Origin: a virus
Direction: 5' to 3' (one strand)
IMG/VR virus record: IMGVR_UViG_3300037240_000024
Coordinates: 1 to 64,000 of that record
DNA length: 64,000 nucleotides
Shown here: piece by piece, positions 1 to 64,000 of the stretch
Layout: each line of letters opens with the position of its first letter
How positions within the stretch are numbered: the stretch's first letter is position 1
Made by a program: the position numbers and the translations under genes
Notes under the pieces: generated by a model
What the model saw: only the letters and a program-made list of their open reading frames with translations
Database searches by the model: none
Told to the model about the DNA's origin: nothing

Positions 1-120
1 TACGGGTTCTTCCCGAGCAAATACTACCCGAAGCCTCTTCAGGTGCTAAACGTGCTGATCGAACAGGCTGGCGCCGATGCGCCGCAGGAAAGAACCGTCC
101 GGTTCGAATGGAGCGAATGA
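1..120 (+). CDS. C-terminal end of a gene cut by the window start
   Basis: Frame 1 is open from the first base to TGA at 118-120 and encodes 39 residues ending RFEWSE. The start lies outside the window. The next gene begins at ATG 117, overlapping this stop as ATGA, the usual junction in this genome. No family recognised. The truncated ORF at the right end of the window (63890-64000) would join it exactly in frame if the ends were contiguous, giving a protein of about 76 residues; that join is inference. Confidence 0.6.
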   Translation, partial: YGFFPSKYYPKPLQVLNVLIEQAGADAPQERTVRFEWSE

Positions 121-377
121 TGGCGAACGTGGTTGGCATTCGCGGTGTTGCCGTCCCAGACGAGAACGGCGCCAACCCGGACGTCGTATCTCTTATGGAA
201 GAGCTTCTTGGAGACGCACGATCTGGCGCACTAAAAGCTATCGCGCTGTCAGCAATTTACGGCAACGATGACATTTGCACGCGCTCAGCCGCAGACACCG
301 GCTACAGGCATTCTCTTCTGGCGGGGACGGTCTATCTTCAGATAGACCTCGCGGCGGAGAGTAAGGAGATCAAGTGA
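117..377 (+). CDS. Hypothetical protein (86 aa)
   Basis: Begins at ATG 117 (a second ATG follows at 120), overlapping the upstream stop. The protein starts MMANVVGIRG and contains two polar helical-looking stretches; no signal peptide, membrane segment or recognised motif. It is followed by a TGATG overlap with the next gene, so it belongs to the small-gene run that precedes the portal. Function unknown. Confidence 0.6.
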   Translation: MMANVVGIRGVAVPDENGANPDVVSLMEELLGDARSGALKAIALSAIYGNDDICTRSAADTGYRHSLLAGTVYLQIDLAAESKEIK

Positions 378-763
378 TGGCGAAGCACCCCGAGTTCAAA
401 GCGCCGCAGGGCGTTCACGTCAAGACGCCCGACGTCGGGTTGTTCGGCGAAGAGCCGGCGACGGATGAGAGTCCGGCGATCGTCGAACCTCCTTCGACGT
501 CGGTCGAGTGGCTGGAAGTGCCCGACTTCTGTAAAATGCGAGGAAGACCCTACCCGTTCACCGGGGAGCCGGTCTGGTTGACGCCGGACGGCGCGACGGA
601 ATATATCGCGGTGTGGCGCGTGACGCGCGAATATCGCTCCGGGCGTTTCCAGCCGGTCGGTTTCTGGGCGGTTCGCAATGGCGGCGGCCAGAAGATCGAC
701 TTTGAGCCGCTCGGCTATCGTCGGTTCGAGGAACCGATTTTCGTTCCGAAGAAACGCGCATGA
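377..763 (+). CDS. Hypothetical protein (128 aa)
   Basis: ATG 377 is preferred over GTG 374 because GGAG lies about 8 nt upstream. The acidic, proline-rich N-terminal third is followed by an aromatic-rich C-terminal half (motifs FTGEPVWLTPDG, RVTREYRSGRF, FEPLGYRRFEEP) that looks like a small folded domain. Stop and next start overlap as ATGA. No family recognised; the position between terminase and portal, if the ends join, suggests a virion-assembly or packaging accessory role. Confidence 0.6.
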   Translation: MAKHPEFKAPQGVHVKTPDVGLFGEEPATDESPAIVEPPSTSVEWLEVPDFCKMRGRPYPFTGEPVWLTPDGATEYIAVWRVTREYRSGRFQPVGFWAVRNGGGQKIDFEPLGYRRFEEPIFVPKKRA

Positions 764-1356
764 GTGACGAACCGCAAGTCATCGAAGCGACATGGACCGA
801 GGAGGGTTTCATGCAACCGTCCCGCAAACGCATCACTTTCCAGTGTCCAATCTGCGAACACATTTGGGCGCAGACCTTCAAGGCCGAGCCGCTCAAAGAC
901 CCGCCGTGTCCGAACAAATACTGTGCGGATCGCCGAGCGCTGGTCGATCTCCAGAAGCAGGTCGCCAACCTGACGGCGATGCTGACGTCCGGGCAGGCGC
1001 CGGCGCAGATCGGCAACAACATCAAGGTGCAGGCGGTGGACAGGACCGCCGAGATCGTCATGCAGGACCACAAGCTGACGGACCTGCGCGACGGCATTCG
1101 GCAGGGCGAGAGCATGGCGCCGAAGCTGCCGGTCCCGATGCAGAACGCCGCCGATAATTTCTTCTCGGGTGGCGCGGCTGCGCTCGGCACGGGTCAGTCG
1201 ACGACGCGGTTGCAGAAGCGGATGCAGGCGCTCGGCCAGCGCGCCATCGCAGGCGGGATGCGTGATATGTCGATTGCACCGAACCAGGTGCTGCCGAAGC
1301 AGCGGCCAGCGACGATCCAGGTCGCGAACGACGCCTATCGTGGGAAACGGAACTAG
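760..1356 (+). CDS. Zinc-ribbon-like protein (198 aa)
   Basis: The N-terminal region carries CPICEH followed about 19 residues later by CPNKYC, a pattern consistent with a four-cysteine zinc ribbon at residues ~29-55. The remainder is polar, with a helix around DLQKQVANLTAML and a Gly/Gln-rich C-terminus. It ends one base before the stop of the convergently oriented portal gene. A small DNA-binding or structural adaptor role is possible, but the function is not known. Confidence 0.6.
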   Translation: MSDEPQVIEATWTEEGFMQPSRKRITFQCPICEHIWAQTFKAEPLKDPPCPNKYCADRRALVDLQKQVANLTAMLTSGQAPAQIGNNIKVQAVDRTAEIVMQDHKLTDLRDGIRQGESMAPKLPVPMQNAADNFFSGGAAALGTGQSTTRLQKRMQALGQRAIAGGMRDMSIAPNQVLPKQRPATIQVANDAYRGKRN

Positions 1357-1357
1357 G

Positions 1358-3130
1358 TCACTTCTTCCCGCCGTGAGCCTGAAGCTTAGCCTGCTCGGCC
1401 GCTTGCTGCGCCTTGGCCTTCGCGATGTCGCGCCGCGTGACACCCATCTGGAGCGCCTCGGGATCGGTGACGTCGAGTTCGTCGAGCGCATCGGCCGGCG
1501 ACATGCCGCCGATCTTGACCAAGTCGAACACCAGTGACTTGTGGTCCTGCGCGAAGGCGGGCGACGACGAGTGCGAGTTGACCGTCAGCGTCAGGTCATC
1601 GGACAGATCGTCGAATCCGAACAGCACCGGGACCATGCCTTCGGCCGGCGGCACGGCGAACTTCAGCACCTCTTCGTCGCCTTCGACGCCAGCAGCCGAC
1701 TTCTCGACCCAGGCGCACATCTTCTTGGCGTCGTGGGCTCGCGACATATCGAGCATGAAGCCGCCGAACGATTCGACGTCGCGCTGCGTCAGCAGCGCCC
1801 GATCCTTGAAGCGTGGCGAGAACATTCGCACCAACGCCTCCGCATGATTGGCTGAGCGCACACCTTTTTCGCCGTGACCCTTCGCGGTCGGCGGAATCCC
1901 CATGAGGTCGTCGAACATCCGCTCGTATTCGTGCAGCGAATTCCAGATGTCTTGCGGGATCGTGACAAGATCGCGTTCGATCTTGGCTTGCGGAGACGAC
2001 TCCACGTAGTAGCCCGCCGGCTTGTTGAACCGCGACAGCGCCAGTTGGTTGACGCCGGTGCCGCCGATGAACTTGGTTGACGGCTCTTCCTCTTTTCTCA
2101 GCATTTTGTTGATGCCGACGATCCGGCTATTGATCGCTTCTTGCAGCATCATTAGCCGTGCGATCTCGCTCATTCCCCAGAAGTACCACGGCACCGGGTT
2201 CGGGCAGAACGTGTTGAACGGATGTACGCCCTTCAGGTGTGGAGCCGACATCTTCTTTTCGGTGTCGTAGGCCAGCGCGTTCTGGAGCGAGTAGCGGCCC
2301 ATCAGGAAGATGTCGTCGCCGATCGTCGAGAAGGTCGTCCAGTCTTCGCGCTCGTCGTCCCACACCCACAATTCATCCAAATCCATCAGCGAGTGCTCGA
2401 CCTCGGGCGACATCTCGGGCCGGGGTGACGACATCCAGTCGACGATGCCGCGCGTCTGCGAGACGCCGCCACCGGCGGCCTGGAGCGGATAGAGCCCGCC
2501 GACGACGATGTTCATCGCCGAGCCGCGCGTGTCGTTCAGCCCGCCGGTCGCCTCCTTGACGTATTTTTTCGACTTCCGAGCCAGTTCCACCTCATCCGGT
2601 CGCCCGGCGATCAGCCGCAGGAACTGGTGCTGCGTGATCTGCGTCGTGTGGACGAACGCCTCCATGTCGGGATCGAGCTTCGTGTGGTTTTCGCGATAGA
2701 CGCCGAACTCCGTCGGCGGCACCAGCGTCGGCAGAAAGGCGCCGCGCTTGTAGAGCATCTTTATGATGCCGATCCCTTCGACCAGCCCCGAGCACACCGC
2801 CTGCGAGATCATGGAGTCGGCGTCGCTCTGCCGGCAGTGCTGCCTGATCCTGGCCGCCGCCGCGCGACCCTTCGCCTCGTTGACGACGTTCGGAATATCA
2901 GGATCTCCGATGTGGAAACGCAGCGACACCGGCGAGTAGAGCAGCGATTCCAGATCGTCGATTGAGGCGAACGTCTTGTTATACATGGCGGGGTTCGACG
3001 GGTCGGAACTCCCTGAAGAATAATAGCTTTGGAACAGTTGGCCCCTGTTTGCCCGATTGTCCCGCGAGGACAGGCATTGGTTCGTCAAGCCTCGGACGAA
3101 CTGCTTCAAGTCCTTACGGGGTATTCTCAT
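1358..3130 (-). CDS. Portal (head-tail connector) protein, encoded on the minus strand
   Basis: About 590 residues, the usual size for podovirus-type portals. The N-terminus (KDLKQFVRGL, NRANRGQLFQSYY), the segment YFWGMSEIARLMMLQEAINSR with the following IGAINK-like helix, and the Ala/Gln-rich C-terminal coiled tail match the overall pattern of such connectors; identification is by overall resemblance rather than a diagnostic catalytic motif. ATG 3130 (protein MRIPRKDL) is chosen because the 16 residues added by the upstream ATG at 3178 read like translated leader and overlap repeated regulatory DNA. It is the only large structural gene on the minus strand: transcribed towards the left, convergent with the zinc-ribbon gene and divergent from the capsid operon. 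Confidence 0.7.
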   Translation of the reverse strand: MRIPRKDLKQFVRGLTNQCLSSRDNRANRGQLFQSYYSSGSSDPSNPAMYNKTFASIDDLESLLYSPVSLRFHIGDPDIPNVVNEAKGRAAAARIRQHCRQSDADSMISQAVCSGLVEGIGIIKMLYKRGAFLPTLVPPTEFGVYRENHTKLDPDMEAFVHTTQITQHQFLRLIAGRPDEVELARKSKKYVKEATGGLNDTRGSAMNIVVGGLYPLQAAGGGVSQTRGIVDWMSSPRPEMSPEVEHSLMDLDELWVWDDEREDWTTFSTIGDDIFLMGRYSLQNALAYDTEKKMSAPHLKGVHPFNTFCPNPVPWYFWGMSEIARLMMLQEAINSRIVGINKMLRKEEEPSTKFIGGTGVNQLALSRFNKPAGYYVESSPQAKIERDLVTIPQDIWNSLHEYERMFDDLMGIPPTAKGHGEKGVRSANHAEALVRMFSPRFKDRALLTQRDVESFGGFMLDMSRAHDAKKMCAWVEKSAAGVEGDEEVLKFAVPPAEGMVPVLFGFDDLSDDLTLTVNSHSSSPAFAQDHKSLVFDLVKIGGMSPADALDELDVTDPEALQMGVTRRDIAKAKAQQAAEQAKLQAHGGKK

Positions 3131-3189
3131 GTCATCCGATCCTATCGAATGGTTTAGACAGGCGAACGAGCATGTCATCCGATCCTATC
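3128..3189. repeat. Two direct copies of a CATGTCATCCGATCCTAT element at the portal start
   Basis: CATGTCATCCGATCCTATC occurs at 3128-3146 and, preceded by AG, again at 3169-3189, 41 bp apart. The first copy contains the portal start codon and its AGGA-type upstream region on the minus strand. The second continues to TATGCTGAT, making an imperfect dyad (GCAT...ATGC). The same core recurs in inverted orientation at 58165-58192 and 59772-59801 around the serine recombinase. It may be an operator, a recombination site or a duplicated leader. Confidence 0.7.
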
Positions 3190-3223
3190 ATATGCTGATC
3201 GTTGGGCTTTTTCAAACCCTATA

Positions 3224-3253
3224 TTGACACGTTGTTCTTTTCCAGCGTATTCG
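3224..3253 (+). promoter_or_regulatory. Promoter for the 15-aa peptide/capsid region
   Basis: TTGACA at 3224-3229 and TATTCG at 3248-3253 separated by 18 bp resemble a vegetative sigma-70 promoter. It lies upstream of the micro-ORF at 3307 and a strong terminator, and on the opposite side of the divergent portal gene. Confidence 0.5.
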
Positions 3254-3306
3254 TAGAAACGTAGGGTTGAGACTAGACTCACCTTCTTCGGAAAAGGAGA
3301 CTTCCT

Positions 3307-3354
3307 ATGGTTGCTCGTCAGCGCCGCCACAAGGGCCGTAAGGGCCGCAAGTAA
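3307..3354 (+). CDS. 15-residue Arg/Lys-rich peptide, own promoter and terminator
   Basis: ATG 3307 is preceded by AAAAGGAGA at a 6-7 nt spacing, one of the best ribosome-binding sites in the region. The reading frame encodes MVARQRRHKGRKGRK, nine of fifteen residues basic, and stops at TAA 3352-3354. A promoter-like pair lies 55 bp upstream and a UUCG-loop terminator 16 bp downstream, so this is a self-contained transcription unit. It could be a nucleic-acid-binding peptide, a leader peptide, or part of a small RNA. Confidence 0.5.
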   Translation: MVARQRRHKGRKGRK

Positions 3355-3370
3355 GACTTCGGTCTGGAGG

Positions 3371-3397
3371 CCGGGAGCCTTCGGGCTTCCGGTTTTT
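3371..3397 (+). terminator. Rho-independent terminator with TTCG tetraloop
   Basis: CCGGGAGCC and GGCTTCCGG pair (one G-T) around the loop TTCG and are followed by TTTTT. It lies between the 15-aa peptide gene and the capsid operon, and may partly attenuate transcription into the capsid genes. Confidence 0.85.
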
Positions 3398-3411
3398 CAC
3401 AAAGGATTTTG

Positions 3412-3816
3412 ATGCCGCTTCCGATGCCAGCACCTGGCGGTCAAGGCGCTCCCCCACCTCCGGGTGGCGGCGGAACCGGACCCGTAACGGCTGGCGGGCC
3501 TCTCGCCGGTTCGGCGTCGCAAGGCATGGCGAAGGTGAAGCTGGGACTTGAGGCGCTTCAGGCGGCTCTCCCGATGATCCCGATGGGGTCGGAACTTCAC
3601 ACCGATCTGATGAAGGCCGTCTCGTCCATCACGAAGCACCTTGGCGATAAGGGCGGCGAAGGTGGCGGCGGCCAGCAGATTCAGCAGCTTCTCGAAATGC
3701 TGCGGAATGCGAAGATGCAAGGCGCTCCCCCGCAAGCCGGCATGATGCCCGGCGGCGGAGCGGGCGGCGCTCCACCCCCTCCTGGCGCAGGCGCTCCGCC
3801 TCCGCCGGCTATGTAG
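3412..3816 (+). CDS. Pro/Gly-rich virion-associated protein (134 aa)
   Basis: ATG 3412 has AAAGGA upstream. A helical core (about residues 35-100, with KVKLGLEALQAALP and QQIQQLLEMLRNAK) is flanked by low-complexity Pro/Gly tails at both ends. It is the first gene of the capsid operon, before the scaffold candidate and major capsid protein. Function unknown; a structural or assembly cofactor role is inferred from position. Confidence 0.6.
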   Translation: MPLPMPAPGGQGAPPPPGGGGTGPVTAGGPLAGSASQGMAKVKLGLEALQAALPMIPMGSELHTDLMKAVSSITKHLGDKGGEGGGGQQIQQLLEMLRNAKMQGAPPQAGMMPGGGAGGAPPPPGAGAPPPPAM

Positions 3817-3825
3817 GAGATCAAG

Positions 3826-4011
3826 ATGTCCAGTCGTTTTCCCAAGGCGTACACCGCTGAGGTCAAGAAAGACGAATCGATGATGGTCTACACGACCTTC
3901 CCGACGATGGGCATCGGCGCGCGCCCGAGCGGCTTGCCCAAGACCGTCAGCGACGGCCCGAAAAATATCGAGCACGTCGGCAAGTCCGCTTCCGGCACGG
4001 GGAGCAAGTAA
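3826..4011 (+). CDS. Small protein of the capsid operon (61 aa)
   Basis: Starts at ATG 3826, 9 bp after the previous stop, with GGAGATCAAG upstream. A basic, serine- and glycine-rich polypeptide (MSSRFPKAYT...ASGTGSK) with no recognised motif. It lies directly upstream of the scaffold candidate. No function assigned. Confidence 0.55.
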   Translation: MSSRFPKAYTAEVKKDESMMVYTTFPTMGIGARPSGLPKTVSDGPKNIEHVGKSASGTGSK

Positions 4012-4014
4012 ACC

Positions 4015-4590
4015 GTGGCCGAGGCGACAGAAGCTCAGATCCGCGCGCTCGCGATTCTTGAGGAATCGTGGAACGATCCCGAGTTCGGGACTGCGCTTCA
4101 GAAGAAGGTCAAGGCGAAGTTCCCTGACGCCAAGACGAACGAAGACGTCTTCGCCCCGGTTATCAATCCGCTGCGTGCCGAGAACGCCGCGCTGGCGAAG
4201 AAGCTGGAAAAGATCGAGGAAGAGCGTGCCGCCGAGCGCAAGGAGCGCGAAGAGACGAGCATGAAGCGCTCGCTCGACGAGGCTCTGACCTCCGCGCGCA
4301 AGAACTACAATCTGACCGAAGAGGGCTTTGACAAGATGGTCGCCCGCATGAAGGAAACGGGCAACTATTCCGACGCCGACGCCGCCGCCGCGTGGGTCGC
4401 CAGCAAGACGCCGCCCGCGCCGGTCGCCGGGCCTTCGTGGAAGCCGCAGTCGATGAATCTATTCGGCGCCAAGAAGTTCGACGAGGCCTTTGCCGAACTT
4501 CATCGCGATCCGCAGGAATATATGGACAACCAGCTTTCAATTTTCGCATCAGACCCGGACGCTTACGTCGCTGAAACCTTCGGTCGCTGA
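4015..4590 (+). CDS. Probable capsid scaffolding protein (191 aa)
   Basis: Begins at GTG 4015, three bases after the preceding stop. Residues ~55-90 form a strongly charged coiled coil (LRAENAALAKKLEKIEEERA), followed by helical segments and a C-terminal tail. Size, charge, helix content and position immediately before the major capsid gene are typical of phage scaffolding proteins, which direct procapsid assembly and then leave. There is no sequence signature that proves this. Confidence 0.65.
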   Translation: MAEATEAQIRALAILEESWNDPEFGTALQKKVKAKFPDAKTNEDVFAPVINPLRAENAALAKKLEKIEEERAAERKEREETSMKRSLDEALTSARKNYNLTEEGFDKMVARMKETGNYSDADAAAAWVASKTPPAPVAGPSWKPQSMNLFGAKKFDEAFAELHRDPQEYMDNQLSIFASDPDAYVAETFGR

Positions 4591-4619
4591 GCGCGAACCA
4601 TGATTAACGGAGCCGTTTG

Positions 4620-5690
4620 ATGGCCTATCCTACCAGCCCGGTTTCGACATTGACGGGAAGCGGAATCACGCCCGGAGGCGCTCTCGGCGCCCAACTTGCG
4701 GCGATCACCCGGCGCGCTTTTTTGCCCTCACTTTTCGTTCAAATTTACCAGTCGCACCCTCTTTTGTCGCTCTTCATGAGTCAGTCCAAGGCGGCCCGAG
4801 GCGGCGTCTCCCAGATCACCGTCCCGGTGCAGGGCTCCAGCTTCGTGGCCTTCAATTGGGGCTCGTTCACCGGCGACTTTCCGATGCCGACCGATCAGAC
4901 GGCCATTCAGAACGCTCAGTTCAGCCTCAAGCTCGGCATGGTTCCGATCGGCTTCTTCGGCATGGAGGCGATTATCCAGTCCTCCGAGGTGGTGATCCCG
5001 AAGCTGCGGGCCGTCATGTCCGATGCCGCCGTGGTCATCAAGCAGGCTTTCGCGCAGTCGCTCTACGCCAATAACGTCGCCAACCCGCAGGCGTGGGATT
5101 CGCTGTCGATGGCTTACGACGACGGCACGAACGTCCCGTCCTACGGCGGAATCACCAGGACGCCCGGCAGCTTCTGGTCCGGCCAGCTTATCAACAACAC
5201 CGGCGCGGCGGCGGTCACGCGCGTCGGCATGGCGCAGATCCTGACACGCATCCAGGCCGGCGCCGGCGGCGAGGCTCCCGACTATGTCGTGATGAACCCC
5301 GCCAACTGGGCGGAACTGATGAGCGATTTCCAGTCGCTCGAAATGTTCATGACGCGGCCGAACTCGATCTACAACAAGGACGACGTCGTCAACACGGGCT
5401 TCCGCGCCATCCGCGTGCTCGACACACCGATCTTCCCCGACCCGTTCTGCCCGCTGGGCCAGGCGTTCGCCATCAACAGCCGTTACACCGGCCTCTACAT
5501 GAGCGAATACGCGCCGATGACCTTCTCCGGCTTCGAGAGCCAGATCGCCGTCGGCCAGCTCAGCGACGTCGGCGTGCTGATCTCCGCCGCCGATCTCGTC
5601 TGCGCCAAGCCTTCGAGCGGCGCGCAGATCACGAACATCACCGGGGCCGCGTGGCCCAACGTTCCGGGGACTCAACCGGCGGTCCTTTAA
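4620..5690 (+). CDS. Major capsid protein
   Basis: About 356 residues from ATG 4620. The layout is that of an HK97-fold coat protein: an N-terminal arm, a central segment with VMNPANWAELMSDFQ, a late segment RAIRVLDTPIFP, and a C-terminal FSGFESQIAVGQLSDVGVL strand region. It follows the scaffold candidate and precedes duplicated beta-repeat proteins that may decorate the shell. Identification rests on overall pattern and synteny. Confidence 0.75.
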   Translation: MAYPTSPVSTLTGSGITPGGALGAQLAAITRRAFLPSLFVQIYQSHPLLSLFMSQSKAARGGVSQITVPVQGSSFVAFNWGSFTGDFPMPTDQTAIQNAQFSLKLGMVPIGFFGMEAIIQSSEVVIPKLRAVMSDAAVVIKQAFAQSLYANNVANPQAWDSLSMAYDDGTNVPSYGGITRTPGSFWSGQLINNTGAAAVTRVGMAQILTRIQAGAGGEAPDYVVMNPANWAELMSDFQSLEMFMTRPNSIYNKDDVVNTGFRAIRVLDTPIFPDPFCPLGQAFAINSRYTGLYMSEYAPMTFSGFESQIAVGQLSDVGVLISAADLVCAKPSSGAQITNITGAAWPNVPGTQPAVL

Positions 5691-5702
5691 GGAGAATTCG
5701 AC

Positions 5703-6809
5703 ATGGCTGGTCTCAGCGGTTTCAGCGGCGTCGGTGTCGCCCTCACTCTCAAGGGTACACCGAACAACTTCATCGATCTGCCGCCCGGTCAGGTGCAGAT
5801 GCTGTCGCCGGCCGGCGCGTATATGGTGCGTTGCGGTCTCTACTCTTCGATTCAGCAGCTCGACCCGATCAGCGGCATCTGGCGCACGGTCGGCGGCGGC
5901 GTGAACGGCGGCGGCGCTGAATTCGTCATGTCGGACGGCGTCAACTATCGCGTCGCGAACCAGACGGGTTGCGCGGTCGGCGCTCTGCTCACCACGGCGG
6001 GTTCGGCCTACACCACTGCGCCGACGGTCACGGCCAGCGCGGGCGGCTCGATCTGGAAGGCTTTTGTCGGCGGCGCGGTTTCGACGACCGTCACGATCTC
6101 CAACGCCGGCACGGGCTACACCTACCCGCCGATTGTCCAGTTCTCCGCCCCGGCGGCCGGCACGGGCATCCAGGCGACGGGCTACGCGACACTTTCGGGC
6201 TCGACGGTCGCTTCGGTTGTTGTCGTCGATCAGGGCGCCGGCTACGTCACGGCGCCGACGATCACGATCGTTCCCGATCCGCGCGAAGGCGTCAACGCCG
6301 TCTCGCAGGGCTACAACGCGACGGCGGTCTGCGTGCTCACGGGTTCCGGCACGATCACGGGTCTCGTCTGCCTCGATCACGGCACGACGCTCACCGCCGT
6401 CCCGACGCTGTCCTTCTCGTCCGGCTCGGGCGCTGCGACGGCGATCATGTGCTGGTCGATCACGGCATTCGCGGTCGGCACGGCCGGCGCGGGTCTGTCC
6501 GGCGCCAACGCGGTCATCACCGCGATCGACATCCCGAGCACCACGGCGGCAGCCTATCTCAATCCGTCGACCCAGTACGGCACGGCGTCCTACAACTGGG
6601 GCCTCGTGCGCCAGCGCCCGGCCTATATCGTCGGCACCGTCACGGCCAACGCGATCACCGTGACCACACCGCGATATATCGACGGCGGCATCTATACGAC
6701 CGCGCCGGTCGCGATTGTGCTCGCCAACGGTTCGGTCGTCACTACGGCTCCGGTCGTCACCGTTTCGATGGGCGGCCTGAACGATCGCGCCTACGTGATG
6801 CAGCTCTGA
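5703..6809 (+). CDS. Beta-repeat structural protein, copy 1 (368 aa)
   Basis: AAGGAG precedes ATG 5703. Repeats of about 40 residues with the signature GxGYTxxPTVT occur through the protein (SAYTTAPTVTAS, GTGYTYPPIVQFS, GAGYVTAPTITI, GIYTTAPVAI), alternating with short hydrophobic strands; this predicts a long beta-rich rod. It is a tandem paralogue of the next gene and shares its repeat with the nozzle protein and two fibre genes. Position just after the capsid gene suggests a head decoration or head-fibre protein; a tail role is not excluded. Confidence 0.65.
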   Translation: MAGLSGFSGVGVALTLKGTPNNFIDLPPGQVQMLSPAGAYMVRCGLYSSIQQLDPISGIWRTVGGGVNGGGAEFVMSDGVNYRVANQTGCAVGALLTTAGSAYTTAPTVTASAGGSIWKAFVGGAVSTTVTISNAGTGYTYPPIVQFSAPAAGTGIQATGYATLSGSTVASVVVVDQGAGYVTAPTITIVPDPREGVNAVSQGYNATAVCVLTGSGTITGLVCLDHGTTLTAVPTLSFSSGSGAATAIMCWSITAFAVGTAGAGLSGANAVITAIDIPSTTAAAYLNPSTQYGTASYNWGLVRQRPAYIVGTVTANAITVTTPRYIDGGIYTTAPVAIVLANGSVVTTAPVVTVSMGGLNDRAYVMQL

Positions 6810-6821
6810 TCGGAGACGACG

Positions 6822-7904
6822 ATGCCGCTCTGGAACACCCGTAGCGCGGGTTCGCTGTCGGCGACAGCGAACCGCGTCACTCTCGCGCCGGGAGAGACGA
6901 TGCTGCTCGGCCCCCAGGATGCCGTCTATCAGGTTCATCCAGGTTACTATTCTTGTGTTCAGTATTTCGACCCCGTCATGCAAGCGTGGACAAAAATTGG
7001 CGGCGGTTACGGAAATATTGGCGGCACACAACTGGTTTTCTCGGACGGCGTCAATTATCGGATCGCCAATCAGACTGGTGCGGCGGTGGGCGCGCTTCTG
7101 ACCAACGGCGGCACGGGCTACACGTCCCCTCCGACGGTCACGGCTTCGGCGGGCGGTTCGATCTGGCGAGCGGTTATCGGCGGTGCGGTCTCGACTTCCG
7201 TCACGGTTACGAACGCCGGCCTCTCCTACACCTACCCGCCGATGGTGTTGTTCTCAGCCCCAGCTTTCGGCGGCGTGCAGGCGACGGGCTATGCCACGCT
7301 TTCGAGCAACACGGTGTCGACCGTCACGGTCACGAATCAGGGCGCCGGCTATTCGCAGCCTCCGACCATCACGTTCGTCAACGACCCTCGCGAGGGTCTG
7401 AACAGCATCGCCTACGGCTATAATGCAGCGGCGGTCGCGACGACGACTGGGGCCGGCACGGTGACGGCGGTTCTTTGCGTCGACCACGGGCAGGGCGGTT
7501 TGACGACGCTTCCGACTCTGGCGTTTGCGGGTGGCGGCGGTTCGAGCGCAGCGGCGACGACGATCATGTGCTGGAGCATCACGGCCTATGCGGTGACGAC
7601 GGCCGGCACGGGCTGGACGACCGCGCCGTATATCACGGCCTATGACAATTTTCCCTCGACCGCGCCGGCCTACACAAACTCGTCCACTCAGTCGGGCCTC
7701 GTCGCTACGGCGCCAGCACAGATTATCGGCGCTGTGACGGCGGGCGGCATCACGGCAACGGGCCAGAATGTTCTCTTCGGTGGCATCTACACCTCGACGC
7801 CGACGATCGTCATGCAGACCTCCGGCATTTTGATTACCGCGACCGCCGCGCTTACCGCGACGATGGGCGGTCAGAACGCCTCGGTCTACATCCAGCAGAT
7901 CTGA
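6822..7904 (+). CDS. Beta-repeat structural protein, copy 2 (360 aa)
   Basis: Close paralogue of the preceding gene: both contain SDGVNYR(V/I)ANQTG, VTASAGGSIW, GYATLSS/G and DPREG(V/L)N in the same order. The copies differ most in their N-terminal 60 residues (here MPLWNTRSAGSLSATANRVT) and C-terminal 80. A terminator follows, closing the capsid block. The pair looks like a tandem duplication followed by divergence of the ends, as expected if the repeat core is a spacer and the ends bind different partners. Confidence 0.65.
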   Translation: MPLWNTRSAGSLSATANRVTLAPGETMLLGPQDAVYQVHPGYYSCVQYFDPVMQAWTKIGGGYGNIGGTQLVFSDGVNYRIANQTGAAVGALLTNGGTGYTSPPTVTASAGGSIWRAVIGGAVSTSVTVTNAGLSYTYPPMVLFSAPAFGGVQATGYATLSSNTVSTVTVTNQGAGYSQPPTITFVNDPREGLNSIAYGYNAAAVATTTGAGTVTAVLCVDHGQGGLTTLPTLAFAGGGGSSAAATTIMCWSITAYAVTTAGTGWTTAPYITAYDNFPSTAPAYTNSSTQSGLVATAPAQIIGAVTAGGITATGQNVLFGGIYTSTPTIVMQTSGILITATAALTATMGGQNASVYIQQI

Positions 7905-7929
7905 TCGTATTCTGCGCCTGCGAGTGACG

Positions 7930-7956
7930 CCCGCGCCTATCTGGGCGTGGGTTTTT
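7930..7956 (+). terminator. Terminator after the capsid block
   Basis: CCCGCGCC and GGGCGTGGG form an 8-bp stem (one G-T pair) with a short loop, followed by TTTTT. It separates the capsid/decoration genes from the adaptor-nozzle genes. Confidence 0.8.
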
Positions 7957-7972
7957 CGTATAGGACAGGGTC

Positions 7973-8830
7973 ATGGCTCTTGCGGAATATGTCAACGACT
8001 CCTCGATTCTGCTGAACGACCCTAATTTTTCGTTCACGTCGAAGAACCAACTTCTCAGATGGATCAACACCGGGCGTGACGAACTCGTCATGCGGACAGG
8101 CTGCATCCGCCGGCTCATCACCGGCCAGTCGGCGTTTGGCGCTTCGGCGCAGCCAGGTTTCGCTATCCCCGGTGGGATGCAGCCTGGGGCCATACCCGAC
8201 GCCGTTGACAACCAAGGCGCTGCCGGCGGGGCTTTCAGCGACGCCTACAGTAACGCCTATGCGCAGGCCGGCGGCGCGGCGTCTGGGGCCACAGTCACAC
8301 TCAATATGCAGACGATCGCAGGTCTCGAACGCTACCCTTACGTCGGGTTTTTCAACCCCGTGCTTCAGGCGCAGCACGCCGGCTGCGATCGTGTGATCGA
8401 CACGATAGCGCTCAGCGTGAACTGGGGTGGCGTCAACCGACCGACGCTCGACTGGATGCCATGGGATGAATTTCAGGCGTATTGCCGTGCTTACGCGGTG
8501 CTCAACACGTCTTTCCCGAGCGTCTGGAGCGTGTTCGGCGACGGCTCGCTTGGCGAACTGTGGATGTTTCCGATCCCGAGCCAAGCCGGTGACATCGAGG
8601 CCGACGTGTTCGCACTACCGAAACCGATCTATGAGAATGATGATTTCGAGGCGATCCCGCGCGAATTCCGCAAAGGCGTGAAGTTCGTCGCTGCCAAGAT
8701 GGCGTTTATGTCGTCAGGTCGCTATGCGCAGGCGCAGGAGATGGAGCAGGCGTTCGCCAGTTCGCTCGGGATCGCGCGCGTCAGTGTGGATCGCGGTAAG
8801 ACGAAGTCCTACTATCCGACCTTCCCGTAG
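7973..8830 (+). CDS. Head-tail adaptor protein, gp4-like (285 aa)
   Basis: The N-terminus (SKNQLLRWINTGRDELVMRTGC) and the pattern RPTLDWMPWDEFQAYCRAY...SVWSVFGDG, GELWMFPIPSQAG resemble the adaptor proteins that sit under the portal of short-tailed phages, as does the C-terminal helical segment after EFRKGVKFVAAKMAFM. Such proteins form a ring extending the portal channel. It lies before the nozzle gene, as expected for adaptor followed by nozzle. A Gly/Ala-rich insertion around residues 55-105 is unusual. Confidence 0.65.
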   Translation: MALAEYVNDSSILLNDPNFSFTSKNQLLRWINTGRDELVMRTGCIRRLITGQSAFGASAQPGFAIPGGMQPGAIPDAVDNQGAAGGAFSDAYSNAYAQAGGAASGATVTLNMQTIAGLERYPYVGFFNPVLQAQHAGCDRVIDTIALSVNWGGVNRPTLDWMPWDEFQAYCRAYAVLNTSFPSVWSVFGDGSLGELWMFPIPSQAGDIEADVFALPKPIYENDDFEAIPREFRKGVKFVAAKMAFMSSGRYAQAQEMEQAFASSLGIARVSVDRGKTKSYYPTFP

Positions 8831-8837
8831 GTGACGC

Positions 8838-9128
8838 ATGGCTCGCCCGCTCCACGATGAAATCTGGTCGACGCTCTCCTCGGCGCGCAACATGCTGTCG
8901 GGCGTCGATACGTCTCGCCCGTCAATCAACGTCTCGACGCATCAACTGAAGCTGATCTTGGAGACGTTCATCGCTGTCGCGGATCGGAATGCCAAGGGCG
9001 CCGACATCTTCGCCAAGAGCGTCGAGAGCCGCATCGAATCTATCGGCAAGGCGCAGGCCGAGCATCACGGTGCGTTCGCCAAAGAGCAGGAATACGTCGC
9101 CAACAAGATAGCGGCTGAGAACGCCTGA
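8838..9128 (+). CDS. Hypothetical virion-cassette protein (96 aa)
   Basis: ATG 8838, 7 bp after the adaptor. Mostly helical by composition, with a long central stretch STHQLKLILETFIAVADRN and a charged C-terminus. Its stop overlaps the next ATG. No recognised family; position suggests a minor structural or assembly protein. Confidence 0.6.
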   Translation: MARPLHDEIWSTLSSARNMLSGVDTSRPSINVSTHQLKLILETFIAVADRNAKGADIFAKSVESRIESIGKAQAEHHGAFAKEQEYVANKIAAENA

Positions 9129-9679
9129 TGGCGAGCCTGTCGAACCCGATGGCCTATCCGCCGCCTTGGGCCGCTCCGCCTCAACCGGCAGCGACCTCTC
9201 AAGCGCCCGTTGTCGCACCGACAGCGGCTGCGCCGACTGCACCCGCTCAAGCTGCTCCGACGGCGCAAGCTCCGGTCGATCCGGCGCAGCAGGCTTTTCA
9301 GCGTAATAGCGCTTGGTTGAAGCCCGGTGAGAACAGTTACAATACGCAGTTAGACCCGTCGCAAGAATTGGCTTTTCGCGCTTGGGTTCAGAAGAACAAA
9401 GTACCTTTTGATTTTCAGCAGAAGCTAAACGACTACGACATGCGAGGGTTCTACAAAGCGATGGCGTCTGGCGACCCCAGAGCGAAAAATGCCGTGAACC
9501 CTAATGATGGTCGGCTGCACTACCCTGACTATTGGAAGACTCCGTACCATAACTCGTTCTCCAATGAGAGTCAGTGGGCCGACCCCGCGAAGGCGCCGAG
9601 TTGGAATGAGAAGGACCAGTTGGTTCTTCCCGACGGAACTGTTGTGTTCGATGAACGCGCTCAAAAAGGAGCGCAGTAA
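9128..9679 (+). CDS. Conserved phage protein with FSNESQW motif (183 aa)
   Basis: An Ala/Pro-rich N-terminal 50 residues lead into a domain with NDYDMRGFYKAMASGD, DGRLHYPDYWKTPYHNSFS, NESQWADP and a final LPDGTVVFDE segment. I recognise this motif order from uncharacterised proteins encoded in many phage structural cassettes, but no function is established to my knowledge. TAATG overlap with the nozzle gene suggests translational coupling. Confidence 0.6.
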   Translation: MASLSNPMAYPPPWAAPPQPAATSQAPVVAPTAAAPTAPAQAAPTAQAPVDPAQQAFQRNSAWLKPGENSYNTQLDPSQELAFRAWVQKNKVPFDFQQKLNDYDMRGFYKAMASGDPRAKNAVNPNDGRLHYPDYWKTPYHNSFSNESQWADPAKAPSWNEKDQLVLPDGTVVFDERAQKGAQ

Positions 9680-12486
9680 TGGCCTCTCAGCCTAGAGATA
9701 TGTCGGCTAAGGCCCAAGAAGCTATGGGGTTGCCCCCAGGGGCTAAATTCTATTCGCCCTTCCCGTTCGGCGGCATGAACACGCAGGCGTCGCCGATCGC
9801 GATGCCGGACAACGAGTTCACCTGGATCGAGAACTGGCTGCGGCTCGGCGACGGCAATATGCGGACGGCGTGGGACGTCGGAGCGCCGTTTTATTTCAAC
9901 GGCTCCATCGTCAATTATTTCTTCTACACCATAGCGACGACCTACTACTGCATCGTGTTCCTGACGAACGGGAACGCCCTCCAGATCAACACGACGACCA
10001 ACATTGCGACGCCAATCAATCCGGCGTTGAAATTCTATCTGCCGTCGGCGCCGAAGAACCTTCCCTTCGCGAAGGCGTGGGGCACGCAATATCTTCTGAT
10101 CTCGAACAACAATACGCCGAACGACTTCTGGGCGTGGGACGGGTCGATCCTCTATTTCGCCGGCAGCGCCGCGCCGAACAGCGTCAACATTTTGTCGGGC
10201 GGTTTCTCCTACACGACGGCTCCGACGCTCGCCGTGTTCGGGGGTGGCGGCTCGGGGATGCAGATCACGCCCGTCATCTCGGGCGGCCAGATCGTCGAGA
10301 TGAACATCACGAATCCCGGCTCGGGCTACGAGATTGGCGACGTCGTGCAGATCGCTTTCAGCGGTGGAGGATCGGACACGGCTCCGATCCTGACTGCGCA
10401 GCTTTCGTCAGGCAGCGTCTCGGGCGCGACGATCACGGCGCCCGGTGCAGGCTATACGACGGCTACCGTCTCGTTTTCCGGCGGCGGAGGCAGCGGCGCG
10501 GCGGCGACGGCCGCCGTCACCTCCGGCTCCGTCACGGCGATCACAATCACAAGTCCCGGCTTGGGCTATACATCCGCGCCGGTCATTTCGATCAGCGGCG
10601 GCGCCGGCGCGGCGGCGGTCGCCGTGCTGGCTCCGTCCGGCGTGGCGAGCGTGACGGTCGTCAATGGTGGCTCTGGCTTCACGTCGGTTCCGCTCATCAC
10701 GTTCGTCGGCGGACAAGGCGCGGGAGCCACCGGCATTGCTGTGTTGAGCCCGACATCCGTCGCTGCGGTGAATATGACGGCGGGAGGGTCTGGTTACACG
10801 TCGGCCCCGACTGTTGCTTTCGTAGGCGGCCAGACTGTTTCTGTCCCGACAGCCGTTGCGACGGTCGGAGCCAACGTGGTCGGGACCGCTGTCACCTCTT
10901 ACACGGTCGTCAACCCCGGCGCGGGCTATACCTCCGTTCCGACGATCACGGTGTCTGGTGGCGGAGGGTCCGGCGCGACGGCGATCGCCACGATGAGCGG
11001 CGGCGTCATAACAGCCGTCACCCCCATCGCGAACGGAACCGGCTACACAAGCACACCAGCGGTAGCGGTTTCTGGCGGCGGCAGTGCGGGCGTGGCGGCG
11101 ACTGCCGTCGCCAACTTAGTTGGCGACCAGGTTGGATCGGTGACGATCACCAATGCGGGCGGAGAATACACCTCTCCGGTTGAAGTGACGTTTACGGGTG
11201 GCGGCGGGATCGGCGCGGGCGCCACGGTGCTGTTTGCGCCGACGTCGATCGCTCAGGTCGTCGTCTCCAGCACAGGCCAGTATTATACGACGGCTCCGAC
11301 GGTCGAGGTTTCGGCAGGAGCCAACAAATCCGCCTACGCTACTGTGTCTCTTATGCCTTACGGTGTCAGCGGCTCGGCGATGGAGACCTATCTGTCTCGG
11401 CTGTGGATCGTCGATCCCGCGCCGAGCGTGACGTCGATCGTACCGCCGGGCGGCGAGTGGCAGGTCTCGGCTCCGGGGTCATTCACCGATTTCGCCACTT
11501 CCGACGGCGGCGTGCAGGCGCTCAATACGGATTCGTTTCTTCAGACGCGCTACACCAACATCCATCAATCATCCGGCTATCTCTATTTCTTCGGAGACGG
11601 GTCGGTCAGCGTCGTCTCGAACGTCTCGACGTCGGGGACGCCTGCCGTCACGGCCTACAACTATCAGAACGTCGATCCGCAGGCCGGCGCGGAATGGCGC
11701 GACACGCTTCAGGATTTCGGGCGTTCGTCGATCATCGCCAATGCGACTGGCGTCTACGGTCTCTATGGCGGCACGACGTCGAAGATCAGCCAGAAGCTCG
11801 ACCAGCTTTTCACGCCGGCCTCGCAAGGCGGTCTGTTCGTGCCGCCGAGCGCAGGCGGGATCATTCCGACGTCGGCCATCGCGACGATTTTCAACATCAA
11901 GCACTATCTGTTGCTGCTGACGCTGCAAGACCCCGATCTCGGCACGAATCGGAACGTCATGCTGACGTGGAACGAGAAGGACTGGGTTGTCACCTCGCAG
12001 TCCGTTCCGATCACGTCGATCTCGACGCAGAAGATAAATTCGACCTATTACGCGTTCGGGTCCGACGGGGTGAGCATCTATCCGCTGTTCGCCAAGGCGT
12101 CGGTGAAGCTGACGAAACGATTCGACACGAAGCAATATGGCGCGGATCGAATGTTCATCCAGAAGCAGGGCAACGCTGTCTGGATGCAGGCGCAGGACAA
12201 TTCGACGACATCGGCCGGCGTCTCGGGCACATTCACGTTGGTCACTTCGGGGATCGGTATTCAAAGCTCGTGGAATCCGAGCGGTCAGAGCCTGACGACC
12301 TCGACGGTGTTCAACATCCAGCCGGACTTCCCGGCGCCTTACCCGTATTGGCCGCTGTGGGGGACTTCGACAGGGGCTATCTATTTCGTGACGACGGCGC
12401 TGCGGTTCTCGACCACCGCGCCGGATTTCACGCTGGGCAACCTTGTGATAGGCTACGCCGACAAGGTGGCCTACTTCGGTCAATAG
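9679..12486 (+). CDS. Tail nozzle / DNA-stabilisation protein with ten inserted beta repeats (935 aa)
   Basis: Residues ~17-60 (FPFGGMNTQASPIAMPDNEF, IENWLRLGDGNMRT) and the last ~375 residues (YLSRLWIVDP, GVQALNTDSFLQTRY, FGRSSIIANATGVYGL) resemble gp10-like nozzle or packaged-DNA stabilisation proteins of short-tailed phages. Between them, residues ~172-560 are ten copies of a ~40-residue repeat of the form GxGYTSxPxVxxSGGGGSG. The insertion would form a large rod or lobe on the nozzle. The shared repeat links it to the two post-capsid proteins and the fibre genes. Length greatly exceeds the usual family size because of this insertion. Confidence 0.65.
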   Translation: MASQPRDMSAKAQEAMGLPPGAKFYSPFPFGGMNTQASPIAMPDNEFTWIENWLRLGDGNMRTAWDVGAPFYFNGSIVNYFFYTIATTYYCIVFLTNGNALQINTTTNIATPINPALKFYLPSAPKNLPFAKAWGTQYLLISNNNTPNDFWAWDGSILYFAGSAAPNSVNILSGGFSYTTAPTLAVFGGGGSGMQITPVISGGQIVEMNITNPGSGYEIGDVVQIAFSGGGSDTAPILTAQLSSGSVSGATITAPGAGYTTATVSFSGGGGSGAAATAAVTSGSVTAITITSPGLGYTSAPVISISGGAGAAAVAVLAPSGVASVTVVNGGSGFTSVPLITFVGGQGAGATGIAVLSPTSVAAVNMTAGGSGYTSAPTVAFVGGQTVSVPTAVATVGANVVGTAVTSYTVVNPGAGYTSVPTITVSGGGGSGATAIATMSGGVITAVTPIANGTGYTSTPAVAVSGGGSAGVAATAVANLVGDQVGSVTITNAGGEYTSPVEVTFTGGGGIGAGATVLFAPTSIAQVVVSSTGQYYTTAPTVEVSAGANKSAYATVSLMPYGVSGSAMETYLSRLWIVDPAPSVTSIVPPGGEWQVSAPGSFTDFATSDGGVQALNTDSFLQTRYTNIHQSSGYLYFFGDGSVSVVSNVSTSGTPAVTAYNYQNVDPQAGAEWRDTLQDFGRSSIIANATGVYGLYGGTTSKISQKLDQLFTPASQGGLFVPPSAGGIIPTSAIATIFNIKHYLLLLTLQDPDLGTNRNVMLTWNEKDWVVTSQSVPITSISTQKINSTYYAFGSDGVSIYPLFAKASVKLTKRFDTKQYGADRMFIQKQGNAVWMQAQDNSTTSAGVSGTFTLVTSGIGIQSSWNPSGQSLTTSTVFNIQPDFPAPYPYWPLWGTSTGAIYFVTTALRFSTTAPDFTLGNLVIGYADKVAYFGQ

Positions 12487-12495
12487 GAGCGGATC

Positions 12496-12726
12496 ATGGC
12501 TAGGAAAGACACGAGGCTCGACTTCGAGAAGATGATCGACGCCGGCGAGAATCCGAAGGGCTTCACCGCGCAGACCTGCAACGGAACAGCCCACTGGAAG
12601 GGCACGGGCTGGAACCGGGATGGGCGTGGTGGCTGGGCTGCCGGTTGCTGGGGTCCTGGGAGCGAGGAGCAGCTTTCGCCGGATGCGACGCGCCCGAGTG
12701 GTCGTTCGAATCGTACGGGCGAATAG
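12496..12726 (+). CDS. Small virion-cassette protein (76 aa)
   Basis: GGAGCGGATC precedes ATG 12496. The conserved-looking first half (RLDFEKMIDAGENPKGF, NGTAHWKGTGWNRDGRGG) is followed by a polar tail. The stop TAG at 12724-12726 overlaps a GTG start for the next gene. No function known. Confidence 0.55.
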   Translation: MARKDTRLDFEKMIDAGENPKGFTAQTCNGTAHWKGTGWNRDGRGGWAAGCWGPGSEEQLSPDATRPSGRSNRTGE

Positions 12727-13067
12727 TGCTCCCGGCGCTCAATAACATCCCGCACTCTTCGGAGGACTGGGCGCACTGGAGTTGGCATCATCGTGACAGT
12801 CACGATCGCATCCGCAAGGCGATCGGGAAAACGCTGAACGTCAGTCTGGGTGACTATCAGGTGGAGCCGATCAATCCGAACGACCTCACCGACTTCCTCC
12901 AGAACAACAGCCAGCTTCACGACGACATGAACTCGGCGCTCGGACTACAAAGTACGAACCTGCAAGACGCGAACCTTCAGGACGAGCACGAGATGGCGGC
13001 GTGGATCAAGAGCCATGCGCAGGAACACTACTACGCGGAAGCGAAATTGGGAGCCGCCGTTGTCTGA
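12726..13067 (+). CDS. Conserved phage structural-region protein (113 aa)
   Basis: The open frame extends upstream to TTG 12645, but GTG 12726 (reading LPALNNIPHSSEDWAHWSWH after the start) is preferred because sequence of this kind begins related phage proteins I recognise. It contains a patterned C-terminus QDANLQDEHEMAAWIKSHAQ. Start choice is uncertain because no clear Shine-Dalgarno sequence precedes it. It precedes the acetyltransferase and overlaps it by 8 nt. Confidence 0.6.
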   Translation: MLPALNNIPHSSEDWAHWSWHHRDSHDRIRKAIGKTLNVSLGDYQVEPINPNDLTDFLQNNSQLHDDMNSALGLQSTNLQDANLQDEHEMAAWIKSHAQEHYYAEAKLGAAVV

Positions 13068-13515
13068 GATCGCCTTCGCTATCGAAACCTACGATCAGAT
13101 CATCGGCGAGATCAAGCCGATGCTGCCCGAGCATTGGTTGGAGTTGGCCGTTCACAAGGACATTCCGCTCGATCCCGACTATGAGTTCTACGCCAAGGCC
13201 AGTGCGGCCGGGCTGTTGACCTTCATGACGGTTCGCAAGGAAGGCGCGCTGATCGGCTATGCGATTTGGGTCGTCAAAGCGCACGCGCACTACAAGGCGC
13301 ACACATGGGCGCTCAATGACATCGTGTGGCTGCACCCTGATCATCGCGGCATGAGTACCGGCCGGGCTCTCGTCGCGTTCTGGGAGGCTGAGTTCCGCGC
13401 TCGCGGCGTTGCCGTGATCCATGTCGACACCAAAATCTCCACGCCGCAACTGCTTTATCTTTTGAGGTCTTGCGACTACGATACGACCGGGATGGCGATG
13501 GAAAAGAGGCTCTGA
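13060..13515 (+). CDS. GNAT-family N-acetyltransferase
   Basis: A GNAT fold is supported by the acetyl-CoA-binding segment HPDHRGMSTGRALVAF (residues ~92-107, RGxxxGRA) after the strand DIVWLHP, and by the overall length of ~151 residues. TTG 13060 with GGGAG 6 nt upstream is the likely start, giving MSEIAFAIETYD. Members transfer an acetyl group from acetyl-CoA to an amine; the target here is unknown. It sits between virion genes and overlaps both, so it may modify a virion or ejected protein, or a host target early after infection. Confidence 0.7.
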   Translation: MSEIAFAIETYDQIIGEIKPMLPEHWLELAVHKDIPLDPDYEFYAKASAAGLLTFMTVRKEGALIGYAIWVVKAHAHYKAHTWALNDIVWLHPDHRGMSTGRALVAFWEAEFRARGVAVIHVDTKISTPQLLYLLRSCDYDTTGMAMEKRL

Positions 13516-14819
13516 TGGGTATCCAGGCGATCCTCGACCCGATTTTGGCGAGTCTTTCCAGCGCCGGCGCGGCTGCGGGCGGTGCGATCGGCGGTATCGG
13601 TGATGCGCTCGGGCTCGGCGGGGCTGCGGCTGGAGCCGGCGCGGCTGCGGCTGGAGCCGGCGCGGCGGATGCAGGCGCGACGGCGTTGGCCGGCGGCGCG
13701 GCCGCGGGCGGCGCGGACGCTGCGACCACGGCGGCGCTCGGCACGATCGGCGCGCAAAACGTCGCCGAAGCGGGCATTCTTTCCGCCGCCGCGCCCGGCC
13801 TCGATGCCACCGCGACGGGCGCGGGTCTATCGGCTACCGACATTGGCGGCTCCTTTGCGTCGCTTGCCGGCGGCGCGGCGGATGGTCTCGCTGGCGGCGC
13901 GGGGGCTGCATCGGCGCTCGGCGGCACGACGCCCGCAGCCACGACAGGCGGCGCGGCAACAGCCGGCGCAACCGCCACACCCGCAACGGCGGCAGGCGGT
14001 TTGACTTCTGCGCCGTCGGCAGGTGCGGCGGGCGGTGTTGGCGGCGCGGCGGGCGGAGCAGCCCCAGCGTCAGCAGCGAGCGGCGGCGTTTCGGCCGGCG
14101 ACATCACGGGCGCGGCGGGTAGCGGCGGTATCGGCAGCGACGCCGTAGCGGGCGGCACGGCGGGGCAAGGCGCGACGACCGCGACTTCGGCGCTCAGCGC
14201 GGGCGCTCCCGGCACGGCTGGCGTCACGGCTCCGACAGCGGCGACGGCAGGCGCTGGTGGCGCGACAACGAGCGCAGGCGGAGGCATCGGCTCAACGCTA
14301 TCCGGTCTCGGCTCCAAGGCGCTCGCCAATCCCGGCGCGCTCATTGCGGGCGGCGGTTTGCTGTCGAATCTGCTTCAGGGCGACAAGAAGCCAGCGAATT
14401 ACGACACGCTGTCCGCGCAGGCCGCCGCCGACTCCGCGCGCGGCGCGCAGCTTCAGTCCTATCTCACTTCCGGCACTCTGCCGCCCGGCGTGGCTTCGGG
14501 CCTCCAGTCGGCGCACCAGGCCGCCGAGGCGACGATCCGGTCCCAGTACGCCTCGCGCGGCCAGAGCGGCTCGTCGGCCGAGGCGCAGGACTTGTCTAAG
14601 CTGTCCGAGACGACAATGGGGCAGGGCGCACAAATCGCCACGCAGTTGCTCAGCCAGGGCATCAGCGAAAGCCAGTTCTCGTCGCAGCTTTATACGCAAC
14701 TCATGAACACGTCGATCAATCAGGACAATCAACTGTCCTCGTCAATCGCCAACTTTGCCGGCGCGCTGGGCGGCTTCAAGCCCGCCGCTGCGGCGGCCCC
14801 GACGACTGCGGCGGTGTAA
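13515..14819 (+). CDS. Ala/Gly-rich internal virion protein candidate (434 aa)
   Basis: Residues ~16-270 are low complexity (Ala, Gly, Thr); the C-terminal ~160 residues are more ordered, with DTLSAQAAADSARGAQLQSY, ATIRSQYASRGQSGSSAEAQ and IATQLLSQGISESQFSSQLY. This C-terminal pattern resembles small internal/ejection proteins of short-tailed phages. It is the first of three consecutive large genes of the ejection cassette. TGATG overlap with the acetyltransferase. Confidence 0.6.
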   Translation: MGIQAILDPILASLSSAGAAAGGAIGGIGDALGLGGAAAGAGAAAAGAGAADAGATALAGGAAAGGADAATTAALGTIGAQNVAEAGILSAAAPGLDATATGAGLSATDIGGSFASLAGGAADGLAGGAGAASALGGTTPAATTGGAATAGATATPATAAGGLTSAPSAGAAGGVGGAAGGAAPASAASGGVSAGDITGAAGSGGIGSDAVAGGTAGQGATTATSALSAGAPGTAGVTAPTAATAGAGGATTSAGGGIGSTLSGLGSKALANPGALIAGGGLLSNLLQGDKKPANYDTLSAQAAADSARGAQLQSYLTSGTLPPGVASGLQSAHQAAEATIRSQYASRGQSGSSAEAQDLSKLSETTMGQGAQIATQLLSQGISESQFSSQLYTQLMNTSINQDNQLSSSIANFAGALGGFKPAAAAAPTTAAV

Positions 14820-14822
14820 GAC

Positions 14823-16691
14823 ATGGCCGACTTTCCCGGTATCGACGCTCCGAGCGCGACGAAGGCTCTCACGCCGACGGCGCCTGCCGCCGCGCCCGAG
14901 CCGGACAGCAAGCCGAATCTGGGTAACGGCATGTTCGAGCGGATGGTCGGCAGCATCGGCGCGGGCAATGACGCAGCGAACAAGAAGATCGCCGCGCTTG
15001 ACGCTTCGACGATGAAGATGTCGCCGCCGAAGCTGGATCTACCGCCGAAACCAGAAATGAAGAACACCGACCCGATGGAGGCGTGGGGGTCGATGGCGAT
15101 GGTGTTTGCCGCCTTGGCCTCGACAAAGGTGCGAAACCACGCCTCGACCGCCATGAACGCCGCCGCGTCGGCGCTAAAAGGCATTCAAGCGAAGGACAAG
15201 GAGACTTTCGACCAGAACTTCAAAGTGTGGGAAGCCGAGTCGAAGAACGCACTGGAGATGGCGAATTTTCAGCAGCGATCCTATGACGAACTGCTGAAGA
15301 ACGTCCAGCACAAGGAAGACCTCGCACGCAGCATGGGTGACGCGCAGGATCGGGCCACCGAGGCGAAAATCCGCACGTTGTCCAAGGCTCTCGAAGACCC
15401 GGCGATGATTTCCGCGCTCGATCACGGTGGACTCCCCGAGGCAACAAATCTCCAGAACACGCGCGATCGGCAGGCGCTCGAACTGAAAAAATACCAAATC
15501 GACACGGGCAAGCTGGCGTCCAAGGCCGGTGAGGCTTTGGCGGCGAACACAGCCAAGGAATCGTCCGAGTATAAAGAGGCGATGGCGAAGGGCGATACGG
15601 TCGCCGCCTACGGCATCTTGGCGACAGCGGCCCCACAGACGTTCGGCAAAATGTACGAGGATGCCGTTAAGCATCGAGACGACATGGAGTTCAAGCAGAA
15701 GAAGGATGAAGAATCCGCTCAGGGCCAGGCGGCGCAGGCGTTCGACCGCTGGAAGTCCGAACATCCCGGCGCGTCGTCGGACGAAACTAACCAGGCGCAA
15801 CTCGACATTCACAAGCAATATGCAGCGAACGGGCGTAGCGTTTATCCGCCGATCACGCCGGAGAACAAGCACTTCCTGGCGGAGAAATTGGCAGCCTATC
15901 AAATCAAGTCTCCGTCTGACACGGTGCTCGCCAAGAGCTCGGACTGGATCGACGCGATGAAGGAGGCTGAGCAGATCAATCCATCTTTCAACGAGGCGAA
16001 ATACGACCTCGTCAAGAAGGCACGCGAGAAGATCACGACGGGCAAGGACGGCGACGCCATCGCCTCCTACGTGCGCCTGAACCAGCATCTTCAGTTTTTC
16101 AGCGGTCTCGTCAGCAAACTGTCCGACGGTTCTGATCTCAAGGTTCTCGACAGGCTGGCGGCGGCGTGGGGGCGTCAGACCGGCAATACGAACGTCACAT
16201 CCTATGATGCGGCGCTCCAGCTTGTCGGCGATGAAATGGTCAAGGCGGCCACCGGCACGGGTGCGGCAGGCGCTCTTGGCGACCGTGAAGAGATCAAGAA
16301 GAATTTCGATCCTGGCTTGTCGAAAGAACAGCTTCGCGGCAACATCGACGCGGTGCGGACACTCGTCGGCGGGGCCATTGTCTCGACGCTCAACAAATAC
16401 CGTTCGGCGTTGGAGCCGCAGGAACTTCAGGTCATCACAGGCCTGTCGCCGGAGGATTTGGAGTCCTATCACGTCGATCCGAAGGTTCTTCAACCCACCG
16501 TTAAAGGCCCGGTGCATTTTGGCGGGAAGGTCGTCACCGATCCGACAGGTCCGGCGCCGGTAGAGCAGCCCGCTGCAACCGCATCTGGCGGTGGAGGCTT
16601 TGAGCGCAAGGGTGAGTACAACGGCAAGCCCATAGGGGTGAAAGACGGCAAGTGGGTCTATGAAGACGGCTCTCCCGTCGAAGGCCAGTGA
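14823..16691 (+). CDS. Internal virion / ejection protein candidate (622 aa)
   Basis: An extended Ala/Pro N-terminus is followed by predominantly helical sequence with long charged stretches (about residues 70-270) and no membrane segment. The C-terminus ends in a short Gly-rich linker and a small compact motif NGKPIGVKDGKWVYEDGSPV. Size, helix content and position between the Ala/Gly-rich protein and the transglycosylase protein fit ejection proteins that form the trans-envelope channel. No catalytic motif. Confidence 0.55.
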   Translation: MADFPGIDAPSATKALTPTAPAAAPEPDSKPNLGNGMFERMVGSIGAGNDAANKKIAALDASTMKMSPPKLDLPPKPEMKNTDPMEAWGSMAMVFAALASTKVRNHASTAMNAAASALKGIQAKDKETFDQNFKVWEAESKNALEMANFQQRSYDELLKNVQHKEDLARSMGDAQDRATEAKIRTLSKALEDPAMISALDHGGLPEATNLQNTRDRQALELKKYQIDTGKLASKAGEALAANTAKESSEYKEAMAKGDTVAAYGILATAAPQTFGKMYEDAVKHRDDMEFKQKKDEESAQGQAAQAFDRWKSEHPGASSDETNQAQLDIHKQYAANGRSVYPPITPENKHFLAEKLAAYQIKSPSDTVLAKSSDWIDAMKEAEQINPSFNEAKYDLVKKAREKITTGKDGDAIASYVRLNQHLQFFSGLVSKLSDGSDLKVLDRLAAAWGRQTGNTNVTSYDAALQLVGDEMVKAATGTGAAGALGDREEIKKNFDPGLSKEQLRGNIDAVRTLVGGAIVSTLNKYRSALEPQELQVITGLSPEDLESYHVDPKVLQPTVKGPVHFGGKVVTDPTGPAPVEQPAATASGGGGFERKGEYNGKPIGVKDGKWVYEDGSPVEGQ

Positions 16692-19600
16692 TGCCCGATC
16701 CCTTCACCCAGACCGACCCGCTGACGCAGCCGTATCTCGGCGGAACGCCCGCGCCACAGCCTCCCGCCGCGCCGAAAAGCGTCGTTGGGTCTATGATCGC
16801 GCCGGGAGCCCCGAAGCCTCCTGCCGCCACGGCCGCGCCCGCGCAGTCCCCCGGCCTGCCCGCATCGGCTCCGCAGCCGCAAGCACAGCAGCAGCAGCAG
16901 CCCGGTAGCGTCGACCAGTTCATGCAACTTGTCCGCACGCACGAGAGCGGCGGCAACGATAAGGCATCGTCCGGCGTGGCGAACGGGCGCTATCAGTTCA
17001 CTCCCGCGACATGGGCGGGCGTGGCGAAGGAGCATCCCGAATTGGGGTTGCAGCCGCAGGACATTTGGGACGGGGCCAAGCAAGACCTCGCGATGCGCGC
17101 GATTAGCAAGGACTACGTCAACGTTCTGACGATGAACGGTATTCAACCGTCGATGCCGAATATGTTCATGCTGCACTTCCTCGGAACGGGTGGCGGGCCG
17201 AAGTTTCTGAAGCAGATGCAGGCTAATCCGAACGCCAACGCAGCGGCGCTATTCCCGACCGAGGCACAATACAATCCGACTATTTTTCACGACAAAGGCG
17301 GCCAGCCACGCTCGCTTCAGCAGGTTTATGCGCTGATGACGAAGACGTTCGGCGGGCCGGCGGCGAGCATGGCCGGACCCGCCGCCGGAGAAATGAAGGC
17401 CATCGACTCGTTTGACAAGGCGTCGGGGGTTCCGACCGCCGTGCGCGGCTTCTCGGATCAGATGACTGCGTCCGCTGGCGCGCAGACGTCGCTGGAGGAG
17501 GTGAAACTGCCGCCGTTGTTGCCGGGCATGAAACTGGACGTGTCGACGAAACTGCCGCCGTTGTTGCCGGGCATGAAGCTCGACTATAACTCCAAGGAGC
17601 CGTTGAAGCAGGGCGCTTTCACCGATAAGGACGGCGTTTATCATCCCAGCGTAGAGGAAAAGAAGCCAGACGCGCCCGCGCCGGAAGTGATCGGCGTCGA
17701 TCCGACGACCGGGATGCCGGTGTTCGCCGATCCGAAATTGAACGCCGAAGAGCAGCAGGCCGAGACGGAGACCGCCAAGGGCTTCGCGGCCGGTGTCGCT
17801 CAGGACTTTACCGGCCCGGCGTCTCTTTTGCCGAACCCGTTGGGCGGTTACGCCGAGAAGGCCAACGAGTATCTGGACAAGACGGGCGATCCGGCGGCGC
17901 GCGTCGCGGGAAATATCGCCCCCATGTTGGCTCCTGTCGGAGAAGTGTTCGGAGGAATCAAGGCCGGTGCAAAAGCGATAGAGGGCGCCACATCGTTCAC
18001 CCAAGCGATGAAAGCTGCCGCATTGCCGGCGGGCAAAGCAGCCGGGACCGCCGGGTTGACAGGCGCTTTGGCCTCTAGCTCCAACCCGATCGGCAAGGAT
18101 GGCGACACGACGATGGGCGAACGCTGGGCTGGTAAAGGGCTTGGCATGGCGGAGAGCGGGCTGGTCGGCGGACTCCTTGGTGGTGGGATACCGCTTGCCG
18201 GCGCTGCTGGAAGCGCACTTATCGGTGAAGGAACTCGTCTCGGACGAATCATTTACGGAGCCGCCGGCAAAGAAGCCGACAAGATGGCCGAAGAACTTCG
18301 TACCGGCGTCAACGCCAAGACGGGCGAAGCGATCAGCGATCAGGATCGCGCGGCGCATATCGCTGCATTGGAGCGGTTTGGCGAAAAGGCGAAGCTGGCG
18401 AAACACGAAGACGACCTGAAGAAAATCACGGACGCGCAGGCGCAGCTCGCGGAGCGTGATCAGGTTCGCGCCGCTAAAGGTCGAGATGATCGTCAAGCGA
18501 CCGATCCGAAAGCCCTCGAAAAGCTGCGTGAGGGCGTCACTGCGCGGGCGCGCGAGCGCGTGTATCAAGCCGAAAGTCAGGCCAAAGAGGCCGGAGCCAC
18601 AGCGGAACAGGCCAAGGGCTACGCCGTCGAGCAAGAGCAGAAAGTCTTAGAGGCTAAGAACGCCGCGCAAGAGATTGCAACAGCGTTCACCAAGAACCCG
18701 CAGATGCCGAAAGAGGAATTTGGCGCGCTGGTGCAAAAAGCCGCCGACGATCTTGAGACCAAGGCCGAAGAGGCGCGTGAGGCCGCCGCCGATTTCAAAG
18801 GCGCCATGAAGTCTGCGCCGCCTGGGCCTGTCGTGAAGAACGATGGGGTCATGAAAGCGCTCGACCAAATTGAGGCCAGTAGCGCAGACCGAAGTGTCGA
18901 AGCCATCACGAACGAAGTCCGCAAGCAAGTTCAGACTTGGGCGCGCGACGAAGAGGGCGCATGGCAGATTGTCGATAAAAGCGGTTTGACCGTCGAACGC
19001 GCTGATTCGCTTCGCAAAGTTTTGAACACCGCGATGCGAAGTCGGACGATGGCGGTCGAAGGAGGCTCGGCCGACGCTTCCGCTGCGCAACACCATATTC
19101 GAACGGTGCTCAGAGCGTTGGAGGACGCGACTGGCGAGGCGCACCCTCCATATAACGAGGCCGTGAAAGCGTGGCGCGACAATTCGCGCGGGCCGCTAGA
19201 CGAGTTTTTGCCAAAGGAAGCGCTTGGCAAAATCACCAAGACGCAGGACTTTTCCGGTCGTTTCGCCATGAACGAAGGCCGGGTCGTCAACGAAATTTTG
19301 AACCAGTCGAACGCTGGGTCGGATGCGCTCGCGGTTCTTGCTCGCGATAATAAAGAGATCGTCGGCGCGACCGAAAAGTATCTGAATCGCCAACTTTTCG
19401 GGTTGGACGGACGGAACGTGCCGACAGTAAAATCCGTGACGTCGTTCATGGAAAAGAACGAGCCCACGCTGAGGAAATTGGGTCTTTACGGCAAATACGA
19501 GGGAATGCGTGACAAACTGGCGAGCGCCGGGGAAACGGTCAAAACAGCCGAGACCGGAGCGAAGACCGCTAATGACGCGGCTAAAAAAGCCGAAGCCCAG

Positions 19601-20143
19601 AGAATCGCGCTCGAAGGAATTGCCGGAGATCGCCGATCCGTTCTCGAAAGATCCAAGAAGATTCAGCCGGGCGGCGTGTTTACTCGCCTTGAAGAGGTCA
19701 GCCCTAAAGACGTCGCCAAAGGCGCCGACGCCAAAGCTGCTGCCGACGCCGCGCGATTGAAAGAGAAAGCGGCCGGCCCGAAAGCGGCTAGGGACGAAAC
19801 GGAAGCCAACATAAAATCTTTGGCTTCCGAGAAAACAAAAGCAGTCACGCAGAAAAGGGACTTCGAAGAGTTTGAGTCGTCACTCAAGAGCATCGCGCCT
19901 CGCGAAGTGCCTGCTCAAGCGCAGTCCGCCGTGGAGGCCCTTCACAAGAAAGGCTACATCACGAAGATCGAATTGGACGAAGCCAATCAGAAAATTGCAG
20001 AAATCAAGCAGAAGTATAAAGAAGCCGACTGGGCCGATAGGATACGCCACATGGTTATCTATCCGCTCGCCAGCGGCGCCTTTGGCATGCTGACCGGCTT
20101 AAGCGTCCACGAATACATGAGCACAAGAGCGAGGGCGCCATGA
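16691..20143 (+). CDS. Large ejection protein with lytic transglycosylase domain (1150 aa)
   Basis: ATG 16691 overlaps the previous stop (TGATG). After a Pro/Gln linker, residues ~75-215 form a lysozyme-like transglycosylase domain: THESGGNDKASSGVANGRYQ and FTPATW place the catalytic glutamate at about residue 84, and FMLHFLG follows later. A perfect 12-residue duplication, KLPPLLPGMKLD, occurs at ~272-298. A hydrophobic Gly/Ala-rich segment (~400-530) and very long charged coiled coils (~540-1120) follow. Such proteins are carried in the capsid, cleave peptidoglycan locally and help pass DNA across the envelope. Confidence 0.75.
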   Translation: MPDPFTQTDPLTQPYLGGTPAPQPPAAPKSVVGSMIAPGAPKPPAATAAPAQSPGLPASAPQPQAQQQQQPGSVDQFMQLVRTHESGGNDKASSGVANGRYQFTPATWAGVAKEHPELGLQPQDIWDGAKQDLAMRAISKDYVNVLTMNGIQPSMPNMFMLHFLGTGGGPKFLKQMQANPNANAAALFPTEAQYNPTIFHDKGGQPRSLQQVYALMTKTFGGPAASMAGPAAGEMKAIDSFDKASGVPTAVRGFSDQMTASAGAQTSLEEVKLPPLLPGMKLDVSTKLPPLLPGMKLDYNSKEPLKQGAFTDKDGVYHPSVEEKKPDAPAPEVIGVDPTTGMPVFADPKLNAEEQQAETETAKGFAAGVAQDFTGPASLLPNPLGGYAEKANEYLDKTGDPAARVAGNIAPMLAPVGEVFGGIKAGAKAIEGATSFTQAMKAAALPAGKAAGTAGLTGALASSSNPIGKDGDTTMGERWAGKGLGMAESGLVGGLLGGGIPLAGAAGSALIGEGTRLGRIIYGAAGKEADKMAEELRTGVNAKTGEAISDQDRAAHIAALERFGEKAKLAKHEDDLKKITDAQAQLAERDQVRAAKGRDDRQATDPKALEKLREGVTARARERVYQAESQAKEAGATAEQAKGYAVEQEQKVLEAKNAAQEIATAFTKNPQMPKEEFGALVQKAADDLETKAEEAREAAADFKGAMKSAPPGPVVKNDGVMKALDQIEASSADRSVEAITNEVRKQVQTWARDEEGAWQIVDKSGLTVERADSLRKVLNTAMRSRTMAVEGGSADASAAQHHIRTVLRALEDATGEAHPPYNEAVKAWRDNSRGPLDEFLPKEALGKITKTQDFSGRFAMNEGRVVNEILNQSNAGSDALAVLARDNKEIVGATEKYLNRQLFGLDGRNVPTVKSVTSFMEKNEPTLRKLGLYGKYEGMRDKLASAGETVKTAETGAKTANDAAKKAEAQRIALEGIAGDRRSVLERSKKIQPGGVFTRLEEVSPKDVAKGADAKAAADAARLKEKAAGPKAARDETEANIKSLASEKTKAVTQKRDFEEFESSLKSIAPREVPAQAQSAVEALHKKGYITKIELDEANQKIAEIKQKYKEADWADRIRHMVIYPLASGAFGMLTGLSVHEYMSTRARAP

Positions 20144-20460
20144 CCGATCTCCTCGCAGCCCTAGACACCGCCGTCGCCAAGCTGTTGGAGCAGGCTGGGC
20201 TCGGCGAAATAAAGCCCGAGAAGATCGATGCCACGCCAGCCGAGGCCGTCAAAGCCTTTGACTCGGCGATGGCATACGCCAAAATCAGACCGACCCTGGT
20301 TCCGAAAGTGAAAGAGGAGAGCGCCTTTGACGCAATTCAACGAGGATTCCACGGGAGCGGTGCGAAGACTGAGCGTCGAGGACGTCCCCCAAAGGACAAG
20401 GCCGCGCCCGATCCCATCCTCAACGGAGAGCCCCCCGGCTCCGACCTCTTCAACGCCTGA
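20140..20460 (+). CDS. Small protein overlapping the ejection gene (106 aa)
   Basis: ATG 20140 overlaps the ejection protein stop as ATGA. N-terminal helices (LLAALDTAVAKLLEQAGLGE) and a basic Gly/Arg/Pro stretch (TERRGRPPKDK) are visible; no family recognised. Its last 134 bp are also read in another frame by the following membrane-protein gene. Confidence 0.55.
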   Translation: MTDLLAALDTAVAKLLEQAGLGEIKPEKIDATPAEAVKAFDSAMAYAKIRPTLVPKVKEESAFDAIQRGFHGSGAKTERRGRPPKDKAAPDPILNGEPPGSDLFNA

Positions 20461-20659
20461 TCTCGTGGCCGCGTTCAAAGCGCTCGGCTACACGCTCTCG
20501 GCGCGCGCCCTGCTTTTGCTGGCGCTTCTGGGAGCGTTCGTGCTGGCGATTATGGCGATTATCCAGCAAACCCCCGCGTCCTTGGAGGTTTTGATCGCCT
20601 ATGCTATCTTCACGGTCATTCCGGTGGCCTACCTCGAAACCCGCCGGAACGGTCGATAA
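20327..20659 (+). CDS. Two-helix membrane protein with long out-of-frame overlap (110 aa)
   Basis: Starts at TTG 20327, with GAGGAG about 7 nt upstream, inside the preceding gene. The first 45 residues are polar and overlap it; then come two transmembrane helices, around ALLLLALLGAFVLAIMAII and VLIAYAIFTVIPVAYL. The membrane half lies outside the overlap and is clearly protein-like. It precedes the fibre cassette. A role at the envelope is likely; a holin-type function is possible but unproven. Confidence 0.6.
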   Translation: MTQFNEDSTGAVRRLSVEDVPQRTRPRPIPSSTESPPAPTSSTPDLVAAFKALGYTLSARALLLLALLGAFVLAIMAIIQQTPASLEVLIAYAIFTVIPVAYLETRRNGR

Positions 20660-20695
20660 ACAGGCCACGACCTGACATAAAACCAGGAGTTCGAC

Positions 20696-21337
20696 GTGTA
20701 CATCCCCGGCACGAAAACACAGACGAACTCCGACCCATTCTATGACGCCTCGGGCACGATTACGACGGGCGGCACGCCGCAGCTTATCCGGCCGATGGTG
20801 CCGAGCTGCTCGCATTTCGTCATTCAGAACCTCTCGTCCGCGAATTCGATGTACGTTGAGTTTGGATCAGCGCGCGCCACCGCCGCGCTCTCCAGCGGGA
20901 CGATCTCCGCGATTACTGTGACGAACGGCGGTTTCGGCTTCACCTACCCGCCCGTCGTGCGCTTCGCCGGTGGCGGTCATGCCGGGAACATGAAGTATCT
21001 CGGGCTTAATCAGCCGGGCGGCGACGGGCCGACCTCGACGCAAGTGAAGGGTCGAACGGCCATCGCGCACGCTGTCCTGACCTCCGGCGTCGTCACTTCG
21101 ATCGTCATCGACGACCCCGGCGCCGGCTACGTGATCGCGCCCTATGTCTTTATCGCCAACACGGGCCTCGACCCTTACGGCTGCGCCAATCCGTTCTTCG
21201 GCTCGGCGGTCTCCGGCATTCTGCTCGGCGCCGGCGGCGGCTCCTATTATTCGAACGGCACAGTCTGCACGACCGACCCCATCTCGATTTATTGCAGCGC
21301 CTCGGCGCAACCCTTCACGTTCAAGTGGATGGTCTAA
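20696..21337 (+). CDS. Fibre-cassette protein with the GYTxxP repeat (213 aa)
   Basis: GTG 20696 follows CCAGGAG. Two repeats of the family seen in the post-capsid and nozzle proteins are present (TNGGFGFTYPPVVRFAGGG and DPGAGYVIAPYVFIA). The N-terminal domain (PQLIRPMVPSCSHFVIQNLS) and C-terminal FKWMV look like a small virion-attachment module. It is the first gene of the receptor-binding cassette and is therefore a candidate adaptor between the nozzle and fibres. Confidence 0.6.
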   Translation: MYIPGTKTQTNSDPFYDASGTITTGGTPQLIRPMVPSCSHFVIQNLSSANSMYVEFGSARATAALSSGTISAITVTNGGFGFTYPPVVRFAGGGHAGNMKYLGLNQPGGDGPTSTQVKGRTAIAHAVLTSGVVTSIVIDDPGAGYVIAPYVFIANTGLDPYGCANPFFGSAVSGILLGAGGGSYYSNGTVCTTDPISIYCSASAQPFTFKWMV

Positions 21338-21931
21338 ATGGCTGCTCCGGCGCTCACCAATTACGCGGACGGCGTCGGCGCGGTAAACGGCGACAACCTC
21401 AACACGTTCGTTCAAGGCGGCGTGCTGTTGGCGCAGCTTCAACTTTTCCCCGGCGCATGGAACGGCCAAGTCGTCTATCTCGGCGGTTACACCTCGACGG
21501 GTGACGGCGGTCAAGGTTTTTTCTGGTGGAACTCCACATCCACCGCGACGAGCAACGGGGTGACGGTCATCGTTCCGTACGGAACGGTCGGCTATGGGGC
21601 CTGGCTGCGTCTTAACGACAACTCCGCTGGGGTATCGACGTTTCGGTACGTCACCGCAGGAACGAGCGACGTAGCGCGTTCAGTGGACTCAACGATCGTT
21701 TGGAAATCCACGGTCACGTCGGGCAAAACGGAAGTGCTCCCAGCGGCGAACATCTTGACGGCGGGGACGACGATGACTGTGAAAGACGGGAATTACACGT
21801 CGGCGAGCTACCCGATCACGGTGACTTCGACGGCGAGCACGATAGACTCGAATCCCTCGGACATAATTCAGCAGAACGGCGCGTCGCGTAGCTATCGCAC
21901 GGATGGCGTGTCGAATTGGGTGATCGTATGA
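21338..21931 (+). CDS. Tail fibre/spike head module (197 aa)
   Basis: The N-terminus NYADGVGAVNGDNLNTFVQG is nearly the same as that of the gene at 23395 (NGVGAVSGDNLNTFPQ), so the two are paralogous attachment modules. The following segment has GGYTSTGDGGQGFFWWNST, a motif common near the start of phage spike proteins. It is translationally coupled (ATGA) to the next gene, the larger beta-helix protein, so the two may assemble together. Confidence 0.65.
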   Translation: MAAPALTNYADGVGAVNGDNLNTFVQGGVLLAQLQLFPGAWNGQVVYLGGYTSTGDGGQGFFWWNSTSTATSNGVTVIVPYGTVGYGAWLRLNDNSAGVSTFRYVTAGTSDVARSVDSTIVWKSTVTSGKTEVLPAANILTAGTTMTVKDGNYTSASYPITVTSTASTIDSNPSDIIQQNGASRSYRTDGVSNWVIV

Positions 21932-23391
21932 AGCCTGTCGCTAAAAATCTTGCGTTGGCCGCGCTTCTTTTGGCAGGAACATCTCTGTCGTCAATGGATT
22001 TCGCTCGCGCGGCGTTCGATCCGCTTGACCCGCAGGCGACGGACAGCATTCAGATCTCTCCAACATTCTGCCCGTTCGCGCAATTGACGGGCACGATACC
22101 GAACGACGCCTGCATTCAGAGCGCCATAAATTACGCTTGCTCCACGGCGAACAGCCACACTGGAAACAACGCCGGAACGCTCATATTCACCAGGGCTAAC
22201 TACTATATCAAATTCGGCGTTAACGTCCCCGCCAGTTGCGCCGGTCTTTATTTCAAAGGTCAGGGCGCGGGAAATGGATACACGGCTAACGCCAACACTT
22301 ACATTTTCTCGGACAATAATTGTACGGGACCCATACTTAATTTCTACTCCGACGCCACACAGAATTATGTGTACGGTGGTGGAGTGAGAGACATTGCGTT
22401 TTACAACGCCCCCTTCAACGGTCTCCGCGACGGGAGCGTATCTTGCAAATACCCGCTTATACAAGCGTCTTATGGCGAGTTCATGAATTTTGAAAACATC
22501 TATTCGTGGCTGGCTTATCAGCAAATAAAACTGGTAGGCGGCATCCACAGCAAGATTGATTTTATGTTCTTGGATCAAGTGCTCCAAGACAGTCCCGGCG
22601 CACTCGAATTTATGGGTACAGGCGCTTCTTCAAAGTCTAGCACGGCTCCGCACACTCGGCAGGACGCCGTGCTTGTCCGAAAAGTATTCGGTGGCGGATC
22701 AGCCACTATCCAAGCCGGGCATAAACTCTTTACCGGAATTTGGTGGCACGCCTTTAGCGACACGCTGGAGTTACAAGACATCACTTTTGAGAACACAAAC
22801 AACGTCATCAAGATCGACTGCACGGGTGGCGGCGCCGCTGACATATCGGCGTGTCCTGCGTTTTTGCAGGCGTTTGACATTCAGGGGGAGGGGGCAGGCG
22901 GAAATCTTTTCGACGCTCAGGATTTTCAACATCTGAGCATCACAGACTCCTATTTCCATTGTTTTGAAGCCAGTCTCTACGGCGGTTGCAACGACGCCAT
23001 GTTTTTGAGAAATGGTATTTTCTCTCAAACTTCCGGCGTCCAAATTAAAGGCGGTCAATTCGATTCGGGTCAACACGCTGGCATAGAGGCCGAAATACAG
23101 GGCTTAAATATCTCGGGAGCTTCGCTATTTAACAACAATTTGGGAAATAGCGGCGGAGCCGACATAGGCGTCAACACGCCAGGGGCGGGACATCTATCCG
23201 GTCAAATCAGCATAGCGAATAACTTCTTCTGCCTAAGTTCAGGAAACACGCTCAGCGAGGTGGCCGTTTTATTTTCTAACGGCTTGGATTACTTGCAAGC
23301 CACGCAGAATATGTTTGACGGATGCGGAAGCGGCGTTGTGAACAACTCCGGCGGAAGCCACGTCACTGTCACCCCGAACGTGGGCCCGTAA
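21928..23391 (+). CDS. Beta-helix spike-like protein with N-terminal signal peptide (487 aa)
   Basis: ATG 21928 gives MKPVAKNLALAALLLAGTS followed by a polar segment with ARA-A, a typical Sec signal peptide and cleavage site. The rest is rich in short strands and Asn/Gly turns, as in pectate-lyase-type parallel beta helices (for example FENIYSWLAYQQIKL, LEFMGTG, LNISGASLFNNN), and contains about a dozen cysteines. Such proteins bind or cleave host glycans. The base composition is visibly less GC-rich than that of neighbouring genes, which suggests recent acquisition. Secretion signals are not expected on virion spikes. Confidence 0.6.
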   Translation: MKPVAKNLALAALLLAGTSLSSMDFARAAFDPLDPQATDSIQISPTFCPFAQLTGTIPNDACIQSAINYACSTANSHTGNNAGTLIFTRANYYIKFGVNVPASCAGLYFKGQGAGNGYTANANTYIFSDNNCTGPILNFYSDATQNYVYGGGVRDIAFYNAPFNGLRDGSVSCKYPLIQASYGEFMNFENIYSWLAYQQIKLVGGIHSKIDFMFLDQVLQDSPGALEFMGTGASSKSSTAPHTRQDAVLVRKVFGGGSATIQAGHKLFTGIWWHAFSDTLELQDITFENTNNVIKIDCTGGGAADISACPAFLQAFDIQGEGAGGNLFDAQDFQHLSITDSYFHCFEASLYGGCNDAMFLRNGIFSQTSGVQIKGGQFDSGQHAGIEAEIQGLNISGASLFNNNLGNSGGADIGVNTPGAGHLSGQISIANNFFCLSSGNTLSEVAVLFSNGLDYLQATQNMFDGCGSGVVNNSGGSHVTVTPNVGP

Positions 23392-23394
23392 GCC

Positions 23395-23760
23395 ATGGCC
23401 AATCCGGCGCCTGCAAATTTTCAGAACGGCGTCGGCGCGGTCAGCGGCGACAATCTCAACACGTTCCCGCAGGTGGTTTTCAATCTGGCGCAACTCCGAA
23501 CTTTCACCGGCGTCGCCAGTTCGGTCGCCTTCGTTCTTGGAGCGGTGGCGCCGAACGACGGCGGCCAGTCTTTCTATTTCTATCAGTCGAGCGGTTCTTA
23601 CGTGGACAATGGGACGTCGGTGATCGTTCCGTACTTTTCTTTGACGGGGGCGTGGATTCAGATCCAATTCTCTCTTAACGGCGCGGCCTACCCGACTTCT
23701 AATCCTGGCGCCGGGTCCGGTCTGATTTGGAATAATCAGGGGTTTCTATGCGTAGCCTAA
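23395..23760 (+). CDS. Second fibre head module (121 aa)
   Basis: Paralogue of the N-terminal part of the 21338 gene: NGVGAVSGDNLNTF followed by a segment with APNDGGQSFYFYQSSGSYVD and VIVPYFSLTGAWIQIQ. Its stop lies 13 nt inside the next gene. The repeated order head module then signal-peptide beta-helix protein (21338/21928 and 23395/23748) suggests duplication of a two-gene fibre unit. Confidence 0.65.
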   Translation: MANPAPANFQNGVGAVSGDNLNTFPQVVFNLAQLRTFTGVASSVAFVLGAVAPNDGGQSFYFYQSSGSYVDNGTSVIVPYFSLTGAWIQIQFSLNGAAYPTSNPGAGSGLIWNNQGFLCVA

Positions 23761-25784
23761 AGAACGCCATTCTCTACGCGCCGCTTGTCGTGGTGTTGGC
23801 GTCAATCGCGCCGAAACCGGCGCTCGCCGCCGGCTCGACCTATCTGCCGTCGATTGGCTGCACAGGCTACCCGTACGGCCACACGACCAGTAATCCGATC
23901 ACCTGCTCCCCGACGATCCCTTCGGGGGATCTGGGGCCGGGGGCGGCGGCGACAAATCTTGGCGTAAATCAAGTGTCTCCGACCGAACCGCGATACGGTG
24001 GGGTTTGCGACGGCAGCACGGTTGACACGGCGGCTTTCGACGCCGCCATCACGGCCTCTACGCTTATTGTCCTTCCGGCCGGTAAAACCTGCCTCGTGGG
24101 GAACCTCGTTCTCACCAGTCGGCAGGTTCTGGATTGCAACAATTCCTTGCTCAACGCCGCGCCCGGCGCGCTGTGGATAGTGAAGAAAACAGGTTTTGCG
24201 TCTCAGATCAGAAACTGCCTTTTTAGCGATCCGACTTTGATTACGATGCAGACGACGACGCTTTCGTCGGGCGTCGCGTCGGGCGTCAACATCCTCCCTG
24301 TCGTGAGCGCGGCGACGTTCCAAGCCAACATGATCGCCACGGTGCAGCTCGCCAGTGGAGCTTACTGGACGAGCAAGGTTACTTCCGTGAATGTGGGCGG
24401 CAATACGATCACTTTGGCGGACCCGATCCCTTGGACCGTGACAGCCATCGCGGTCGGCAGTGGCGGGACAGGCTGGGGTAGTGACGAAGCGGTGTTGTTG
24501 GGTGTGGATGGTGCTCCGACGACGCTAGGTTTGACGACTACAGCAGGGGCGATAACGGGTGTGACGATCGATGCTCCGGGGCTCTACCAGTTGAATCCCG
24601 GCTCTCCGCTCGCGCCTTTCGATCCAAAAGCACCGGCCGCCTTCGGGGCGAGCCTCAACGTCACTTATGGCGGCGCGCTTGCCGGCGCGTTTGTGGACGC
24701 GGCTTTTGGTGTAGTGACCGACGATCAGGCCAATGGCGGGACGATCGAGAACGTCACCATCGGCGAAGCCCCAGTCGGGCTTGAGGTACTTGCCTCGATC
24801 GGAACGACTACGGAAGAAAACATCCGGAGTTTTAACGTAAACGCTGCAATCTTGACCGCTTTTGCCAAATTGTCAGGGGTTAACAACACGGTTTTCGACA
24901 AACTTATCGGCACCGGCTTCACGCATCACGCATCGGCTTACGGCGCAACTGGACTTTATATTGAAGGTGATAGTCGCACCTACGCCAATGGTGGCAATAC
25001 TTACGATTTTTGGACACTCGGGTTTGAAACCGGGATGTTGGATATGAACGGCCAGCTAGATCACATTCTGCACGGGATCGTAGATACGAACAGAAACTAC
25101 GGAATGGTGTGCATCGGCTGTCAGTACACCGATTTCGTACACTTATTCGCTTCTTTCACCGGGCCAAACGCCATTCCATCTCTTGGTTCTACGGCCGGCA
25201 AAGGCATAGGCGCATACTTTGGTAGTGGCGCAGTCAATCCGGCGATTAACGATTCAGTCACTAAGCTCACCTCATCTAATAATGTCTCAGACCTGCACTT
25301 CGGAGATGGTGCGGGGAGCGTGAAGATCGGCGAGCCGTGGGGGCCATCCAAGATTATGACCACGCCGAATACCGGGTCGATTTCGCTCTACTCGTCCACG
25401 GCGATCGTGGCGTTCTCGACTTTGCAGGTTGGCGGCCTGACGACGCCTCGCTATTTGGCTCCCGGCAACATCTCTGCGACACAAACAGTGTCGGCGCTCG
25501 CCGGGGTTTACGGAATGATTTCCGGTGGCTCGATCAGAAGCTCAATCGCGCCGGGAGTGGACACATACACGGCCATCATCTACACGAACCAATGGAGTGG
25601 AAGCGCCTATCTGGGCTGGAATTCTGTCGGCTCTTGCACCTGGACGAGCACAGCGACGGGGTGTAACATCAACAACTCGGGCGTGGTGATCGCGCCACTG
25701 GATCAGATCGATCTTGGGTTAGCGACGTCAGGTGCGACGTTTGTCGCTAATCAGACGATTACAGCGCAAGTGACGGGGCAGTGA
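23748..25784 (+). CDS. Signal-peptide beta-helix fibre protein (678 aa)
   Basis: The N-terminus MRSLKNAILYAPLVVVLASI, followed by ALAAGS, is a Sec-type signal peptide. Residues ~90-160 resemble the start of a pectate-lyase-type helix (DTAAFDAAITASTLIVLPAG, KTCLVGNLVLTS, a pattern common in phage spikes), and one GGTGW/GLYQLNPG repeat occurs mid-protein. The C-terminal ~130 residues look like a compact trimerisation or glycan-binding tip (TYTAIIYTNQWSGSAYLGW). Role inferred: host-surface glycan recognition. Confidence 0.6.
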   Translation: MRSLKNAILYAPLVVVLASIAPKPALAAGSTYLPSIGCTGYPYGHTTSNPITCSPTIPSGDLGPGAAATNLGVNQVSPTEPRYGGVCDGSTVDTAAFDAAITASTLIVLPAGKTCLVGNLVLTSRQVLDCNNSLLNAAPGALWIVKKTGFASQIRNCLFSDPTLITMQTTTLSSGVASGVNILPVVSAATFQANMIATVQLASGAYWTSKVTSVNVGGNTITLADPIPWTVTAIAVGSGGTGWGSDEAVLLGVDGAPTTLGLTTTAGAITGVTIDAPGLYQLNPGSPLAPFDPKAPAAFGASLNVTYGGALAGAFVDAAFGVVTDDQANGGTIENVTIGEAPVGLEVLASIGTTTEENIRSFNVNAAILTAFAKLSGVNNTVFDKLIGTGFTHHASAYGATGLYIEGDSRTYANGGNTYDFWTLGFETGMLDMNGQLDHILHGIVDTNRNYGMVCIGCQYTDFVHLFASFTGPNAIPSLGSTAGKGIGAYFGSGAVNPAINDSVTKLTSSNNVSDLHFGDGAGSVKIGEPWGPSKIMTTPNTGSISLYSSTAIVAFSTLQVGGLTTPRYLAPGNISATQTVSALAGVYGMISGGSIRSSIAPGVDTYTAIIYTNQWSGSAYLGWNSVGSCTWTSTATGCNINNSGVVIAPLDQIDLGLATSGATFVANQTITAQVTGQ

Positions 25785-25796
25785 CGGGGCAGTGAC

Positions 25797-26144
25797 GTGC
25801 TGAAATCCGTTTTGATCGTTTTGCTTTTGTCTTGCGCGCCCGCGCAGGCGCAGTACTTTCCATGCCCCTCCTTCACGGCCGGTTGGGCGGTCAGCGGGCC
25901 AGTGCCGATCACGTCGGTCGCCTATGACCAGCAGACGCAGATCCTGTCGGTCGTCTGGTACGCCACGCAGCCGACGCAGTACTATCCGGTGCCGCTCAGC
26001 GTCATGCAGGCGTTTAATGGTTCCCACAATCTTCTCGCCACTTTCAACGCCTACGTCTCGGGACGCTATCATCCGATCTGGCTTCAGGAGAAGTCGAACT
26101 GCCCGGTCCTTCAGGATGGAGGGGGTTACATATGGGTCGACTGA
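25797..26144 (+). CDS. Exported KTSC-like small protein (115 aa)
   Basis: GTG 25797 gives MLKSVLIVLLLSCAPAQAQ, a short classical signal peptide with AQA cleavage site. The mature part, TSVAYDQQTQILSVVWY, YYPVPLSVMQAF, FNAYVSGRYHPI, matches the layout of a KTSC domain (small beta domain, often fused to lysyl-tRNA synthetases or found alone in phages). It lies between two fibre genes. A tandem GTGACGGGGCA repeat immediately precedes the start codon. Confidence 0.55.
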   Translation: MLKSVLIVLLLSCAPAQAQYFPCPSFTAGWAVSGPVPITSVAYDQQTQILSVVWYATQPTQYYPVPLSVMQAFNGSHNLLATFNAYVSGRYHPIWLQEKSNCPVLQDGGGYIWVD

Positions 26145-28711
26145 GGACGGCACTCCTAGCCCTTATGGCCTCCATGGCGCCGGTGTTCGCTCAGCAAGCG
26201 CCCAGCACCGTCACGAACATGCCGTTCGCTTCGACGCCGCTCAGCGGGTCGGAACTGCTTTATCTTGTTCAAAACGGCAACCCGAGAAAAACGACCGTCG
26301 GGAGCCTCTCCTTCTCAGCGATCAATAATTTGCTGACGATGCCACAAACAGTAAGAGGAAACTGGACGTTCACCGTTCCAATAACGGTTGCCGTTCCGCA
26401 GGCGCTTACAACGCCGCTGGATGTCACGTCTGGTGGAACCGGAAACGCGACTGGCAGTCTATCGGCTCTGATGGCCACGCCAGCTAGAGGCAGCTTAGCG
26501 TCTACGTTATCGACGATTCTTGGACGCATCGTCAGTATTGACGACGCCCTTGGCATTCACGCGAACGGCTTGACCGACGACACGCCTACGGCACAGACCC
26601 TCTTGAACGCGGTAGGGGCGAGCGGGGGCGGAACGGTCCTCGTCGGCCCGCACCAGTATGCGCTCAACCCGGCGATCATCGCAGGCCAGCAGCCCACGGC
26701 GGCCCTGTTCAACACATCGGGTTTCACGCTTCTCATCCCGAACGCCAACACGCTTTTTCAGGCCGGAAGCGCGATCACGCTGACAGGTTTCGCGGCACCG
26801 CTGGCGCAGCTTAATGGGACTTGGAGCGTCAGTTCGGCGGGATCGAGCAGCCTTGTCGTCCTTACGGCTTTGACGGGAACGCAGACGCAGACCAGCACGG
26901 GGCTCGGGTCGCTCTACTCCGTTCTGTCCATCCCCTCGAACGTGAAACTGGTCTGTCCGAAGGCGCTCTCCGGTATTCCGCCGTCTGGCATGACCTACGG
27001 CCAGTTGCCTTATACCTTCCTGACCTCGGGGTTTGGCACAGTCTCTCCGCAGCGAAATGCCGGCTTCTACGGCTGCAACGTCGTCAACGCGGCAGTCGCC
27101 AATTCAATCATCTCGACGACGACGATCCGGCAGAACATTAATGTCCAGCAGGCGTTTTTAGGGACGGGTGTTTACGTTGGATCGTCGGACGTTGAATTGC
27201 AAGATTTGCTCATCGTCGGACACAGCGTCGGCGTCAATTCGCAAGGTGGCGCGCGGGGGCGATGGTCGCACCTGAATATCGACGCGACGCAATGTACTAA
27301 CACGAACAATTCGCACGACATTTCGCATTACCTAGATTTGCACTGCTTTCCGTTTGCGACGGGCGGAGCCAACCAGTTCGCGTCAGGGGCGATCACTGGC
27401 GTTGCCGACAATGGTGCGGGCTTGTGGCGGGTCAGCACGTCTTTCGCATCTCAGGTCGTCGTCGGCGATACGGTTTATGTTGCGGCGACAGTCGGCGCAG
27501 GTTCGGCGAACAATACTTGGACCGTCGCCGCCACGGACGGCGCAACTTATATCGACCTCGCCGCCAGTAATTCGGCGGGAACCAGCACTTATACGGGCGC
27601 GACGACGAACACGTCCTATTGCCTTGAAGGCATGACCGGGACCGCAGGTATAGGCGTCGGCGATAATATCAGCGGGACGAATATCCCCGCCGCCTCCACC
27701 GTGACCGCCGTCATTCCCCGGCAGAACGCCGTTTGCATCAGCAACAAGATGACGGCGACCGCAGCCGGCGTGGCTATCACGACGACGCCGATTGCCTATT
27801 CGACAGGTGGCAACGTCTATCTCGACGCTTCCAAACGCAGCGGATACGGCCACTCGTGGACGGATGGAGAAGCTAACGTATGTGTCGATTGCTTCTCCTA
27901 CGATCACGAGACGGGCTTTTACATTGGAGCACTCGCGTCGTGGACGACGCTGACGAACATTAAGGTTGATAACTACATCAGCGAGCATGACGTAAACAGC
28001 GTCTGCATCCAGATTGATGGATCGTCGGTAGGGACGCTGATTTCGGGGGGCAGCACGCAGTCCTGCGCGGTCCCGTTGCTGGGAACGTCTACCAACGCCA
28101 ATCAAGCGCATATCATCACGGGCATGGTGCTAAACGGCCTCGACCGGCGCTTGGAGTTGGCGACGGGACGGTATGAAATCGGCTTAAATTCCGGCAACTC
28201 CCTGCCCAACTTCGTCGGCGATAACGTCGGCTATCTCGGCTACAACATGAACGACTTCGGCGCGTCGTGGCAGTTCGCGACCTCCAACGGGCAAACGGCA
28301 GTCGAGCCGTTCGGAAATTCGTTCTCGGGAAGCAACGTTTTTCAGGGTCAGTTCTACCTAAATGGCATCGTCAGCATGGGTGGCAACGGCACGCGCTGCG
28401 GCCAATTTAATACATGCGTGGTTTCAACAACTGGCCCTACAGTGGACGCGACCGTGAACGTCAGCGCCTGCTCTTCCACACCACAGTCGGGCAATGCCGG
28501 TTCGGTCGCATGCAGCAACACAACAACGGCACCTGCAACCTTCCCGTCCATCGCGGCAAACGGACAGAAATTCAGCTTCCTGTTTCAAAACGCCGTCACG
28601 GTGACGTGGGCGTCAGGCAGCGGAACGGTGGGCGCGGCCTGTCCTGCTTCCGTGCTGGCGGGGCAGATGGTCAGTGCTGAGGCGTATGGCGGCGTTTGGT
28701 ACTGTCGATGA
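26132..28711 (+). CDS. Large signal-peptide spike protein (859 aa)
   Basis: MGRLRTALLALMASMAPVFA followed by QQAP is a strong signal peptide. Residues ~30-65 (TPLSGSELLYLVQNGNPRKT) match a segment common in the N-terminal region of phage fibres. A beta-helix with DDTPTAQTLLNAVGASGGGT, HDISHYLDLHC, and SYDHETGFYIGALASWTTLT follows; the C-terminal ~130 residues look like a separate tip domain ending in EAYGGVWYC. Overlaps the preceding gene by 13 nt. Probable receptor-binding or depolymerase spike; no catalytic residues assigned. Confidence 0.6.
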   Translation: MGRLRTALLALMASMAPVFAQQAPSTVTNMPFASTPLSGSELLYLVQNGNPRKTTVGSLSFSAINNLLTMPQTVRGNWTFTVPITVAVPQALTTPLDVTSGGTGNATGSLSALMATPARGSLASTLSTILGRIVSIDDALGIHANGLTDDTPTAQTLLNAVGASGGGTVLVGPHQYALNPAIIAGQQPTAALFNTSGFTLLIPNANTLFQAGSAITLTGFAAPLAQLNGTWSVSSAGSSSLVVLTALTGTQTQTSTGLGSLYSVLSIPSNVKLVCPKALSGIPPSGMTYGQLPYTFLTSGFGTVSPQRNAGFYGCNVVNAAVANSIISTTTIRQNINVQQAFLGTGVYVGSSDVELQDLLIVGHSVGVNSQGGARGRWSHLNIDATQCTNTNNSHDISHYLDLHCFPFATGGANQFASGAITGVADNGAGLWRVSTSFASQVVVGDTVYVAATVGAGSANNTWTVAATDGATYIDLAASNSAGTSTYTGATTNTSYCLEGMTGTAGIGVGDNISGTNIPAASTVTAVIPRQNAVCISNKMTATAAGVAITTTPIAYSTGGNVYLDASKRSGYGHSWTDGEANVCVDCFSYDHETGFYIGALASWTTLTNIKVDNYISEHDVNSVCIQIDGSSVGTLISGGSTQSCAVPLLGTSTNANQAHIITGMVLNGLDRRLELATGRYEIGLNSGNSLPNFVGDNVGYLGYNMNDFGASWQFATSNGQTAVEPFGNSFSGSNVFQGQFYLNGIVSMGGNGTRCGQFNTCVVSTTGPTVDATVNVSACSSTPQSGNAGSVACSNTTTAPATFPSIAANGQKFSFLFQNAVTVTWASGSGTVGAACPASVLAGQMVSAEAYGGVWYCR

Positions 28712-28722
28712 TTGGAAATTTC

Positions 28723-30459
28723 ATGAAAAACCTACTCGCCTCCACCACCATCCTCGCGGCGCTGCTCGGCGTCGGGCCTGCGGCGGCGCAGATCGTGCCG
28801 GGTGCGGGTGGCGGAATTACTGTCGGTGCGCCCATCACGGGTACGTGCCCCAATGGAGACATCATCTACAACTCCAGCGGCCTCCTAGCGTGCCAGGCGG
28901 CGGGCGGAGCCGGCACGGTCACAAGTGCGGGCTTGACGTTCACGGGCGGCATCCTCTCCGTCGCGGGAAGCCCCATCACGACGTCAGGGACTTTCGCGCT
29001 GACCATCGCCGGCACGAGCGGCGGCATTCCCTATTTCAACTCAGCGACGGGTTGGGCGTCGAGCGCGGCTTTGGCTGCGAACGCTCTTGTCATCGGCGGC
29101 GGGGCCGGTGTGGCTCCCGCTACGACTACGACAGGGGCCGGCATCGTTGCGGCGGTAGCGAACAACATCAACACGGCGAGCGGCCTCCCGAGCGTGAATG
29201 GAGCCGTCACGACAGGCGATTGCTTGATGTGGGGTCCGGGCGTGACGGACGCGGGAACCGCCTGCGCGCCTACGGTCCCTACAACGAATATCGTGCTTTT
29301 CAATTATCTGGGAGCATCATCAGCCGCGACTGTGGTTGCAGGCGGAACGGGCGGCACCAACGGAGCCTGCACGGTCACGGTCTCGGGCGGTACATTTTCG
29401 ACCGCCGCGCAGTTTAGCGGAACCGTCACGGCCAATGCGTTAGCCGGGGCGTTAACGCTCGCCACGGCTGGCTCCTACACGGCGCTCCCGAGCAACAGTG
29501 CCGCTGTGACTGGATGCGGGTTGACGGGCGCTACCCTCAATGTGGTTTTTGCCGGCGTCAACCAGACCTATACGCCCACTACAGGGATGAAACTTGTTCG
29601 AGTATATGAGTGGGGTCAGGGAGGCGGCGGCGGTTCCGGGAGTATGGAACTCACTGCTGTGGCTTCAAGCGGTGGAGGTGGAGGTGGAGGTGGCGGTTGT
29701 ACCTTCTCTGACTATAGCGCCTCGTATGTTGGCGGTTCGGCGACGGTCACAGTTGGCGGAAGCGCCAACAATGGCGTCGCGCCGACCGCAAACACGACTG
29801 CCGGAGGAAACGGCGCTGTTGGTGCTTTGTCGTCATTCGTCAGCGGGTCATTCGGCAAAGCTAGCGGCGGCGGTGGCGGGGCTGGCGGGCAGTTGGCGGC
29901 TACAGCCAGCGGCGGCGGCGGTGGTTCGGGTTGGGGCGGTGGTGCGAGTTCCACGTCCGCTGTTGGTGGTACGGGGGGCCTTTCAGCCGGTGGCGGCGGC
30001 GGTGGTGTCATTGGCGTCAATGCCTCAGCTGTTGGAGGTGCCGGTGGTGGCGGCGGAACAACCACGTTAGGCGTCGCTACTAACGGCGGTGTCGGTGTTT
30101 GCGGAGGGTCCGGCGGAGGGTCCGGTGGAGGCCTCACGGCGGCTAGCGGTACAAACGCAGGTGGTAATGGCGGTACGCAAAATGGCGCTGGCGGCAACGG
30201 GACTGTCGGCGGGACAGGTGGCGCGGCCAACACCAGCGGCAACTCGGGTACGAACGGACTTGGCTCTGGTCCTATGACGATTGGCGGTACGGGTGGCGGA
30301 GGCGGCGGTTCCGGCGCATCAGGGTCAGCGGGCAACGGCGGCAACGGCGGATCATGCGGCGGCGGCGGTGGTGGTGGCGGCGATATGGTCAACGGCGGCG
30401 TGGCTGGGAACGGCGGCCAAGGCGGGTATGGCTGCGTAGAAATTGAGGAATTCTTTTGA
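28723..30459 (+). CDS. Signal-peptide fibre with glycine-rich C-terminal domain (578 aa)
   Basis: ATG 28723 (MKNLLASTTILAALLGVGPA, then AAQ) is preferred because GGAAA precedes it; ATG 28708 in the same frame overlaps the upstream stop and is the alternative. The N-terminal third resembles short fibres (GGIPYFNSATGWASSAALAA). Residues ~310-575 are extremely Gly-rich, with repeated GGGG and GGNGG turns, ending GGQGGYGCVEIEEFF. Gly-rich tips of this kind form polyglycine-II bundles in phage adhesins. Likely the receptor-binding tip or an adhesin; again bears an unexpected secretion signal. Confidence 0.6.
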   Translation: MKNLLASTTILAALLGVGPAAAQIVPGAGGGITVGAPITGTCPNGDIIYNSSGLLACQAAGGAGTVTSAGLTFTGGILSVAGSPITTSGTFALTIAGTSGGIPYFNSATGWASSAALAANALVIGGGAGVAPATTTTGAGIVAAVANNINTASGLPSVNGAVTTGDCLMWGPGVTDAGTACAPTVPTTNIVLFNYLGASSAATVVAGGTGGTNGACTVTVSGGTFSTAAQFSGTVTANALAGALTLATAGSYTALPSNSAAVTGCGLTGATLNVVFAGVNQTYTPTTGMKLVRVYEWGQGGGGGSGSMELTAVASSGGGGGGGGGCTFSDYSASYVGGSATVTVGGSANNGVAPTANTTAGGNGAVGALSSFVSGSFGKASGGGGGAGGQLAATASGGGGGSGWGGGASSTSAVGGTGGLSAGGGGGGVIGVNASAVGGAGGGGGTTTLGVATNGGVGVCGGSGGGSGGGLTAASGTNAGGNGGTQNGAGGNGTVGGTGGAANTSGNSGTNGLGSGPMTIGGTGGGGGGSGASGSAGNGGNGGSCGGGGGGGGDMVNGGVAGNGGQGGYGCVEIEEFF

Positions 30460-30506
30460 TGGCGAATCGTCGCCCACGCCGATCAATCTGTGAGGTCGTC
30501 AAATGA
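30459..30506 (+). CDS. Candidate 15-aa peptide linking fibre and endolysin genes
   Basis: ATG 30459 overlaps the fibre stop (TGATG) and its own TGA overlaps the endolysin ATG (ATGA). It encodes MANRRPRRSICEVVK. The double overlap suggests a translational-coupling peptide; GAGG inside it provides the endolysin ribosome-binding site. It may have no separate function. Confidence 0.35.
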   Translation: MANRRPRRSICEVVK

Positions 30507-31369
30507 CAATCGCAATGCCGCGCGTCCTGCAAACACCGACTTCGGCATACTCGCCGACGCCGATCTCGCACGACGTTTTCTTCGTCCACATCTCCGAAGG
30601 CGAGTCAGCGGGTGGCGTCGCGTGGCTGTGCAGCGGCAAGGTGCAGGCCAGCGTCCATCTGTTCATGAACGAGGACGGAACGCTGGTTTATCAGCTTGTC
30701 CCGCTCAATTTCAAAGCCTGGGCCGAGTGCGCGTTCAATGCTAGAGGTCCGTCGATGGAAATACCCGGCGTTACCGCTGACGGTATCCCCGATGCGCGCT
30801 GGAGGGCGGCGGCGCTGATCGTGGCCCGAGTCTGTCGAGCCTATGCCATCCCTCCGGTTTGGGCGCGCGGAGGCCAAGGGCGCGGCATTGCGCAACATCA
30901 TGACCTCGGCGCGGCTGGCGGCGGCCACGTCGATTGCAGTCCGGTCGGATCGCCCGTGTGGCTCACCTTTATCGGCTACGTCAAAGCGGCCTATGACGCT
31001 TTCGGCGACGGCCCCCTGCCACCGTTCGCGTTGCACGGCCTGCCGGGGCCTTCGGAGGTCGTCGCGCCGCCGTTCGTCCCGCCCGAGCCGAGCCACAATG
31101 GCGCGGCTCGCAGCGAGCCGGGCGACGTCATCGCGCACGAGACGAACAGCGGCTACGCGGCGCACTCGATTGCGGCGTTGCAGGCCGACCTCAACAAGCT
31201 CGGCTACACGGATGATGCGGGCAATGAACTCGACATCGACGGCGGCATGGGCGGCTTGACGACGCAGGCGCTCAAGAAAGCCCAGGCGGCGCTCGGCGTC
31301 GGCGTGGACGGGCTGATCGGGCCGGCGTCGTGGGCGGCTATTGAGACGGCGCTGGCGAAGAAGCCATGA
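30503..31369 (+). CDS. Endolysin: amidase with peptidoglycan-binding domain
   Basis: Residues ~20-165 form an N-acetylmuramoyl-L-alanine amidase (amidase_2/PGRP) domain: FFVHISEGESAGG supplies the first histidine, SVHLFMNEDGTLVYQLVPL the core, and HHDLGAAGGGHVDCSPV the later His ligands. Residues ~214-285 (IAALQADLNKLGYTD, GGLTTQALKKAQAALG) are a PG_binding_1 domain. It cleaves the amide bond between MurNAc and the stem peptide. No signal peptide is seen, so it should depend on a holin, a candidate for which lies 0.7 kb downstream. Confidence 0.8.
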   Translation: MTIAMPRVLQTPTSAYSPTPISHDVFFVHISEGESAGGVAWLCSGKVQASVHLFMNEDGTLVYQLVPLNFKAWAECAFNARGPSMEIPGVTADGIPDARWRAAALIVARVCRAYAIPPVWARGGQGRGIAQHHDLGAAGGGHVDCSPVGSPVWLTFIGYVKAAYDAFGDGPLPPFALHGLPGPSEVVAPPFVPPEPSHNGAARSEPGDVIAHETNSGYAAHSIAALQADLNKLGYTDDAGNELDIDGGMGGLTTQALKKAQAALGVGVDGLIGPASWAAIETALAKKP

Positions 31370-31467
31370 GAGACATAGCCTACTACGGCCTGATCGTGGC
31401 TTGCGTAGGCTTGGCGGTTTTGGGCGTTGTGGCGTATGTTCTCAAGGGAACTGGCGACGGAGACTGA
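31366..31467 (+). CDS. 33-aa single-span membrane protein
   Basis: ATG 31366 overlaps the endolysin stop. The sequence MRDIAYYGLIVACVGLAVLG then VVAYVLKGTGDGD is a single transmembrane helix with a short charged C-terminus. Too short for most gene finders. Its place between endolysin and holin candidate makes a lysis accessory role plausible. Confidence 0.55.
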   Translation: MRDIAYYGLIVACVGLAVLGVVAYVLKGTGDGD

Positions 31468-31470
31468 TCT

Positions 31471-31755
31471 GTGACTTACCAAGTGGAAAACGACCAGGCT
31501 GATGAGATTTGGGACCTGCGCGCCCAACTCAAGACAGCCCAGGACCAGATCGCCGCGATGACGCTCGCCCGCGATCCTGCGACGGTCGATGGCGTCGTCG
31601 CCAATGCGGTGGTCGAGATCGAAGACGCCATCATTCGCGGTTACGATGGGGTCAGGATCAACGGGAAAATCATCTCGCCATCAGAAGTGCGACGAGACGT
31701 GCTAGGCGGGATCGTCAAGCGCGTTGTCCAAGGTGCGCTCAGCGGCGGCAACTGA
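31471..31755 (+). CDS. Hypothetical lysis-cassette protein (94 aa)
   Basis: GTG 31471 start. The first half is a charged helix (ADEIWDLRAQLKTAQDQIAA), the second half resembles a small conserved domain (EIEDAIIRGYDGVRINGKII, RRDVLGGIVKRVVQGAL). No membrane segment. Function unknown. Confidence 0.55.
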   Translation: MTYQVENDQADEIWDLRAQLKTAQDQIAAMTLARDPATVDGVVANAVVEIEDAIIRGYDGVRINGKIISPSEVRRDVLGGIVKRVVQGALSGGN

Positions 31756-31799
31756 ATCCGAGCGCGGCGGTATCTGCGCAACATGAAAGGTGAACCAAG

Positions 31800-32027
31800 A
31801 TGGCATCTGTCGATAGCACTTCCGACGCGCGCACCGTCAACAATACGATGCGCCACGCCTGCCGCGTCCTATCCGACGCCGAGAAGGCCAATATGCAGGC
31901 GATCAAGGACGAGGGGCTGAAGTTCCACGATCTCATCGCCGGCATGGGCAACAGCCGCGAAATCGCGCTCGCCAAGACCAAGATCGAAGAGGCCGTCATG
32001 TGGGCGGTCAAGCACATCACCGCATAG
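31800..32027 (+). CDS. Acb2/Tad1-like cyclic-nucleotide sponge candidate (75 aa)
   Basis: The protein reads RVLSDAEKANMQAIKDEGLK, then a short loop, then SREIALAKTKIEEAVMWAVK. This helix-loop-helix with SRExxLAxTKxEEAVMWAVK is the pattern I know from phage proteins annotated as Acb2/Tad1 hairpin-domain proteins, which sequester cyclic oligonucleotide signals and so block CBASS (and related) defence. Length and the two-helix layout agree. The assignment is from recalled family pattern, not a search. It lies in the lysis cassette between a hypothetical gene and the holin candidate. Confidence 0.6.
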   Translation: MASVDSTSDARTVNNTMRHACRVLSDAEKANMQAIKDEGLKFHDLIAGMGNSREIALAKTKIEEAVMWAVKHITA

Positions 32028-32037
32028 GGAGGCCGGC

Positions 32038-32334
32038 ATGGACCCTCAACTCAAAAGCACGCTTACCACGATCCTTGCGGCAGTGCTGGGCGGCGCAGGC
32101 GTGTGGGCTGTGAAAGTCGGCGTTGTGCCGGTATCGGATCAAGCCAACTTCGTGAACATGCTTGTCACGGTGGTCATCGGCGGCGCGGGTGCGGTGCTGA
32201 CGTGGTACAAGGCTCGGCAACTTTCGGCGATTGCGGTCATCGCCGCCGTGAACAACACCGACAACGGCCTCAAGGTCGTCGCGGCGAGCGCAGCCAACGC
32301 GCCTGTCCGTGTCGAAACCGCGCCACTCAAGTAG
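32038..32334 (+). CDS. Holin candidate (98 aa)
   Basis: Two transmembrane helices, STLTTILAAVLGGAGVWAVK and FVNMLVTVVIGGAGAVLTWY, separated by a short loop, followed by a polar C-terminus. Size, topology and position after the endolysin fit a phage holin, which would form the inner-membrane lesion that releases the amidase. Other two-span membrane proteins in the window are less well placed. Confidence 0.6.
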   Translation: MDPQLKSTLTTILAAVLGGAGVWAVKVGVVPVSDQANFVNMLVTVVIGGAGAVLTWYKARQLSAIAVIAAVNNTDNGLKVVAASAANAPVRVETAPLK

Positions 32335-32343
32335 GGCCGCACG

Positions 32344-32946
32344 ATGATTTCGCACGCCGCTCTCGCCGAGATCGCCAGCCTCTCCTATCGAGGCCCGCAG
32401 TCCCGCATCCTCGCGCTCGGCGTCAGCGTCGATTACGATCCGCGCGGCGATGAAATTGTCATCGCTGGTCCCGGCACAAAGGACGCGCTTAACTGGGTCC
32501 GCGATCTGGATTTCTGGCCGATCTGGGTTCCTGGCATCGGCCCGATGCACGGCGGCTTCGCGCGGGCGGCGCTTGAGGTATGGGCCGATTTGTCGCCCAA
32601 GCTGCGCACGACGGGCCTAGCCACCTACACCGGGCATAGCATGTGGGCGGCGGTGGCGGCCGATCTAGCGGCGCTGCATGCGATCCACAGGCCGAAGCAG
32701 CCGTTTCGGTTTGTCGGGATAGCGTCGCCCCGCGCAGCGTTCGTCAACCCATATTTTGGACGTCTGCTGAAGCGCGGCGTCGAGGCCGTCAACTATGCCC
32801 GGCGAAACGACGCCGTGCCGTGGGTTCCGACGCTCCCCTATCATCACGGCTGCAAAACGATCATGATCGGCCAATCGACGGGTGACGTTATTTCCGACCA
32901 TGCGTGCGCCCGCTACGTTGCCGATTTGAAAGCCCTCAACCTGTAG
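32344..32946 (+). CDS. Lipase/esterase-like alpha/beta-hydrolase (200 aa)
   Basis: The segment EIVIAGPGTKDALNWVRDLD, then GPMHGGFARAALEVW, then YTGHSMWAAVAADLAAL is the lipase class-3 pattern: strand, lid region, nucleophile elbow. The nucleophile serine would be in GHSMW (residues ~97-101), where GHSLG or GHSRG is usual. An acid is plausible in NDAVPWVP (~155) and the histidine in DHACARY (~185). Within the lysis cassette it may attack membrane lipids at lysis, though its real substrate is unknown. Confidence 0.55.
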   Translation: MISHAALAEIASLSYRGPQSRILALGVSVDYDPRGDEIVIAGPGTKDALNWVRDLDFWPIWVPGIGPMHGGFARAALEVWADLSPKLRTTGLATYTGHSMWAAVAADLAALHAIHRPKQPFRFVGIASPRAAFVNPYFGRLLKRGVEAVNYARRNDAVPWVPTLPYHHGCKTIMIGQSTGDVISDHACARYVADLKALNL

Positions 32947-32956
32947 GAGACCTCCA

Positions 32957-33340
32957 ATGCGCAAAATCCTCACCATCGCCGCGCTTGCCCTCTCGCTCGC
33001 CGGCTGCAATCAGCAGTCCATCAATTCCAGCATCATCCAGACGACGCAGAACATCGTGGCGCTCAACAATGCGTTGGTGCAAGTCAACTCAACGATCCTC
33101 GACAACGTGATCGCGCAGGCCAAAATCCTGGCGCCCTACCAATGCGGCGCGTTCGCGCTCGCCAAAACCATCGTCAACAGTTCGACCGCTGCGGCGAAAG
33201 TGAACGCCTATCTGGCGAAGAACGTCGCGGCGGGCGTCACGGTCGTTGCGGTCACGAACATCTGTACGGCGCTAGGCTATGGCCCGTCTGTCACGGCCGC
33301 CCCGGCGTCGAGCGTTCCTGCGACTGTGAACGGCAACTGA
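32957..33340 (+). CDS. Lipoprotein of the lysis cassette (127 aa)
   Basis: MRKILTIAALALSLAGC is a lipoprotein signal peptide with lipobox LAGC; the cysteine at residue 17 would be lipidated after cleavage by signal peptidase II. The mature part is small and helical with two further cysteines (YQCGAF, TNICTAL). The position after holin and lipase-like genes suggests an outer-membrane spanin-like subunit, but the sequence is not diagnostic. Confidence 0.65.
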   Translation: MRKILTIAALALSLAGCNQQSINSSIIQTTQNIVALNNALVQVNSTILDNVIAQAKILAPYQCGAFALAKTIVNSSTAAAKVNAYLAKNVAAGVTVVAVTNICTALGYGPSVTAAPASSVPATVNGN

Positions 33341-33351
33341 AGGCTTCTGCC

Positions 33352-33777
33352 ATGTCCTTTAAGACAATCGTCGCATGGGCCGCCAACGGCGCTCTCAAGG
33401 CCGTTGGCGGCCAAGCCGGAACAATCGCGGGGGCTCCCATCGGCGACATCAAAACAGGTGCGGGGGCGCTTATCCTCGTGTTGGGGGACGTCAAGGATAA
33501 AAAGATCAACCTCGCGAACGGCGCTACGGCGCTGGCTGCAATCCAGAACCTGCTTGTGGACGCGGGAGTCGAGCCGAAGATCGTCGAAGAGATGATAATG
33601 CTGGCGCTTACGGCCTTCCCTCTCATCATTCAGTTGGACAAGAACCTGGGGATGGTCGATCCGCTCAAAGCCGCACCGCGTACTGACGGCCTCCCGATGA
33701 CGGAAGGCAACTGGTCAGGAACGCCGGAAGAAAACAACGCCGACAACCCGAGCGGCGAGATTGGCGGGGATGTCTAA
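33352..33777 (+). CDS. Hypothetical protein (141 aa)
   Basis: ATG 33352 is chosen; the frame is open further upstream but there it overlaps the lipoprotein gene. Residues ~10-100 contain Gly/Ala-rich helical segments (GGQAGTIAGAPIGD, GATALAAIQNLLVDAG) and AFPLIIQLDKNLG; the C-terminus is acidic and disordered. Could be membrane-associated. No family recognised. Confidence 0.55.
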   Translation: MSFKTIVAWAANGALKAVGGQAGTIAGAPIGDIKTGAGALILVLGDVKDKKINLANGATALAAIQNLLVDAGVEPKIVEEMIMLALTAFPLIIQLDKNLGMVDPLKAAPRTDGLPMTEGNWSGTPEENNADNPSGEIGGDV

Positions 33778-33780
33778 AAT

Positions 33781-34161
33781 ATGGCTAACGTCCCTGATTT
33801 CGGACCTATTCCCGGCACACTATGGGCACCAACATGGGGAGAGATAACAGGGAACCTTGCCATACTCATCGCTGCTATTGGGATAGGAATTACGATATGG
33901 CAAATTAACCGAGTCAACATCAAAGCGGAGGCACGGTTTGAAGATGCTGTGCAAGCGGTAAAGGCGCTGACTGTCACATTGGACGGCATAAAGACAGAGT
34001 TGTATGAACATAAGCTCGATGTTGCACGGCGCTACGTCGATACTGATTCACTCGATAAGATTGAAGCCCGTCTTTTTGACGCATTGCAAATTGTAGCAGC
34101 GTCGATTACCAGTTTGCGGGATCGTTTGGACAAGGTTCTCGATGAACGCAAAAGGGACTAA
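33781..34161 (+). CDS. Membrane-anchored coiled-coil protein (126 aa)
   Basis: One transmembrane helix near residues 22-42 (NLAILIAAIGIGITIWQI) is followed by a long charged coiled coil to the end. This N-in topology with a periplasmic coiled coil is typical of inner-membrane spanin (Rz-like) subunits, and the upstream lipoprotein could be the partner; however, spacing is larger than usual for Rz/Rz1 pairs. The gene is noticeably richer in A/T than its neighbours. Confidence 0.55.
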   Translation: MANVPDFGPIPGTLWAPTWGEITGNLAILIAAIGIGITIWQINRVNIKAEARFEDAVQAVKALTVTLDGIKTELYEHKLDVARRYVDTDSLDKIEARLFDALQIVAASITSLRDRLDKVLDERKRD

Positions 34162-34353
34162 GTGCTAACAGCTTACGCATTTCTCTGCCTCGTCACCGCC
34201 AGCGACTGCGAGCGCGAGGCCCATTTCAAGATGCGGGTCGGCGACGGCAACACGCCGATCTCATGCTTGCAAGACGGCCAGGAAGGCGTCGCGCGGGCTG
34301 GGATTGAAGTACCGGACGGCGAGAGGATCGTGGTCAAGTGCCTGAGACGATGA
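34162..34353 (+). CDS. Small cysteine-containing protein (63 aa)
   Basis: GTG 34162 follows the previous stop directly. The N-terminus MLTAYAFLCLVTASDCERE is short and hydrophobic, a weak export signal at best; the remainder has two cysteines (ISCLQDGQEG, VKCLRR). The end overlaps the convergent minus-strand gene by 20 bp. Function unknown. Confidence 0.5.
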   Translation: MLTAYAFLCLVTASDCEREAHFKMRVGDGNTPISCLQDGQEGVARAGIEVPDGERIVVKCLRR

Positions 34354-34498
34354 AGGCGCAGACAACCAAAATCAGCACATTCCCCAACGCGATCCATCCG
34401 CAGATTACGTCTCCGTGAAACCACCACGCATAGGCATTGATCGCCAGAAAGAGATCATTGACGTACATCAAAGTGCGAATTTGCTTCATTATGCTCAT
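34334..34498 (-). CDS. 54-aa membrane protein, last gene of the minus-strand chain
   Basis: Reading the minus strand from ATG 34498 gives MSIMKQIRTLMYVNDLFLAI and then WWFHGDVICGWIALGNVLIL to a final VSGT. Two hydrophobic helices are predicted. The start overlaps the stop of the upstream gene as ATGA, the junction style used throughout this chain. Role unknown. Confidence 0.6.
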   Translation of the reverse strand: MSIMKQIRTLMYVNDLFLAINAYAWWFHGDVICGWIALGNVLILVVCAFIVSGT

Positions 34499-35421
34499 TT
34501 CCTACCCATCTCTCGGATGACATCGGGCTGCGCGTCGGCGATCCGGTTGGTGCCAAGATCGGCTTGGCGGATCATCTGCGAGCGTCGGATCGAGCGCGCC
34601 GCCATGCAAGCCCACGCGAAATCGCCACACGCAACTTCTTTGTCGCCGATGGCGGCCACCCAAATTTTGCCATGTTTGAAAATGTGAGGCTTGGGGGTCA
34701 TTCCCCATCTCGCGTATCTGAGGGGTGCTCTGGGCGCGTCATCGTCATCAAATGTGCCATTATATGCGTGGGCAATCCCTGCGAACGGCTCCAACGCCTC
34801 CCGCGCTTGGGCTAGCTGCTCCAACAGCACGCGTTCGCTGAAACCGAGAAATCGCTGCGCTTGGGCTAGTTGGGCGCGGAGAGCGACGAGTTTAGCGTCT
34901 CTCAAGTCGATTTCCTTGCACCTATGGTTGCCGCGCTCGTCGCCGTAGCCATCGTGACATTGATCCGCTGCGAGTGCTGAATTTTCGCGTTCTGCGTCCT
35001 CCAACTGGACGCCGAGGCGCATCGTGTCTGCCTCACGGTTCGCCCAATCCTGCTCGGCGGATACAGCGCGGGCAACGGCGGCGTCCCGCTCGGTGCGGAG
35101 GGCGGCTAGTTCGGATTTGGTTTTCCCAAGTTTATTTCTCAATATGGCAACGTTGCAGCGTGCGACTTGAAGCGCCGCATCGTCCAGCGCTCCGTCCCGG
35201 ATAGCGTTGCGGTCAATCAGTGGGTATATTGCGTCCATTATCTTTCTCGCATCTTGCAACGCCTTCTCCCGCGCCTCGCTGGCGCGCTGGTCGCCGTAGG
35301 CGCGGAGGGCGGCGGTGGCGTCAGGGTTAGTCAGCACAAAAACAAAATCGGTTTCATCCGAGTGCTCATATTTGCGATATTCGCGGACCGACTCCACGAG
35401 CTTGTCGTCCGGGTTGGTCAT
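34495..35421 (-). CDS. Coiled-coil hypothetical protein (308 aa)
   Basis: Residues ~45-215 are a long charged coiled coil (LGKTKSELAALRTERDAAVA, RDAKLVALRAQLAQAQRFLG). The last 90 residues form a separate aromatic-containing domain (KPHIFKHGKIWVAAIGDKEV, ACGDFAWACMAARSIRRSQM). It is coupled at both ends by ATGA overlaps. No family recognised. Confidence 0.6.
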   Translation of the reverse strand: MTNPDDKLVESVREYRKYEHSDETDFVFVLTNPDATAALRAYGDQRASEAREKALQDARKIMDAIYPLIDRNAIRDGALDDAALQVARCNVAILRNKLGKTKSELAALRTERDAAVARAVSAEQDWANREADTMRLGVQLEDAERENSALAADQCHDGYGDERGNHRCKEIDLRDAKLVALRAQLAQAQRFLGFSERVLLEQLAQAREALEPFAGIAHAYNGTFDDDDAPRAPLRYARWGMTPKPHIFKHGKIWVAAIGDKEVACGDFAWACMAARSIRRSQMIRQADLGTNRIADAQPDVIREMGRK

Positions 35422-35735
35422 TTCGGCTCCTGCGGTTTGGCGACGGTGAGACTCCAGCGGAGGGCTTCGATCTGTCCCTCGATGTACCTGATCTGAAAGC
35501 CATCGTTATGTTCTTGGGCGGCAGCCAACCATGAATTGCGCCGCTCGATCTCCGCTCTGATCTCGTCAGCCGGGCGAACCCCGGGCGGGGTTGATCCTGC
35601 GGCGTACCAAACGTGTTCTGCAAGAGCAGCGGCAAGCGTGTATATGCGGTGCCGATCATCAGCGTATCCGGCAATTTCTCGCTGTCTCTCCAACTCAGCC
35701 ACGCGGGCTGCGATCTCTGCGGCGGAACGTTTCAT
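35418..35735 (-). CDS. Hypothetical helical protein (105 aa)
   Basis: ATG 35735 is chosen because it overlaps the stop of the upstream membrane gene (ATGA) and has GGA 8 nt before it; longer open frame upstream belongs to that other gene. Content is helical: KRSAAEIAARVAELERQREI and NDGFQIRYIEGQIEALRWSL. No known function. Confidence 0.6.
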   Translation of the reverse strand: MKRSAAEIAARVAELERQREIAGYADDRHRIYTLAAALAEHVWYAAGSTPPGVRPADEIRAEIERRNSWLAAAQEHNDGFQIRYIEGQIEALRWSLTVAKPQEPK

Positions 35736-35890
35736 AGGCATTTTCCGTTTGTCCATTTTACAAATGCAACAATTAAAATAAGGATGAATGGGATAGAGAT
35801 GACTCCAGACCACACTGCGGAATAGATCAATAGTCCCCGTGGAAAATCTTTCCACGGCTCAACTAAAGCCCTTTTAAAATCCTCTCTCAT
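35732..35890 (-). CDS. 52-aa single-span membrane protein
   Basis: Minus-strand ATG 35890 encodes MREDFKRALVEPWKDFPRGL followed by one hydrophobic helix (YSAVWSGVISIPFILILIVA) and a short basic tail KWTNGKCL. Overlaps its upstream neighbour (TGATG) and downstream neighbour (ATGA). More A/T-rich than the surrounding genes. Function unknown. Confidence 0.6.
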   Translation of the reverse strand: MREDFKRALVEPWKDFPRGLLIYSAVWSGVISIPFILILIVAFVKWTNGKCL

Positions 35891-36012
35891 CACTTGGCTC
35901 CCTGCTGTCCGATCCCATCCGCGAACATCTGCCGGAACGCCTCGACCTCCGGGTTAGGCGGGGGCTTTCGGATAAACCCCGATGCAATACTCGCCATCGT
36001 CAGCCTGCCCAT
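35890..36012 (-). CDS. Small hypothetical protein (40 aa)
   Basis: ATG 36012 on the minus strand gives MGRLTMASIASGFIRKPPPN to ...GIGQQGAK; ATG 35997 in the same frame is an alternative start. The stop overlaps the next ATG, as in its neighbours, which is the main support for it being a gene. Confidence 0.45.
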   Translation of the reverse strand: MGRLTMASIASGFIRKPPPNPEVEAFRQMFADGIGQQGAK

Positions 36013-36034
36013 CAATCAAGTGATCGTCACATTT

Positions 36035-36241
36035 CTATTTGCAGTTTCTGCCAAGAGACATTACACAGTCAGTAAAAAGAAAACATTTCATGCCGGAATC
36101 ATGCCCCATAATTACCGGATAGGTCATGAGACATGTAAAACCAAGAATTGGGCCGGTCAAAATGGACCAAGCGAAAAGTATTACAAAACATGCACCCACC
36201 GTCAGACCCACTGCCAGAACTAAGTTCTTGAGCATACTCAT
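36035..36241 (-). CDS. Membrane protein (68 aa)
   Basis: MSMLKNLVLAVGLTVGACFV then ILFAWSILTGPILGFTCLMT: two hydrophobic segments and a cysteine-containing polar tail. ATG 36241 overlaps the candidate stop of the upstream gene (ATGA). Part of the minus-strand chain of small membrane genes. No function assigned. Confidence 0.6.
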   Translation of the reverse strand: MSMLKNLVLAVGLTVGACFVILFAWSILTGPILGFTCLMTYPVIMGHDSGMKCFLFTDCVMSLGRNCK

Positions 36242-36336
36242 CGCCGCCGCTCCTGCTGTCTCAGTTCATTGGCATATAGTTGCCGAAAGCCTTCATCCTG
36301 CGGATCAGCCGCCCCCAGCGCCCGCACAAGCGCCAC
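36238..36336 (-). CDS. Possible 32-aa protein
   Basis: From GTG 36336 the minus strand reads VALVRALGAADPQDEGFRQL to ELRQQERRR with TGA overlapping the next ATG. There is no clear Shine-Dalgarno sequence; support is the ATGA junction and the fact that the gap would otherwise be empty. Start uncertain. Confidence 0.35.
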   Translation of the reverse strand: MALVRALGAADPQDEGFRQLYANELRQQERRR

Positions 36337-36364
36337 CGCGAGCGGACAGGCGACGCGGCGGTTG

Positions 36365-36688
36365 TCAGTTCGTGTCGGCGTTGGGGTCGAAGCGATCGTC
36401 GGTCAGCGTCGTATCTGATGGACCCTGTTCGGGTGGCGTCGCCAGGGTTTTAGCTGGCAGTCCCGCTGGCTTCTCAGGCGCAGGTGGTCCGTTGTGGTAC
36501 GCATGATCGCGCACCGCCCGCGCGGCCGCGTCCGCAGCGCCGGCCTCGACGCGCTTCAGAATCGCCTTCTCGGTGATCTCGTGCGTGGCGTTGAGATAAG
36601 CCTGCAAGGCGCCGCCCAGCGCCTTCGCTTCGTCGTCCTGAACGGCCGCCATCGTGGCGTTGTATTGGATCGTCAGATAGTCTGTCAT
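36365..36688 (-). CDS. Hypothetical protein (107 aa)
   Basis: ATG 36688 (MTDYLTIQYNATMAAVQDDE) is preferred to the longer frame because GAGG lies 8 nt upstream and the extra residues would overlap the preceding gene. Helical N-terminal domain; Pro/Thr/Asp-rich C-terminus that is probably disordered. No family recognised. Confidence 0.55.
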   Translation of the reverse strand: MTDYLTIQYNATMAAVQDDEAKALGGALQAYLNATHEITEKAILKRVEAGAADAAARAVRDHAYHNGPPAPEKPAGLPAKTLATPPEQGPSDTTLTDDRFDPNADTN

Positions 36689-36689
36689 G

Positions 36690-36839
36690 TCAGTAGCCTC
36701 GCTTCGCTGCGAATCGCGTGCCGATAATGCAGACGATCCCGACAAGTTCAAAATAGGTGCCGTGAACTGGGTTGGCGGCGCCGATGGCTGTCAGCACCAT
36801 GCCGGCGACCATCAGCCAGAAAGAAACGTCCTTAACCAT
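36690..36839 (-). CDS. 49-aa two-helix membrane protein
   Basis: Minus-strand ATG 36839 has GGAGGGG just upstream. It encodes MVKDVSFWLMVAGMVLTAIG and YFELVGIVCIIGTRFAAKRG: two hydrophobic helices and a basic end. Function unknown. Confidence 0.6.
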   Translation of the reverse strand: MVKDVSFWLMVAGMVLTAIGAANPVHGTYFELVGIVCIIGTRFAAKRGY

Positions 36840-36856
36840 CTACCCCTCCTCGGTGG

Positions 36857-36882
36857 GCCGCTGCGAGTCGCCCCGCAGCGGC
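36857..36882. other. Intergenic hairpin
   Basis: GCCGCTGCG and CGCAGCGGC form a perfect 9-bp inverted repeat around an 8-nt loop between two minus-strand membrane genes. A T-run (ATTTTA) follows only on the plus strand, so it could terminate stray plus-strand transcripts or act as an mRNA processing or stability element in the minus-strand operon. Confidence 0.55.
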
Positions 36883-36887
36883 AGATT

Positions 36888-37325
36888 TTAGCGCTTGACC
36901 TTCGGGATATTCAGATGGTCATCGGCGAGGCCGTGTTTGATCGCTTCGCCCTTAACCGCCCAGAATGCGAGAAAAGCGATGAAGCCGACGCCGAGCGACA
37001 ACCACTCCCAAATCAGCGCGAAAATGCTGGTGAGGTCGGTCGACGTCACGTTGATGCCGCGCATCTGGACGAAACTGATCGCACAAAACACGACCAGTGC
37101 GCCGTTGAAAATCCACTCGAACGGCTTGGTTTGCACGATATCAAGCCCAATCGCCGAGCCGATCCACGGCAACGCCGTGAACCCGATCATGAACAGCGTG
37201 GCGCCGAACATGAAAGACGAGACGTCGGCCGCGAATCCGGTCGCGACCGTATTCGCGATCAGGTGCATGATGGCGACAGGGGCCAGGTAGATGAGCGCCA
37301 GTATGCGGTATGCAGAGGTGTTCAT
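36888..37325 (-). CDS. Four-helix membrane protein, first gene of the minus operon (145 aa)
   Basis: ATG 37325 (MNTSAYRILALIYLAPVAIM) with GGAGAA upstream. Four hydrophobic helices are visible, including FMFGATLFMIGFTALPWIGS, WIFNGALVVFCAISFV and WLSLGVGFIAFLAFWAV, with a basic C-terminus. It is the first gene downstream of the leftward promoter of the control region, so it would be expressed in opposition to the replication operon. No family recognised. Confidence 0.65.
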   Translation of the reverse strand: MNTSAYRILALIYLAPVAIMHLIANTVATGFAADVSSFMFGATLFMIGFTALPWIGSAIGLDIVQTKPFEWIFNGALVVFCAISFVQMRGINVTSTDLTSIFALIWEWLSLGVGFIAFLAFWAVKGEAIKHGLADDHLNIPKVKR

Positions 37326-37360
37326 GTGATTTTCTCCGTAGCGTCTAAGGGTCGACCCGC

Positions 37361-37389
37361 TTGACACGCCCCGTACATACTGTTATCTG
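37361..37389 (+). promoter_or_regulatory. Rightward promoter of the control region
   Basis: TTGACA (37361-37366) and TATCTG (37384-37389) are separated by exactly 17 bp. Transcription would pass the operator at 37410-37424 and the HTH gene. Its -10 overlaps the other operator copy (37373-37387). Confidence 0.7.
37373..37387 (-). promoter_or_regulatory. Operator copy ATAACA-GTA-TGTACG
   Basis: On the minus strand this site reads ATAACAGTATGTACG, matching the recurrent ATAACA-N3-TGTnnn element; the same right half (TGTACG) is found at 57237 and 57559. It overlaps the -10 elements of both divergent promoters. Confidence 0.6.
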
Positions 37390-37402
37390 AGCCGAAGGTC
37401 AA
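37374..37402 (-). promoter_or_regulatory. Leftward promoter interlocked with the rightward one
   Basis: On the minus strand TTGACC (37402-37397) and TATGTA (37379-37374) are 17 bp apart. Both promoters occupy almost the same 40 bp, so occupancy by polymerase at one should exclude the other. It drives the minus-strand membrane-protein chain from 37325 leftwards. Confidence 0.65.
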
Positions 37403-37409
37403 GCGTAAA

Positions 37410-37424
37410 ATAACAGCCTGTTAC
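37410..37424 (+). promoter_or_regulatory. Operator copy ATAACA-GCC-TGTTAC
   Basis: Contains the perfect palindrome TAACAG-C-CTGTTA, 8 bp upstream of the HTH start codon. It is placed to block transcription or translation of the HTH gene, as in autoregulated Cro/CI-type genes. Confidence 0.7.
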
Positions 37425-37431
37425 GGGTGCC

Positions 37432-37650
37432 ATGACGGATTTCGACTATCACAAATTCCTGCGGGACAAATTCGGCGACGTCGATCGTCTGGTCGCGTTT
37501 CTGCACACCTACCGGCACGACATCCCACGCGCCACGGTGAACCAGTGGTTCCGCCGGGCGTCCGTCCCGGCCGATCATTTCGCCACGCTGCTGATGTTGC
37601 TGGAGATGGACGTCGGCGGTCCGGTGTCTCTCGTGGAGTATGTGCGATGA
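37432..37650 (+). CDS. Cro-sized helix-turn-helix regulator (72 aa)
   Basis: The sequence VDRLVAFLHTYRHDIPRATV followed by NQWFRRASVPADHFATLLML has the layout of a Cro/CI-type HTH, in which the recognition helix lies at about PRATVNQWFRRAS. It has no oligomerisation or protease domain, so it is Cro-like in size rather than a full repressor. It lies directly behind two copies of the recurring operator, which makes autoregulation likely and makes it the best candidate for the protein that binds all copies in the genome. Confidence 0.65.
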   Translation: MTDFDYHKFLRDKFGDVDRLVAFLHTYRHDIPRATVNQWFRRASVPADHFATLLMLLEMDVGGPVSLVEYVR

Positions 37651-37871
37651 CGAGCCTCTACCTGCGTGCCGACGCTCAACAGAAACGACTTCTCAAAATT
37701 ATCTCAGGCGCTGTGATCGACGCCGCCAACGGGCATCCCGGCGCCAAGCCGGATCGGAAATTCGCGCGCAGTGTGGCAAAACGCGCGGTCGGAACAATCT
37801 CGGCTTACGAGCCGAGATTGTTGGCGTCGGACGCTTGCGATCCGCCGTCATATGGACGCCGAACAACTTAG
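37647..37871 (+). CDS. Small basic protein downstream of the regulator (74 aa)
   Basis: ATG 37647 overlaps the regulator stop (ATGA). MTSLYLRADAQQKRLLKIIS and PDRKFARSVAKRAVGTISAY look like a compact, basic helical domain followed by a short tail; I have seen similar short proteins next to phage HTH genes but know no function. A terminator follows. Confidence 0.6.
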   Translation: MTSLYLRADAQQKRLLKIISGAVIDAANGHPGAKPDRKFARSVAKRAVGTISAYEPRLLASDACDPPSYGRRTT

Positions 37872-37912
37872 CGGATCGGTGTTCTCGCCGTGTCAGTATC
37901 AGCACGGCGGCG

Positions 37913-37950
37913 ACGGGGCGATCTTAATTGATCGGGTCGCCCCGTTTATC
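37913..37950 (+). terminator. Terminator after the regulator operon
   Basis: ACGGGGCGA and TCGCCCCGT pair perfectly (9 bp) around an inner GATC...GATC hairpin and are followed by TTATCT. It would isolate the HTH operon from the replication genes, leaving those to the promoters downstream. Confidence 0.7.
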
Positions 37951-37969
37951 TCTTCACGGAGTATGTACG

Positions 37970-38077
37970 GTGATCGTTTTCATTGAGATTTTAGCGATTC
38001 TCATTCTTCTGCCTATCGCCGCCGCTTCCGTTTTGCTGACGATATGCTTGGTGATTATAGCGGTCAGAGGCAAATGA
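37970..38077 (+). CDS. 35-aa single-span membrane protein
   Basis: GTG 37970 has ACGGAG 8 nt upstream. It encodes a start residue then IVFIEILAILILLPIAAASV and LLTICLVIIAVRGK: one long hydrophobic segment with a basic end. Its stop overlaps the RusA start as ATGA. Function unknown. Confidence 0.55.
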   Translation: MIVFIEILAILILLPIAAASVLLTICLVIIAVRGK

Positions 38078-38478
38078 TCGAGATTCGCATGGACGGCCAG
38101 CCCGTCGGCAAGGGACGCCCGCGCTTCTCTCGCAAGACCGGCACGGTCTACACGCCCGAGAAGACGGCGCGCTACGAAGAGCGTCTCGCCTGGGCGGCGC
38201 AGAGCATCATGGCGGGGCGTCCGCTGCTGACGGGGCCGCTTTGGGTCGAGGTGATCGCATGGATGGAGATTCCCAAATCGAAGCCCAAGGCGTTTCGTGC
38301 CGCAGCTCTGGCGAACAGCATCTGGCCGACGACGAAACCGGATGGGGACAACATCGCGAAAATGCTTGACGCCATGAACCGCGTCGTGTGGGTCGACGAT
38401 TCCCAGATCGTCAAGCTCGTTGTCAGCAAGCACTATTCCGAGCGACCCTGTCTTATCGTGACGGTTCGCGAAAAATAG
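38074..38478 (+). CDS. rusA: RusA-family Holliday-junction resolvase
   Basis: 134 residues from ATG 38074. PVGKGRPRFSRKTGTVYTPE, then KPDGDNIAKMLDAMN (residues ~88-102) and VWVDDSQIVKLVVSKHYSER (~105-124) contain the conserved aspartates and the DDSQI motif of RusA. These dimeric enzymes cut four-way junctions. Here it would process recombination or replication intermediates and help remove branches before packaging. It opens the replication region. Confidence 0.85.
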   Translation: MIEIRMDGQPVGKGRPRFSRKTGTVYTPEKTARYEERLAWAAQSIMAGRPLLTGPLWVEVIAWMEIPKSKPKAFRAAALANSIWPTTKPDGDNIAKMLDAMNRVVWVDDSQIVKLVVSKHYSERPCLIVTVREK

Positions 38479-38480
38479 GC

Positions 38481-38509
38481 TTGACGCTAAAATAACAAAG
38501 TGTTATAGC
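38481..38509 (+). promoter_or_regulatory. Replication-operon promoter with embedded operator
   Basis: TTGACG (38481-38486) and TATAGC (38504-38509) are 17 bp apart. The perfect palindrome ATAACA-AAG-TGTTAT (38492-38506) fills the spacer and touches the -10 element, so a protein bound there should exclude RNA polymerase. The first gene downstream is the membrane protein at 38556, then the helicase and the long replication operon. Confidence 0.75.
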
Positions 38510-38555
38510 GATCCTGCGAAACGGTCGAAACTGAGAAACGGACGGGCAGGTAGCC

Positions 38556-38711
38556 ATGAGCAAAGACACGGAAGAAATGTTCGCGCTTATGGGCGCTGCG
38601 CTCATGCTTTTAGGCCTCCTGAGTCTGCTGGTCCAAGTTCCCGTGTTTACAGGCGGCGCTGGGCTTCTCCTTTACGGTGTTTCCGTCGTCGGCGGCTGGT
38701 TTCGCAAATGA
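38556..38711 (+). CDS. 51-aa membrane protein heading the replication operon
   Basis: MSKDTEEMFALMGAALMLLG, then LLSLLVQVP and GAGLLLYGVSVVGGWFRK: two short hydrophobic helices. GGCAGG precedes ATG 38556. It overlaps the helicase start. Function unknown. Confidence 0.55.
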   Translation: MSKDTEEMFALMGAALMLLGLLSLLVQVPVFTGGAGLLLYGVSVVGGWFRK

Positions 38712-40042
38712 TGACCCCCATGCCGACGCAACTGACGGGCGCCGCGTTCTTGGCGGCTCGTCCGACGGCGCTGCTGGCCGACGAGCCGCGCGTCGGGAAA
38801 ACAGGCGCTGCGCTGCTAGCCGCGCGGACATTTGCAGGCATTGAAATGGGTCGGAAAGGACTTCTTTTTAGAGTTCTGATCGTAACGACATCGTCAGGCC
38901 GTGCAGTGTGGTTGCGCGCCGTCAGAGAGTGGATAACAGGCAACCAGCACATAGCGTTTAACATTGTATCCTGGGATGACGTAAGACAGCCGAAAGCATA
39001 CGCAGCGTTGATTGACGCAGAGTTTAATCTCGCCATCCTCGACGAGGACCACCGGGCCAAAAATCCCGACACGAAGACTGCGCAAGCCGTCTACGGCAAG
39101 TTCAATCAATGGGGCGACCGGATTACGAAGGGCCTCGTTACCGACATTCCGCGCGTCTGGCACCTGTCGGGAACGCCCTGTCCGCATGATCTCGGCGACA
39201 TGTGGTGCCGGCTACGCTCTTCGGCGCCGCACCTGCTTCACAACATCGGCGAGATGCCTGACGTCACCTCCTATGAGTCGTTTCGCAACCGCTACTGCGT
39301 GATGCGACCGAAGAAGTTGTCGAACTGGACGACGATCATGGTCGTGATCGGCGGCAAAAACGAAGCGGAGCTGAAGGCTCGCATTGGTGACTGGATGCTG
39401 CGCCGAACACAGAAAGACGTCGGCATCCGACCGCCGGTGCAAGAGCTTATGCCGCTGATCGTGTCGCCGGCGCAGCGCCGCGAGATTGCCACCGACAAGC
39501 AGGCGAGCGAGATCATGGCGGCGATCGAGAGCGGCATGACGCGCGAACTCGAAATGGACCTCGGGCCCCTGCGGCGGATCACAGGACGGATCAAAGCCGA
39601 AGCGATCGTCGTCGCGGCGAAAGAATGGCTGGAGGACAACCCCGGCGACAAGCTGGTGCTGGCCTACTATCACCGGGAAGTCGGTGACATTCTTCAGGAG
39701 AGTCTCGGCTCCGTGCAGTGCTGTCGTGTTGATGGCTCGACTTCGCCGCGTGCCAGAGAACTTGAGCAGGAGATGTTCGCTCAAAGACCGCCGCTGCGCA
39801 TCTTCCTTGCGCAGATCGACGCGGCGGGCGAGTCGATTGATCTGAGCGCGGCGGCGGAACTGTGGTTTGTGGAATCAACGTTTTCTCCGAAATCCATGAA
39901 ACAGATGGCGGCACGTATTTCGAACGTGAATCAGGTGAAAAATACGTATATAAAAGTTGCGTTCATTGAAAATTCAATTGACGACGCGATTCAATCATCG
40001 TTAATTCGGTTGTGGTCGTCAATTAAAGAAGTGGTGGCATGA
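38708..40042 (+). CDS. SNF2-type helicase / translocase (444 aa)
   Basis: Superfamily 2 motifs are visible in order: LLADEPRVGKTGAALLAART (Walker A, residues ~22-41), AILDEDHRAKNPDTKTAQAV (DExH box with the RxKN typical of SNF2 proteins, ~109-128), LSGTP (motif III, ~153), and, in the second domain, DGSTSPRARE, FLAQIDAAGESIDLSAA and QMAARISNVNQ (motifs IV-VI). Probably acts on replication forks or recombination intermediates. Phages with DUF2800/DUF2815 and a family A polymerase often carry such a helicase. The last ~150 bp are unusually A/T-rich, at the junction with the HNH gene. Confidence 0.75.
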   Translation: MMTPMPTQLTGAAFLAARPTALLADEPRVGKTGAALLAARTFAGIEMGRKGLLFRVLIVTTSSGRAVWLRAVREWITGNQHIAFNIVSWDDVRQPKAYAALIDAEFNLAILDEDHRAKNPDTKTAQAVYGKFNQWGDRITKGLVTDIPRVWHLSGTPCPHDLGDMWCRLRSSAPHLLHNIGEMPDVTSYESFRNRYCVMRPKKLSNWTTIMVVIGGKNEAELKARIGDWMLRRTQKDVGIRPPVQELMPLIVSPAQRREIATDKQASEIMAAIESGMTRELEMDLGPLRRITGRIKAEAIVVAAKEWLEDNPGDKLVLAYYHREVGDILQESLGSVQCCRVDGSTSPRARELEQEMFAQRPPLRIFLAQIDAAGESIDLSAAAELWFVESTFSPKSMKQMAARISNVNQVKNTYIKVAFIENSIDDAIQSSLIRLWSSIKEVVA

Positions 40043-40551
40043 GAAAATCTTTACCAATTGAAGAACTTCACCGACTGTTCGTGTGCGACGCGAAAGTGGG
40101 ACGTTTGTGGTGGAAGTACCGGGACGACGTTAACCCCACGTGGAACATACGGTGGGCCGGTAAAGAAGCAGGCGGTCCTATTCGCGGCTATTGGCAGGTT
40201 ATCATTCATTACAAGAATTATAGGAGACACAGAATCATATGGGCGATGCACTATGGGTTTTGGCCGAAGAACGGCCTGGATCATAGAAAGGGGACCGGCG
40301 AAGGAGATGGAATTGCCAATTTGCGAGAGGCCAGTCAGCCAGAAAATACCAGAAATGTAAAAATCCATCACGACAACGGTTCAGGTCTTAAAGGGGTGTG
40401 CTGGCACAAAGCGATGAAAAAGTGGCACGCCCAATTGATGTTCGACGGCATCCGCGTCTTATCCGAATTCTCAACTTGTCCTGCCGCAGCATCCTTCGTC
40501 TATCAGATCGCAGCCGACAAGCACTTCGGCGAATTTGCGAGATTCGCGTGA
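40039..40551 (+). CDS. HNH homing-type endonuclease with AP2 domain (170 aa)
   Basis: The HNH core is RRHRIIWAMHYGFWPKNGLD, HRKGTGEGDGIANLREASQ, PENTRNVKIH (residues ~54-115), with the order His...DH...N-L-R. The C-terminal ~55 residues (SGLKGVCWHKAMKKWHAQLM) form an AP2-type DNA-binding domain. This pairing is typical of free-standing phage homing endonucleases. It is more A/T-rich than its neighbours and sits exactly between helicase and small membrane genes with overlapping ends, as expected for an inserted mobile gene. Confidence 0.8.
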   Translation: MRKSLPIEELHRLFVCDAKVGRLWWKYRDDVNPTWNIRWAGKEAGGPIRGYWQVIIHYKNYRRHRIIWAMHYGFWPKNGLDHRKGTGEGDGIANLREASQPENTRNVKIHHDNGSGLKGVCWHKAMKKWHAQLMFDGIRVLSEFSTCPAAASFVYQIAADKHFGEFARFA

Positions 40552-40634
40552 CGCCCGAAGCCGTCCCAGCCGTGGCGATGCTGATCGTGTTCGTACTTGT
40601 CATCGTTGTGGCGATAATCACAACCTCGACGTAG
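40548..40634 (+). CDS. 28-aa membrane peptide
   Basis: GTG 40548 overlaps the HNH stop (GTGA). After VTPEAVPAV the remainder AMLIVFVLVIVVAIITTST is one hydrophobic helix. It is followed at once by GTAGGAGG, the ribosome-binding site of the next small gene. Confidence 0.45.
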   Translation: MTPEAVPAVAMLIVFVLVIVVAIITTST

Positions 40635-40642
40635 GAGGCCGT

Positions 40643-40732
40643 ATGAGACTCACGCTCTTCGCCCGCGCCGTGCTGGCGACTTTCATCGCGGACGCGCTGA
40701 TCGCGTACGCGACCTACGAATACCTGTTCTAA
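40643..40732 (+). CDS. 29-aa membrane peptide
   Basis: ATG 40643 has an excellent GGAGG 4-5 nt upstream. It encodes MRLTLFARAVLATFIADALI then AYATYEYLF, a single amphipathic or transmembrane helix. Function unknown. Confidence 0.5.
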   Translation: MRLTLFARAVLATFIADALIAYATYEYLF

Positions 40733-40745
40733 CCGGAGAAACGAA

Positions 40746-41876
40746 GTGGCGAAAATTCACATTGAAATCGATACGATTGCGGGCGACAATCTGGACGACG
40801 TATTCGGAGAATTCGGTTTCTTCCGACGCGACAACCCGGAAGTCCAACGCGACGATCAGCACAAGTTCTACCCGAATCCCGACGCTCAACGGCGCCTTAT
40901 GGAAGCCGCAGCGGCCGGTCAACGCGCTCGGGACGTGCCACCGACGCCTGCCGCGCCCGGCACAGGCTATACGGAAGAGACGAAGCCGCAGATCGTGAAC
41001 ATCACCAGCGGCGCCCCGCTCGGCCCCTACGACGGCGAGCGCAAGCGCGGTGAGGCGCTGCCGCCAGGCCGTCGCCGGACCAACGCGCAGATCGAAAGCG
41101 ACAAGCTTTACTTCGACCAGGAGCACAACAAGGAATCGAATGGCGCCGCTGCGCTCGCCGCAATGGACAAGGGCGTTCACGGCCAGCACGAGATGAAGAT
41201 CGAAGGCGTCGACATTGACCACTCTGGTAGCGCGGCGAGCTTCACGATCTCGTCGGGCGCTGAACGCGTCAATCTCGAAGATAAAATCAACGCTCAAGAT
41301 CTCAGCGAGCGCGCCCAGGACGCCGCCGACGAGGCTGCGGAGATCGCCGCGTTCGCCAACGTGAAAGGCGCCGGCGAGCCGACGCTGGAGGATCTGCGGG
41401 CTGTTGCGGCGGCCTACGCCCACAAGTTCGGCATCAAGAACCAGATCACCGACATGCGCCGCATTCTGGGCTGCGCGATCATCGATGTGCCGAAGGACGA
41501 AATCGCCGCCGCCATCGCGCGGGTTCAGGCTGCGCTGGCGGCGACGAACATCGATGAGCATCTCGCTAAGACGAGCGAGCCCGAGAAGCCTGCCGCGCCG
41601 CGCACGGCGACCAAAGACGAACTCGTGCAGGCGATGCTAGCGTACGGCAAGAAGTACGACGGCTCAATCAAGCCCGACGAAATGATCTTCACCAAGGAAG
41701 ATCTGCCCAAGGTGTTCGGTCAGGTCTTCGGCGCCGGCGTGACGGGGCTGGGGTCGATGCCCGGCGCGGTCGGCAACGATTTCAGCAAGATCACGCCCGA
41801 GAATTTCGGCAGAGTCGTTGCTGCGGTCGAGCAGGCGACGACGGCGAATCCGTTCAAGCGGGAGGTGCGGAAATGA
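40746..41876 (+). CDS. Hypothetical replication-operon protein (376 aa)
   Basis: GTG 40746 with GGAGAA upstream. The first 45 residues form a small domain (KIHIEIDTIAGDNLDDVFGE), a disordered Pro/Thr/Arg stretch follows (~65-115), then acidic helical segments, including LEDLRAVAAAYAHKFGIKNQ and TKDELVQAMLAYGKKYDGSI that resemble each other and suggest a duplicated helical element. No catalytic motif recognised. It precedes the DUF2800 nuclease. Confidence 0.6.
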   Translation: MAKIHIEIDTIAGDNLDDVFGEFGFFRRDNPEVQRDDQHKFYPNPDAQRRLMEAAAAGQRARDVPPTPAAPGTGYTEETKPQIVNITSGAPLGPYDGERKRGEALPPGRRRTNAQIESDKLYFDQEHNKESNGAAALAAMDKGVHGQHEMKIEGVDIDHSGSAASFTISSGAERVNLEDKINAQDLSERAQDAADEAAEIAAFANVKGAGEPTLEDLRAVAAAYAHKFGIKNQITDMRRILGCAIIDVPKDEIAAAIARVQAALAATNIDEHLAKTSEPEKPAAPRTATKDELVQAMLAYGKKYDGSIKPDEMIFTKEDLPKVFGQVFGAGVTGLGSMPGAVGNDFSKITPENFGRVVAAVEQATTANPFKREVRK

Positions 41877-42034
41877 GGTGGCTCATTCAAGGCGCTGTCT
41901 GCCTAGCGTGCTTTGCACTGTGGGACATAGTGAAGCTTCCACGCGGCGAATCCTATTTCACCTTTCTTGAAGCGTATCGCATCTCGATCGTCGCTTTTGC
42001 CTCGCAGGGTATCGTCTACCCGTGGTTCGCATGA
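41873..42034 (+). CDS. 53-aa membrane protein
   Basis: ATG 41873 overlaps the upstream stop and its own TGA overlaps the nuclease ATG. MRWLIQGAVCLACFALWDIV is a membrane helix; a second moderately hydrophobic stretch ISIVAFASQGIVYPWF follows. Function unknown. Confidence 0.5.
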   Translation: MRWLIQGAVCLACFALWDIVKLPRGESYFTFLEAYRISIVAFASQGIVYPWFA

Positions 42035-43359
42035 GCGCCGCCCCGCACAGTGACCGAGCCCACGCGCAATGGAGCGCGTCGGCCACCAGTCGAAATTGCC
42101 ACTGTCCCGGCGCCATCGCCATGTCCTCGCTGTGCGAAGACGTCGAGCGCGAGGTGGCGGCATGGGGCACGGCGTGTCACCAGATCTCGGAGCGTGTGCT
42201 ACGAAGCGACGATCCGAGCCTCGACGCCTCTCGTTTCATTGGCATGATCGAAAAGTCCGGCAAATTCGAGTTCGTCGTCGACGAGGAAATGGCGAACTGC
42301 TCTCAGGTCTACATCGAATATTGCTACGAACGCGTGAACAGATACAACGAGGAAACTGGCGAGATGCCGGTTTCGTGGATCGAGCACAAGCTAAGCCTCG
42401 CTTCGCTCGATCCGCCGCTCGAAGCCGGCGGCACCGGGGATTTCATCATCTGGTTTCCGAAGTGGAAGCTGCTGGAGGTGATCGATTTGAAGGGTGGTCG
42501 CGGCGTCACGGTTGACGTCGTCGGCAATCCGCAAGGCCGTTCGTACGCGATAGGCGCAATTCTGTCGCTGCCGGGTCTCGACGTCGAACGCGTCATGGTG
42601 ACGATCGTGCAGCCGCGCGTCGGCGACGGTCTGCCGAAGTCGGACGAGTTCCACGTGGCTGATCTTTACGATTGGACGCACGATCTGCTCAAACACATGT
42701 GGGAAGCAAAAGAGGCGCTTGAGGCGTTCTCAGTGATCGGCGGTACGAAGAACACTGTTCTGTTTGAACAATGGGCCGAAGACTGGCTGAACCCCGGTCA
42801 ATGCACCTTCTGCACCGCCAAGCCGATTTGCCCGGCGCTGCGGAAGAAAGCCTTGGCGGCGATGCCGGAACTGGCGCGGAAATGGCACGAGGACGTGACG
42901 TTGGAAACCGTGCCGACGTTGAGCAATCTAGCGAAGTTGGGGTCTGCCGAAGAACTCGGCCACGACCTCGACGGCTTCGATGAGCTTGAAGGATGGATCA
43001 AGGCTCGGCGGGCTTACGCGCACGCCCAGGCCGAGTGTGGCGAGCCGCCGACGGGCTACGGGCTGGTCGACAAGATCGGCAACCGGGCTTGGAAGGAAAA
43101 CGAGACGCGAACCTGGATGCTGTTGCACGAGAAGCTCGAAATGGGCTTCGAGGACGCGTACTCGGCTCGCGAACTGAAGTCCGTCGCTCAGATCGAAAAG
43201 GTGCTGGGCAAGCGCAAAGGCGAACTGGCGGCGCTTGAAGGAACTCTCTGGGAGAAACCCGTTCGCGGTTCCAACTTGGTTCGACTTGATAAAACAAGTC
43301 GAGCGCCAGCGAAAACACTGGCTGAGCGGTTCAACGAAACGGTCGAAACGGAGAAATGA
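42031..43359 (+). CDS. DUF2800-family PD-(D/E)XK / Cas4-like nuclease (442 aa)
   Basis: The N-terminal HAQWSASATSRNCHCPGAIA matches the start of DUF2800 proteins. GTGDFIIW (~134-141) and LEVIDLKGGRGVTVDV (~148-163) supply the GxxD and DxK nuclease residues, and QCTFCTAKPICPALRKKA (~256-273) is the C-terminal cysteine cluster expected to hold an iron-sulphur cluster. Such proteins are recombination/replication nucleases. It is followed by DUF2815, its usual partner in phages with family A polymerases. Confidence 0.8.
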   Translation: MSAAPHSDRAHAQWSASATSRNCHCPGAIAMSSLCEDVEREVAAWGTACHQISERVLRSDDPSLDASRFIGMIEKSGKFEFVVDEEMANCSQVYIEYCYERVNRYNEETGEMPVSWIEHKLSLASLDPPLEAGGTGDFIIWFPKWKLLEVIDLKGGRGVTVDVVGNPQGRSYAIGAILSLPGLDVERVMVTIVQPRVGDGLPKSDEFHVADLYDWTHDLLKHMWEAKEALEAFSVIGGTKNTVLFEQWAEDWLNPGQCTFCTAKPICPALRKKALAAMPELARKWHEDVTLETVPTLSNLAKLGSAEELGHDLDGFDELEGWIKARRAYAHAQAECGEPPTGYGLVDKIGNRAWKENETRTWMLLHEKLEMGFEDAYSARELKSVAQIEKVLGKRKGELAALEGTLWEKPVRGSNLVRLDKTSRAPAKTLAERFNETVETEK

Positions 43360-43362
43360 GAA

Positions 43363-43989
43363 ATGGCAAACGCAAGAGCCGAAGACTTCAAGACCGATCT
43401 GTGCCGGCTGTCCTACGCGCAATCGCTCTACAAGGCGCGCGCGAACGAAGGCGGCGGGGCGCCGAAGTTCGGCTGCACGCTGATCTTCCCGAAAGCGTCT
43501 CGTGCGGCGCTGGAGAAGATCGTCGCCAAGGTCATCACCGAGCAGTGGGGGCCGAGCGGCATTGAGCGCGCCGGGAAGGGTCTCATCAAATCGCCGTTCC
43601 TGGCTGGCGACGGCAAGGAGGCGCATTCCAAGAAGACCGGCGAACTTCACGCGGGGCTCGGCCCTGAAGTGTTCTTCATCCGCCCGACGGCCAACGAGGA
43701 TCGACCGCCGCGTGTCTGGTGGAAAGACCCGAACAAGCAGGAGACCGAGGACGCTGTCTACTCCGGCTGCATGGGCAAGGCGATCCTGAACGCCTTCGCG
43801 TGGAGCGCCGCCAGCGGCGACGGCGTGTCGTTCGGCATCCTGGGCTTCCAGAAGCTTCAGGAAGGCGAGCGACTCGGCGGCAGCGGCGGCGTCGACACGG
43901 ACAAGTGGAACGAGACCATCGCCGACGAAGGCCCGGCGCCCGAAGCGACGAAGGGTGGCGGCGGCGCTTCTTCACTTTTTGGCGACTAA
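43363..43989 (+). CDS. DUF2815-family ssDNA-binding protein (208 aa)
   Basis: Starts three bases after the nuclease. RLSYAQSLYKARANEGGGAP, FGCTLIFPKASRAALEKIVA and a middle GLGPEVFFIRPTANE fit DUF2815, a family of phage OB-fold-like single-stranded DNA-binding proteins. The C-terminal ~40 residues are acidic/Gly-rich and end ASSLFGD, reminiscent of the protein-recruiting tails of SSBs. Two nearby small genes end in SDLFG and DDLFG. Confidence 0.75.
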   Translation: MANARAEDFKTDLCRLSYAQSLYKARANEGGGAPKFGCTLIFPKASRAALEKIVAKVITEQWGPSGIERAGKGLIKSPFLAGDGKEAHSKKTGELHAGLGPEVFFIRPTANEDRPPRVWWKDPNKQETEDAVYSGCMGKAILNAFAWSAASGDGVSFGILGFQKLQEGERLGGSGGVDTDKWNETIADEGPAPEATKGGGGASSLFGD

Positions 43990-44000
43990 GACGACACAGC

Positions 44001-44022
44001 GCCGCGCCAATCCCGGCGCGGC
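44001..44022 (+). other. Intercistronic hairpin
   Basis: GCCGCGCC and GGCGCGGC are perfect 8-bp arms with a 6-nt loop just after the ssDNA-binding protein gene. No T-run follows, so it is more likely an attenuator, processing site or mRNA stabiliser than a full terminator. Confidence 0.5.
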
Positions 44023-44039
44023 GTACTGGGGAGGCGAGC

Positions 44040-44183
44040 ATGGAACCGTGCAAGCATTGCGGCTCAACCGAAGAGGCTGTTTGTTGGTGGTTTGAGAGCC
44101 ACGACGATTTAGAAGCGCCTTGCGGAGCCGAGTCTGGCGACGAAGACAAATTTAACGATCAAGGCGAGGACGAGCGTGGCTAA
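44040..44183 (+). CDS. 47-aa zinc-knuckle-like acidic protein
   Basis: GGGGAGGCGAGC lies just before ATG 44040. [20 protein letters not shown] shows CxxC plus a third cysteine, and [14 protein letters not shown] a fourth; the tail is highly acidic. A small zinc-binding protein is plausible. Its stop overlaps the GapR start by 8 nt. Confidence 0.55.
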
Positions 44184-44433
44184 GAAATCTGCCGAGATCG
44201 GCGACAACAGCAACGGCCAGCTACTGGCCTTCATTGAGCGCATCGAACGGCTCAACGAGGAGAAAAAGTCGCTCGGCGAGGACATCAAGGAGGTGTTTGC
44301 CGAAGCCAAAAGTAGCGGCTACGATCCCAAGATCATGCGCAAGGCGCTGGCGATTCGTAAGCTGGACAAAGACGCGTACGCTGAGCAGGAAGCGTTGCTC
44401 GACACCTACCTAAAAGCGCTCGGAGTCTACTGA
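44176..44433 (+). CDS. gapR: GapR family nucleoid-associated protein (DUF2312, 85 aa)
   Basis: The sequence after GTG 44176, [20 protein letters not shown], then [20 protein letters not shown] and [20 protein letters not shown], is essentially the GapR/DUF2312 pattern along the entire length. In Caulobacter and relatives GapR is a DNA-binding protein that encircles overtwisted DNA ahead of replication and transcription machinery and aids topoisomerases. A phage copy may help fork progress or alter host chromosome topology. The family is typical of Alphaproteobacteria, which constrains the host. Confidence 0.9.
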
Positions 44434-44579
44434 TGCACTATTTTATCGTCTCGGTCGCAGTCGGACTCTTGCTTGGCGCACTCGATTTCTCGGTGTGCTG
44501 GGCTACTGGCGTCAACGACCCTATCACCAACGGAATTGTGTTCGGCTTCGGGGTCTTCGGCGGTAGGGGGTTACGCTGA
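44433..44579 (+). CDS. 48-aa membrane protein
   Basis: TGATG overlaps at both ends (44433 and 44579). [20 protein letters not shown] and ITNGIVFGFGVFGGRGLR give two hydrophobic stretches. Function unknown. Confidence 0.5.
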   Translation: MHYFIVSVAVGLLLGALDFSVCWATGVNDPITNGIVFGFGVFGGRGLR

Positions 44580-44830
44580 TGCTACTTGAACCGATCCTCA
44601 CCTTCAACCACTTGTTCGTCGAGGCCAAGCAGCGTGGCTTCCAGATGGAGCGGTTGTGCGAAGACGATTACGGCTTCTGGTTCTGCACATGGCGCAAGGG
44701 CGGACAATTCTTCGGCCCCGTCTCACCGCGCCGCCAGCCGTTCATCGCCGCGCACGACGCCTTCATGACGGCGTTCGCTATCGATGAGATGGTCAAAGAG
44801 GAAGAAACCTCCAGCGATCTGTTCGGGTGA
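44579..44830 (+). CDS. Small protein ending in SDLFG (83 aa)
   Basis: An aromatic-rich domain (KQRGFQMERLCEDDYGFWFC, TWRKGGQFFGPVSPRRQ) is followed by a helix and an acidic tail EEETSSDLFG. The middle resembles the protein at 45213 (FELVYLKQDRGSDFFRCIWR), and both end with DLFG, so they look like paralogues. The tail also resembles that of the ssDNA-binding protein upstream, suggesting a shared partner. Confidence 0.6.
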   Translation: MLLEPILTFNHLFVEAKQRGFQMERLCEDDYGFWFCTWRKGGQFFGPVSPRRQPFIAAHDAFMTAFAIDEMVKEEETSSDLFG

Positions 44831-45216
44831 GCGCGATGACGCTGGAACAGGCTAAAGACCAGATCGCCGAACTGGAGGAGCGTATTCGTCAACTCATCGA
44901 CGAGCGCGGCGACAATGAACGGTTCTCTGCCGGTCTGGCTTTGCCGAAAAGGCTCTCCATGCTCGCCGGCATGTTTACGAAGAGACGTCTTGTCACGCAC
45001 GAGCAAATCATCAACTGCTTCTACGGGGGCTACTTCGACTCCGAGCCTAGAAAACCGGAAGATGTAATAGCGGTTACGGTGGCGCGTCTTCGTCGTAAAC
45101 TATCCGACTATGAGATCAAAATACGTTCGCGGTACACGATAGGGTACGAAATCAGCGAAGCCGATCAGATGAAGCTGCGGGCGCTTGTGACGACGATGCG
45201 GCGGGACGGAGAATGA
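44827..45216 (+). CDS. Stand-alone winged-helix DNA-binding protein, PhoB/OmpR effector-domain type (129 aa)
   Basis: After an N-terminal coiled coil (TLEQAKDQIAELEERIRQLI), residues ~45-120 follow the OmpR/PhoB effector-domain pattern: KRLSMLAGMFTKRRLVTHEQ, EDVIAVTVARLRRKLSDYEI, IRSRYTIGYEI (recognition helix then wing hairpin with GYxI). There is no receiver domain, so it cannot be controlled by phosphorylation. It may compete with or mimic a host response regulator such as CtrA; that is inference. Confidence 0.6.
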   Translation: MSAMTLEQAKDQIAELEERIRQLIDERGDNERFSAGLALPKRLSMLAGMFTKRRLVTHEQIINCFYGGYFDSEPRKPEDVIAVTVARLRRKLSDYEIKIRSRYTIGYEISEADQMKLRALVTTMRRDGE

Positions 45217-45428
45217 CATGGGACGGCGTCTTCGCGCTGGCGGCGGCCAACGGCTTCGAACTCGTCTACCTGAAGCAGGACAGGGGCAGCGATTTCTTCC
45301 GATGCATCTGGCGTAACGCAGACGGCAAGCGGTCTCGTGAAATCTTGAGCACGGTTGCGTTCAACGCTCTTGAAGGGGCGCTGGAAGAGGCGATGGGCGT
45401 GGTTAGGGTAGACGACTTATTCGGCTAA
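45213..45428 (+). CDS. Small protein ending in DDLFG (71 aa)
   Basis: ATGA overlap with the winged-helix gene. MTWDGVFALAAANGFELVYL, KQDRGSDFFRCIWR, then a helix and a terminal VRVDDLFG. Similar in order and motifs to the 44579 protein. Likely a small alpha/beta domain with an interaction tail; partner unknown. Confidence 0.6.
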   Translation: MTWDGVFALAAANGFELVYLKQDRGSDFFRCIWRNADGKRSREILSTVAFNALEGALEEAMGVVRVDDLFG

Positions 45429-45438
45429 TGGAGAGATT

Positions 45439-45774
45439 ATGACTCGCGCCCCGCTATTCAACCGCCGCGCCGGCCAGTCGTTCGAGATCGAGCACTTCGA
45501 CCCGCTGGCCGGGCCGCAGGGCATGGCGCTGCGGTTCCACATCACGATCGGCGAGTACAAGGACGGCAAGCCTGGCGAGGTGTTCATCACGGCGCTGGGC
45601 AAAGCCGGGCGCGGTTCGATGTTGGAGGCGTTCGCGCGAGACGCCGGGGTGCTGATCTCTCTCGCGATCCAGTACGGCGCTCCACTGGAAACACAGCGTC
45701 GCGCCATCACGCGCGACGCGCAGAACCGGCCATTGACGTTCGTTGGCGCCGTGCTCGATGCGATGGAGGGGTGA
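45439..45774 (+). CDS. Stand-alone TSCPD-like domain protein (111 aa)
   Basis: RFHITIGEYKDGKPGEVFIT, ALGKAGRGSMLEAFARDAGV, LISLAIQYGAPLETQ and the final AVLDAMEG follow the TSCPD domain pattern known from the C-termini of class II (B12-dependent) ribonucleotide reductases, where it is thought to aid function. Free-standing copies occur in phages near DNA polymerase genes. A role in nucleotide metabolism is possible, but no reductase gene is present in the window. Confidence 0.6.
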   Translation: MTRAPLFNRRAGQSFEIEHFDPLAGPQGMALRFHITIGEYKDGKPGEVFITALGKAGRGSMLEAFARDAGVLISLAIQYGAPLETQRRAITRDAQNRPLTFVGAVLDAMEG

Positions 45775-46475
45775 TGTCTCGATATTTCTGGGCCGCCGAG
45801 GAGATCGCAACGCTGTTGCGGCTCAAGGAAGAGGGCCTCTCCAATCAGGAGATCGGCGAGCGGTTGAGCGTGACGGACCAGGCCGTGAAAAACAAACTGA
45901 AGAAGATGCGGCACGCGCCGCCCAAGCCGTCCGACACGTTCTGGACGCCGGAGCGCCTCTCGAACCTACGGGTTGGCGTTGAAAACAGGCTGAGCGCGGC
46001 CGACATTGCGGCGCTGCTGGGCTGCACACGCAACGCCGTGCGAGGCAAGATGGAACGGCTGGGGTTGTGCGTTCCGTCGCTACGACAGAAACGAAATACG
46101 ATTGCCTATCAGCTGCCGGGCAGACCTCCGTTTGACGCACGTACTATGGAGGTGTGGGACTCGAACCCGATGTATGCACAATGCGATCACGACGTCAATT
46201 TGGTCGAACTAGAATATCGCAGTGCGCGAGACACTGCGGCTAAAGTGCTGTTCGACGAACCTGAGACGGAAACCGAAGCGCCGCCGGATGGCGTTCCGAT
46301 CTGGGCTCTGCGAGCAAATCACTGCCGAGCCATTCTCAACGACACGATGGACACGGAGGCTCTGCGCTATTGCGGCGGCCAGACCGTCAAAGGCGGCCCA
46401 TGGTGCAAGACGCATCATGCGAGGTACTGCACGCCAATCCCGGCGCGCGTGAAGGTGGTTGGGAGGTATCGGTGA
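45774..46475 (+). CDS. GcrA-like cell-cycle regulator with duplicated N-terminal HTH (233 aa)
   Basis: The N-terminus has two successive GcrA-type HTH units: WAAEEIATLLRLKEEGLSNQ ... VTDQAVKNKLKKM (~5-45) and FWTPERLSNLRVGVENRLSA ... CTRNAVRGKMERLGLC (~56-100). The C-terminus HCRAILN ... RYCGGQTVKGGPWCKTHHAR (~183-215) is the cysteine/histidine-rich end characteristic of GcrA. In Alphaproteobacteria GcrA binds sigma-70 and methylated promoters to activate S-phase genes. A phage version could redirect host RNA polymerase. The doubled HTH is unusual; bacterial GcrA normally has one. Confidence 0.8.
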   Translation: MSRYFWAAEEIATLLRLKEEGLSNQEIGERLSVTDQAVKNKLKKMRHAPPKPSDTFWTPERLSNLRVGVENRLSAADIAALLGCTRNAVRGKMERLGLCVPSLRQKRNTIAYQLPGRPPFDARTMEVWDSNPMYAQCDHDVNLVELEYRSARDTAAKVLFDEPETETEAPPDGVPIWALRANHCRAILNDTMDTEALRYCGGQTVKGGPWCKTHHARYCTPIPARVKVVGRYR

Positions 46476-46687
46476 TGGGTGAGAAGATGTCCGACACGGC
46501 TAAGAAGCTGTTTAATGACGTTCGTAATATGGAACGCCGATACGAACATATTACAAGACTGGCGAGAGAGTACGAGACGGCTAGATATAAGGAAGAGAGC
46601 AGATTTCACTGGTTTGAGTTCTTAACTGGCGTGGTAGTTGGTGTAGCCTGTGCAGCCATAGCGGTAGCTATTGTTCATATCCTATGA
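46475..46687 (+). CDS. Tail-anchored membrane protein (70 aa)
   Basis: TGATG overlap with the GcrA-like gene. The N-terminal 45 residues are a charged coiled coil (FNDVRNMERRYEHITRLARE), and the C-terminus FLTGVVVGVACAAIAVAIVH is a single membrane helix. A cytoplasmic coiled coil anchored at the membrane, located directly before the polymerase gene (ATGA overlap). Function unknown. Confidence 0.6.
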   Translation: MGEKMSDTAKKLFNDVRNMERRYEHITRLAREYETARYKEESRFHWFEFLTGVVVGVACAAIAVAIVHIL

Positions 46688-48954
46688 GCCTCTATTTCGA
46701 TTATGAAACCCGGTCAGAAATCAACATCAACCAGCGGGGCGCCTACGTCTACGCGCAGCACCCCTCGACCGACGCGCTGCTGGCGTCGTTCAAGTTGAAA
46801 GTCCCGGTCGGCTTCACGGTCGCCGACGCCAAGCAGTCGAAAGCCTGCGGAGCCGCCGTGGCGTGGTTGCTGGCCGGCGGGACGTTCAACACGATCTGCC
46901 GCTGGAAACGCGGCGAGCCCTGCCCGCCGTATCTGCGCGCCTACATCGAGGCGGGCGGCGAGATCTGCGCGCATAACAGTTCCTTCGAGAGGCTCATATT
47001 TTGGTTCGTCATGGTTCCGCGCTACGGCTGGCCCAAGCCGGCGATGGAGCAATTTCGCTGCACCGCTGTCACCGCAGCGGCCATGTCGCTGCCGCGCGAT
47101 CTGGAGCGTCTCGGCGATGCGTTGGACCTCAAGATCAAGAAGGACAAGCGCGGCAAGGACTTGATGAAAATCCATTCGATCCCGGTCGGCTTCGACGCCA
47201 ATGGGGCGGCGATCTGGCATCCACTGGTGGACGATCCCGTCTCAATGGACGCTTATCACGACTATTGCGACTTCGACGTCTTATCCGAGGAAGAGGCCGG
47301 TGAGCGGCTCATTCCATTGTCCGATTCCGAGATGCGCGTCTATTGGATGAACGAGCGGATCAACGACAAGGGTTTGCGGATCGACGTCACCTCTGCCCGC
47401 GCGGCGCTGAAGCTGATCGCCAAGGCCAAAGACAAAATCAACGAGGAATTGGCCGTCGTCACTGGCGACGCGGTCACAGCGGTTACGCAGGCGGCGCGGC
47501 TGAAGGTGTGGTGTGCAACCCAAGGCGTCGCGATGCCTTCGATGGATAAGGATGACGTCGATGAGCAACTACACTCTGACAATGGGCTGCCAACTCGTGT
47601 TCGAGCCGCCCTTCAGCTTAGGGCCGAAGGAGCTAAACCTTCTGTCGATAAAATTGGCGCAATGCTTAGCCGCGTTTCTGGGACCGGAAGAGCGCACGGC
47701 GTCTATCTGCATCACGGGGCTGGACAGACAGGGCGCTTCTCTTCTCGTGGCGTTCAAGCCCATAATATGCCCAAGTACCGAAAAATCTTCGAAGACGCGC
47801 ACCTCAACCAAGAAACTCTCTTCCAAGCGATCCGCACCGAAGACCCGCAAACCCTGATCGACTGGTACGGCGCCGAACTCGGTCGCCCGCTGCATCTTCT
47901 CTCCGACGCGGTGCGCGGCTTCATCTGGGCGGCGCCGGGGCACGAATTTCTCGTCGCGGACTATTCGTCGATCGAGGGTCGATTGGCGGCGTGGTTCGCC
48001 GGTGAGGAGTGGTTGCTTCAGGCGTTTAGCGCGTTGGACCGGGGAGTCGGACATGGCATCTATGAGATCAACGCTGCTGGGATTTACGGCATCCCTGTGG
48101 AGAGCGTCACGAAGGTGCAACGAGGAACAGGAAAGGTCGCAGTTTTATCTTGTCAGTATCAAACCGGAGTCGGTGGGATCAAGAAGTTCGCCCGTCAAAA
48201 TAAGATTGCGCTTGCCGGGATCTACGGTCCACTTTGGGCCGCTGCCGACATGGATGTTCGTCAATACGCGGACAAGCGTTTCGCCGAACGCGTCAAGCAG
48301 CACGACCCAAATACCTCTGCGCTTGGTCGAGAAGGATGGATCGCCGCTGAGCTTATAAAGGTCGGCTGGCGATCCAAACACCCGATGATCGTCACCATGT
48401 GGAAGGCGCTGGAAGAAGCTGCGATCAACGCAACGAATAATCCCGGTCAGAAGTTCGTCGTGTCACGACCGGGCGGCCCCTTCGACAGGCTCAGGAGCGC
48501 CGCTTGCACATATCTGGTACGCCACGGCTGGCTATGGTGTCTGCTGCCGTCCGGTCGCGCGCTGGCGTACGGAGCGCCGAAAATGCAGGAGGTCGAAGCG
48601 CCTTGGGCCGACAAGACGCTGGAGGAGGCCCGACGTGAGAAGAAGAATTCACTCACCGTGCGTGGCGTCGATCAGAACGAGAAGTGGACACGGTTCCCAG
48701 TCTATGGCGGATCGCTGTTCAACAATCTGGTGCAGGGCACGGCGCGCGACATCCTCGTCCACGGCTTGCAGCAAACAGAGGAGCGCTACGGCACACCCTC
48801 GCTGCACACGCACGACGAGATTGGCGTCGAGGTTCGCCGGGGCTCTGCGGACGTGAAAGAGTACGAGTCGCTTCTGTCGCGGCTCCCCGATTGGTGCGGC
48901 GAATTGCCGATGGCGTCGAAAGCGTTTCTGAGCAAACGCTACAAAAAGGACTGA
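46684..48954 (+). CDS. Family A DNA polymerase (PolI/T7-like, 756 aa)
   Basis: A 3'-5' exonuclease domain is shown by YFDYETRSEI (DxE, residues ~4-13), CAHNSSFERL (~97-106) and YCDFDVLSEE (~197-206). Polymerase motifs are A, LVADYSSIEGRLAAW (~423-437), B, GTGKVAVLSCQYQTGVG (~481-497; region of the O-helix), and C, LHTHDEIGVEV (~705-715). No 5'-3' exonuclease domain is present, as is usual for phage enzymes. It is the replicative polymerase and lies downstream of the DUF2800/DUF2815 genes, a recurrent arrangement. Confidence 0.9.
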   Translation: MSLYFDYETRSEININQRGAYVYAQHPSTDALLASFKLKVPVGFTVADAKQSKACGAAVAWLLAGGTFNTICRWKRGEPCPPYLRAYIEAGGEICAHNSSFERLIFWFVMVPRYGWPKPAMEQFRCTAVTAAAMSLPRDLERLGDALDLKIKKDKRGKDLMKIHSIPVGFDANGAAIWHPLVDDPVSMDAYHDYCDFDVLSEEEAGERLIPLSDSEMRVYWMNERINDKGLRIDVTSARAALKLIAKAKDKINEELAVVTGDAVTAVTQAARLKVWCATQGVAMPSMDKDDVDEQLHSDNGLPTRVRAALQLRAEGAKPSVDKIGAMLSRVSGTGRAHGVYLHHGAGQTGRFSSRGVQAHNMPKYRKIFEDAHLNQETLFQAIRTEDPQTLIDWYGAELGRPLHLLSDAVRGFIWAAPGHEFLVADYSSIEGRLAAWFAGEEWLLQAFSALDRGVGHGIYEINAAGIYGIPVESVTKVQRGTGKVAVLSCQYQTGVGGIKKFARQNKIALAGIYGPLWAAADMDVRQYADKRFAERVKQHDPNTSALGREGWIAAELIKVGWRSKHPMIVTMWKALEEAAINATNNPGQKFVVSRPGGPFDRLRSAACTYLVRHGWLWCLLPSGRALAYGAPKMQEVEAPWADKTLEEARREKKNSLTVRGVDQNEKWTRFPVYGGSLFNNLVQGTARDILVHGLQQTEERYGTPSLHTHDEIGVEVRRGSADVKEYESLLSRLPDWCGELPMASKAFLSKRYKKD

Positions 48955-48958
48955 CGAA

Positions 48959-49165
48959 ATGACCGAAGATGAATTCAAAGCCTTGCTCGCTGAAGCGACC
49001 GCACGCTTCGACGCGCTCACGCCGGAACAGCAAGACGCTCACCGGGAAGAACAACGCCGCTCCTGGGTGCGTGGCGAGATGGCGCTGTCGGCTCTCGTGA
49101 AGAAGCGTATCGAGCCGGACGGGTCTGTGGTCTATGAGGATTACGCTTCGTACTGTTTCGATTGA
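48959..49165 (+). CDS. Small acidic helical protein (68 aa)
   Basis: Starts 5 bases after the polymerase. MTEDEFKALLAEATARFDAL, TPEQQDAHREEQRRSWVRGE look like two helices, followed by YEDYASYCFD. No recognised family. Confidence 0.55.
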   Translation: MTEDEFKALLAEATARFDALTPEQQDAHREEQRRSWVRGEMALSALVKKRIEPDGSVVYEDYASYCFD

Positions 49166-49177
49166 AGGAGCAATCAA

Positions 49178-49477
49178 ATGTTGGAGCCTAGAGCTGGCGA
49201 TCTGGTTCGTCTGAAGCCAGTGAGAATCGATAGGATAAGTGTGTGCGACGGCGCGGTTCGCACGACATTCGGCGCTTCTTTCCCAATCGAATTGGTCGAA
49301 GAAATCCTGCCACGTCCGCTCGCCGTCGGCGATATCGTTCGGTACTACGACTCGTCGATCACGTTTCCTGAAATAAGGATTCTCGCCATCGACGGAGATG
49401 TTGCCTGGATCAAGTGGGCTTCCGGAGATCGCAGCGTGGCTCTTCTGAGCGTCTTACGGCGCATCGACGAGTCTTGA
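49178..49477 (+). CDS. Small beta-barrel-like protein (99 aa)
   Basis: GGAG precedes ATG 49178. The pattern GDLVRLKPVR, LAVGDIVRYYDSSITFPEIR, GDVAWIKWASGDRSVALL resembles duplicated SH3-like strands, as in small nucleic-acid- or protein-binding barrels. Followed by a terminator, so it ends the long operon. Function unknown. Confidence 0.5.
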   Translation: MLEPRAGDLVRLKPVRIDRISVCDGAVRTTFGASFPIELVEEILPRPLAVGDIVRYYDSSITFPEIRILAIDGDVAWIKWASGDRSVALLSVLRRIDES

Positions 49478-49507
49478 CGAACTACAAGATGTGAGCGCAC
49501 AAAGTAA

Positions 49508-49543
49508 CACCCGCCACGCTGGGCTGCGTGGCGGGTGATTTTG
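49508..49543 (+). terminator. Strong terminator at the end of the polymerase operon
   Basis: CACCCGCCACGC and GCGTGGCGGGTG pair perfectly over 12 bp with a 6-nt loop, followed by ATTTTG. Confidence 0.9.
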
Positions 49544-49589
49544 TCTGGTGTGGAAGCCGGACGCTTACGGTGTGACCCGAGGACTTCTC

Positions 49590-49637
49590 ATGCCTAGAAC
49601 AGAATTGCGCTGTGGTCAACTGCCGGTGCGCTCGTGA
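49590..49637 (+). CDS. Candidate 15-aa leader peptide of the helicase gene
   Basis: ATG 49590 has CGAGGA 7 nt upstream and encodes MPRTELRCGQLPVRS; its stop overlaps the GTG start of the prim-pol/helicase gene (GTGA). It probably serves translational coupling, because the helicase gene has no ribosome-binding site of its own. Confidence 0.4.
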   Translation: MPRTELRCGQLPVRS

Positions 49638-51667
49638 ACGCGCACATACCAGTTCCGAACGATCCGTGGGCTTGGATATGGCAGCTCGGCTATCGGAGCA
49701 TCGTTCCCATAACTCCCGGTCAAAAATCGCCCGGCGTTCTCACACCGGATGGGTGGATCGGTTTCAGGGGGTGGCAAACCTCACGCCCTAGCGAAAGCGA
49801 CGTGGACCGTTATCGAGAATGGGGCGCCGGCGTCGGCATCAGGTGTGAAGACGGTCTACTCGCCATCGATGTCGACACGATGGATGAACGCCTGTCCGTA
49901 GAGATCGAGACAGAAATAACAGCGAGACTCGGCGTTTTGCCGCAACGAATCGGTAGAGCGCCTAAGAAACTGTATCTATTGCGAACATCGTCGGATTACG
50001 CGCACGCAAAAATAAAATTCGACGGCGGCGAAATTGACATTAGAACTTACGGGCAGTTTGTCGCTTCCGGCATCCACCCCGACACCGGCATGGCGTATCA
50101 GTGGGTTCGGCCGCTGCTTCCACGAAAAGACCTGCCGCACTTCGACCCCGCGACATTGGAGGGGGTGTGGTTCGCGCTGAAGGCGATACTACCCAACGCC
50201 CGCCTCGCGAGCTTGCCGACGCTCGTGCGCGACCCCGTAGACCCGGCGACGCTGCGCGGAACGGGCGGACGAGTGCGACGCGCTCTGGAATTTATTCCAA
50301 ACGACTATGACCGCGACACTTACATAAATGTGCTGACCGCCGTTAAAGGCGCTTTGCCCGACGATCTTGAAGACGGGTGGGATCTGGTCTGGCCGTGGTG
50401 CGAATCGTGGCGTGGGCCGAATGGCGAGGAGAACGACCGAGACGTGGTGCGACGCGATTTCGACTCGCTGAAACCGATAGCGTTGGGGATCGGCTATCTG
50501 GAGATGCTGGCGGATAAACGGTCAGGCGGTGTGGCGATCGCCGAAAGAAACCATGAGCCGATCATACCACCGCCGCCCCCTCTACATTTCTCCGAGCCTG
50601 CGACGTGCTTCGATGGTCTGCCGATCCCCTCTCAAGCATGGCTGGCGCCCGACCTTATTCCAGCGCGCAACGTGACGCTGTTTTACGGCGACGGCGGGAC
50701 AGGAAAAAGTCTGTCGGCGCTGCAACTGGCGTTCTCGGTCGCGACGGGCGTGCCGTGGCTGGGCGTTCCCGTGACGCGCGGGCGGGCGCTGTTCATCTCT
50801 GCGGAAGATGAGCGCGATGAGATTCATAGGCGGTTAGCAGCGATTGCAGCCGGCTCGGGATACGGTCTGGACGAACTCGGCGACCTCTATGTTCGCTCCC
50901 TGAGCGGCCAGAACGCCCTTCTCGCCGAGCCCGACATCAAGACGACCCTCCTCAAGACAACAGCGCTGTACGCCACGATCCGCACCGAGATCTTGCGTCT
51001 ACGGCCGGCGCTGATCGTGCTCGACACACTGGCTGACATGTTCGGTGGCGACGAGGTGAAACGTGTCCATGCGCGCCAGTTCATCCAGTTTCTACAGAGT
51101 TATGTCGTAGACGTGGATTTCGAGTTATCCGTAGTTCTGCTCGGGCAGCCGTCCGTCAGCGGCATGAACTCCGGTAGCGGAACGAGCGGTTCGACGGCAT
51201 GGTCGAACTCAGTTCGGTCGCGGCTTTACCTAGAAAGAAGATATGTGGAGCGCGCTGAGAAGCGGATCGAGACCGACACCGACATTCGCGTGCTGACCAC
51301 CAAGAAGGCCAATAGGACGAAGCTCGGCGGCGAAATCGTCATGCGGTGGGCGAACGGACGGTTTGTGGTCGATGCGGCCTCCAGCGCCGTGCAGGAGACC
51401 GCAGACGACGCCGCCGATGAGACGGTGTTCCTCGCGCTACTCGCGCAATTCACCAAAACGGGACGCAATGTCAGCCACAATGTCGCCGCTCCGAGCTACG
51501 CACCGAAGCAATTTCTGACGACAAAGGCCGGTTCCGATCTCGGAAAGGCGCGTTTGGCGTCGGCGATGGCCCGTCTTTTTGAACGTCACGAGATCAAAGT
51601 GGAGATCTACGGAGCGCCTTCCAAGGGCTATAATCGGATTATAGGTGTAAGCAGGGAGGGATTATAA
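49634..51667 (+). CDS. Bifunctional primase-polymerase / RepA-type helicase (677 aa)
   Basis: Residues ~1-200 form a prim-pol domain: LLAIDVDTMDER (~74-85, DxD) and VASGIHPDTGMAYQWV (~142-157, the sG-HP-TG-Y-W motif). Residues ~320-560 are a RecA/RepA-fold ATPase with YGDGGTGKSLSALQL (Walker A, ~351-365), SAEDERDEIHRRL and ALIVLDTLADMFGGDE (Walker B, ~459-474). The C-terminal part is a winged-helix-like region. It combines primer synthesis and helicase-like activity and so is a replication initiator candidate; the repeats at its 3' end support this. Confidence 0.8.
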   Translation: MNAHIPVPNDPWAWIWQLGYRSIVPITPGQKSPGVLTPDGWIGFRGWQTSRPSESDVDRYREWGAGVGIRCEDGLLAIDVDTMDERLSVEIETEITARLGVLPQRIGRAPKKLYLLRTSSDYAHAKIKFDGGEIDIRTYGQFVASGIHPDTGMAYQWVRPLLPRKDLPHFDPATLEGVWFALKAILPNARLASLPTLVRDPVDPATLRGTGGRVRRALEFIPNDYDRDTYINVLTAVKGALPDDLEDGWDLVWPWCESWRGPNGEENDRDVVRRDFDSLKPIALGIGYLEMLADKRSGGVAIAERNHEPIIPPPPPLHFSEPATCFDGLPIPSQAWLAPDLIPARNVTLFYGDGGTGKSLSALQLAFSVATGVPWLGVPVTRGRALFISAEDERDEIHRRLAAIAAGSGYGLDELGDLYVRSLSGQNALLAEPDIKTTLLKTTALYATIRTEILRLRPALIVLDTLADMFGGDEVKRVHARQFIQFLQSYVVDVDFELSVVLLGQPSVSGMNSGSGTSGSTAWSNSVRSRLYLERRYVERAEKRIETDTDIRVLTTKKANRTKLGGEIVMRWANGRFVVDAASSAVQETADDAADETVFLALLAQFTKTGRNVSHNVAAPSYAPKQFLTTKAGSDLGKARLASAMARLFERHEIKVEIYGAPSKGYNRIIGVSREGL

Positions 51668-51764
51668 ATTATAAATAGCCTGCTTACCCCTGCTTACCCC
51701 CTACCTGCTTACCCCTGCTAACCCCCTGCGGAGCCTGCTAACCCCCTGTGCTGCCTACCCCCCT
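51662..51764. repeat. AT-rich segment plus six iteron-like repeats: candidate replication origin
   Basis: An A/T stretch (TTATAAATTATAAAT, 51662-51677) overlaps the helicase stop and is followed by six direct repeats of CCTGCT(T/A)ACCCC(CT), at about 51679, 51689, 51704, 51714, 51734 and 51750 (the last has CTGCCTACC). Spacings are 10-20 bp. Iterons beside an AT-rich melting region, directly after an initiator/helicase gene, are the classical layout of an origin. This is inference from layout. Confidence 0.6.
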
Positions 51765-51777
51765 ATAACCCCCGCCT

Positions 51778-51838
51778 GGGTAGGCAGGCAGGGCAGGCCC
51801 TCGCCTTCGGGGCTTGCCCGCCTACCGAGGGGTTTTGC
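51778..51838 (+). terminator. Long imperfect hairpin terminator after the origin candidate
   Basis: GGGTAGGCAGGCAGGGCAGG then CCC (51778-51800) pairs with GGGGCTTGCCCGCCTACC (51809-51826), with a small bulge and a short loop, and is followed by GAGGGGTTTT. It should end the helicase transcript; in the origin context it might also be a structured element. Confidence 0.65.
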
Positions 51839-51842
51839 GATT

Positions 51843-51857
51843 ATAACAGTCTGTTAT
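51843..51857. promoter_or_regulatory. Perfect operator ATAACA-GTC-TGTTAT
   Basis: The 15-bp palindrome ATAACAGTCTGTTAT is the most symmetrical copy of the operator family. It lies 34 bp upstream of the GTG start at 51891, in the place of a promoter. No good -35/-10 pair is visible. Confidence 0.75.
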
Positions 51858-51890
51858 GAAATTACGCACTCCAACGAAAAGGAACGTACT

Positions 51891-52109
51891 GTGTTTGTGG
51901 AATATGCCGAGCATGAGTGGGTTGACATCTCCGACGCCTATCGGCTGGAATTTTATTTCACGGAGGGTGGCAATCCCGGTTTGAAGGTTTGGCGTCGCGA
52001 CGCTGATCCGAAGAAACCGGAGCGCTATCTGTTCGAGGGGCCGGGATGGGCGGATTACGTCAAACTGGTCATCCGTAGCGCGGCCACTAAAGCGGCTGGA
52101 GAGCCTTGA
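51891..52109 (+). CDS. Small operator-controlled protein (72 aa)
   Basis: GTG 51891 with AAAAGGAAC upstream. MFVEYAEHEWVDISDAYRLE, FYFTEGGNPGLKVWRRDADP, then YLFEGPGWADYVKLVIRSAA: a compact alpha/beta domain rich in aromatics. It is a single-gene unit between the origin terminator and a convergent terminator, apparently controlled by the perfect operator. Function unknown; its regulation makes it an early or accessory candidate. Confidence 0.6.
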   Translation: MFVEYAEHEWVDISDAYRLEFYFTEGGNPGLKVWRRDADPKKPERYLFEGPGWADYVKLVIRSAATKAAGEP

Positions 52110-52117
52110 ACGTGACA

Positions 52118-52144
52118 ACGCCCGCCGAGAGCGTCGGCGGGCGT
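52118..52144. terminator. Bidirectional terminator between convergent genes
   Basis: ACGCCCGCCGA and TCGGCGGGCGT are perfect 11-bp arms with a 5-nt loop between the plus gene ending at 52109 and the minus gene ending at 52173. T-runs are weak on either side. Confidence 0.65.
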
Positions 52145-52172
52145 CCTGGGGCTTCTCTGTGGCGGGAAACGC

Positions 52173-52400
52173 CTATTGGGTGACGGGTAGATACTCGACC
52201 TCGATCGAAAATGGCCCCGACCAGTTCTGAACCCAAAGCGGGGCGTGTTCCGAGCGCGCCAGTTCATTCGATTCGTAGGTGAACGATTCGACGCCTGGCG
52301 GCACGTCCTCGTCGACCCAAACCGTATCGCCTTGCGGGTCGACGCTGATCGCATAATCGTTGAGCCACGCTTGGGCGTCGAATGTGATCCGGGCTTTCAT
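52173..52400 (-). CDS. Hypothetical protein, end of the minus cassette region (75 aa)
   Basis: MKARITFDAQAWLNDYAISV, DPQGDTVWVDEDVPPGVESF, SGPFSIEVEYLPVTQ: an all-beta-looking small domain. ATG 52400 overlaps the stop of the upstream membrane gene (ATGA). Unknown function. Confidence 0.6.
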   Translation of the reverse strand: MKARITFDAQAWLNDYAISVDPQGDTVWVDEDVPPGVESFTYESNELARSEHAPLWVQNWSGPFSIEVEYLPVTQ

Positions 52401-52534
52401 TTTCGCATCCTTTCAACGTAGAACAGAGCCAAGACATACGCCGCGACGCACGCCGCGACGTATCCTTCGACCAGAACGCGCTTCGCGCGTTCTTTGCTCA
52501 GGACGAGCGACAGGATTTTGCGGAGTCTCGTCAT
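52397..52534 (-). CDS. 45-aa membrane protein
   Basis: Minus-strand ATG 52534 gives MTRLRKILSLVLSKERAKRV followed by LVEGYVAACVAAYVLALFYV and a basic end. One membrane helix with a basic amphipathic N-terminus. ATGA overlaps at both ends tie it to the repeat-protein gene and to the gene below. Confidence 0.55.
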   Translation of the reverse strand: MTRLRKILSLVLSKERAKRVLVEGYVAACVAAYVLALFYVERMRK

Positions 52535-53169
52535 TTCGGATTGTCAGAAAATTCGGCGAGGCGCCCGAAAGTCTGTGCGGTGACGCGCTTGTACTCCGCA
52601 TAGGCCGGCGCGCAGACGCGCTTGTACTCCGCAGAGGCCGACGCGCAGACGCGCTTGTACTCCGCATAGGCCGGCGCGCAGACGCGCTTGTACTCCGCAG
52701 AGGCCGGCGCGCAGACGCGCTTGTACTCCGCATAGGCCGGCGCGCAGACGCGCTCGTACTCCGCAGAGGCCGACGCGCAGACGCGCTCGTACTCCGCAGA
52801 GGCCGGCGCGCAGACGCGCTTGTACTCCGCAGAGGCCGGCGCGCAGACGCGCTTGTACTCCGCAGAGGCCGGCGCGCAGACGCGCTTGTACTCCGCATAG
52901 GCCGGCGCGCAGACGCGCTTGTACTCCGCATAGGCCGACGCGCAGACGCGCTCGTACTCCGCAGAGGCCGACGCGCAGACGCGCTCGTACTCCGCAGAGG
53001 CCGACGCGCTCAAAAGGTTTTGTGCCGCCCACTTCCAGTCGAATTTGTCGGCGACACCGGCGCAAATGGCTTCCGTCACTTCGGCGCCATTTGGAAATAG
53101 TTCTTTGAATAGCGCGACCTGCGAAGAGCAAGCCTGTTTACGCTTGAGAAGCGCAGCGGTGATTTTCAT
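52531..53169 (-). CDS. Protein with 13 hendecad (11-residue) repeats (212 aa)
   Basis: ATG 53169 has GGAG 8 nt upstream. The N-terminal 55 residues (MKITAALLKRKQACSSQVAL, FKELFPNGAEVTEAICAGVA, FDWKWAAQNLL) are a domain I recognise from other phage proteins that precedes Ala-rich repeats. Thirteen copies of AxAEY(E/K)RVCAx then run to near the end. An 11-residue period suits a right-handed or straight coiled coil, and each unit carries one cysteine. The exact DNA repeats allow expansion or contraction. Function unknown. Confidence 0.65.
   Translation of the reverse strand: MKITAALLKRKQACSSQVALFKELFPNGAEVTEAICAGVADKFDWKWAAQNLLSASASAEYERVCASASAEYERVCASAYAEYKRVCAPAYAEYKRVCAPASAEYKRVCAPASAEYKRVCAPASAEYERVCASASAEYERVCAPAYAEYKRVCAPASAEYKRVCAPAYAEYKRVCASASAEYKRVCAPAYAEYKRVTAQTFGRLAEFSDNPK
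52582..53010. repeat. 13 tandem copies of a 33-bp unit
   Basis: The 429-bp array is exactly 13 x 33 bp. Units differ mainly at three positions (CTTG/CTCG, CATAG/CAGAG, CCGGC/CCGAC). Because the period is divisible by three, several frames on both strands stay open across it; only the minus-strand frame of the 52531-53169 gene has a matching flanking domain and ribosome-binding site. Confidence 0.9.
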
Positions 53170-53174
53170 ATTTG

Positions 53175-53360
53175 TCACTCCGTCATCATGCGCTTGAGCG
53201 CGCGGGCTTTGCGGATCTCCGCCGCCATGTCGGCGACGTAAGCGGCTTCCAGGTCGATTCGCTTCGACTTGTGGGCCTGGGAGAGCGCAGCGCCGTAGCG
53301 TCGGCGCGCGATGGCGTGCGCGTCGGATGCGCGGCGATAGTCGTCTGTGGCGTTGAGCAT
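53175..53360 (-). CDS. Small helical protein (61 aa)
   Basis: MLNATDDYRRASDAHAIARR, then SKRIDLEAAYVADMAAEIRK. Two charged helices, basic overall. Lies between the repeat protein and a coiled-coil protein. Function unknown. Confidence 0.55.
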   Translation of the reverse strand: MLNATDDYRRASDAHAIARRRYGAALSQAHKSKRIDLEAAYVADMAAEIRKARALKRMMTE

Positions 53361-53363
53361 GGC

Positions 53364-53768
53364 TCAGGCTCCCTTGCGAGGCGTGCGGCGCTTGGGTTTG
53401 ATTGCTTCGTGATAGGCGTTCCGGTTATCGACGGCGATCTTGCGCCACGACTCGACTTCGGCTTGTAGGTCGGCGATTCGTTGCGCGACGCCGCCAGCAT
53501 CGTCGAGGCTGTTCAGCTCGGCGAGCCATTTCTCGTTTTCGGTTTCAAGTGTTTCTATTCGCGATTGTAGCGCTTCGATTTCTTTCGCCTGTTCGGCCTC
53601 AAACTCCCGGCGCCACTCGGCGTTTTCGGCTTCTGCCTTGGCGGGATCGCACTCTTCGATTTCTTCGATGGCGTCGAAACGAAAGATGCTGAAATCGGGC
53701 GCGACGATACGCGCGAACGGGCGACACTCATATTCGATTTCGTCGCCGATGATTCGGAAGTTGCTCAT
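53364..53768 (-). CDS. Coiled-coil protein (134 aa)
   Basis: A short N-terminal domain (MSNFRIIGDEIEYECRPFAR) is followed by an acidic coiled coil (KEIEALQSRIETLETENEKW) and a basic C-terminus (KPKRRTPRKGA). Starts with an overlap of the preceding gene. Function unknown. Confidence 0.55.
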   Translation of the reverse strand: MSNFRIIGDEIEYECRPFARIVAPDFSIFRFDAIEEIEECDPAKAEAENAEWRREFEAEQAKEIEALQSRIETLETENEKWLAELNSLDDAGGVAQRIADLQAEVESWRKIAVDNRNAYHEAIKPKRRTPRKGA

Positions 53769-53989
53769 ATCCGCTGCTCCTCTTCGGCGAGATAGATGAT
53801 CTGAACAACGTCATCCGGTCCTGGCAGCAGGCCGCGCGAATGTTTTAGCAGTGCGTCGATTGACATTGCGGTAGTGTATCCGCCGAACGTGTCGATCTCC
53901 GATCCGTCGTCGCGTAACGCGACGAGAAGCCATGCGGCGTGATTGCCTTTGCAACGACGTATGCGATGTGTGTATTTCGTCCCGGTCAT
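53765..53989 (-). CDS. Small protein with CGAAC-ATG leader (74 aa)
   Basis: ATG 53989 is chosen because it is preceded by GGAGCAACGAAC, the shared leader of this region; the longer open frame would run through the upstream gene. MTGTKYTHRIRRCKGNHAAW, then LLVALRDDGSEIDTFGGYTT. Basic beta-rich start and acidic C-terminus. Function unknown. Confidence 0.55.
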   Translation of the reverse strand: MTGTKYTHRIRRCKGNHAAWLLVALRDDGSEIDTFGGYTTAMSIDALLKHSRGLLPGPDDVVQIIYLAEEEQRI

Positions 53990-54003
53990 GTTCGTTGCTC
54001 CGA

Positions 54004-54153
54004 TCAGGTTTTGAGTGTGGAGGCGATCAGGTCGTGAGCGGTGCGTAGTTTCGCCGCACGTATCGTTTCGCCATCGCGGATCGCCCATTCGAGCAAGAGC
54101 GCGACCCGCTCCAGCGCCATGTCGATCAGACCGTTTGTTGTTTCGGCGTTCAT
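54004..54153 (-). CDS. 49-aa helical protein
   Basis: Minus-strand ATG 54153 with the leader GATCAACGAAC. MNAETTNGLIDMALERVALL, LEWAIRDGETIRAAKLRTAH: two amphipathic helices. Not a membrane protein. Function unknown. Confidence 0.5.
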   Translation of the reverse strand: MNAETTNGLIDMALERVALLLEWAIRDGETIRAAKLRTAHDLIASTLKT

Positions 54154-54168
54154 GTTCGTTGATCCAAG

Positions 54169-54468
54169 TTAGAAAGGAAGGTCGGCGCCGAAGCGGTAGT
54201 CGTCGCCGAATAAGGCGCGAAAGCACGACGCGGGGCCGCTACATGACCAGCGGACGTTGCGATAATCCCAGATGGCGCATTGCGCGCGGTCTGCGACAAA
54301 GAGCCATTCGTGATTGATCTTGCCATCGCTGCAATCAGCGCGATCCGGCGTAAAGCCAAGCACGACGGAAATATGCTCAACGGTCAGACGTGAGGATAAT
54401 CGGCCTTCACGCCCGCGTCGGCGTATCTCGTTATTTTGTAGGATGTTCATTCCAGAGTCGGAAATCAT
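54169..54468 (-). CDS. Hypothetical protein (99 aa)
   Basis: ATG 54468 follows GATCAACGAAC. The protein has three cysteine-containing segments (DRADCSDGKI, RAQCAIWDYR, SCSGPASCFRALFGDD), with DYRNVRW and GKINHEWLF motifs. A later ATG (54450) is an alternative start. The leader match supports the longer form. Confidence 0.5.
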   Translation of the reverse strand: MISDSGMNILQNNEIRRRGREGRLSSRLTVEHISVVLGFTPDRADCSDGKINHEWLFVADRAQCAIWDYRNVRWSCSGPASCFRALFGDDYRFGADLPF

Positions 54469-54535
54469 GTTCGTTGATCCAGATCAGAGAATGAAGAGGG
54501 AGGAGGGGTGCAAAGGGTTATGTGGCCCGATGAGG

Positions 54536-55096
54536 TCAGGCGTAGTGAATCCAGCCGCGCGAGATGTACGGATTTGCCTCACTGAATTTATTCGCGGGGT
54601 TGCTCAACAGATCGCCGAGCACGCCGATAAATTTGGCGTCAGGCGCTTTGGCGTCTTCGCCCGGTTTGACGTATTCGCGCGTGTCGGCGCCTCGATAAAC
54701 GTCAAGCGCCAGAACATCCCGGTCCCAGAAGCCGACGCCGTGTCCTTGACGTGTAAACCAGAAATCGCGCCCAGCCTGTTCATCGTCATAGTCGATTCCA
54801 GCTTCGGCGATTGAGTCGAGCCATTGGCGCACGAAACAACCGTCTGGCATTATGTGGCCGACGAAATCTGAGCATTCGCGCTTGATGTCGGCGACGGCGG
54901 CGCGCGTCAGGCGTTCGACTCCCGCATCGTTGAAAGAGTTCTCGTTTTTGTCGTCGCCGCAATCGCCGTTGGTGAAAAACATCGCTTCGACATAGCCGCG
55001 CGCGAACGTGTCGAGAGAATAAAAAGCGTGCAGCTTTCTCTTGTAATGTCCTTGCGATCCAGGTCCGCCCGACTCGTTAAGAATGAATTGTGGCAT
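54536..55096 (-). CDS. Conserved phage protein with DFWFTRQGHGVGFWDR motif (186 aa)
   Basis: GAGGAG 8 nt before ATG 55096. A central domain ECSDFVGHIMPDGCFVRQWL is followed by DFWFTRQGHGVGFWDRDVL, a signature I recognise in many uncharacterised phage and plasmid proteins, and a C-terminal segment with PYISRGWIHYA. Function not established to my knowledge. Confidence 0.65.
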   Translation of the reverse strand: MPQFILNESGGPGSQGHYKRKLHAFYSLDTFARGYVEAMFFTNGDCGDDKNENSFNDAGVERLTRAAVADIKRECSDFVGHIMPDGCFVRQWLDSIAEAGIDYDDEQAGRDFWFTRQGHGVGFWDRDVLALDVYRGADTREYVKPGEDAKAPDAKFIGVLGDLLSNPANKFSEANPYISRGWIHYA

Positions 55097-55114
55097 AGTT
55101 GATTCTCCTCATTT

Positions 55115-55154
55115 GAAGCGAAGGCGCTTCGCACATGCGGGACTCGCCCGCATG
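55115..55154. other. Two adjacent hairpins upstream of the 55096 gene
   Basis: GAAGCG-AAGG-CGCTTC (55115-55130) and CATGCGGG-ACTCG-less-loop-CCCGCATG (55134-55154) are perfect inverted repeats between the stop at 55170 and the start at 55096 (minus strand). They may terminate or stabilise the small mRNAs. Confidence 0.5.
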
Positions 55155-55169
55155 ATCACTGCGTCTTGC

Positions 55170-55301
55170 TCAGAGAATGAAAGGCGCGAGCACAAGCCCG
55201 ACCGCGAAGGCGACGCCGAGATACGCCAGACCAAGCGCCAGGCCGATGACGTCGAAACGCTGCGACGGCGCGTCAGGTTGAGTGAAGGGGAGGCGGGACA
55301 T
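55170..55301 (-). CDS. 43-aa membrane protein
   Basis: Minus-strand ATG 55301, with GGAGATCG upstream, encodes MSRLPFTQPDAPSQRFDVIG and LALGLAYLGVAFAVGLVLAP to FIL. One long hydrophobic helix at the C-terminus. Function unknown. Confidence 0.55.
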   Translation of the reverse strand: MSRLPFTQPDAPSQRFDVIGLALGLAYLGVAFAVGLVLAPFIL

Positions 55302-55312
55302 TGGCGATCTCC

Positions 55313-55726
55313 TCAACGGAAATAAAACGTTTCACCGCTGAACTCGGCGGTTGAATAGTCGCTCTTGAGTTCGTCGGCCGCGGCTTCCCAGTCGATGTGG
55401 TTATTGGGCCATTTAGCGTCTCGGCTTATCGCGCCAATGTCGTCGGCGAGTTCGCGGGCGTAATCCTCAAAGTACGATTCGCGAATGAGCGTGATGGGAT
55501 ACCAATCGCCACGCCATTGTTCGTCGCCGCCTGCGCCTTTGAGTTCGCTGAGCAAGTCTTCCAGCCCGGTGAGTTCTGCGCGCAGGTCCATGATTTCAAC
55601 GGGCGACGTTTCGCGGTCCTCGCTTTCTTCGTGCGTTTCGATCTGCGCGGTGATTTCCTCAAAGCGCGCGATAACGTCGCGAACGTCGATTGTGTCGTCA
55701 GTGTGAGAAAATTCGCGATTGCTCAT
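55313..55726 (-). CDS. Conserved acidic phage/plasmid protein (137 aa)
   Basis: ATG 55726 follows GGGAGATACGAAC, the duplicated leader, so it is preferred to the longer frame. Coiled coil (SPVEIMDLRAELTGLEDLLS) then WYPITLIRESYFEDYARELA and WEAAADELKSDYSTAEFSGE. This layout is common in uncharacterised mobile-element proteins; the strongly acidic composition is DNA-mimic-like, but an antirestriction role would be guesswork. Confidence 0.6.
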   Translation of the reverse strand: MSNREFSHTDDTIDVRDVIARFEEITAQIETHEESEDRETSPVEIMDLRAELTGLEDLLSELKGAGGDEQWRGDWYPITLIRESYFEDYARELADDIGAISRDAKWPNNHIDWEAAADELKSDYSTAEFSGETFYFR

Positions 55727-55808
55727 GTTCGTATCTCCCATTTCAGCGTCTCAATTGATCGCCGCATATGCCGACGGCTTGTGACGGCGCGTCGGCATAA
55801 ACTGCGAT
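55724..55808. repeat. Direct repeat, copy A (~85 bp leader with hairpin)
   Basis: Nearly identical to 56021-56104. On the minus strand it contains an inverted repeat TATGCCGACG/CGTCGGCATA (55767-55776 and 55790-55799) followed by a ribosome-binding site and CGAACATG. It separates gene 55808-56023 from gene 55313-55726. A shorter third copy of the ribosome-binding end only is at 56341-56363. Confidence 0.9.
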
Positions 55809-56023
55809 TAGATCGCGGCGGGCGCATCCCAGAGAGTGATTAGCTTGTCATCTCCTGTGAGATGAACCGCGCGAAGATGGCCGAGTCGGATATGAGCGCC
55901 GAACGCCTTGGCGTGCATGTCGCGCGCTTTGTTGATCGCTTGTTCGGCGGTTTCAAATATTAGGTTGAGCGGGACGCCAAAGTCAGACCAGATGACGGCG
56001 TAAAGGTCAGATTTGGCGATCAT
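55808..56023 (-). CDS. Small cassette protein (71 aa)
   Basis: ATG 56023 in leader copy B. MIAKSDLYAVIWSDFGVPLN, LIFETAEQAINKARDMHAKA, then IRLGHLRAVHLTGDDKLITL. A compact alpha/beta domain. Flanked by leader copies, so it looks like one unit of a modular cassette array. Function unknown. Confidence 0.6.
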   Translation of the reverse strand: MIAKSDLYAVIWSDFGVPLNLIFETAEQAINKARDMHAKAFGAHIRLGHLRAVHLTGDDKLITLWDAPAAI

Positions 56024-56104
56024 GTTCGTATCTCCTATTCAGCGTCTCAATTGATCGCCGCATATGCCGACGGCTTGTGACGGCGCGTCGGCATAAACTG
56101 CGAT
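56021..56104. repeat. Direct repeat, copy B (~84 bp leader with hairpin)
   Basis: Second copy of the leader at 55724-55808, with its inverted repeat at 56063-56072 and 56086-56095. The only differences are near the ribosome-binding site (CTATT against CCATTT on the plus strand) and at the ends. It links gene 56104-56343 to gene 55808-56023. Confidence 0.9.
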
Positions 56105-56343
56105 CAAGCGTAACGGGCGTTCAGGTCGGAAGCCGCATAGTTCCCGGTGACTTGCGCATAATTCTCGCGAGCCTCTTTCAAAGTCTTCGCGGCGTTTGTG
56201 CTGCAAAGATAAACGTCGAACTGCGAACCGTGACGCTTCGCGAAAATGTCGATTTTGCGATAGGTATTGAAGCCGACTCGCGGCTCGCGTTGCGGCTTCA
56301 TGAAGCCTTGCTTGAGCAAGTCCGCGTAGCGTTCAGTCGCCAT
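56104..56343 (-). CDS. Small basic cassette protein (79 aa)
   Basis: ATG 56343 has AGGAGATACGAAC upstream. MATERYADLLKQGFMKPQRE, DIFAKRHGSQFDVYLCSTNA, AKTLKEARENYAQVTGNYAA. Helix and beta segments, basic N-terminus. Ends in the second leader repeat. Function unknown. Confidence 0.6.
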   Translation of the reverse strand: MATERYADLLKQGFMKPQREPRVGFNTYRKIDIFAKRHGSQFDVYLCSTNAAKTLKEARENYAQVTGNYAASDLNARYA

Positions 56344-56423
56344 GTTCGTATCTCCTATTCAGCGACCAACCTTGGTGCTTTGTGACGCTGGCGACGCGCG
56401 CCAGCGTTGCAAAACGTCAGGCT

Positions 56424-56621
56424 TTAACGCTTGCACTCGCGAACATGGCGCAAGGCTTTGTGGAGTTGTTGAGCGCGCCACATGTCGTCACGCGCGGTTT
56501 CGGGCGCATCGGATTCGCGAGCATGTTGCGCGTCGGCTTCGGCGTAACCGATAAGCGATTCAATGCGCGTCGCGACCATTTCGACAATTTGATTCGTATT
56601 ATCGACTGTCTTGCAAGTCAT
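56424..56621 (-). CDS. First gene of the minus cassette operon (65 aa)
   Basis: ATG 56621 with GAGGAG upstream, about 30 bp from a minus-strand promoter. MTCKTVDNTNQIVEMVATRI then AEADAQHARESDAPETARDD and AQQLHKALRHVRECKR: a short helical protein. Function unknown. Confidence 0.55.
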   Translation of the reverse strand: MTCKTVDNTNQIVEMVATRIESLIGYAEADAQHARESDAPETARDDMWRAQQLHKALRHVRECKR

Positions 56622-56648
56622 CGCTTCGTTCTCCTCTTGCCTGTTCCG

Positions 56649-56676
56649 ACTGTACGCTTTGGCGAAACTTTGTCAA
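56649..56676 (-). promoter_or_regulatory. Promoter of the minus cassette operon
   Basis: On the minus strand TTGACA (56676-56671) and TACAGT (56654-56649) are separated by 16 bp, just upstream of the gene at 56621. It overlaps the TTTAGACC element (56682-56689) shared with the recombinase promoter. Confidence 0.65.
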
Positions 56677-56724
56677 TAAGATTTAGACCTTTTTGGCGAT
56701 TTATTTTCGTCGTGGTCTGCTAAA

Positions 56725-56739
56725 ATAACATCTTGTCAC
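56725..56739. promoter_or_regulatory. Operator copy ATAACA-TCT-TGTCAC
   Basis: Preceded by TAAA as at 37407 and 38488, this is an imperfect copy of the operator. It lies 24 bp upstream of the gene at 56763 and between it and the divergent minus promoter. Confidence 0.6.
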
Positions 56740-56762
56740 GATAAATCAGAGAGTTAGACGAC

Positions 56763-57230
56763 ATGGCGAAACGGAAGATTCCGCCTATGCCGGTCGAGTT
56801 TTTCGCCACGCATCCCCAAATCATCGGCCTAAACACTGCCGCGCTTGGTACGCTCTGGCGCTTGCTGCTGCATTTCTGGATGACGGATTGCGCGCCGCTT
56901 CCCGATACGGACTATGCGCTTTTCCTGCTGTCCAGGTCGCACAAGCCGACGTGGGCGAGTTACAAAGCAGAGATTCGCGAGATTTTGGCGGACGTCACGC
57001 CCGATCTGGCCGAAGCGTTGGCGCTCTATCGCAAGCGATCCTCTATTCTAGGCCATCTTGGCGATAGAGGTAACTCGACGCAAAGGTCGCGCCGAGTGAA
57101 GGCGGGTCAGAATGTTGAGTCCTCAACGTCGGAGATTTATACGCCTCGCCAGGCCGAACGGAATCGCGCTCCGGCGCCGGTCGCGCACGTAAAGCAAAGC
57201 GGTTCGGGGTTCGTCGAGAAGCCGAGGTAG
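56763..57230 (+). CDS. DUF1376-like protein (155 aa)
   Basis: MPVEFFATHPQIIGLNTAAL, GTLWRLLLHFWMTDCAPLPD, YALFLLSRSHKPTWASYKAE resemble the N-terminal domain of DUF1376 proteins found in phage and prophage replication regions; the C-terminal 60 residues are basic and disordered (STQRSRRVKAG). It may bind DNA or a replication protein. It lies behind an operator copy. Confidence 0.5.
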   Translation: MAKRKIPPMPVEFFATHPQIIGLNTAALGTLWRLLLHFWMTDCAPLPDTDYALFLLSRSHKPTWASYKAEIREILADVTPDLAEALALYRKRSSILGHLGDRGNSTQRSRRVKAGQNVESSTSEIYTPRQAERNRAPAPVAHVKQSGSGFVEKPR

Positions 57231-57639
57231 CATCGAATAACAGGCTGTACGATCTTCGCTTGGTTAGCCTATGCGGCGGAAGTCTTATTTCTCGCAAGAA
57301 ACCGTCCAGCCGCTGCGCCTCTACGCCAGCTTGCAGCCTCGCCAGGCGAGCCAATCAAGCCATTTCGACCCACTATATGTAGTGACGTCTTGTTACCGTC
57401 AAAAAGGAGTACCTTTGTGACGATGCTAAGCCGTTGATACATATAGGCTTAGCGGCTCGTCGCCTGGCGCTGGCACGGCGCGGTTTCGGCGAGGCGATGG
57501 GGTTCGGGGCCTACGACTGGAAGGGGCTCGGCTTTCTGCGCCCCGTAGAAATGACCGCCGTACATCTTGTTATCCGCCCTGAAAGCCTATAAGGTGTCCC
57601 ACAGCCCAGCAAAACCGGGCCTTAGCGGGAGATACGGCT
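57231..57639 (+). promoter_or_regulatory. 409-bp intergenic control region
   Basis: Holds no convincing full-length gene. It contains three operator-family sites: ATAACAGGCTGTACG (57237-57251), GTGACGTCTTGTTAC (57382-57396), and on the minus strand ATAACAAGATGTACG (57573-57559). Between the latter two lie CACTA-TATG-TAGTG, a perfect AAGGAG, a six-codon ORF (57417-57437) and an 8-bp inverted repeat GCTAAGCC/GGCTTAGC (57425-57453). A TTG-started 52-codon frame (57434-57592) exists but has no supporting signal. Looks like a regulated leader rather than a gene. Confidence 0.5.
57417..57437 (+). CDS. Possible 6-codon leader peptide
   Basis: GTG 57417 has AAGGAG 7 nt upstream and reads MTMLSR then TGA. 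It ends inside the left part of the GCTAAGCC/GGCTTAGC hairpin, so ribosome position could influence folding, as in attenuation leaders. Very short, hence low confidence. Confidence 0.25.
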   Translation: MTMLSR

Positions 57640-57903
57640 ATGCTGAGCGGACGTATTCAGAATGCTACGCGGACTCTTGGCGCTCCCCTAGACTGGGACA
57701 GCGAACGAGACGGCGCTTGTGTTGGCCTGACGGTTCGAGATGAGCAAACTACCGCCGGGCCGACGATGTTCTCAGCATGGTTTCCGACGCCGGCCGAGGT
57801 GGCGCGGATCGTGGAGGGAGCGCCAATCTATCTCGGCATTCTCGGCACGGTACATCCGCCTGTCGTTATGAGCGTCGGCCCCAGACCGGGCTACGAAGGC
57901 TGA
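57640..57903 (+). CDS. Conserved small phage protein (87 aa)
   Basis: ATG 57640 with GGGAGATACGG upstream. MLSGRIQNATRTLGAPLDWD, then MFSAWFPTPAEVARIVEGAP and IYLGILGTVHPPVVMSVGP: a compact domain that I recognise from other phages without a known function. It follows the operator-rich control region. Confidence 0.6.
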   Translation: MLSGRIQNATRTLGAPLDWDSERDGACVGLTVRDEQTTAGPTMFSAWFPTPAEVARIVEGAPIYLGILGTVHPPVVMSVGPRPGYEG

Positions 57904-58150
57904 CCGGGAACCTCCCCCGCTCCGACGGCTTGACGCCGAGCGGCGCCGGGGCTATTCGAGAGGTCCGTGGGCTTCCCTGGTGGGTTGACATGGAAGCATC
58001 TAGCCCGACGCTCATACGGCTGACGAGCTGCTGAAATGCAGCGAAACGTGAAAACGTCCCGTGGAGCCTCCCAAGTTGGGGAATAACTGGAGGCCTAGGC
58101 CCGCCGCTGAAAACGCCGTCCCGCATCGCACCGGGGCGGCGTTTTCGTTT
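57904..58150 (+). terminator. Untranslated 3' region ending in a strong terminator
   Basis: About 200 bp without a gene, containing several short GC-rich inverted repeats, ends in GAAAACGCCG-TCCC and GGGG-CGGCGTTTTC (58109-58146) followed by GTTT. The 10-bp perfect outer stem makes this one of the strongest terminators in the window. The preceding untranslated stretch could be a structured 3' RNA; no known RNA family recognised. Confidence 0.7.
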
Positions 58151-58164
58151 GACGGCGCTCCAAA

Positions 58165-58192
58165 AGCATGTCATCTGATCGGATGGTGTCAA
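58165..58192 (-). repeat. Left inverted repeat of the recombinase block
   Basis: Read on the minus strand it is TTGACAC-CATCCGATC-AG-ATGACATGCT, which matches the plus-strand copy at 59772-59801 at nearly all positions (a GC insertion and two substitutions). The pair faces outwards around 1.6 kb with five small genes including the serine recombinase. TTGACA with CATGCT at 16 bp also reads as a promoter pointing left. Confidence 0.75.
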
Positions 58193-58203
58193 CGGAGGAT
58201 GCG

Positions 58204-58548
58204 ATGAATTACGTCGATCTCACCCATTTCGAAAATACGTTTCGCGATCTCGACACGGCGCAGGGCGTTGCGCTGTCCGACTGGGCCAAGCCATCCAGTG
58301 TCGAAGTCAAGTTCACCAACGGCGGAACGAAGCAGCGGCACATCCCAATCGTCGATCACGAAGCTACCGCCAATTTCCGGCTCGGTGTGATCGAGGCGCT
58401 TCAGATTGAGAATGGCCGGCTGCGCGCCGATCTGAAGACAGCGGCCAATCTCTATTTTGGTCTGATCCAGGAGGCTGAGCCGATTCCGACGCCTGGTGAG
58501 GTGCTGGCGAAGGTGTTATCCTCCGACGATTACTGGACAGGAGCGTGA
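58204..58548 (+). CDS. Hypothetical protein (114 aa)
   Basis: ATG 58204 has GGAGG 5 nt upstream and starts 12 bp after the left inverted repeat. MNYVDLTHFENTFRDLDTAQ, then DHEATANFRLGVIEALQIEN and DLKTAANLYFGLIQEAEPIP: a helical protein. Function unknown. Confidence 0.6.
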   Translation: MNYVDLTHFENTFRDLDTAQGVALSDWAKPSSVEVKFTNGGTKQRHIPIVDHEATANFRLGVIEALQIENGRLRADLKTAANLYFGLIQEAEPIPTPGEVLAKVLSSDDYWTGA

Positions 58549-58549
58549 G

Positions 58550-58795
58550 ATGTTGAAGATTGCCGCAACGTTTTTGCTCTTCGCGACTGCGGTTAGAGCG
58601 GACGTAGTCGATCTGAACGATTTTCTCTCGCCGGGTTACAAGCCTGGCGACGACGTCTCTATTCCGTTGCAGAAAGCGATCGACTCGGCGTGCGCAGCGA
58701 CGCCGCTCGATCCGGTCGTGCTGCTTTCTTACGGCGTGGTGAACATAAAAGAAAGCATACACGGTACGTGCGGTGTAACGCTGCAAATTCGATAG
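58550..58795 (+). CDS. Exported small protein (81 aa)
   Basis: MLKIAATFLLFATAVRADVV is a short signal peptide with VRA-D cleavage. The mature part has two cysteines (DSACAATPLD, HGTCGVTLQIR). A periplasmic phage protein made outside the fibre cassette; possibly a superinfection-exclusion or envelope factor, but this is speculation. Confidence 0.5.
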   Translation: MLKIAATFLLFATAVRADVVDLNDFLSPGYKPGDDVSIPLQKAIDSACAATPLDPVVLLSYGVVNIKESIHGTCGVTLQIR

Positions 58796-58804
58796 GAGCG
58801 TGAG

Positions 58805-58924
58805 ATGGCCGAAGCGGCTATGTTCGTCACGCTCATCGCGCTGATCTCCTATTGCGCCTATCTGGATCGGCGTGAGCATCCGAAGCCGAAGCCGGCGAAG
58901 GAACGGAAGTTTCGATCTTTCTGA
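58805..58924 (+). CDS. 39-aa membrane-anchored basic peptide
   Basis: ATG 58805 in the recombinase block. MAEAAMFVTLIALISYCAYL is a membrane helix, followed by a basic tail DRREHPKPKPAKERKFRSF. Function unknown. Confidence 0.5.
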   Translation: MAEAAMFVTLIALISYCAYLDRREHPKPKPAKERKFRSF

Positions 58925-58977
58925 TTGACTTTTCCGTCAAAATGCTTTAGACCTTTCTGATAAATGGAGGGTCTAAA
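58925..58977 (+). promoter_or_regulatory. Recombinase promoter with TTTAGACC inverted repeat
   Basis: TTGACT (58925-58930) and TTAGAC or TAGACC 16-17 bp later form a promoter. TTTAGACC (58946-58953) and GGTCTAAA (58970-58977) are perfect 8-bp arms 16 bp apart; the first covers the -10, the second abuts the start codon. A related segment (GTCAATAAGATTTAGACCTT) is at 56672-56691. Confidence 0.65.
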
Positions 58978-59532
58978 ATGCGCTACGGCTACGCTCGTGT
59001 CTCCACCCAGGACCAGAGCCTTGAGATCCAAATCGCCGATCTGACGAAGGCCGGCTGCGGCGACATCAGGTCCGAGAAGGTCAGCGGCGGCTCGATTCAT
59101 AATCGCGATGAGTTCGTCAAGCTTCTCTGGGATTTGAAGCGCGGCGACGAATTGTGGGTCGTGCGTATCGACCGATTCGCTCGTAGCCTCGCCGATCTCG
59201 CGGTGACGGTGCGCGATCTGACGAAGCGCGGCGTGGTTCTCAAAGCCACGCAGCAGCCCATCGACACCACGACCGCTTCGGGGAATGCGTTCCTTGGGAT
59301 GCTCGGGGTGTTCGCCGAGTTCGAGCGCAGCCTTACGGCCGAGCGCCAGGCCGTCGGAATCGCGGCGGCTCACGCGGCGGGCAAGTACGAGAAATGCGGC
59401 CGACCGTGCGTGACGGGTCATATCGACAAGCAGGAGGTGAAGGCGATGCTGGAGCGGGACGGCCGGGTGAAGACGGCCAAACATTACCGGCTGTCGGAGA
59501 GCGCGATTTACAGACTGGCGAGGGCGGCGTGA
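58978..59532 (+). CDS. Serine recombinase (resolvase/invertase family, 184 aa)
   Basis: YGYARVSTQDQSLEIQ places the catalytic serine at about residue 9. GDELWVVRIDRFARSLADLA (~57-76) carries the conserved arginines, and FAEFERSLTAERQAVGIAAA (~113-132) the E-helix. A short HTH with KQEVKAMLERDGRVKTAKHY closes the protein (~150-180). It is the small resolvase/DNA-invertase type, not the large phage integrase type, so it would resolve multimers or invert DNA rather than integrate. Inverted repeats flank its block. Confidence 0.85.
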   Translation: MRYGYARVSTQDQSLEIQIADLTKAGCGDIRSEKVSGGSIHNRDEFVKLLWDLKRGDELWVVRIDRFARSLADLAVTVRDLTKRGVVLKATQQPIDTTTASGNAFLGMLGVFAEFERSLTAERQAVGIAAAHAAGKYEKCGRPCVTGHIDKQEVKAMLERDGRVKTAKHYRLSESAIYRLARAA

Positions 59533-59795
59533 CCGACGAAGATATTGAATACGTCATCAAGATCGTAGCCGACGCGGCTTGGGGTCTTGCATCTCGTGAG
59601 AGCGACGGCGACGGCGACCCAAATCGGAATCTCTGTCTTCGCATTGAGGACTTGAGCGACGACCCGGTCGTCAGCAAGAACCTTCTCGCGCACGTCAAGG
59701 CGCTACTTGTTCGCGATGAAAAGTCTTCTGACTGGGAGATGCACTTGGATGCGTGGTTTGCGGAAAGCGCCTTGACACGCCATCCGATCCTATGA
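59529..59795 (+). CDS. Small acidic protein coupled to the recombinase (88 aa)
   Basis: GTG 59529 overlaps the recombinase stop (GTGA). MTDEDIEYVIKIVADAAWGL, NLCLRIEDLSDDPVVSKNLL, HVKALLVRDEKSSDWEMHLD: acidic and helical. Its last codons run into the right inverted repeat, which encodes its C-terminus (ALTRHPIL). Function unknown. Confidence 0.6.
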   Translation: MTDEDIEYVIKIVADAAWGLASRESDGDGDPNRNLCLRIEDLSDDPVVSKNLLAHVKALLVRDEKSSDWEMHLDAWFAESALTRHPIL

Positions 59796-59801
59796 CATGC
59801 T
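59772..59801 (+). repeat. Right inverted repeat of the recombinase block
   Basis: TTGACACGC-CATCCGATC-CT-ATGACATGCT, partner of 58165-58192. TTGACACGCC also begins the rightward promoter at 37361. As a promoter it would point right, towards the gene at 59828, which has CGAGGAG upstream. Confidence 0.75.
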
Positions 59802-59827
59802 GAGCACACAAATCGAGGAGACCCCAG

Positions 59828-60073
59828 ATGGCCGACGATCATGATCTTTTTGAGGGCGGCGCTGTGGCTGGCCGTCCTGTTGATGCGACTCAGTCCGTCG
59901 CCGGAGTTGGGACGGCTGCGAAGGTCTATCCGCCGCCGGTTGCGCAGAACCAGGACTTCAAGGCCAAGCTGAGAGCGGCGGTCGACGAGCACTTCCCGGC
60001 GATGGACGCTGACGGCGTCGAGGCTCATCAGCCGATGCGGGATTTCTGCCTTAAGGTTATGAGCATCCTGTGA
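59828..60073 (+). CDS. Hypothetical protein (81 aa)
   Basis: ATG 59828, GAGGAG upstream. A Gly/Ala/Val-rich N-terminal half precedes KAKLRAAVDEHFPAMDADGV and PMRDFCLKVMSIL. A terminator-like hairpin follows. Function unknown. Confidence 0.55.
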   Translation: MADDHDLFEGGAVAGRPVDATQSVAGVGTAAKVYPPPVAQNQDFKAKLRAAVDEHFPAMDADGVEAHQPMRDFCLKVMSIL

Positions 60074-60087
60074 CATAACAAGGCGCT

Positions 60088-60109
60088 CGCCGGGCGTCTC
60101 CGGCGTTTT
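60088..60109 (+). terminator. Short terminator
   Basis: CGCCGG and CCGGCG with a 6-nt loop, followed by TTTT. Just upstream (60075-60080) is an ATAACA half-site of the operator family without a right half. Confidence 0.6.
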
Positions 60110-60124
60110 GACCGGAGAACCCGC

Positions 60125-60259
60125 ATGGCGAAGTCCGCGAAGATGATGAAGGCCAAAGAGGCCAATGACACGAAGGCCAAGGGCAAGGGCGTCGACCCGA
60201 AGAAGCCGATGACGAAGAACAACGTCAAAGCCTTGGCGAAGCTCGGCAAGAAAAAGTAA
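60125..60259 (+). CDS. 44-aa lysine-rich protein
   Basis: ATG 60125 with CCGGAGAACC upstream. Seventeen of 44 residues are lysine (MAKSAKMMKAKEANDTKAKG ... AKLGKKK), with no hydrophobic core: a small nucleic-acid-binding or DNA-condensing protein is plausible. Expressed behind a terminator, before the packaging genes. Confidence 0.55.
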   Translation: MAKSAKMMKAKEANDTKAKGKGVDPKKPMTKNNVKALAKLGKKK

Positions 60260-60369
60260 TCCGTCCAGCGACGTTTGCCTCCTCGTACCGTCGCGCGACG
60301 TGAGCGCGAGGGCCTTGACGCGCGTACACTCCCTGCGTTGCGGCTTCTCGTTGATCGGAAGGATGGAAC

Positions 60370-60540
60370 TTGGCCCGCATCTACAAACGAAAGCCGGACG
60401 CGCTGGTCGCCAAGCTGACGGTGCCGATGTCCGACGACCTGTTGCACCGGCTACGCGAACATGCCGTGGCGAAAGCGCAGACGCCGACGGCGGCGGCGCG
60501 CGAGATTATCTCCCAGGCGCTGCCGGAGCCGGTGAAATGA
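60370..60540 (+). CDS. Ribbon-helix-helix-like protein (56 aa)
   Basis: TTG 60370 is preceded by GGAAGGATGG. The segment KLTVPMSDDLLHRLREHAVA followed by QTPTAAAREIISQAL has the beta-strand, helix A, helix B layout of Arc/CopG-type RHH proteins. This suggests a small transcriptional regulator of the late region. It overlaps the next ATG. Confidence 0.5.
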   Translation: MARIYKRKPDALVAKLTVPMSDDLLHRLREHAVAKAQTPTAAAREIISQALPEPVK

Positions 60541-60830
60541 GCAATCTCGCAGTTCTTGGCAGCGACGATGTTGAGGTGCTCGTGCACATTCGACGAAACT
60601 CCGACAACGTGACACGTATCTGGAAAACGACCGAAAAGCGTTCGTCCATGGACTATGATTGGCGAGACGGAAATTGTTCGTGTGACTGCAACCGAGAATT
60701 GTTCTTCGAATACGTCGCCGGCGCCAAATACGAAGACGTCGAAACGAAGTGCGGCGACGGAGCATATTTCGTTCAGATCTTCGACGCTGAAGGAAATATG
60801 CTCTACTCGGACGACGAGGCGTTGAAATGA
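60537..60830 (+). CDS. Hypothetical cysteine-containing protein (97 aa)
   Basis: ATG 60537 (ATGA overlap). MSNLAVLGSDDVEVLVHIRR, then DWRDGNCSCDCNRELFFEYV (three cysteines in CxCxC arrangement) and AYFVQIFDAEGNMLYSDDEA. A small beta domain, possibly metal-binding. Function unknown. Confidence 0.6.
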   Translation: MSNLAVLGSDDVEVLVHIRRNSDNVTRIWKTTEKRSSMDYDWRDGNCSCDCNRELFFEYVAGAKYEDVETKCGDGAYFVQIFDAEGNMLYSDDEALK

Positions 60831-61096
60831 GCAATCTCGGAATGCGGATCAAGGGCGATGTGTTCGAGGTCGGCTTCGAGGCGGAGACCCGCGAGGAATT
60901 CGATTCGTTCGTCGAGCGCCTTCAGATGGTTGCGGCGACGATCTGGCGGAGCCAGCACGAGCCCGAGCCGGAAAGAGACGATCAAGCCGTCGCGCGCATC
61001 CACGCGGCCGAGGTCGCAGCCACCAAGAAGGCCAGCATGACGAAGTTCGAGAAGCAGGCCGTCAAGGACTGGCGCGAGGATCAGGGGCTGCGCTGA
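60827..61096 (+). CDS. Hypothetical helical protein (89 aa)
   Basis: ATGA overlap at 60827. MSNLGMRIKGDVFEVGFEAE then SFVERLQMVAATIWRSQHEP and KASMTKFEKQAVKDWREDQG. Small acidic/basic helices. It is one of several candidates for a small terminase or packaging accessory, but the sequence gives no proof. Confidence 0.55.
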   Translation: MSNLGMRIKGDVFEVGFEAETREEFDSFVERLQMVAATIWRSQHEPEPERDDQAVARIHAAEVAATKKASMTKFEKQAVKDWREDQGLR

Positions 61097-61329
61097 TGTC
61101 GAACGGACACACCGTTTTTACCAACGAGGACAGCACCGGCGTCGCGTCTGAAGACAAGTCTATAAATGTCGCGTTGCTGGTGTTTCAGCTTACGGGCGAC
61201 ACGTTAAACGTGCGTGTGGACCTTCGTCGCGGAAGATTTGATGGTCTTGTCTATCTGACGGCGGTCGAGGCGATGAAGATCGCGAAGGAGCTTCGCCGGC
61301 TCGCCATCGCGGCGTTTGAGGCAAGCTGA
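61096..61329 (+). CDS. Hypothetical protein (77 aa)
   Basis: ATG 61096 with TGATG overlap. MSNGHTVFTNEDSTGVASED, then VALLVFQLTGDTLNVRVDLR and VYLTAVEAMKIAKELRRLAI. A small beta/alpha domain; its stop overlaps the next ATG. Function unknown. Confidence 0.55.
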   Translation: MSNGHTVFTNEDSTGVASEDKSINVALLVFQLTGDTLNVRVDLRRGRFDGLVYLTAVEAMKIAKELRRLAIAAFEAS

Positions 61330-61649
61330 TGTCTGAACTTCTCATCCCACGCCGTCGTTTTTTGCAAGGCATGGCGACTTTGTTTGTCGCCCCGGCGATC
61401 ATCAAGGCGTCGTCGCTGATGCCGGTGAAATCTTGGCGTGAAGTTTGGCTCTGGCCGGTGCCGCCGGACGGTCGCAGCGTGACGTTTTTCGGTGGTCGTG
61501 TTTGGTGGCTGCACGATTCGGACTGTTCAGGTATGTTCTATTCCGAAGTCGGGGATTGGTTATCGCATCCTCAAGCGGCGCAGATTGAGATGCGCCCGTT
61601 CGTATTGAAAGATACTTTTACAAGAACCGATCATGCGGTTGCAGGCTGA
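61329..61649 (+). CDS. Small protein with Tat-like N-terminus (106 aa)
   Basis: The N-terminus IPRRRFLQGMATLFVAPAII then KASSLMPVKSW has an RRxFL twin-arginine motif and a hydrophobic stretch. Proteins with this start (RRxFL...APAIVRASSLMPV) are, as I recall, common in phage packaging regions and are often flagged as Tat substrates. The remainder (WLHDSDCSGMFYSEVGDW) is aromatic-rich. It is coupled to the terminase gene. Export is uncertain. Confidence 0.6.
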   Translation: MSELLIPRRRFLQGMATLFVAPAIIKASSLMPVKSWREVWLWPVPPDGRSVTFFGGRVWWLHDSDCSGMFYSEVGDWLSHPQAAQIEMRPFVLKDTFTRTDHAVAG

Positions 61650-63529
61650 TGGCCCTCAAGGCGTCGAAGTGGCTGAAGGCGTTCGAGACTTTCGCGGCTG
61701 ATCTCAGGATCAAGTCGAAGGAAGAAGTCTCGATCGATCAGCACGGCGTTCCGCTCAGCATCTGGGTCAGCCAGCGCCGGTTCCTGGAGGAGATAGGCAA
61801 CGGCCTCGATAGCGGCATCCACAGCTTCAACATTCTCAAGAGCCGACAGCTCGGCGTCACGACCCTGTCGGTCGCGCTGGTGGACGTGTTCTGGCCGGCC
61901 ATGCACCCCGGCATCATCGGCTGTCTCGTCACCGACACCGAGAAGAATCGCGAACTCAACCGCGCGATGATCGAGGGTTACATCAACTCGTTCCCCGATG
62001 GTTATTTCGGCGGGAAATTCTCGATCACCCGGTCGAACCGGCAGATGCTCCAGTTTAGCAACGGATCTCGGCTCGATCTGCTGGTGGCCGGCACGAAGAA
62101 GAAAGCGATCGCCTGGGGTGAAGGTCAGGGCTACGCCTTCGCCCATCTCACGGAATTGGCCTCCTACGGTGACGTTGAGGGCTTGAAGTCTCTTGAAGAA
62201 GGCTTCGCTCAGTCCAATCCGCATCGGCTGTTCGTGCGTGAATCCACGGCGAAAGGCTACAACCATTGGCGAGCCCGCTGGGTCGCCGGCAAGAACTCGC
62301 TCACCGAGCGCAGCTTCTTCATCGGTTGGTGGAGCGGCGACAAGAACCGGATCGAGCGCAAGGACGCGCGCTTCAACCAGTTCGGTCTCTACCCGCCGAA
62401 CCCCGAAGAGAAGGGCAAGATCGAACTGGTGCGGCAGGCGTACGGCTGGAAGATCACGCCCGAGCAGCTTGCGTGGCATCGCTGGAAGCGCACCGACGCC
62501 GGCGCCGAGCAGGGTCTGCTCGATCAGAATCAGCCGTGGGACGAACAGGAAGCGTTCGTCATGTCCGGCTACAGCTTCTTCCAGACGCGCGTCATCGACA
62601 GCGACTTGAAGGCGCTGCTGGACGATCCGCCGATCTTCAAGGGTTATCGCTATCAGGTCGACGGCGATTTCTACAGCTTCAAGATGATGGCTCTGGACCC
62701 GGAGATCGACAGTGTCGATGACGTCGAACTCAAGGTTTGGGAAGAGCCTGTGGACGGAGCCAAATATGCGATTGGTTTTGATCCAGCCTACGGGCGAAAT
62801 GAGCATAAGGATGGAAGCGCCATTGTCGTGCTACGGTGCTTTGCTGATCGCGTTGTGCAGGTTGCAGAATATAGGTCGTCTGAGGTTGAGGCTCGACACG
62901 CCGCCTGGGTGGCTTTCCATATCTGCGCCGCTTACCGAGACTGCATGATAAACGTCGAACTGACCGGGCCGGGGCGGCTCGTGATGGCTGAGTTCGATCA
63001 TCTCCGTCAGCTTCTCGGCGCCGAGATGAACGTCGCGCGCACCGAGCAGCGCGGTTGGCAGGACGCAGCGGCCAACGCGCGCTGGTTCCTGCACCACAGG
63101 GAAGACTCGTTCGGCTCCGGCTTTGCGGCGAATTACGAAACGACGTGGCGCTACAAGCAGGAAATGCTTTACAAGCTGAAAGGCTCGTACGTCAGCCGCG
63201 AACTCGACATCCGTTCGATGGCGCTGCTGAACGAGATGAAAAATGTCGTGGTCGACAACGACGACATCGGAGCACCTGAGTCCACCGACGAGGACAAGAA
63301 GGACGATCGTGTCTTCGCGCTCGGTCTCGCCAATCTCGCATGGATGTCGTGGATCAGAAAAGAGATGATCTCGCAGGGGCTGACCTATGACACGGTCATG
63401 GCGGCCGAGCGTGGCGACACCGAACTGGCGACGCACGGGCTCAATAGCCTGGTGTATCGTTTTCTCGCTCGGGCTGACGAGCCGATCGAGAAAGAACCGA
63501 CGTGGCGCGAACTTCAAGGTCTGGAATAG
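61649..63529 (+). CDS. terL: Terminase large subunit (626 aa)
   Basis: The ATPase has a Walker A variant in FNILKSRQLGVTTLSVALVD (~59-78), Walker B in YAFAHLTELASYGD (~161-174) and coupling motif region RESTAKGYNHW (~196-206). The nuclease has KYAIGFDPAYGRNEHKDGSA (first Asp, ~373-392), VELTGPG (~434-440, glutamate) and KKDDRVFALGLANLAW (~551-566, final Asp). It pumps DNA into procapsids and cuts concatemers. In many phages the portal follows; here the window ends 0.5 kb later, and the portal lies near position 1.4-3.1 kb on the opposite strand. Confidence 0.9.
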   Translation: MALKASKWLKAFETFAADLRIKSKEEVSIDQHGVPLSIWVSQRRFLEEIGNGLDSGIHSFNILKSRQLGVTTLSVALVDVFWPAMHPGIIGCLVTDTEKNRELNRAMIEGYINSFPDGYFGGKFSITRSNRQMLQFSNGSRLDLLVAGTKKKAIAWGEGQGYAFAHLTELASYGDVEGLKSLEEGFAQSNPHRLFVRESTAKGYNHWRARWVAGKNSLTERSFFIGWWSGDKNRIERKDARFNQFGLYPPNPEEKGKIELVRQAYGWKITPEQLAWHRWKRTDAGAEQGLLDQNQPWDEQEAFVMSGYSFFQTRVIDSDLKALLDDPPIFKGYRYQVDGDFYSFKMMALDPEIDSVDDVELKVWEEPVDGAKYAIGFDPAYGRNEHKDGSAIVVLRCFADRVVQVAEYRSSEVEARHAAWVAFHICAAYRDCMINVELTGPGRLVMAEFDHLRQLLGAEMNVARTEQRGWQDAAANARWFLHHREDSFGSGFAANYETTWRYKQEMLYKLKGSYVSRELDIRSMALLNEMKNVVVDNDDIGAPESTDEDKKDDRVFALGLANLAWMSWIRKEMISQGLTYDTVMAAERGDTELATHGLNSLVYRFLARADEPIEKEPTWRELQGLE

Positions 63530-63539
63530 GGAGGGTGAA

Positions 63540-63761
63540 ATGATGGATGAGACTGAACGCTTGGCGCGGCTGATGGCGGCGCGCTACGGAGATCCAGACG
63601 CGCTGGTTTACAGAGGTGGATTGCAGAGGTTTGAGATTGGTTATGTTTTACCGAAACCGAGCGACTCGGGCATTTGTCCTTACTGGCATCGGTTTCTCGG
63701 TGCGGCGCAAGTAGCTGTCGAGGACAGGAAGAAGGCCGAAGACATGAAGCGGGCCGATTGA
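63540..63761 (+). CDS. Small protein after the terminase (73 aa)
   Basis: ATG 63540 with GGGAGGG upstream; a second ATG follows immediately. MDETERLARLMAARYGDPDA then RGGLQRFEIGYVLPKPSDSG and WHRFLGAAQVAVEDRKKAED. Helix-strand-helix layout. Function unknown. Confidence 0.6.
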   Translation: MMDETERLARLMAARYGDPDALVYRGGLQRFEIGYVLPKPSDSGICPYWHRFLGAAQVAVEDRKKAEDMKRAD

Positions 63762-63782
63762 ACGCAAGATGCAGGGGCTAGA

Positions 63783-63893
63783 ATGATTCGATGGTTCATG
63801 TGTCGGTTTCAGCTATGTGGCGGTCACATCGACAGAAATCGTGAAGGCAAGATCTGCTGGCGGTGCGCTACGTGCGGTAGAGAGATTACGTGA
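63783..63893 (+). CDS. 36-aa zinc-ribbon-like peptide
   Basis: MIRWFMCRFQLCGGHIDRNR then EGKICWRCATCGREIT has C-x4-C and C-x2-C pairs (plus His), suggesting a minimal zinc ribbon; similar small CxxC proteins are found in many phages. GTGA overlap with the next gene. Confidence 0.55.
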   Translation: MIRWFMCRFQLCGGHIDRNREGKICWRCATCGREIT

Positions 63894-64000
63894 TCCTCAC
63901 CCTCCCCACTGCTTCGCGTGAGCGCGTCATGCTTCGCATCCAGGAGGCCGAAGCGAACGCCGGCAAGCGACCGGCGCGCGCCGCGCTGCATCCCGAGGAC
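63890..64000 (+). CDS. N-terminal part of a gene cut by the window end
   Basis: GTG 63890 overlaps the previous stop. 37 codons are open to the last base (start residue, then ILTLPTASRERVMLRIQEAE, ... ALHPED). No family recognised. The frame at the cut is exactly compatible with the truncated ORF at 1-120. Confidence 0.6.
   Translation, partial: MILTLPTASRERVMLRIQEAEANAGKRPARAALHPED

Follow-up and report, generated by a model that had tools for sequence, protein, structure and literature searches.

Operators of the 434/lambda kind, and those of Sinorhizobium phage 16-3, consist of a 14-bp dyad that is present at a few promoters per genome and overlaps the promoter. In known phage operators, a site placed between the -35 and -10 boxes fits repression. 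Other short regulatory sites are arranged differently: the stoperators of cluster A mycobacteriophages are numerous, asymmetric and dispersed over the genome in either orientation (PMC9283540, PMC6550527), and the CtrA sites in phages of Alphaproteobacteria lie at promoters, are occupied by a host regulator and are concentrated in terminal or gap regions (PMC9437464).

The locus considered here belongs to a 64,293-base virus record, of which 64,000 bases (the window) were analysed. Named phage DNA gave no match to the window, and the named relatives of its major capsid protein are all distant; two contigs of the phage group come from a Rhizobiales metagenome-assembled genome. A 14-bp dyad is repeated at a few putative promoters of this genome and overlaps them, as in 434/lambda and 16-3, but the sites mark packaging and head genes instead of an early immunity region, and their binder is only putative. 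They recall stoperators in being short and scattered in either orientation, yet there are four copies, which are dyadic and placed at promoters or gene starts. With CtrA sites they share conservation at promoters, as sites of a (here putative) regulator in phages of the same host class, but the motif is different. Judging from the sequence, the two copies that a preliminary description had taken for the possible ends of an invertible or mobile block are very probably not termini of flipping or moving DNA but phage promoters that carry one and the same regulator-binding site and belong to a family-wide regulon of packaging and head genes.

Two near-identical elements facing apart

58165..58192, minus strand: site B, leftward promoter-like element (TTGACA 58187-58192, dyad CATCCGATCAGATG 58172-58185, -10-like CATGCT 58165-58170, spacer 16)
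59772..59801, plus strand: site C, rightward promoter-like element before the terminase-leading operon (TTGACA 59772-59777, dyad CATCCGATCCTATG 59781-59794, -10-like CATGCT 59796-59801, spacer 18)
58109..58146, either strand: strong hairpin, terminator-like both ways, about 20 bp beyond site B in its leftward direction

Site B, read on the minus strand from 58192 to 58165, is TTGACACCATCCGATCAGATGACATGCT, and site C, on the plus strand from 59772 to 59801, is TTGACACGCCATCCGATCCTATGACATGCT. The near-identity reported in the preliminary description is borne out: 19 of the 21 final bases are the same, with TTGACA offset by 2 nt, and as inverted arms the two sites form a pair of 25 nt, 88% complementary and spaced by 1587 nt. 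The repeats are real and far above chance. Chance would give the 21-base core, three mismatches allowed, 0.01 times per window; it is present at B, at C and at 3169-3196 (in both readings), and TTGACA-N10-20-ATGACAT occurs twice in the window against 0.02 expected. A genome-wide search for inverted repeats returned 15 at threshold, where two shuffled sequences gave 0 and 2. Most of the 15 are local palindromes or GC-rich pairs, and no plausible segment was recognised between the arms of any of them. Two direct repeats were also seen: a 33-bp tandem repeat at 52531-53178, inside a minus-strand ORF, that encodes repeated A-AEYKRVC units, and an exact 67-bp repeat (55742-55808 and 56038-56104) between small minus-strand genes.

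Both sites have the same order of parts, namely TTGACA, the 14-bp dyad (CATCCGA–TCAGATG or CATCCGA–TCCTATG) and TGACATGCT; this last stretch is compatible with a weak extended -10 at a spacing of 16 bases in B and 18 bases in C. The -10 hexamers are weak, the spacers range over 16-18, and a strict sigma-70 promoter scan reported neither B nor C; the assignment of B and C as putative promoters is based on comparison and not on a consensus score. Site C overlaps the 3′ end of the ORF 59529-59795. Since B points left into the strong hairpin, a short transcript may arise from it, and leftward of B the hairpin is reached without a clear gene to drive. No exact match to the left junction of B was found among the viral contigs searched. 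Rfam had no match over the window or the related contigs L202, L203, L081 and L082.

The serine recombinase between the sites

58978..59532, plus strand: small serine recombinase, 184 aa (Resolvase PF00239, E 2.5e-36; PHROG 125 'DNA invertase', E 2.2e-51)
58925..58953, plus strand: probable own promoter of the recombinase (TTGACT-N17-TAGACC, then CTTTCTGA)

Five ORFs lie between B and C (58204-58548, 58550-58795, 58805-58924, 58978-59532 and 59529-59795), and only 58978-59532 is identifiable. Its product has a catalytic and a C-terminal part and, like the Gin/Hin/Cin enzymes, aligns with Gin over nearly its full length (residues 2-179); unlike in those systems, no paired crossover sites were found on the flanks of an invertible segment, and the inverted repeats look like promoter elements. 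The enclosed genes, the recombinase among them, were described correctly at the outset. The right copy reaches into the last ORF and so does not lie entirely outside it, and the repeats do not form a pair, because two more copies are present elsewhere (3128-3146 and 3171-3189). Upstream of the recombinase gene, TTGACN-N17-TARACCTTTCTGA is kept in the window and in two close relatives (L082 and L202).

Further copies at the portal-like gene

3128..3146, plus strand: site A1, same dyad at 3133-3146, lying across the start of the portal-like gene
3171..3189, plus strand: site A2, same dyad at 3176-3189, which shares bases with the -10 box of a predicted minus-strand promoter; also in L081
1358..3130, minus strand: portal-like gene (very weak Pfam match SU10_portal, E 0.017; between terminase and capsid; conserved)
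4617-5690: major capsid gene, next after the portal-like gene in the order read from site C
61649..63529, plus strand: terminase large subunit (Terminase_6C just below cut-off; conserved relatives)

Both additional copies, A1 and A2, read CATGTCATCCGATCCTATC. Because the genome holds four copies of the dyad, B and C cannot be singled out as a pair bounding a block. A2 coincides with a good minus-strand promoter, TTGAAA (3210-3215) N17 TATGAT (3187-3192), aimed into the portal-like gene. This gene is antiparallel to the terminase and capsid genes, as it is in the related phages examined. In 33 of 50 distinct relatives ATAGGAT lies no more than 60 nt ahead of the portal start, at 16-17 nt in 30 of them (shuffle frequency 0.008, a figure that ignores phage relatedness); the phages being related, the count expresses conservation and not independent events, and the signal may be partly a ribosome-binding site.

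The end of the record (64031-64293) repeats about 127 bases of its start (window 1-127) before diverging, which suggests that the genome probably closes near 64,030 bases and that the record carries a variant tail; contig L081 spans the end-start junction. With the record ends joined, site C is followed by the terminase, small genes, the portal-like gene on the minus strand and the major capsid gene. Further into the genome, the adjacent ORFs 21338-21931 and 23395-23760 have a common N-terminal module, NGVGAV.GDNLNTF, and are perhaps duplicated tail-fibre attachment parts.

Conservation of the element in relatives

59828..60073, plus strand: first gene after site C, retained in L081 and L202

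A close relative, L081, matches 58299-59533 at 99.4% identity in unchanged orientation. Immediately 3′ of its recombinase stands GCCGCTTGACACTTCATTCGATCCGATCCTATGGTGTGCT, with a spacing of 23 between TTGACA and the putative -10, and then the homologue of gene 59828. L082, whose upstream genes differ from those of the window, has GCGGCTTGACGGACCATCCGATCCTATGGCATGG at the recombinase stop, and L202, from the Rhizobiales metagenome-assembled genome, has GCCGCTTGACACGCCATCCGATCCTATGACATG there, followed by the 59828 homologue. In all three contigs TTGAC overlaps the recombinase stop codon and gene 59529-59795 is missing. No inverted partner of the element was seen in the sequence available for L081, L082 and L202 (coverage of L081 stops short of the left of B, and L202 starts inside an upstream gene, so these contigs offer a direct comparison for site C and not for B). 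Inside the terminase gene of L202, an insertion of about 410 codons (about 4119-5359) keeps the reading frame, starts with CLAEGTPVITKHG, ends with GVGN before T and looks like an intein from its sequence; the same gene is interrupted in contig L157 (gap 3112-4073).

The wider comparison covered five long relatives, G001-G005. There, too, the architecture is TTGAC, a dyad centred on A–T and then usually a -10-like hexamer, and the dyads have diverged: CGCTTGACATGATACTGTGGTATCGAGTAGCTT in G002, TCTTGACATGATACCGTGGTATCGAATAGCTT in G004, TCTTGACGGATACTATGGTATCGTCGTATCC in G005 and CGCTTGACTGATACTATGGTATCGAGTAATTT in G001. In these four phages a serine recombinase gene precedes the element by at most about 140 bp, and the terminase follows the element. 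In G003, TTGACACCATACTATCCTATC precedes the terminase, and the recombinase gene is about 7 kb off on the other strand. The dyads of G001 and G005 are identical (GATACTATGGTATC), and while the recombinase of G005 is of the window's type, that of G001 belongs to another subfamily (28% identity over 113 residues, Recombinase-type C-terminus). Thus, the site does not follow the recombinase.

Five motif matches were found in viral contigs; L197, L198 and L199 were left out of the comparison, no tie to the phage group being established for them. In L203 a B-type dyad, TTGACACCATCTGATCGGATGGTATTCT, stands between the homologue of gene 760 and the portal end, and the short stretch after it ends in a terminator-like hairpin. 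In L157 the B-type dyad is a perfect palindrome, TTGACGCCATCCGATCGGATGGTATCTT. Both have TTGAC and a -10-like hexamer in the layout of site B, with no adjoining recombinase in the sequence covered. Nowhere among the related loci examined does the element form an inverted pair around a recombinase gene.

Recombination or regulation

It is easy to see why an invertible segment was proposed, with the recombinase crossing over at B and C and flipping the 1.6 kb between them, since the gene for a Gin-like serine recombinase has on each side one of two almost identical dyads, inverted and centred on A–T. This is nonetheless extremely unlikely. Beyond the additional copies at the portal-like gene and the elements of L082 and L202, placed right after the recombinase and single in the sequence available, the element persists away from any adjoining recombinase in L203, L157 and G003, and the same dyad accompanies different recombinase subfamilies; the recombinase gene keeps its orientation relative to the terminase in all relatives except G003, where the element is far from it. 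As the recombinase gene has its own upstream element, and G001 and G005 share one dyad despite their different subfamilies, B and C are unlikely to be crossover or binding sites of this enzyme. A small mobile block with terminal inverted repeats is scarcely credible at all. The sharp change of content at the right edge, where three relatives lack the last ORF, and the region 57.2-58.3 kb, almost matchless among the loci compared, could point to it, but neither an empty site nor a target duplication was seen, and the right repeat is retained where the neighbouring gene has been lost: L081 lacks the last gene of the block, and its element still precedes the same downstream gene. Moreover, seven relatives have a serine recombinase gene of varying subfamily at this place, directly before the terminase operon, which marks it as a resident. 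As an observation that would speak against inversion, the preliminary description had named the recurrence of these repeats before unrelated genes in related phages, and such an arrangement is found here.

Resolvases repress their own promoters, and the recombinase itself might likewise bind the dyad as a regulator. Its gene adjoins the putative promoter of the terminase operon in the seven relatives, and resolvase sites also have an A–T centre. However, the mismatch between dyad and subfamily in G001 and G005 and the distant, oppositely oriented recombinase gene of G003 argue against this reading, as does the symmetry, which spans only about 14 bp in most sites; it is therefore very unlikely. 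Similarly little credence is due to the idea that the recombinase, encoded beside the packaging promoter in much of this phage group, binds the dyads and switches transcription of head and packaging genes, whether or not it also recombines DNA. The other possibility raised at the beginning, outward promoters sharing an operator, is the one backed by the comparison of relatives: one genome has the same dyad at several gene starts or putative promoters, and the position of the dyad before the same genes is kept in relatives. The repeats would look inverted around the recombinase gene because they are two separate promoters that face apart.

A putative promoter-operator and candidate regulators

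The promoter-operator reading would involve sigma-70-type promoters with the 14-bp dyad as an operator inside the spacer. A dimeric regulator, probably phage-encoded, would sit on the dyad, across the -35 and -10 boxes or between them, and thereby switch packaging and head genes jointly. Site C would head the operon that runs to the terminase, A1 and A2 would govern the oppositely directed portal-like gene, and B would be an additional leftward copy beside the five-ORF cluster. We infer both the promoter activity of the sites and the preference for repression over activation, the latter from the placement of the dyad between the -35 and -10 and from the analogy with known phage operators.

Putative candidates for the regulator encoded in the window include small HTH, GcrA-like and winged-helix proteins. 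The small HTH protein 37432-37650 was set aside, as its own gene bears a different dyad. The gene is conserved in G001-G005, with TAACA..TGTTA dyads upstream of it in the window, G001, G002 and G004, and its promoter is likely self-regulated. The GcrA-like cell-cycle regulator (45771-46475; PF07750, E 1.5e-21) and the winged-helix protein (44827-45216) had no tblastn match in G001-G005 at E 1e-4, and the GcrA target, GANTC, is absent from the dyads. A GapR-like DNA-binding protein (PF10073, E 6.7e-31) is encoded nearby at 44176-44433. A promoter for a phage RNA polymerase was also weighed on account of the long conserved stretch, and was rejected: the large ORFs scanned include no such polymerase.

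Significance for the phage group

Regulation of this kind is ordinary for a phage; the phage group itself is poorly known. A serine recombinase gene of varying subfamily is constantly present just before its putative packaging promoter. With the invertible block removed as a false lead, a conserved promoter-operator signature is offered for the group; the motif marks packaging and head promoters that are probably co-regulated, and it may be used to find their regulator.
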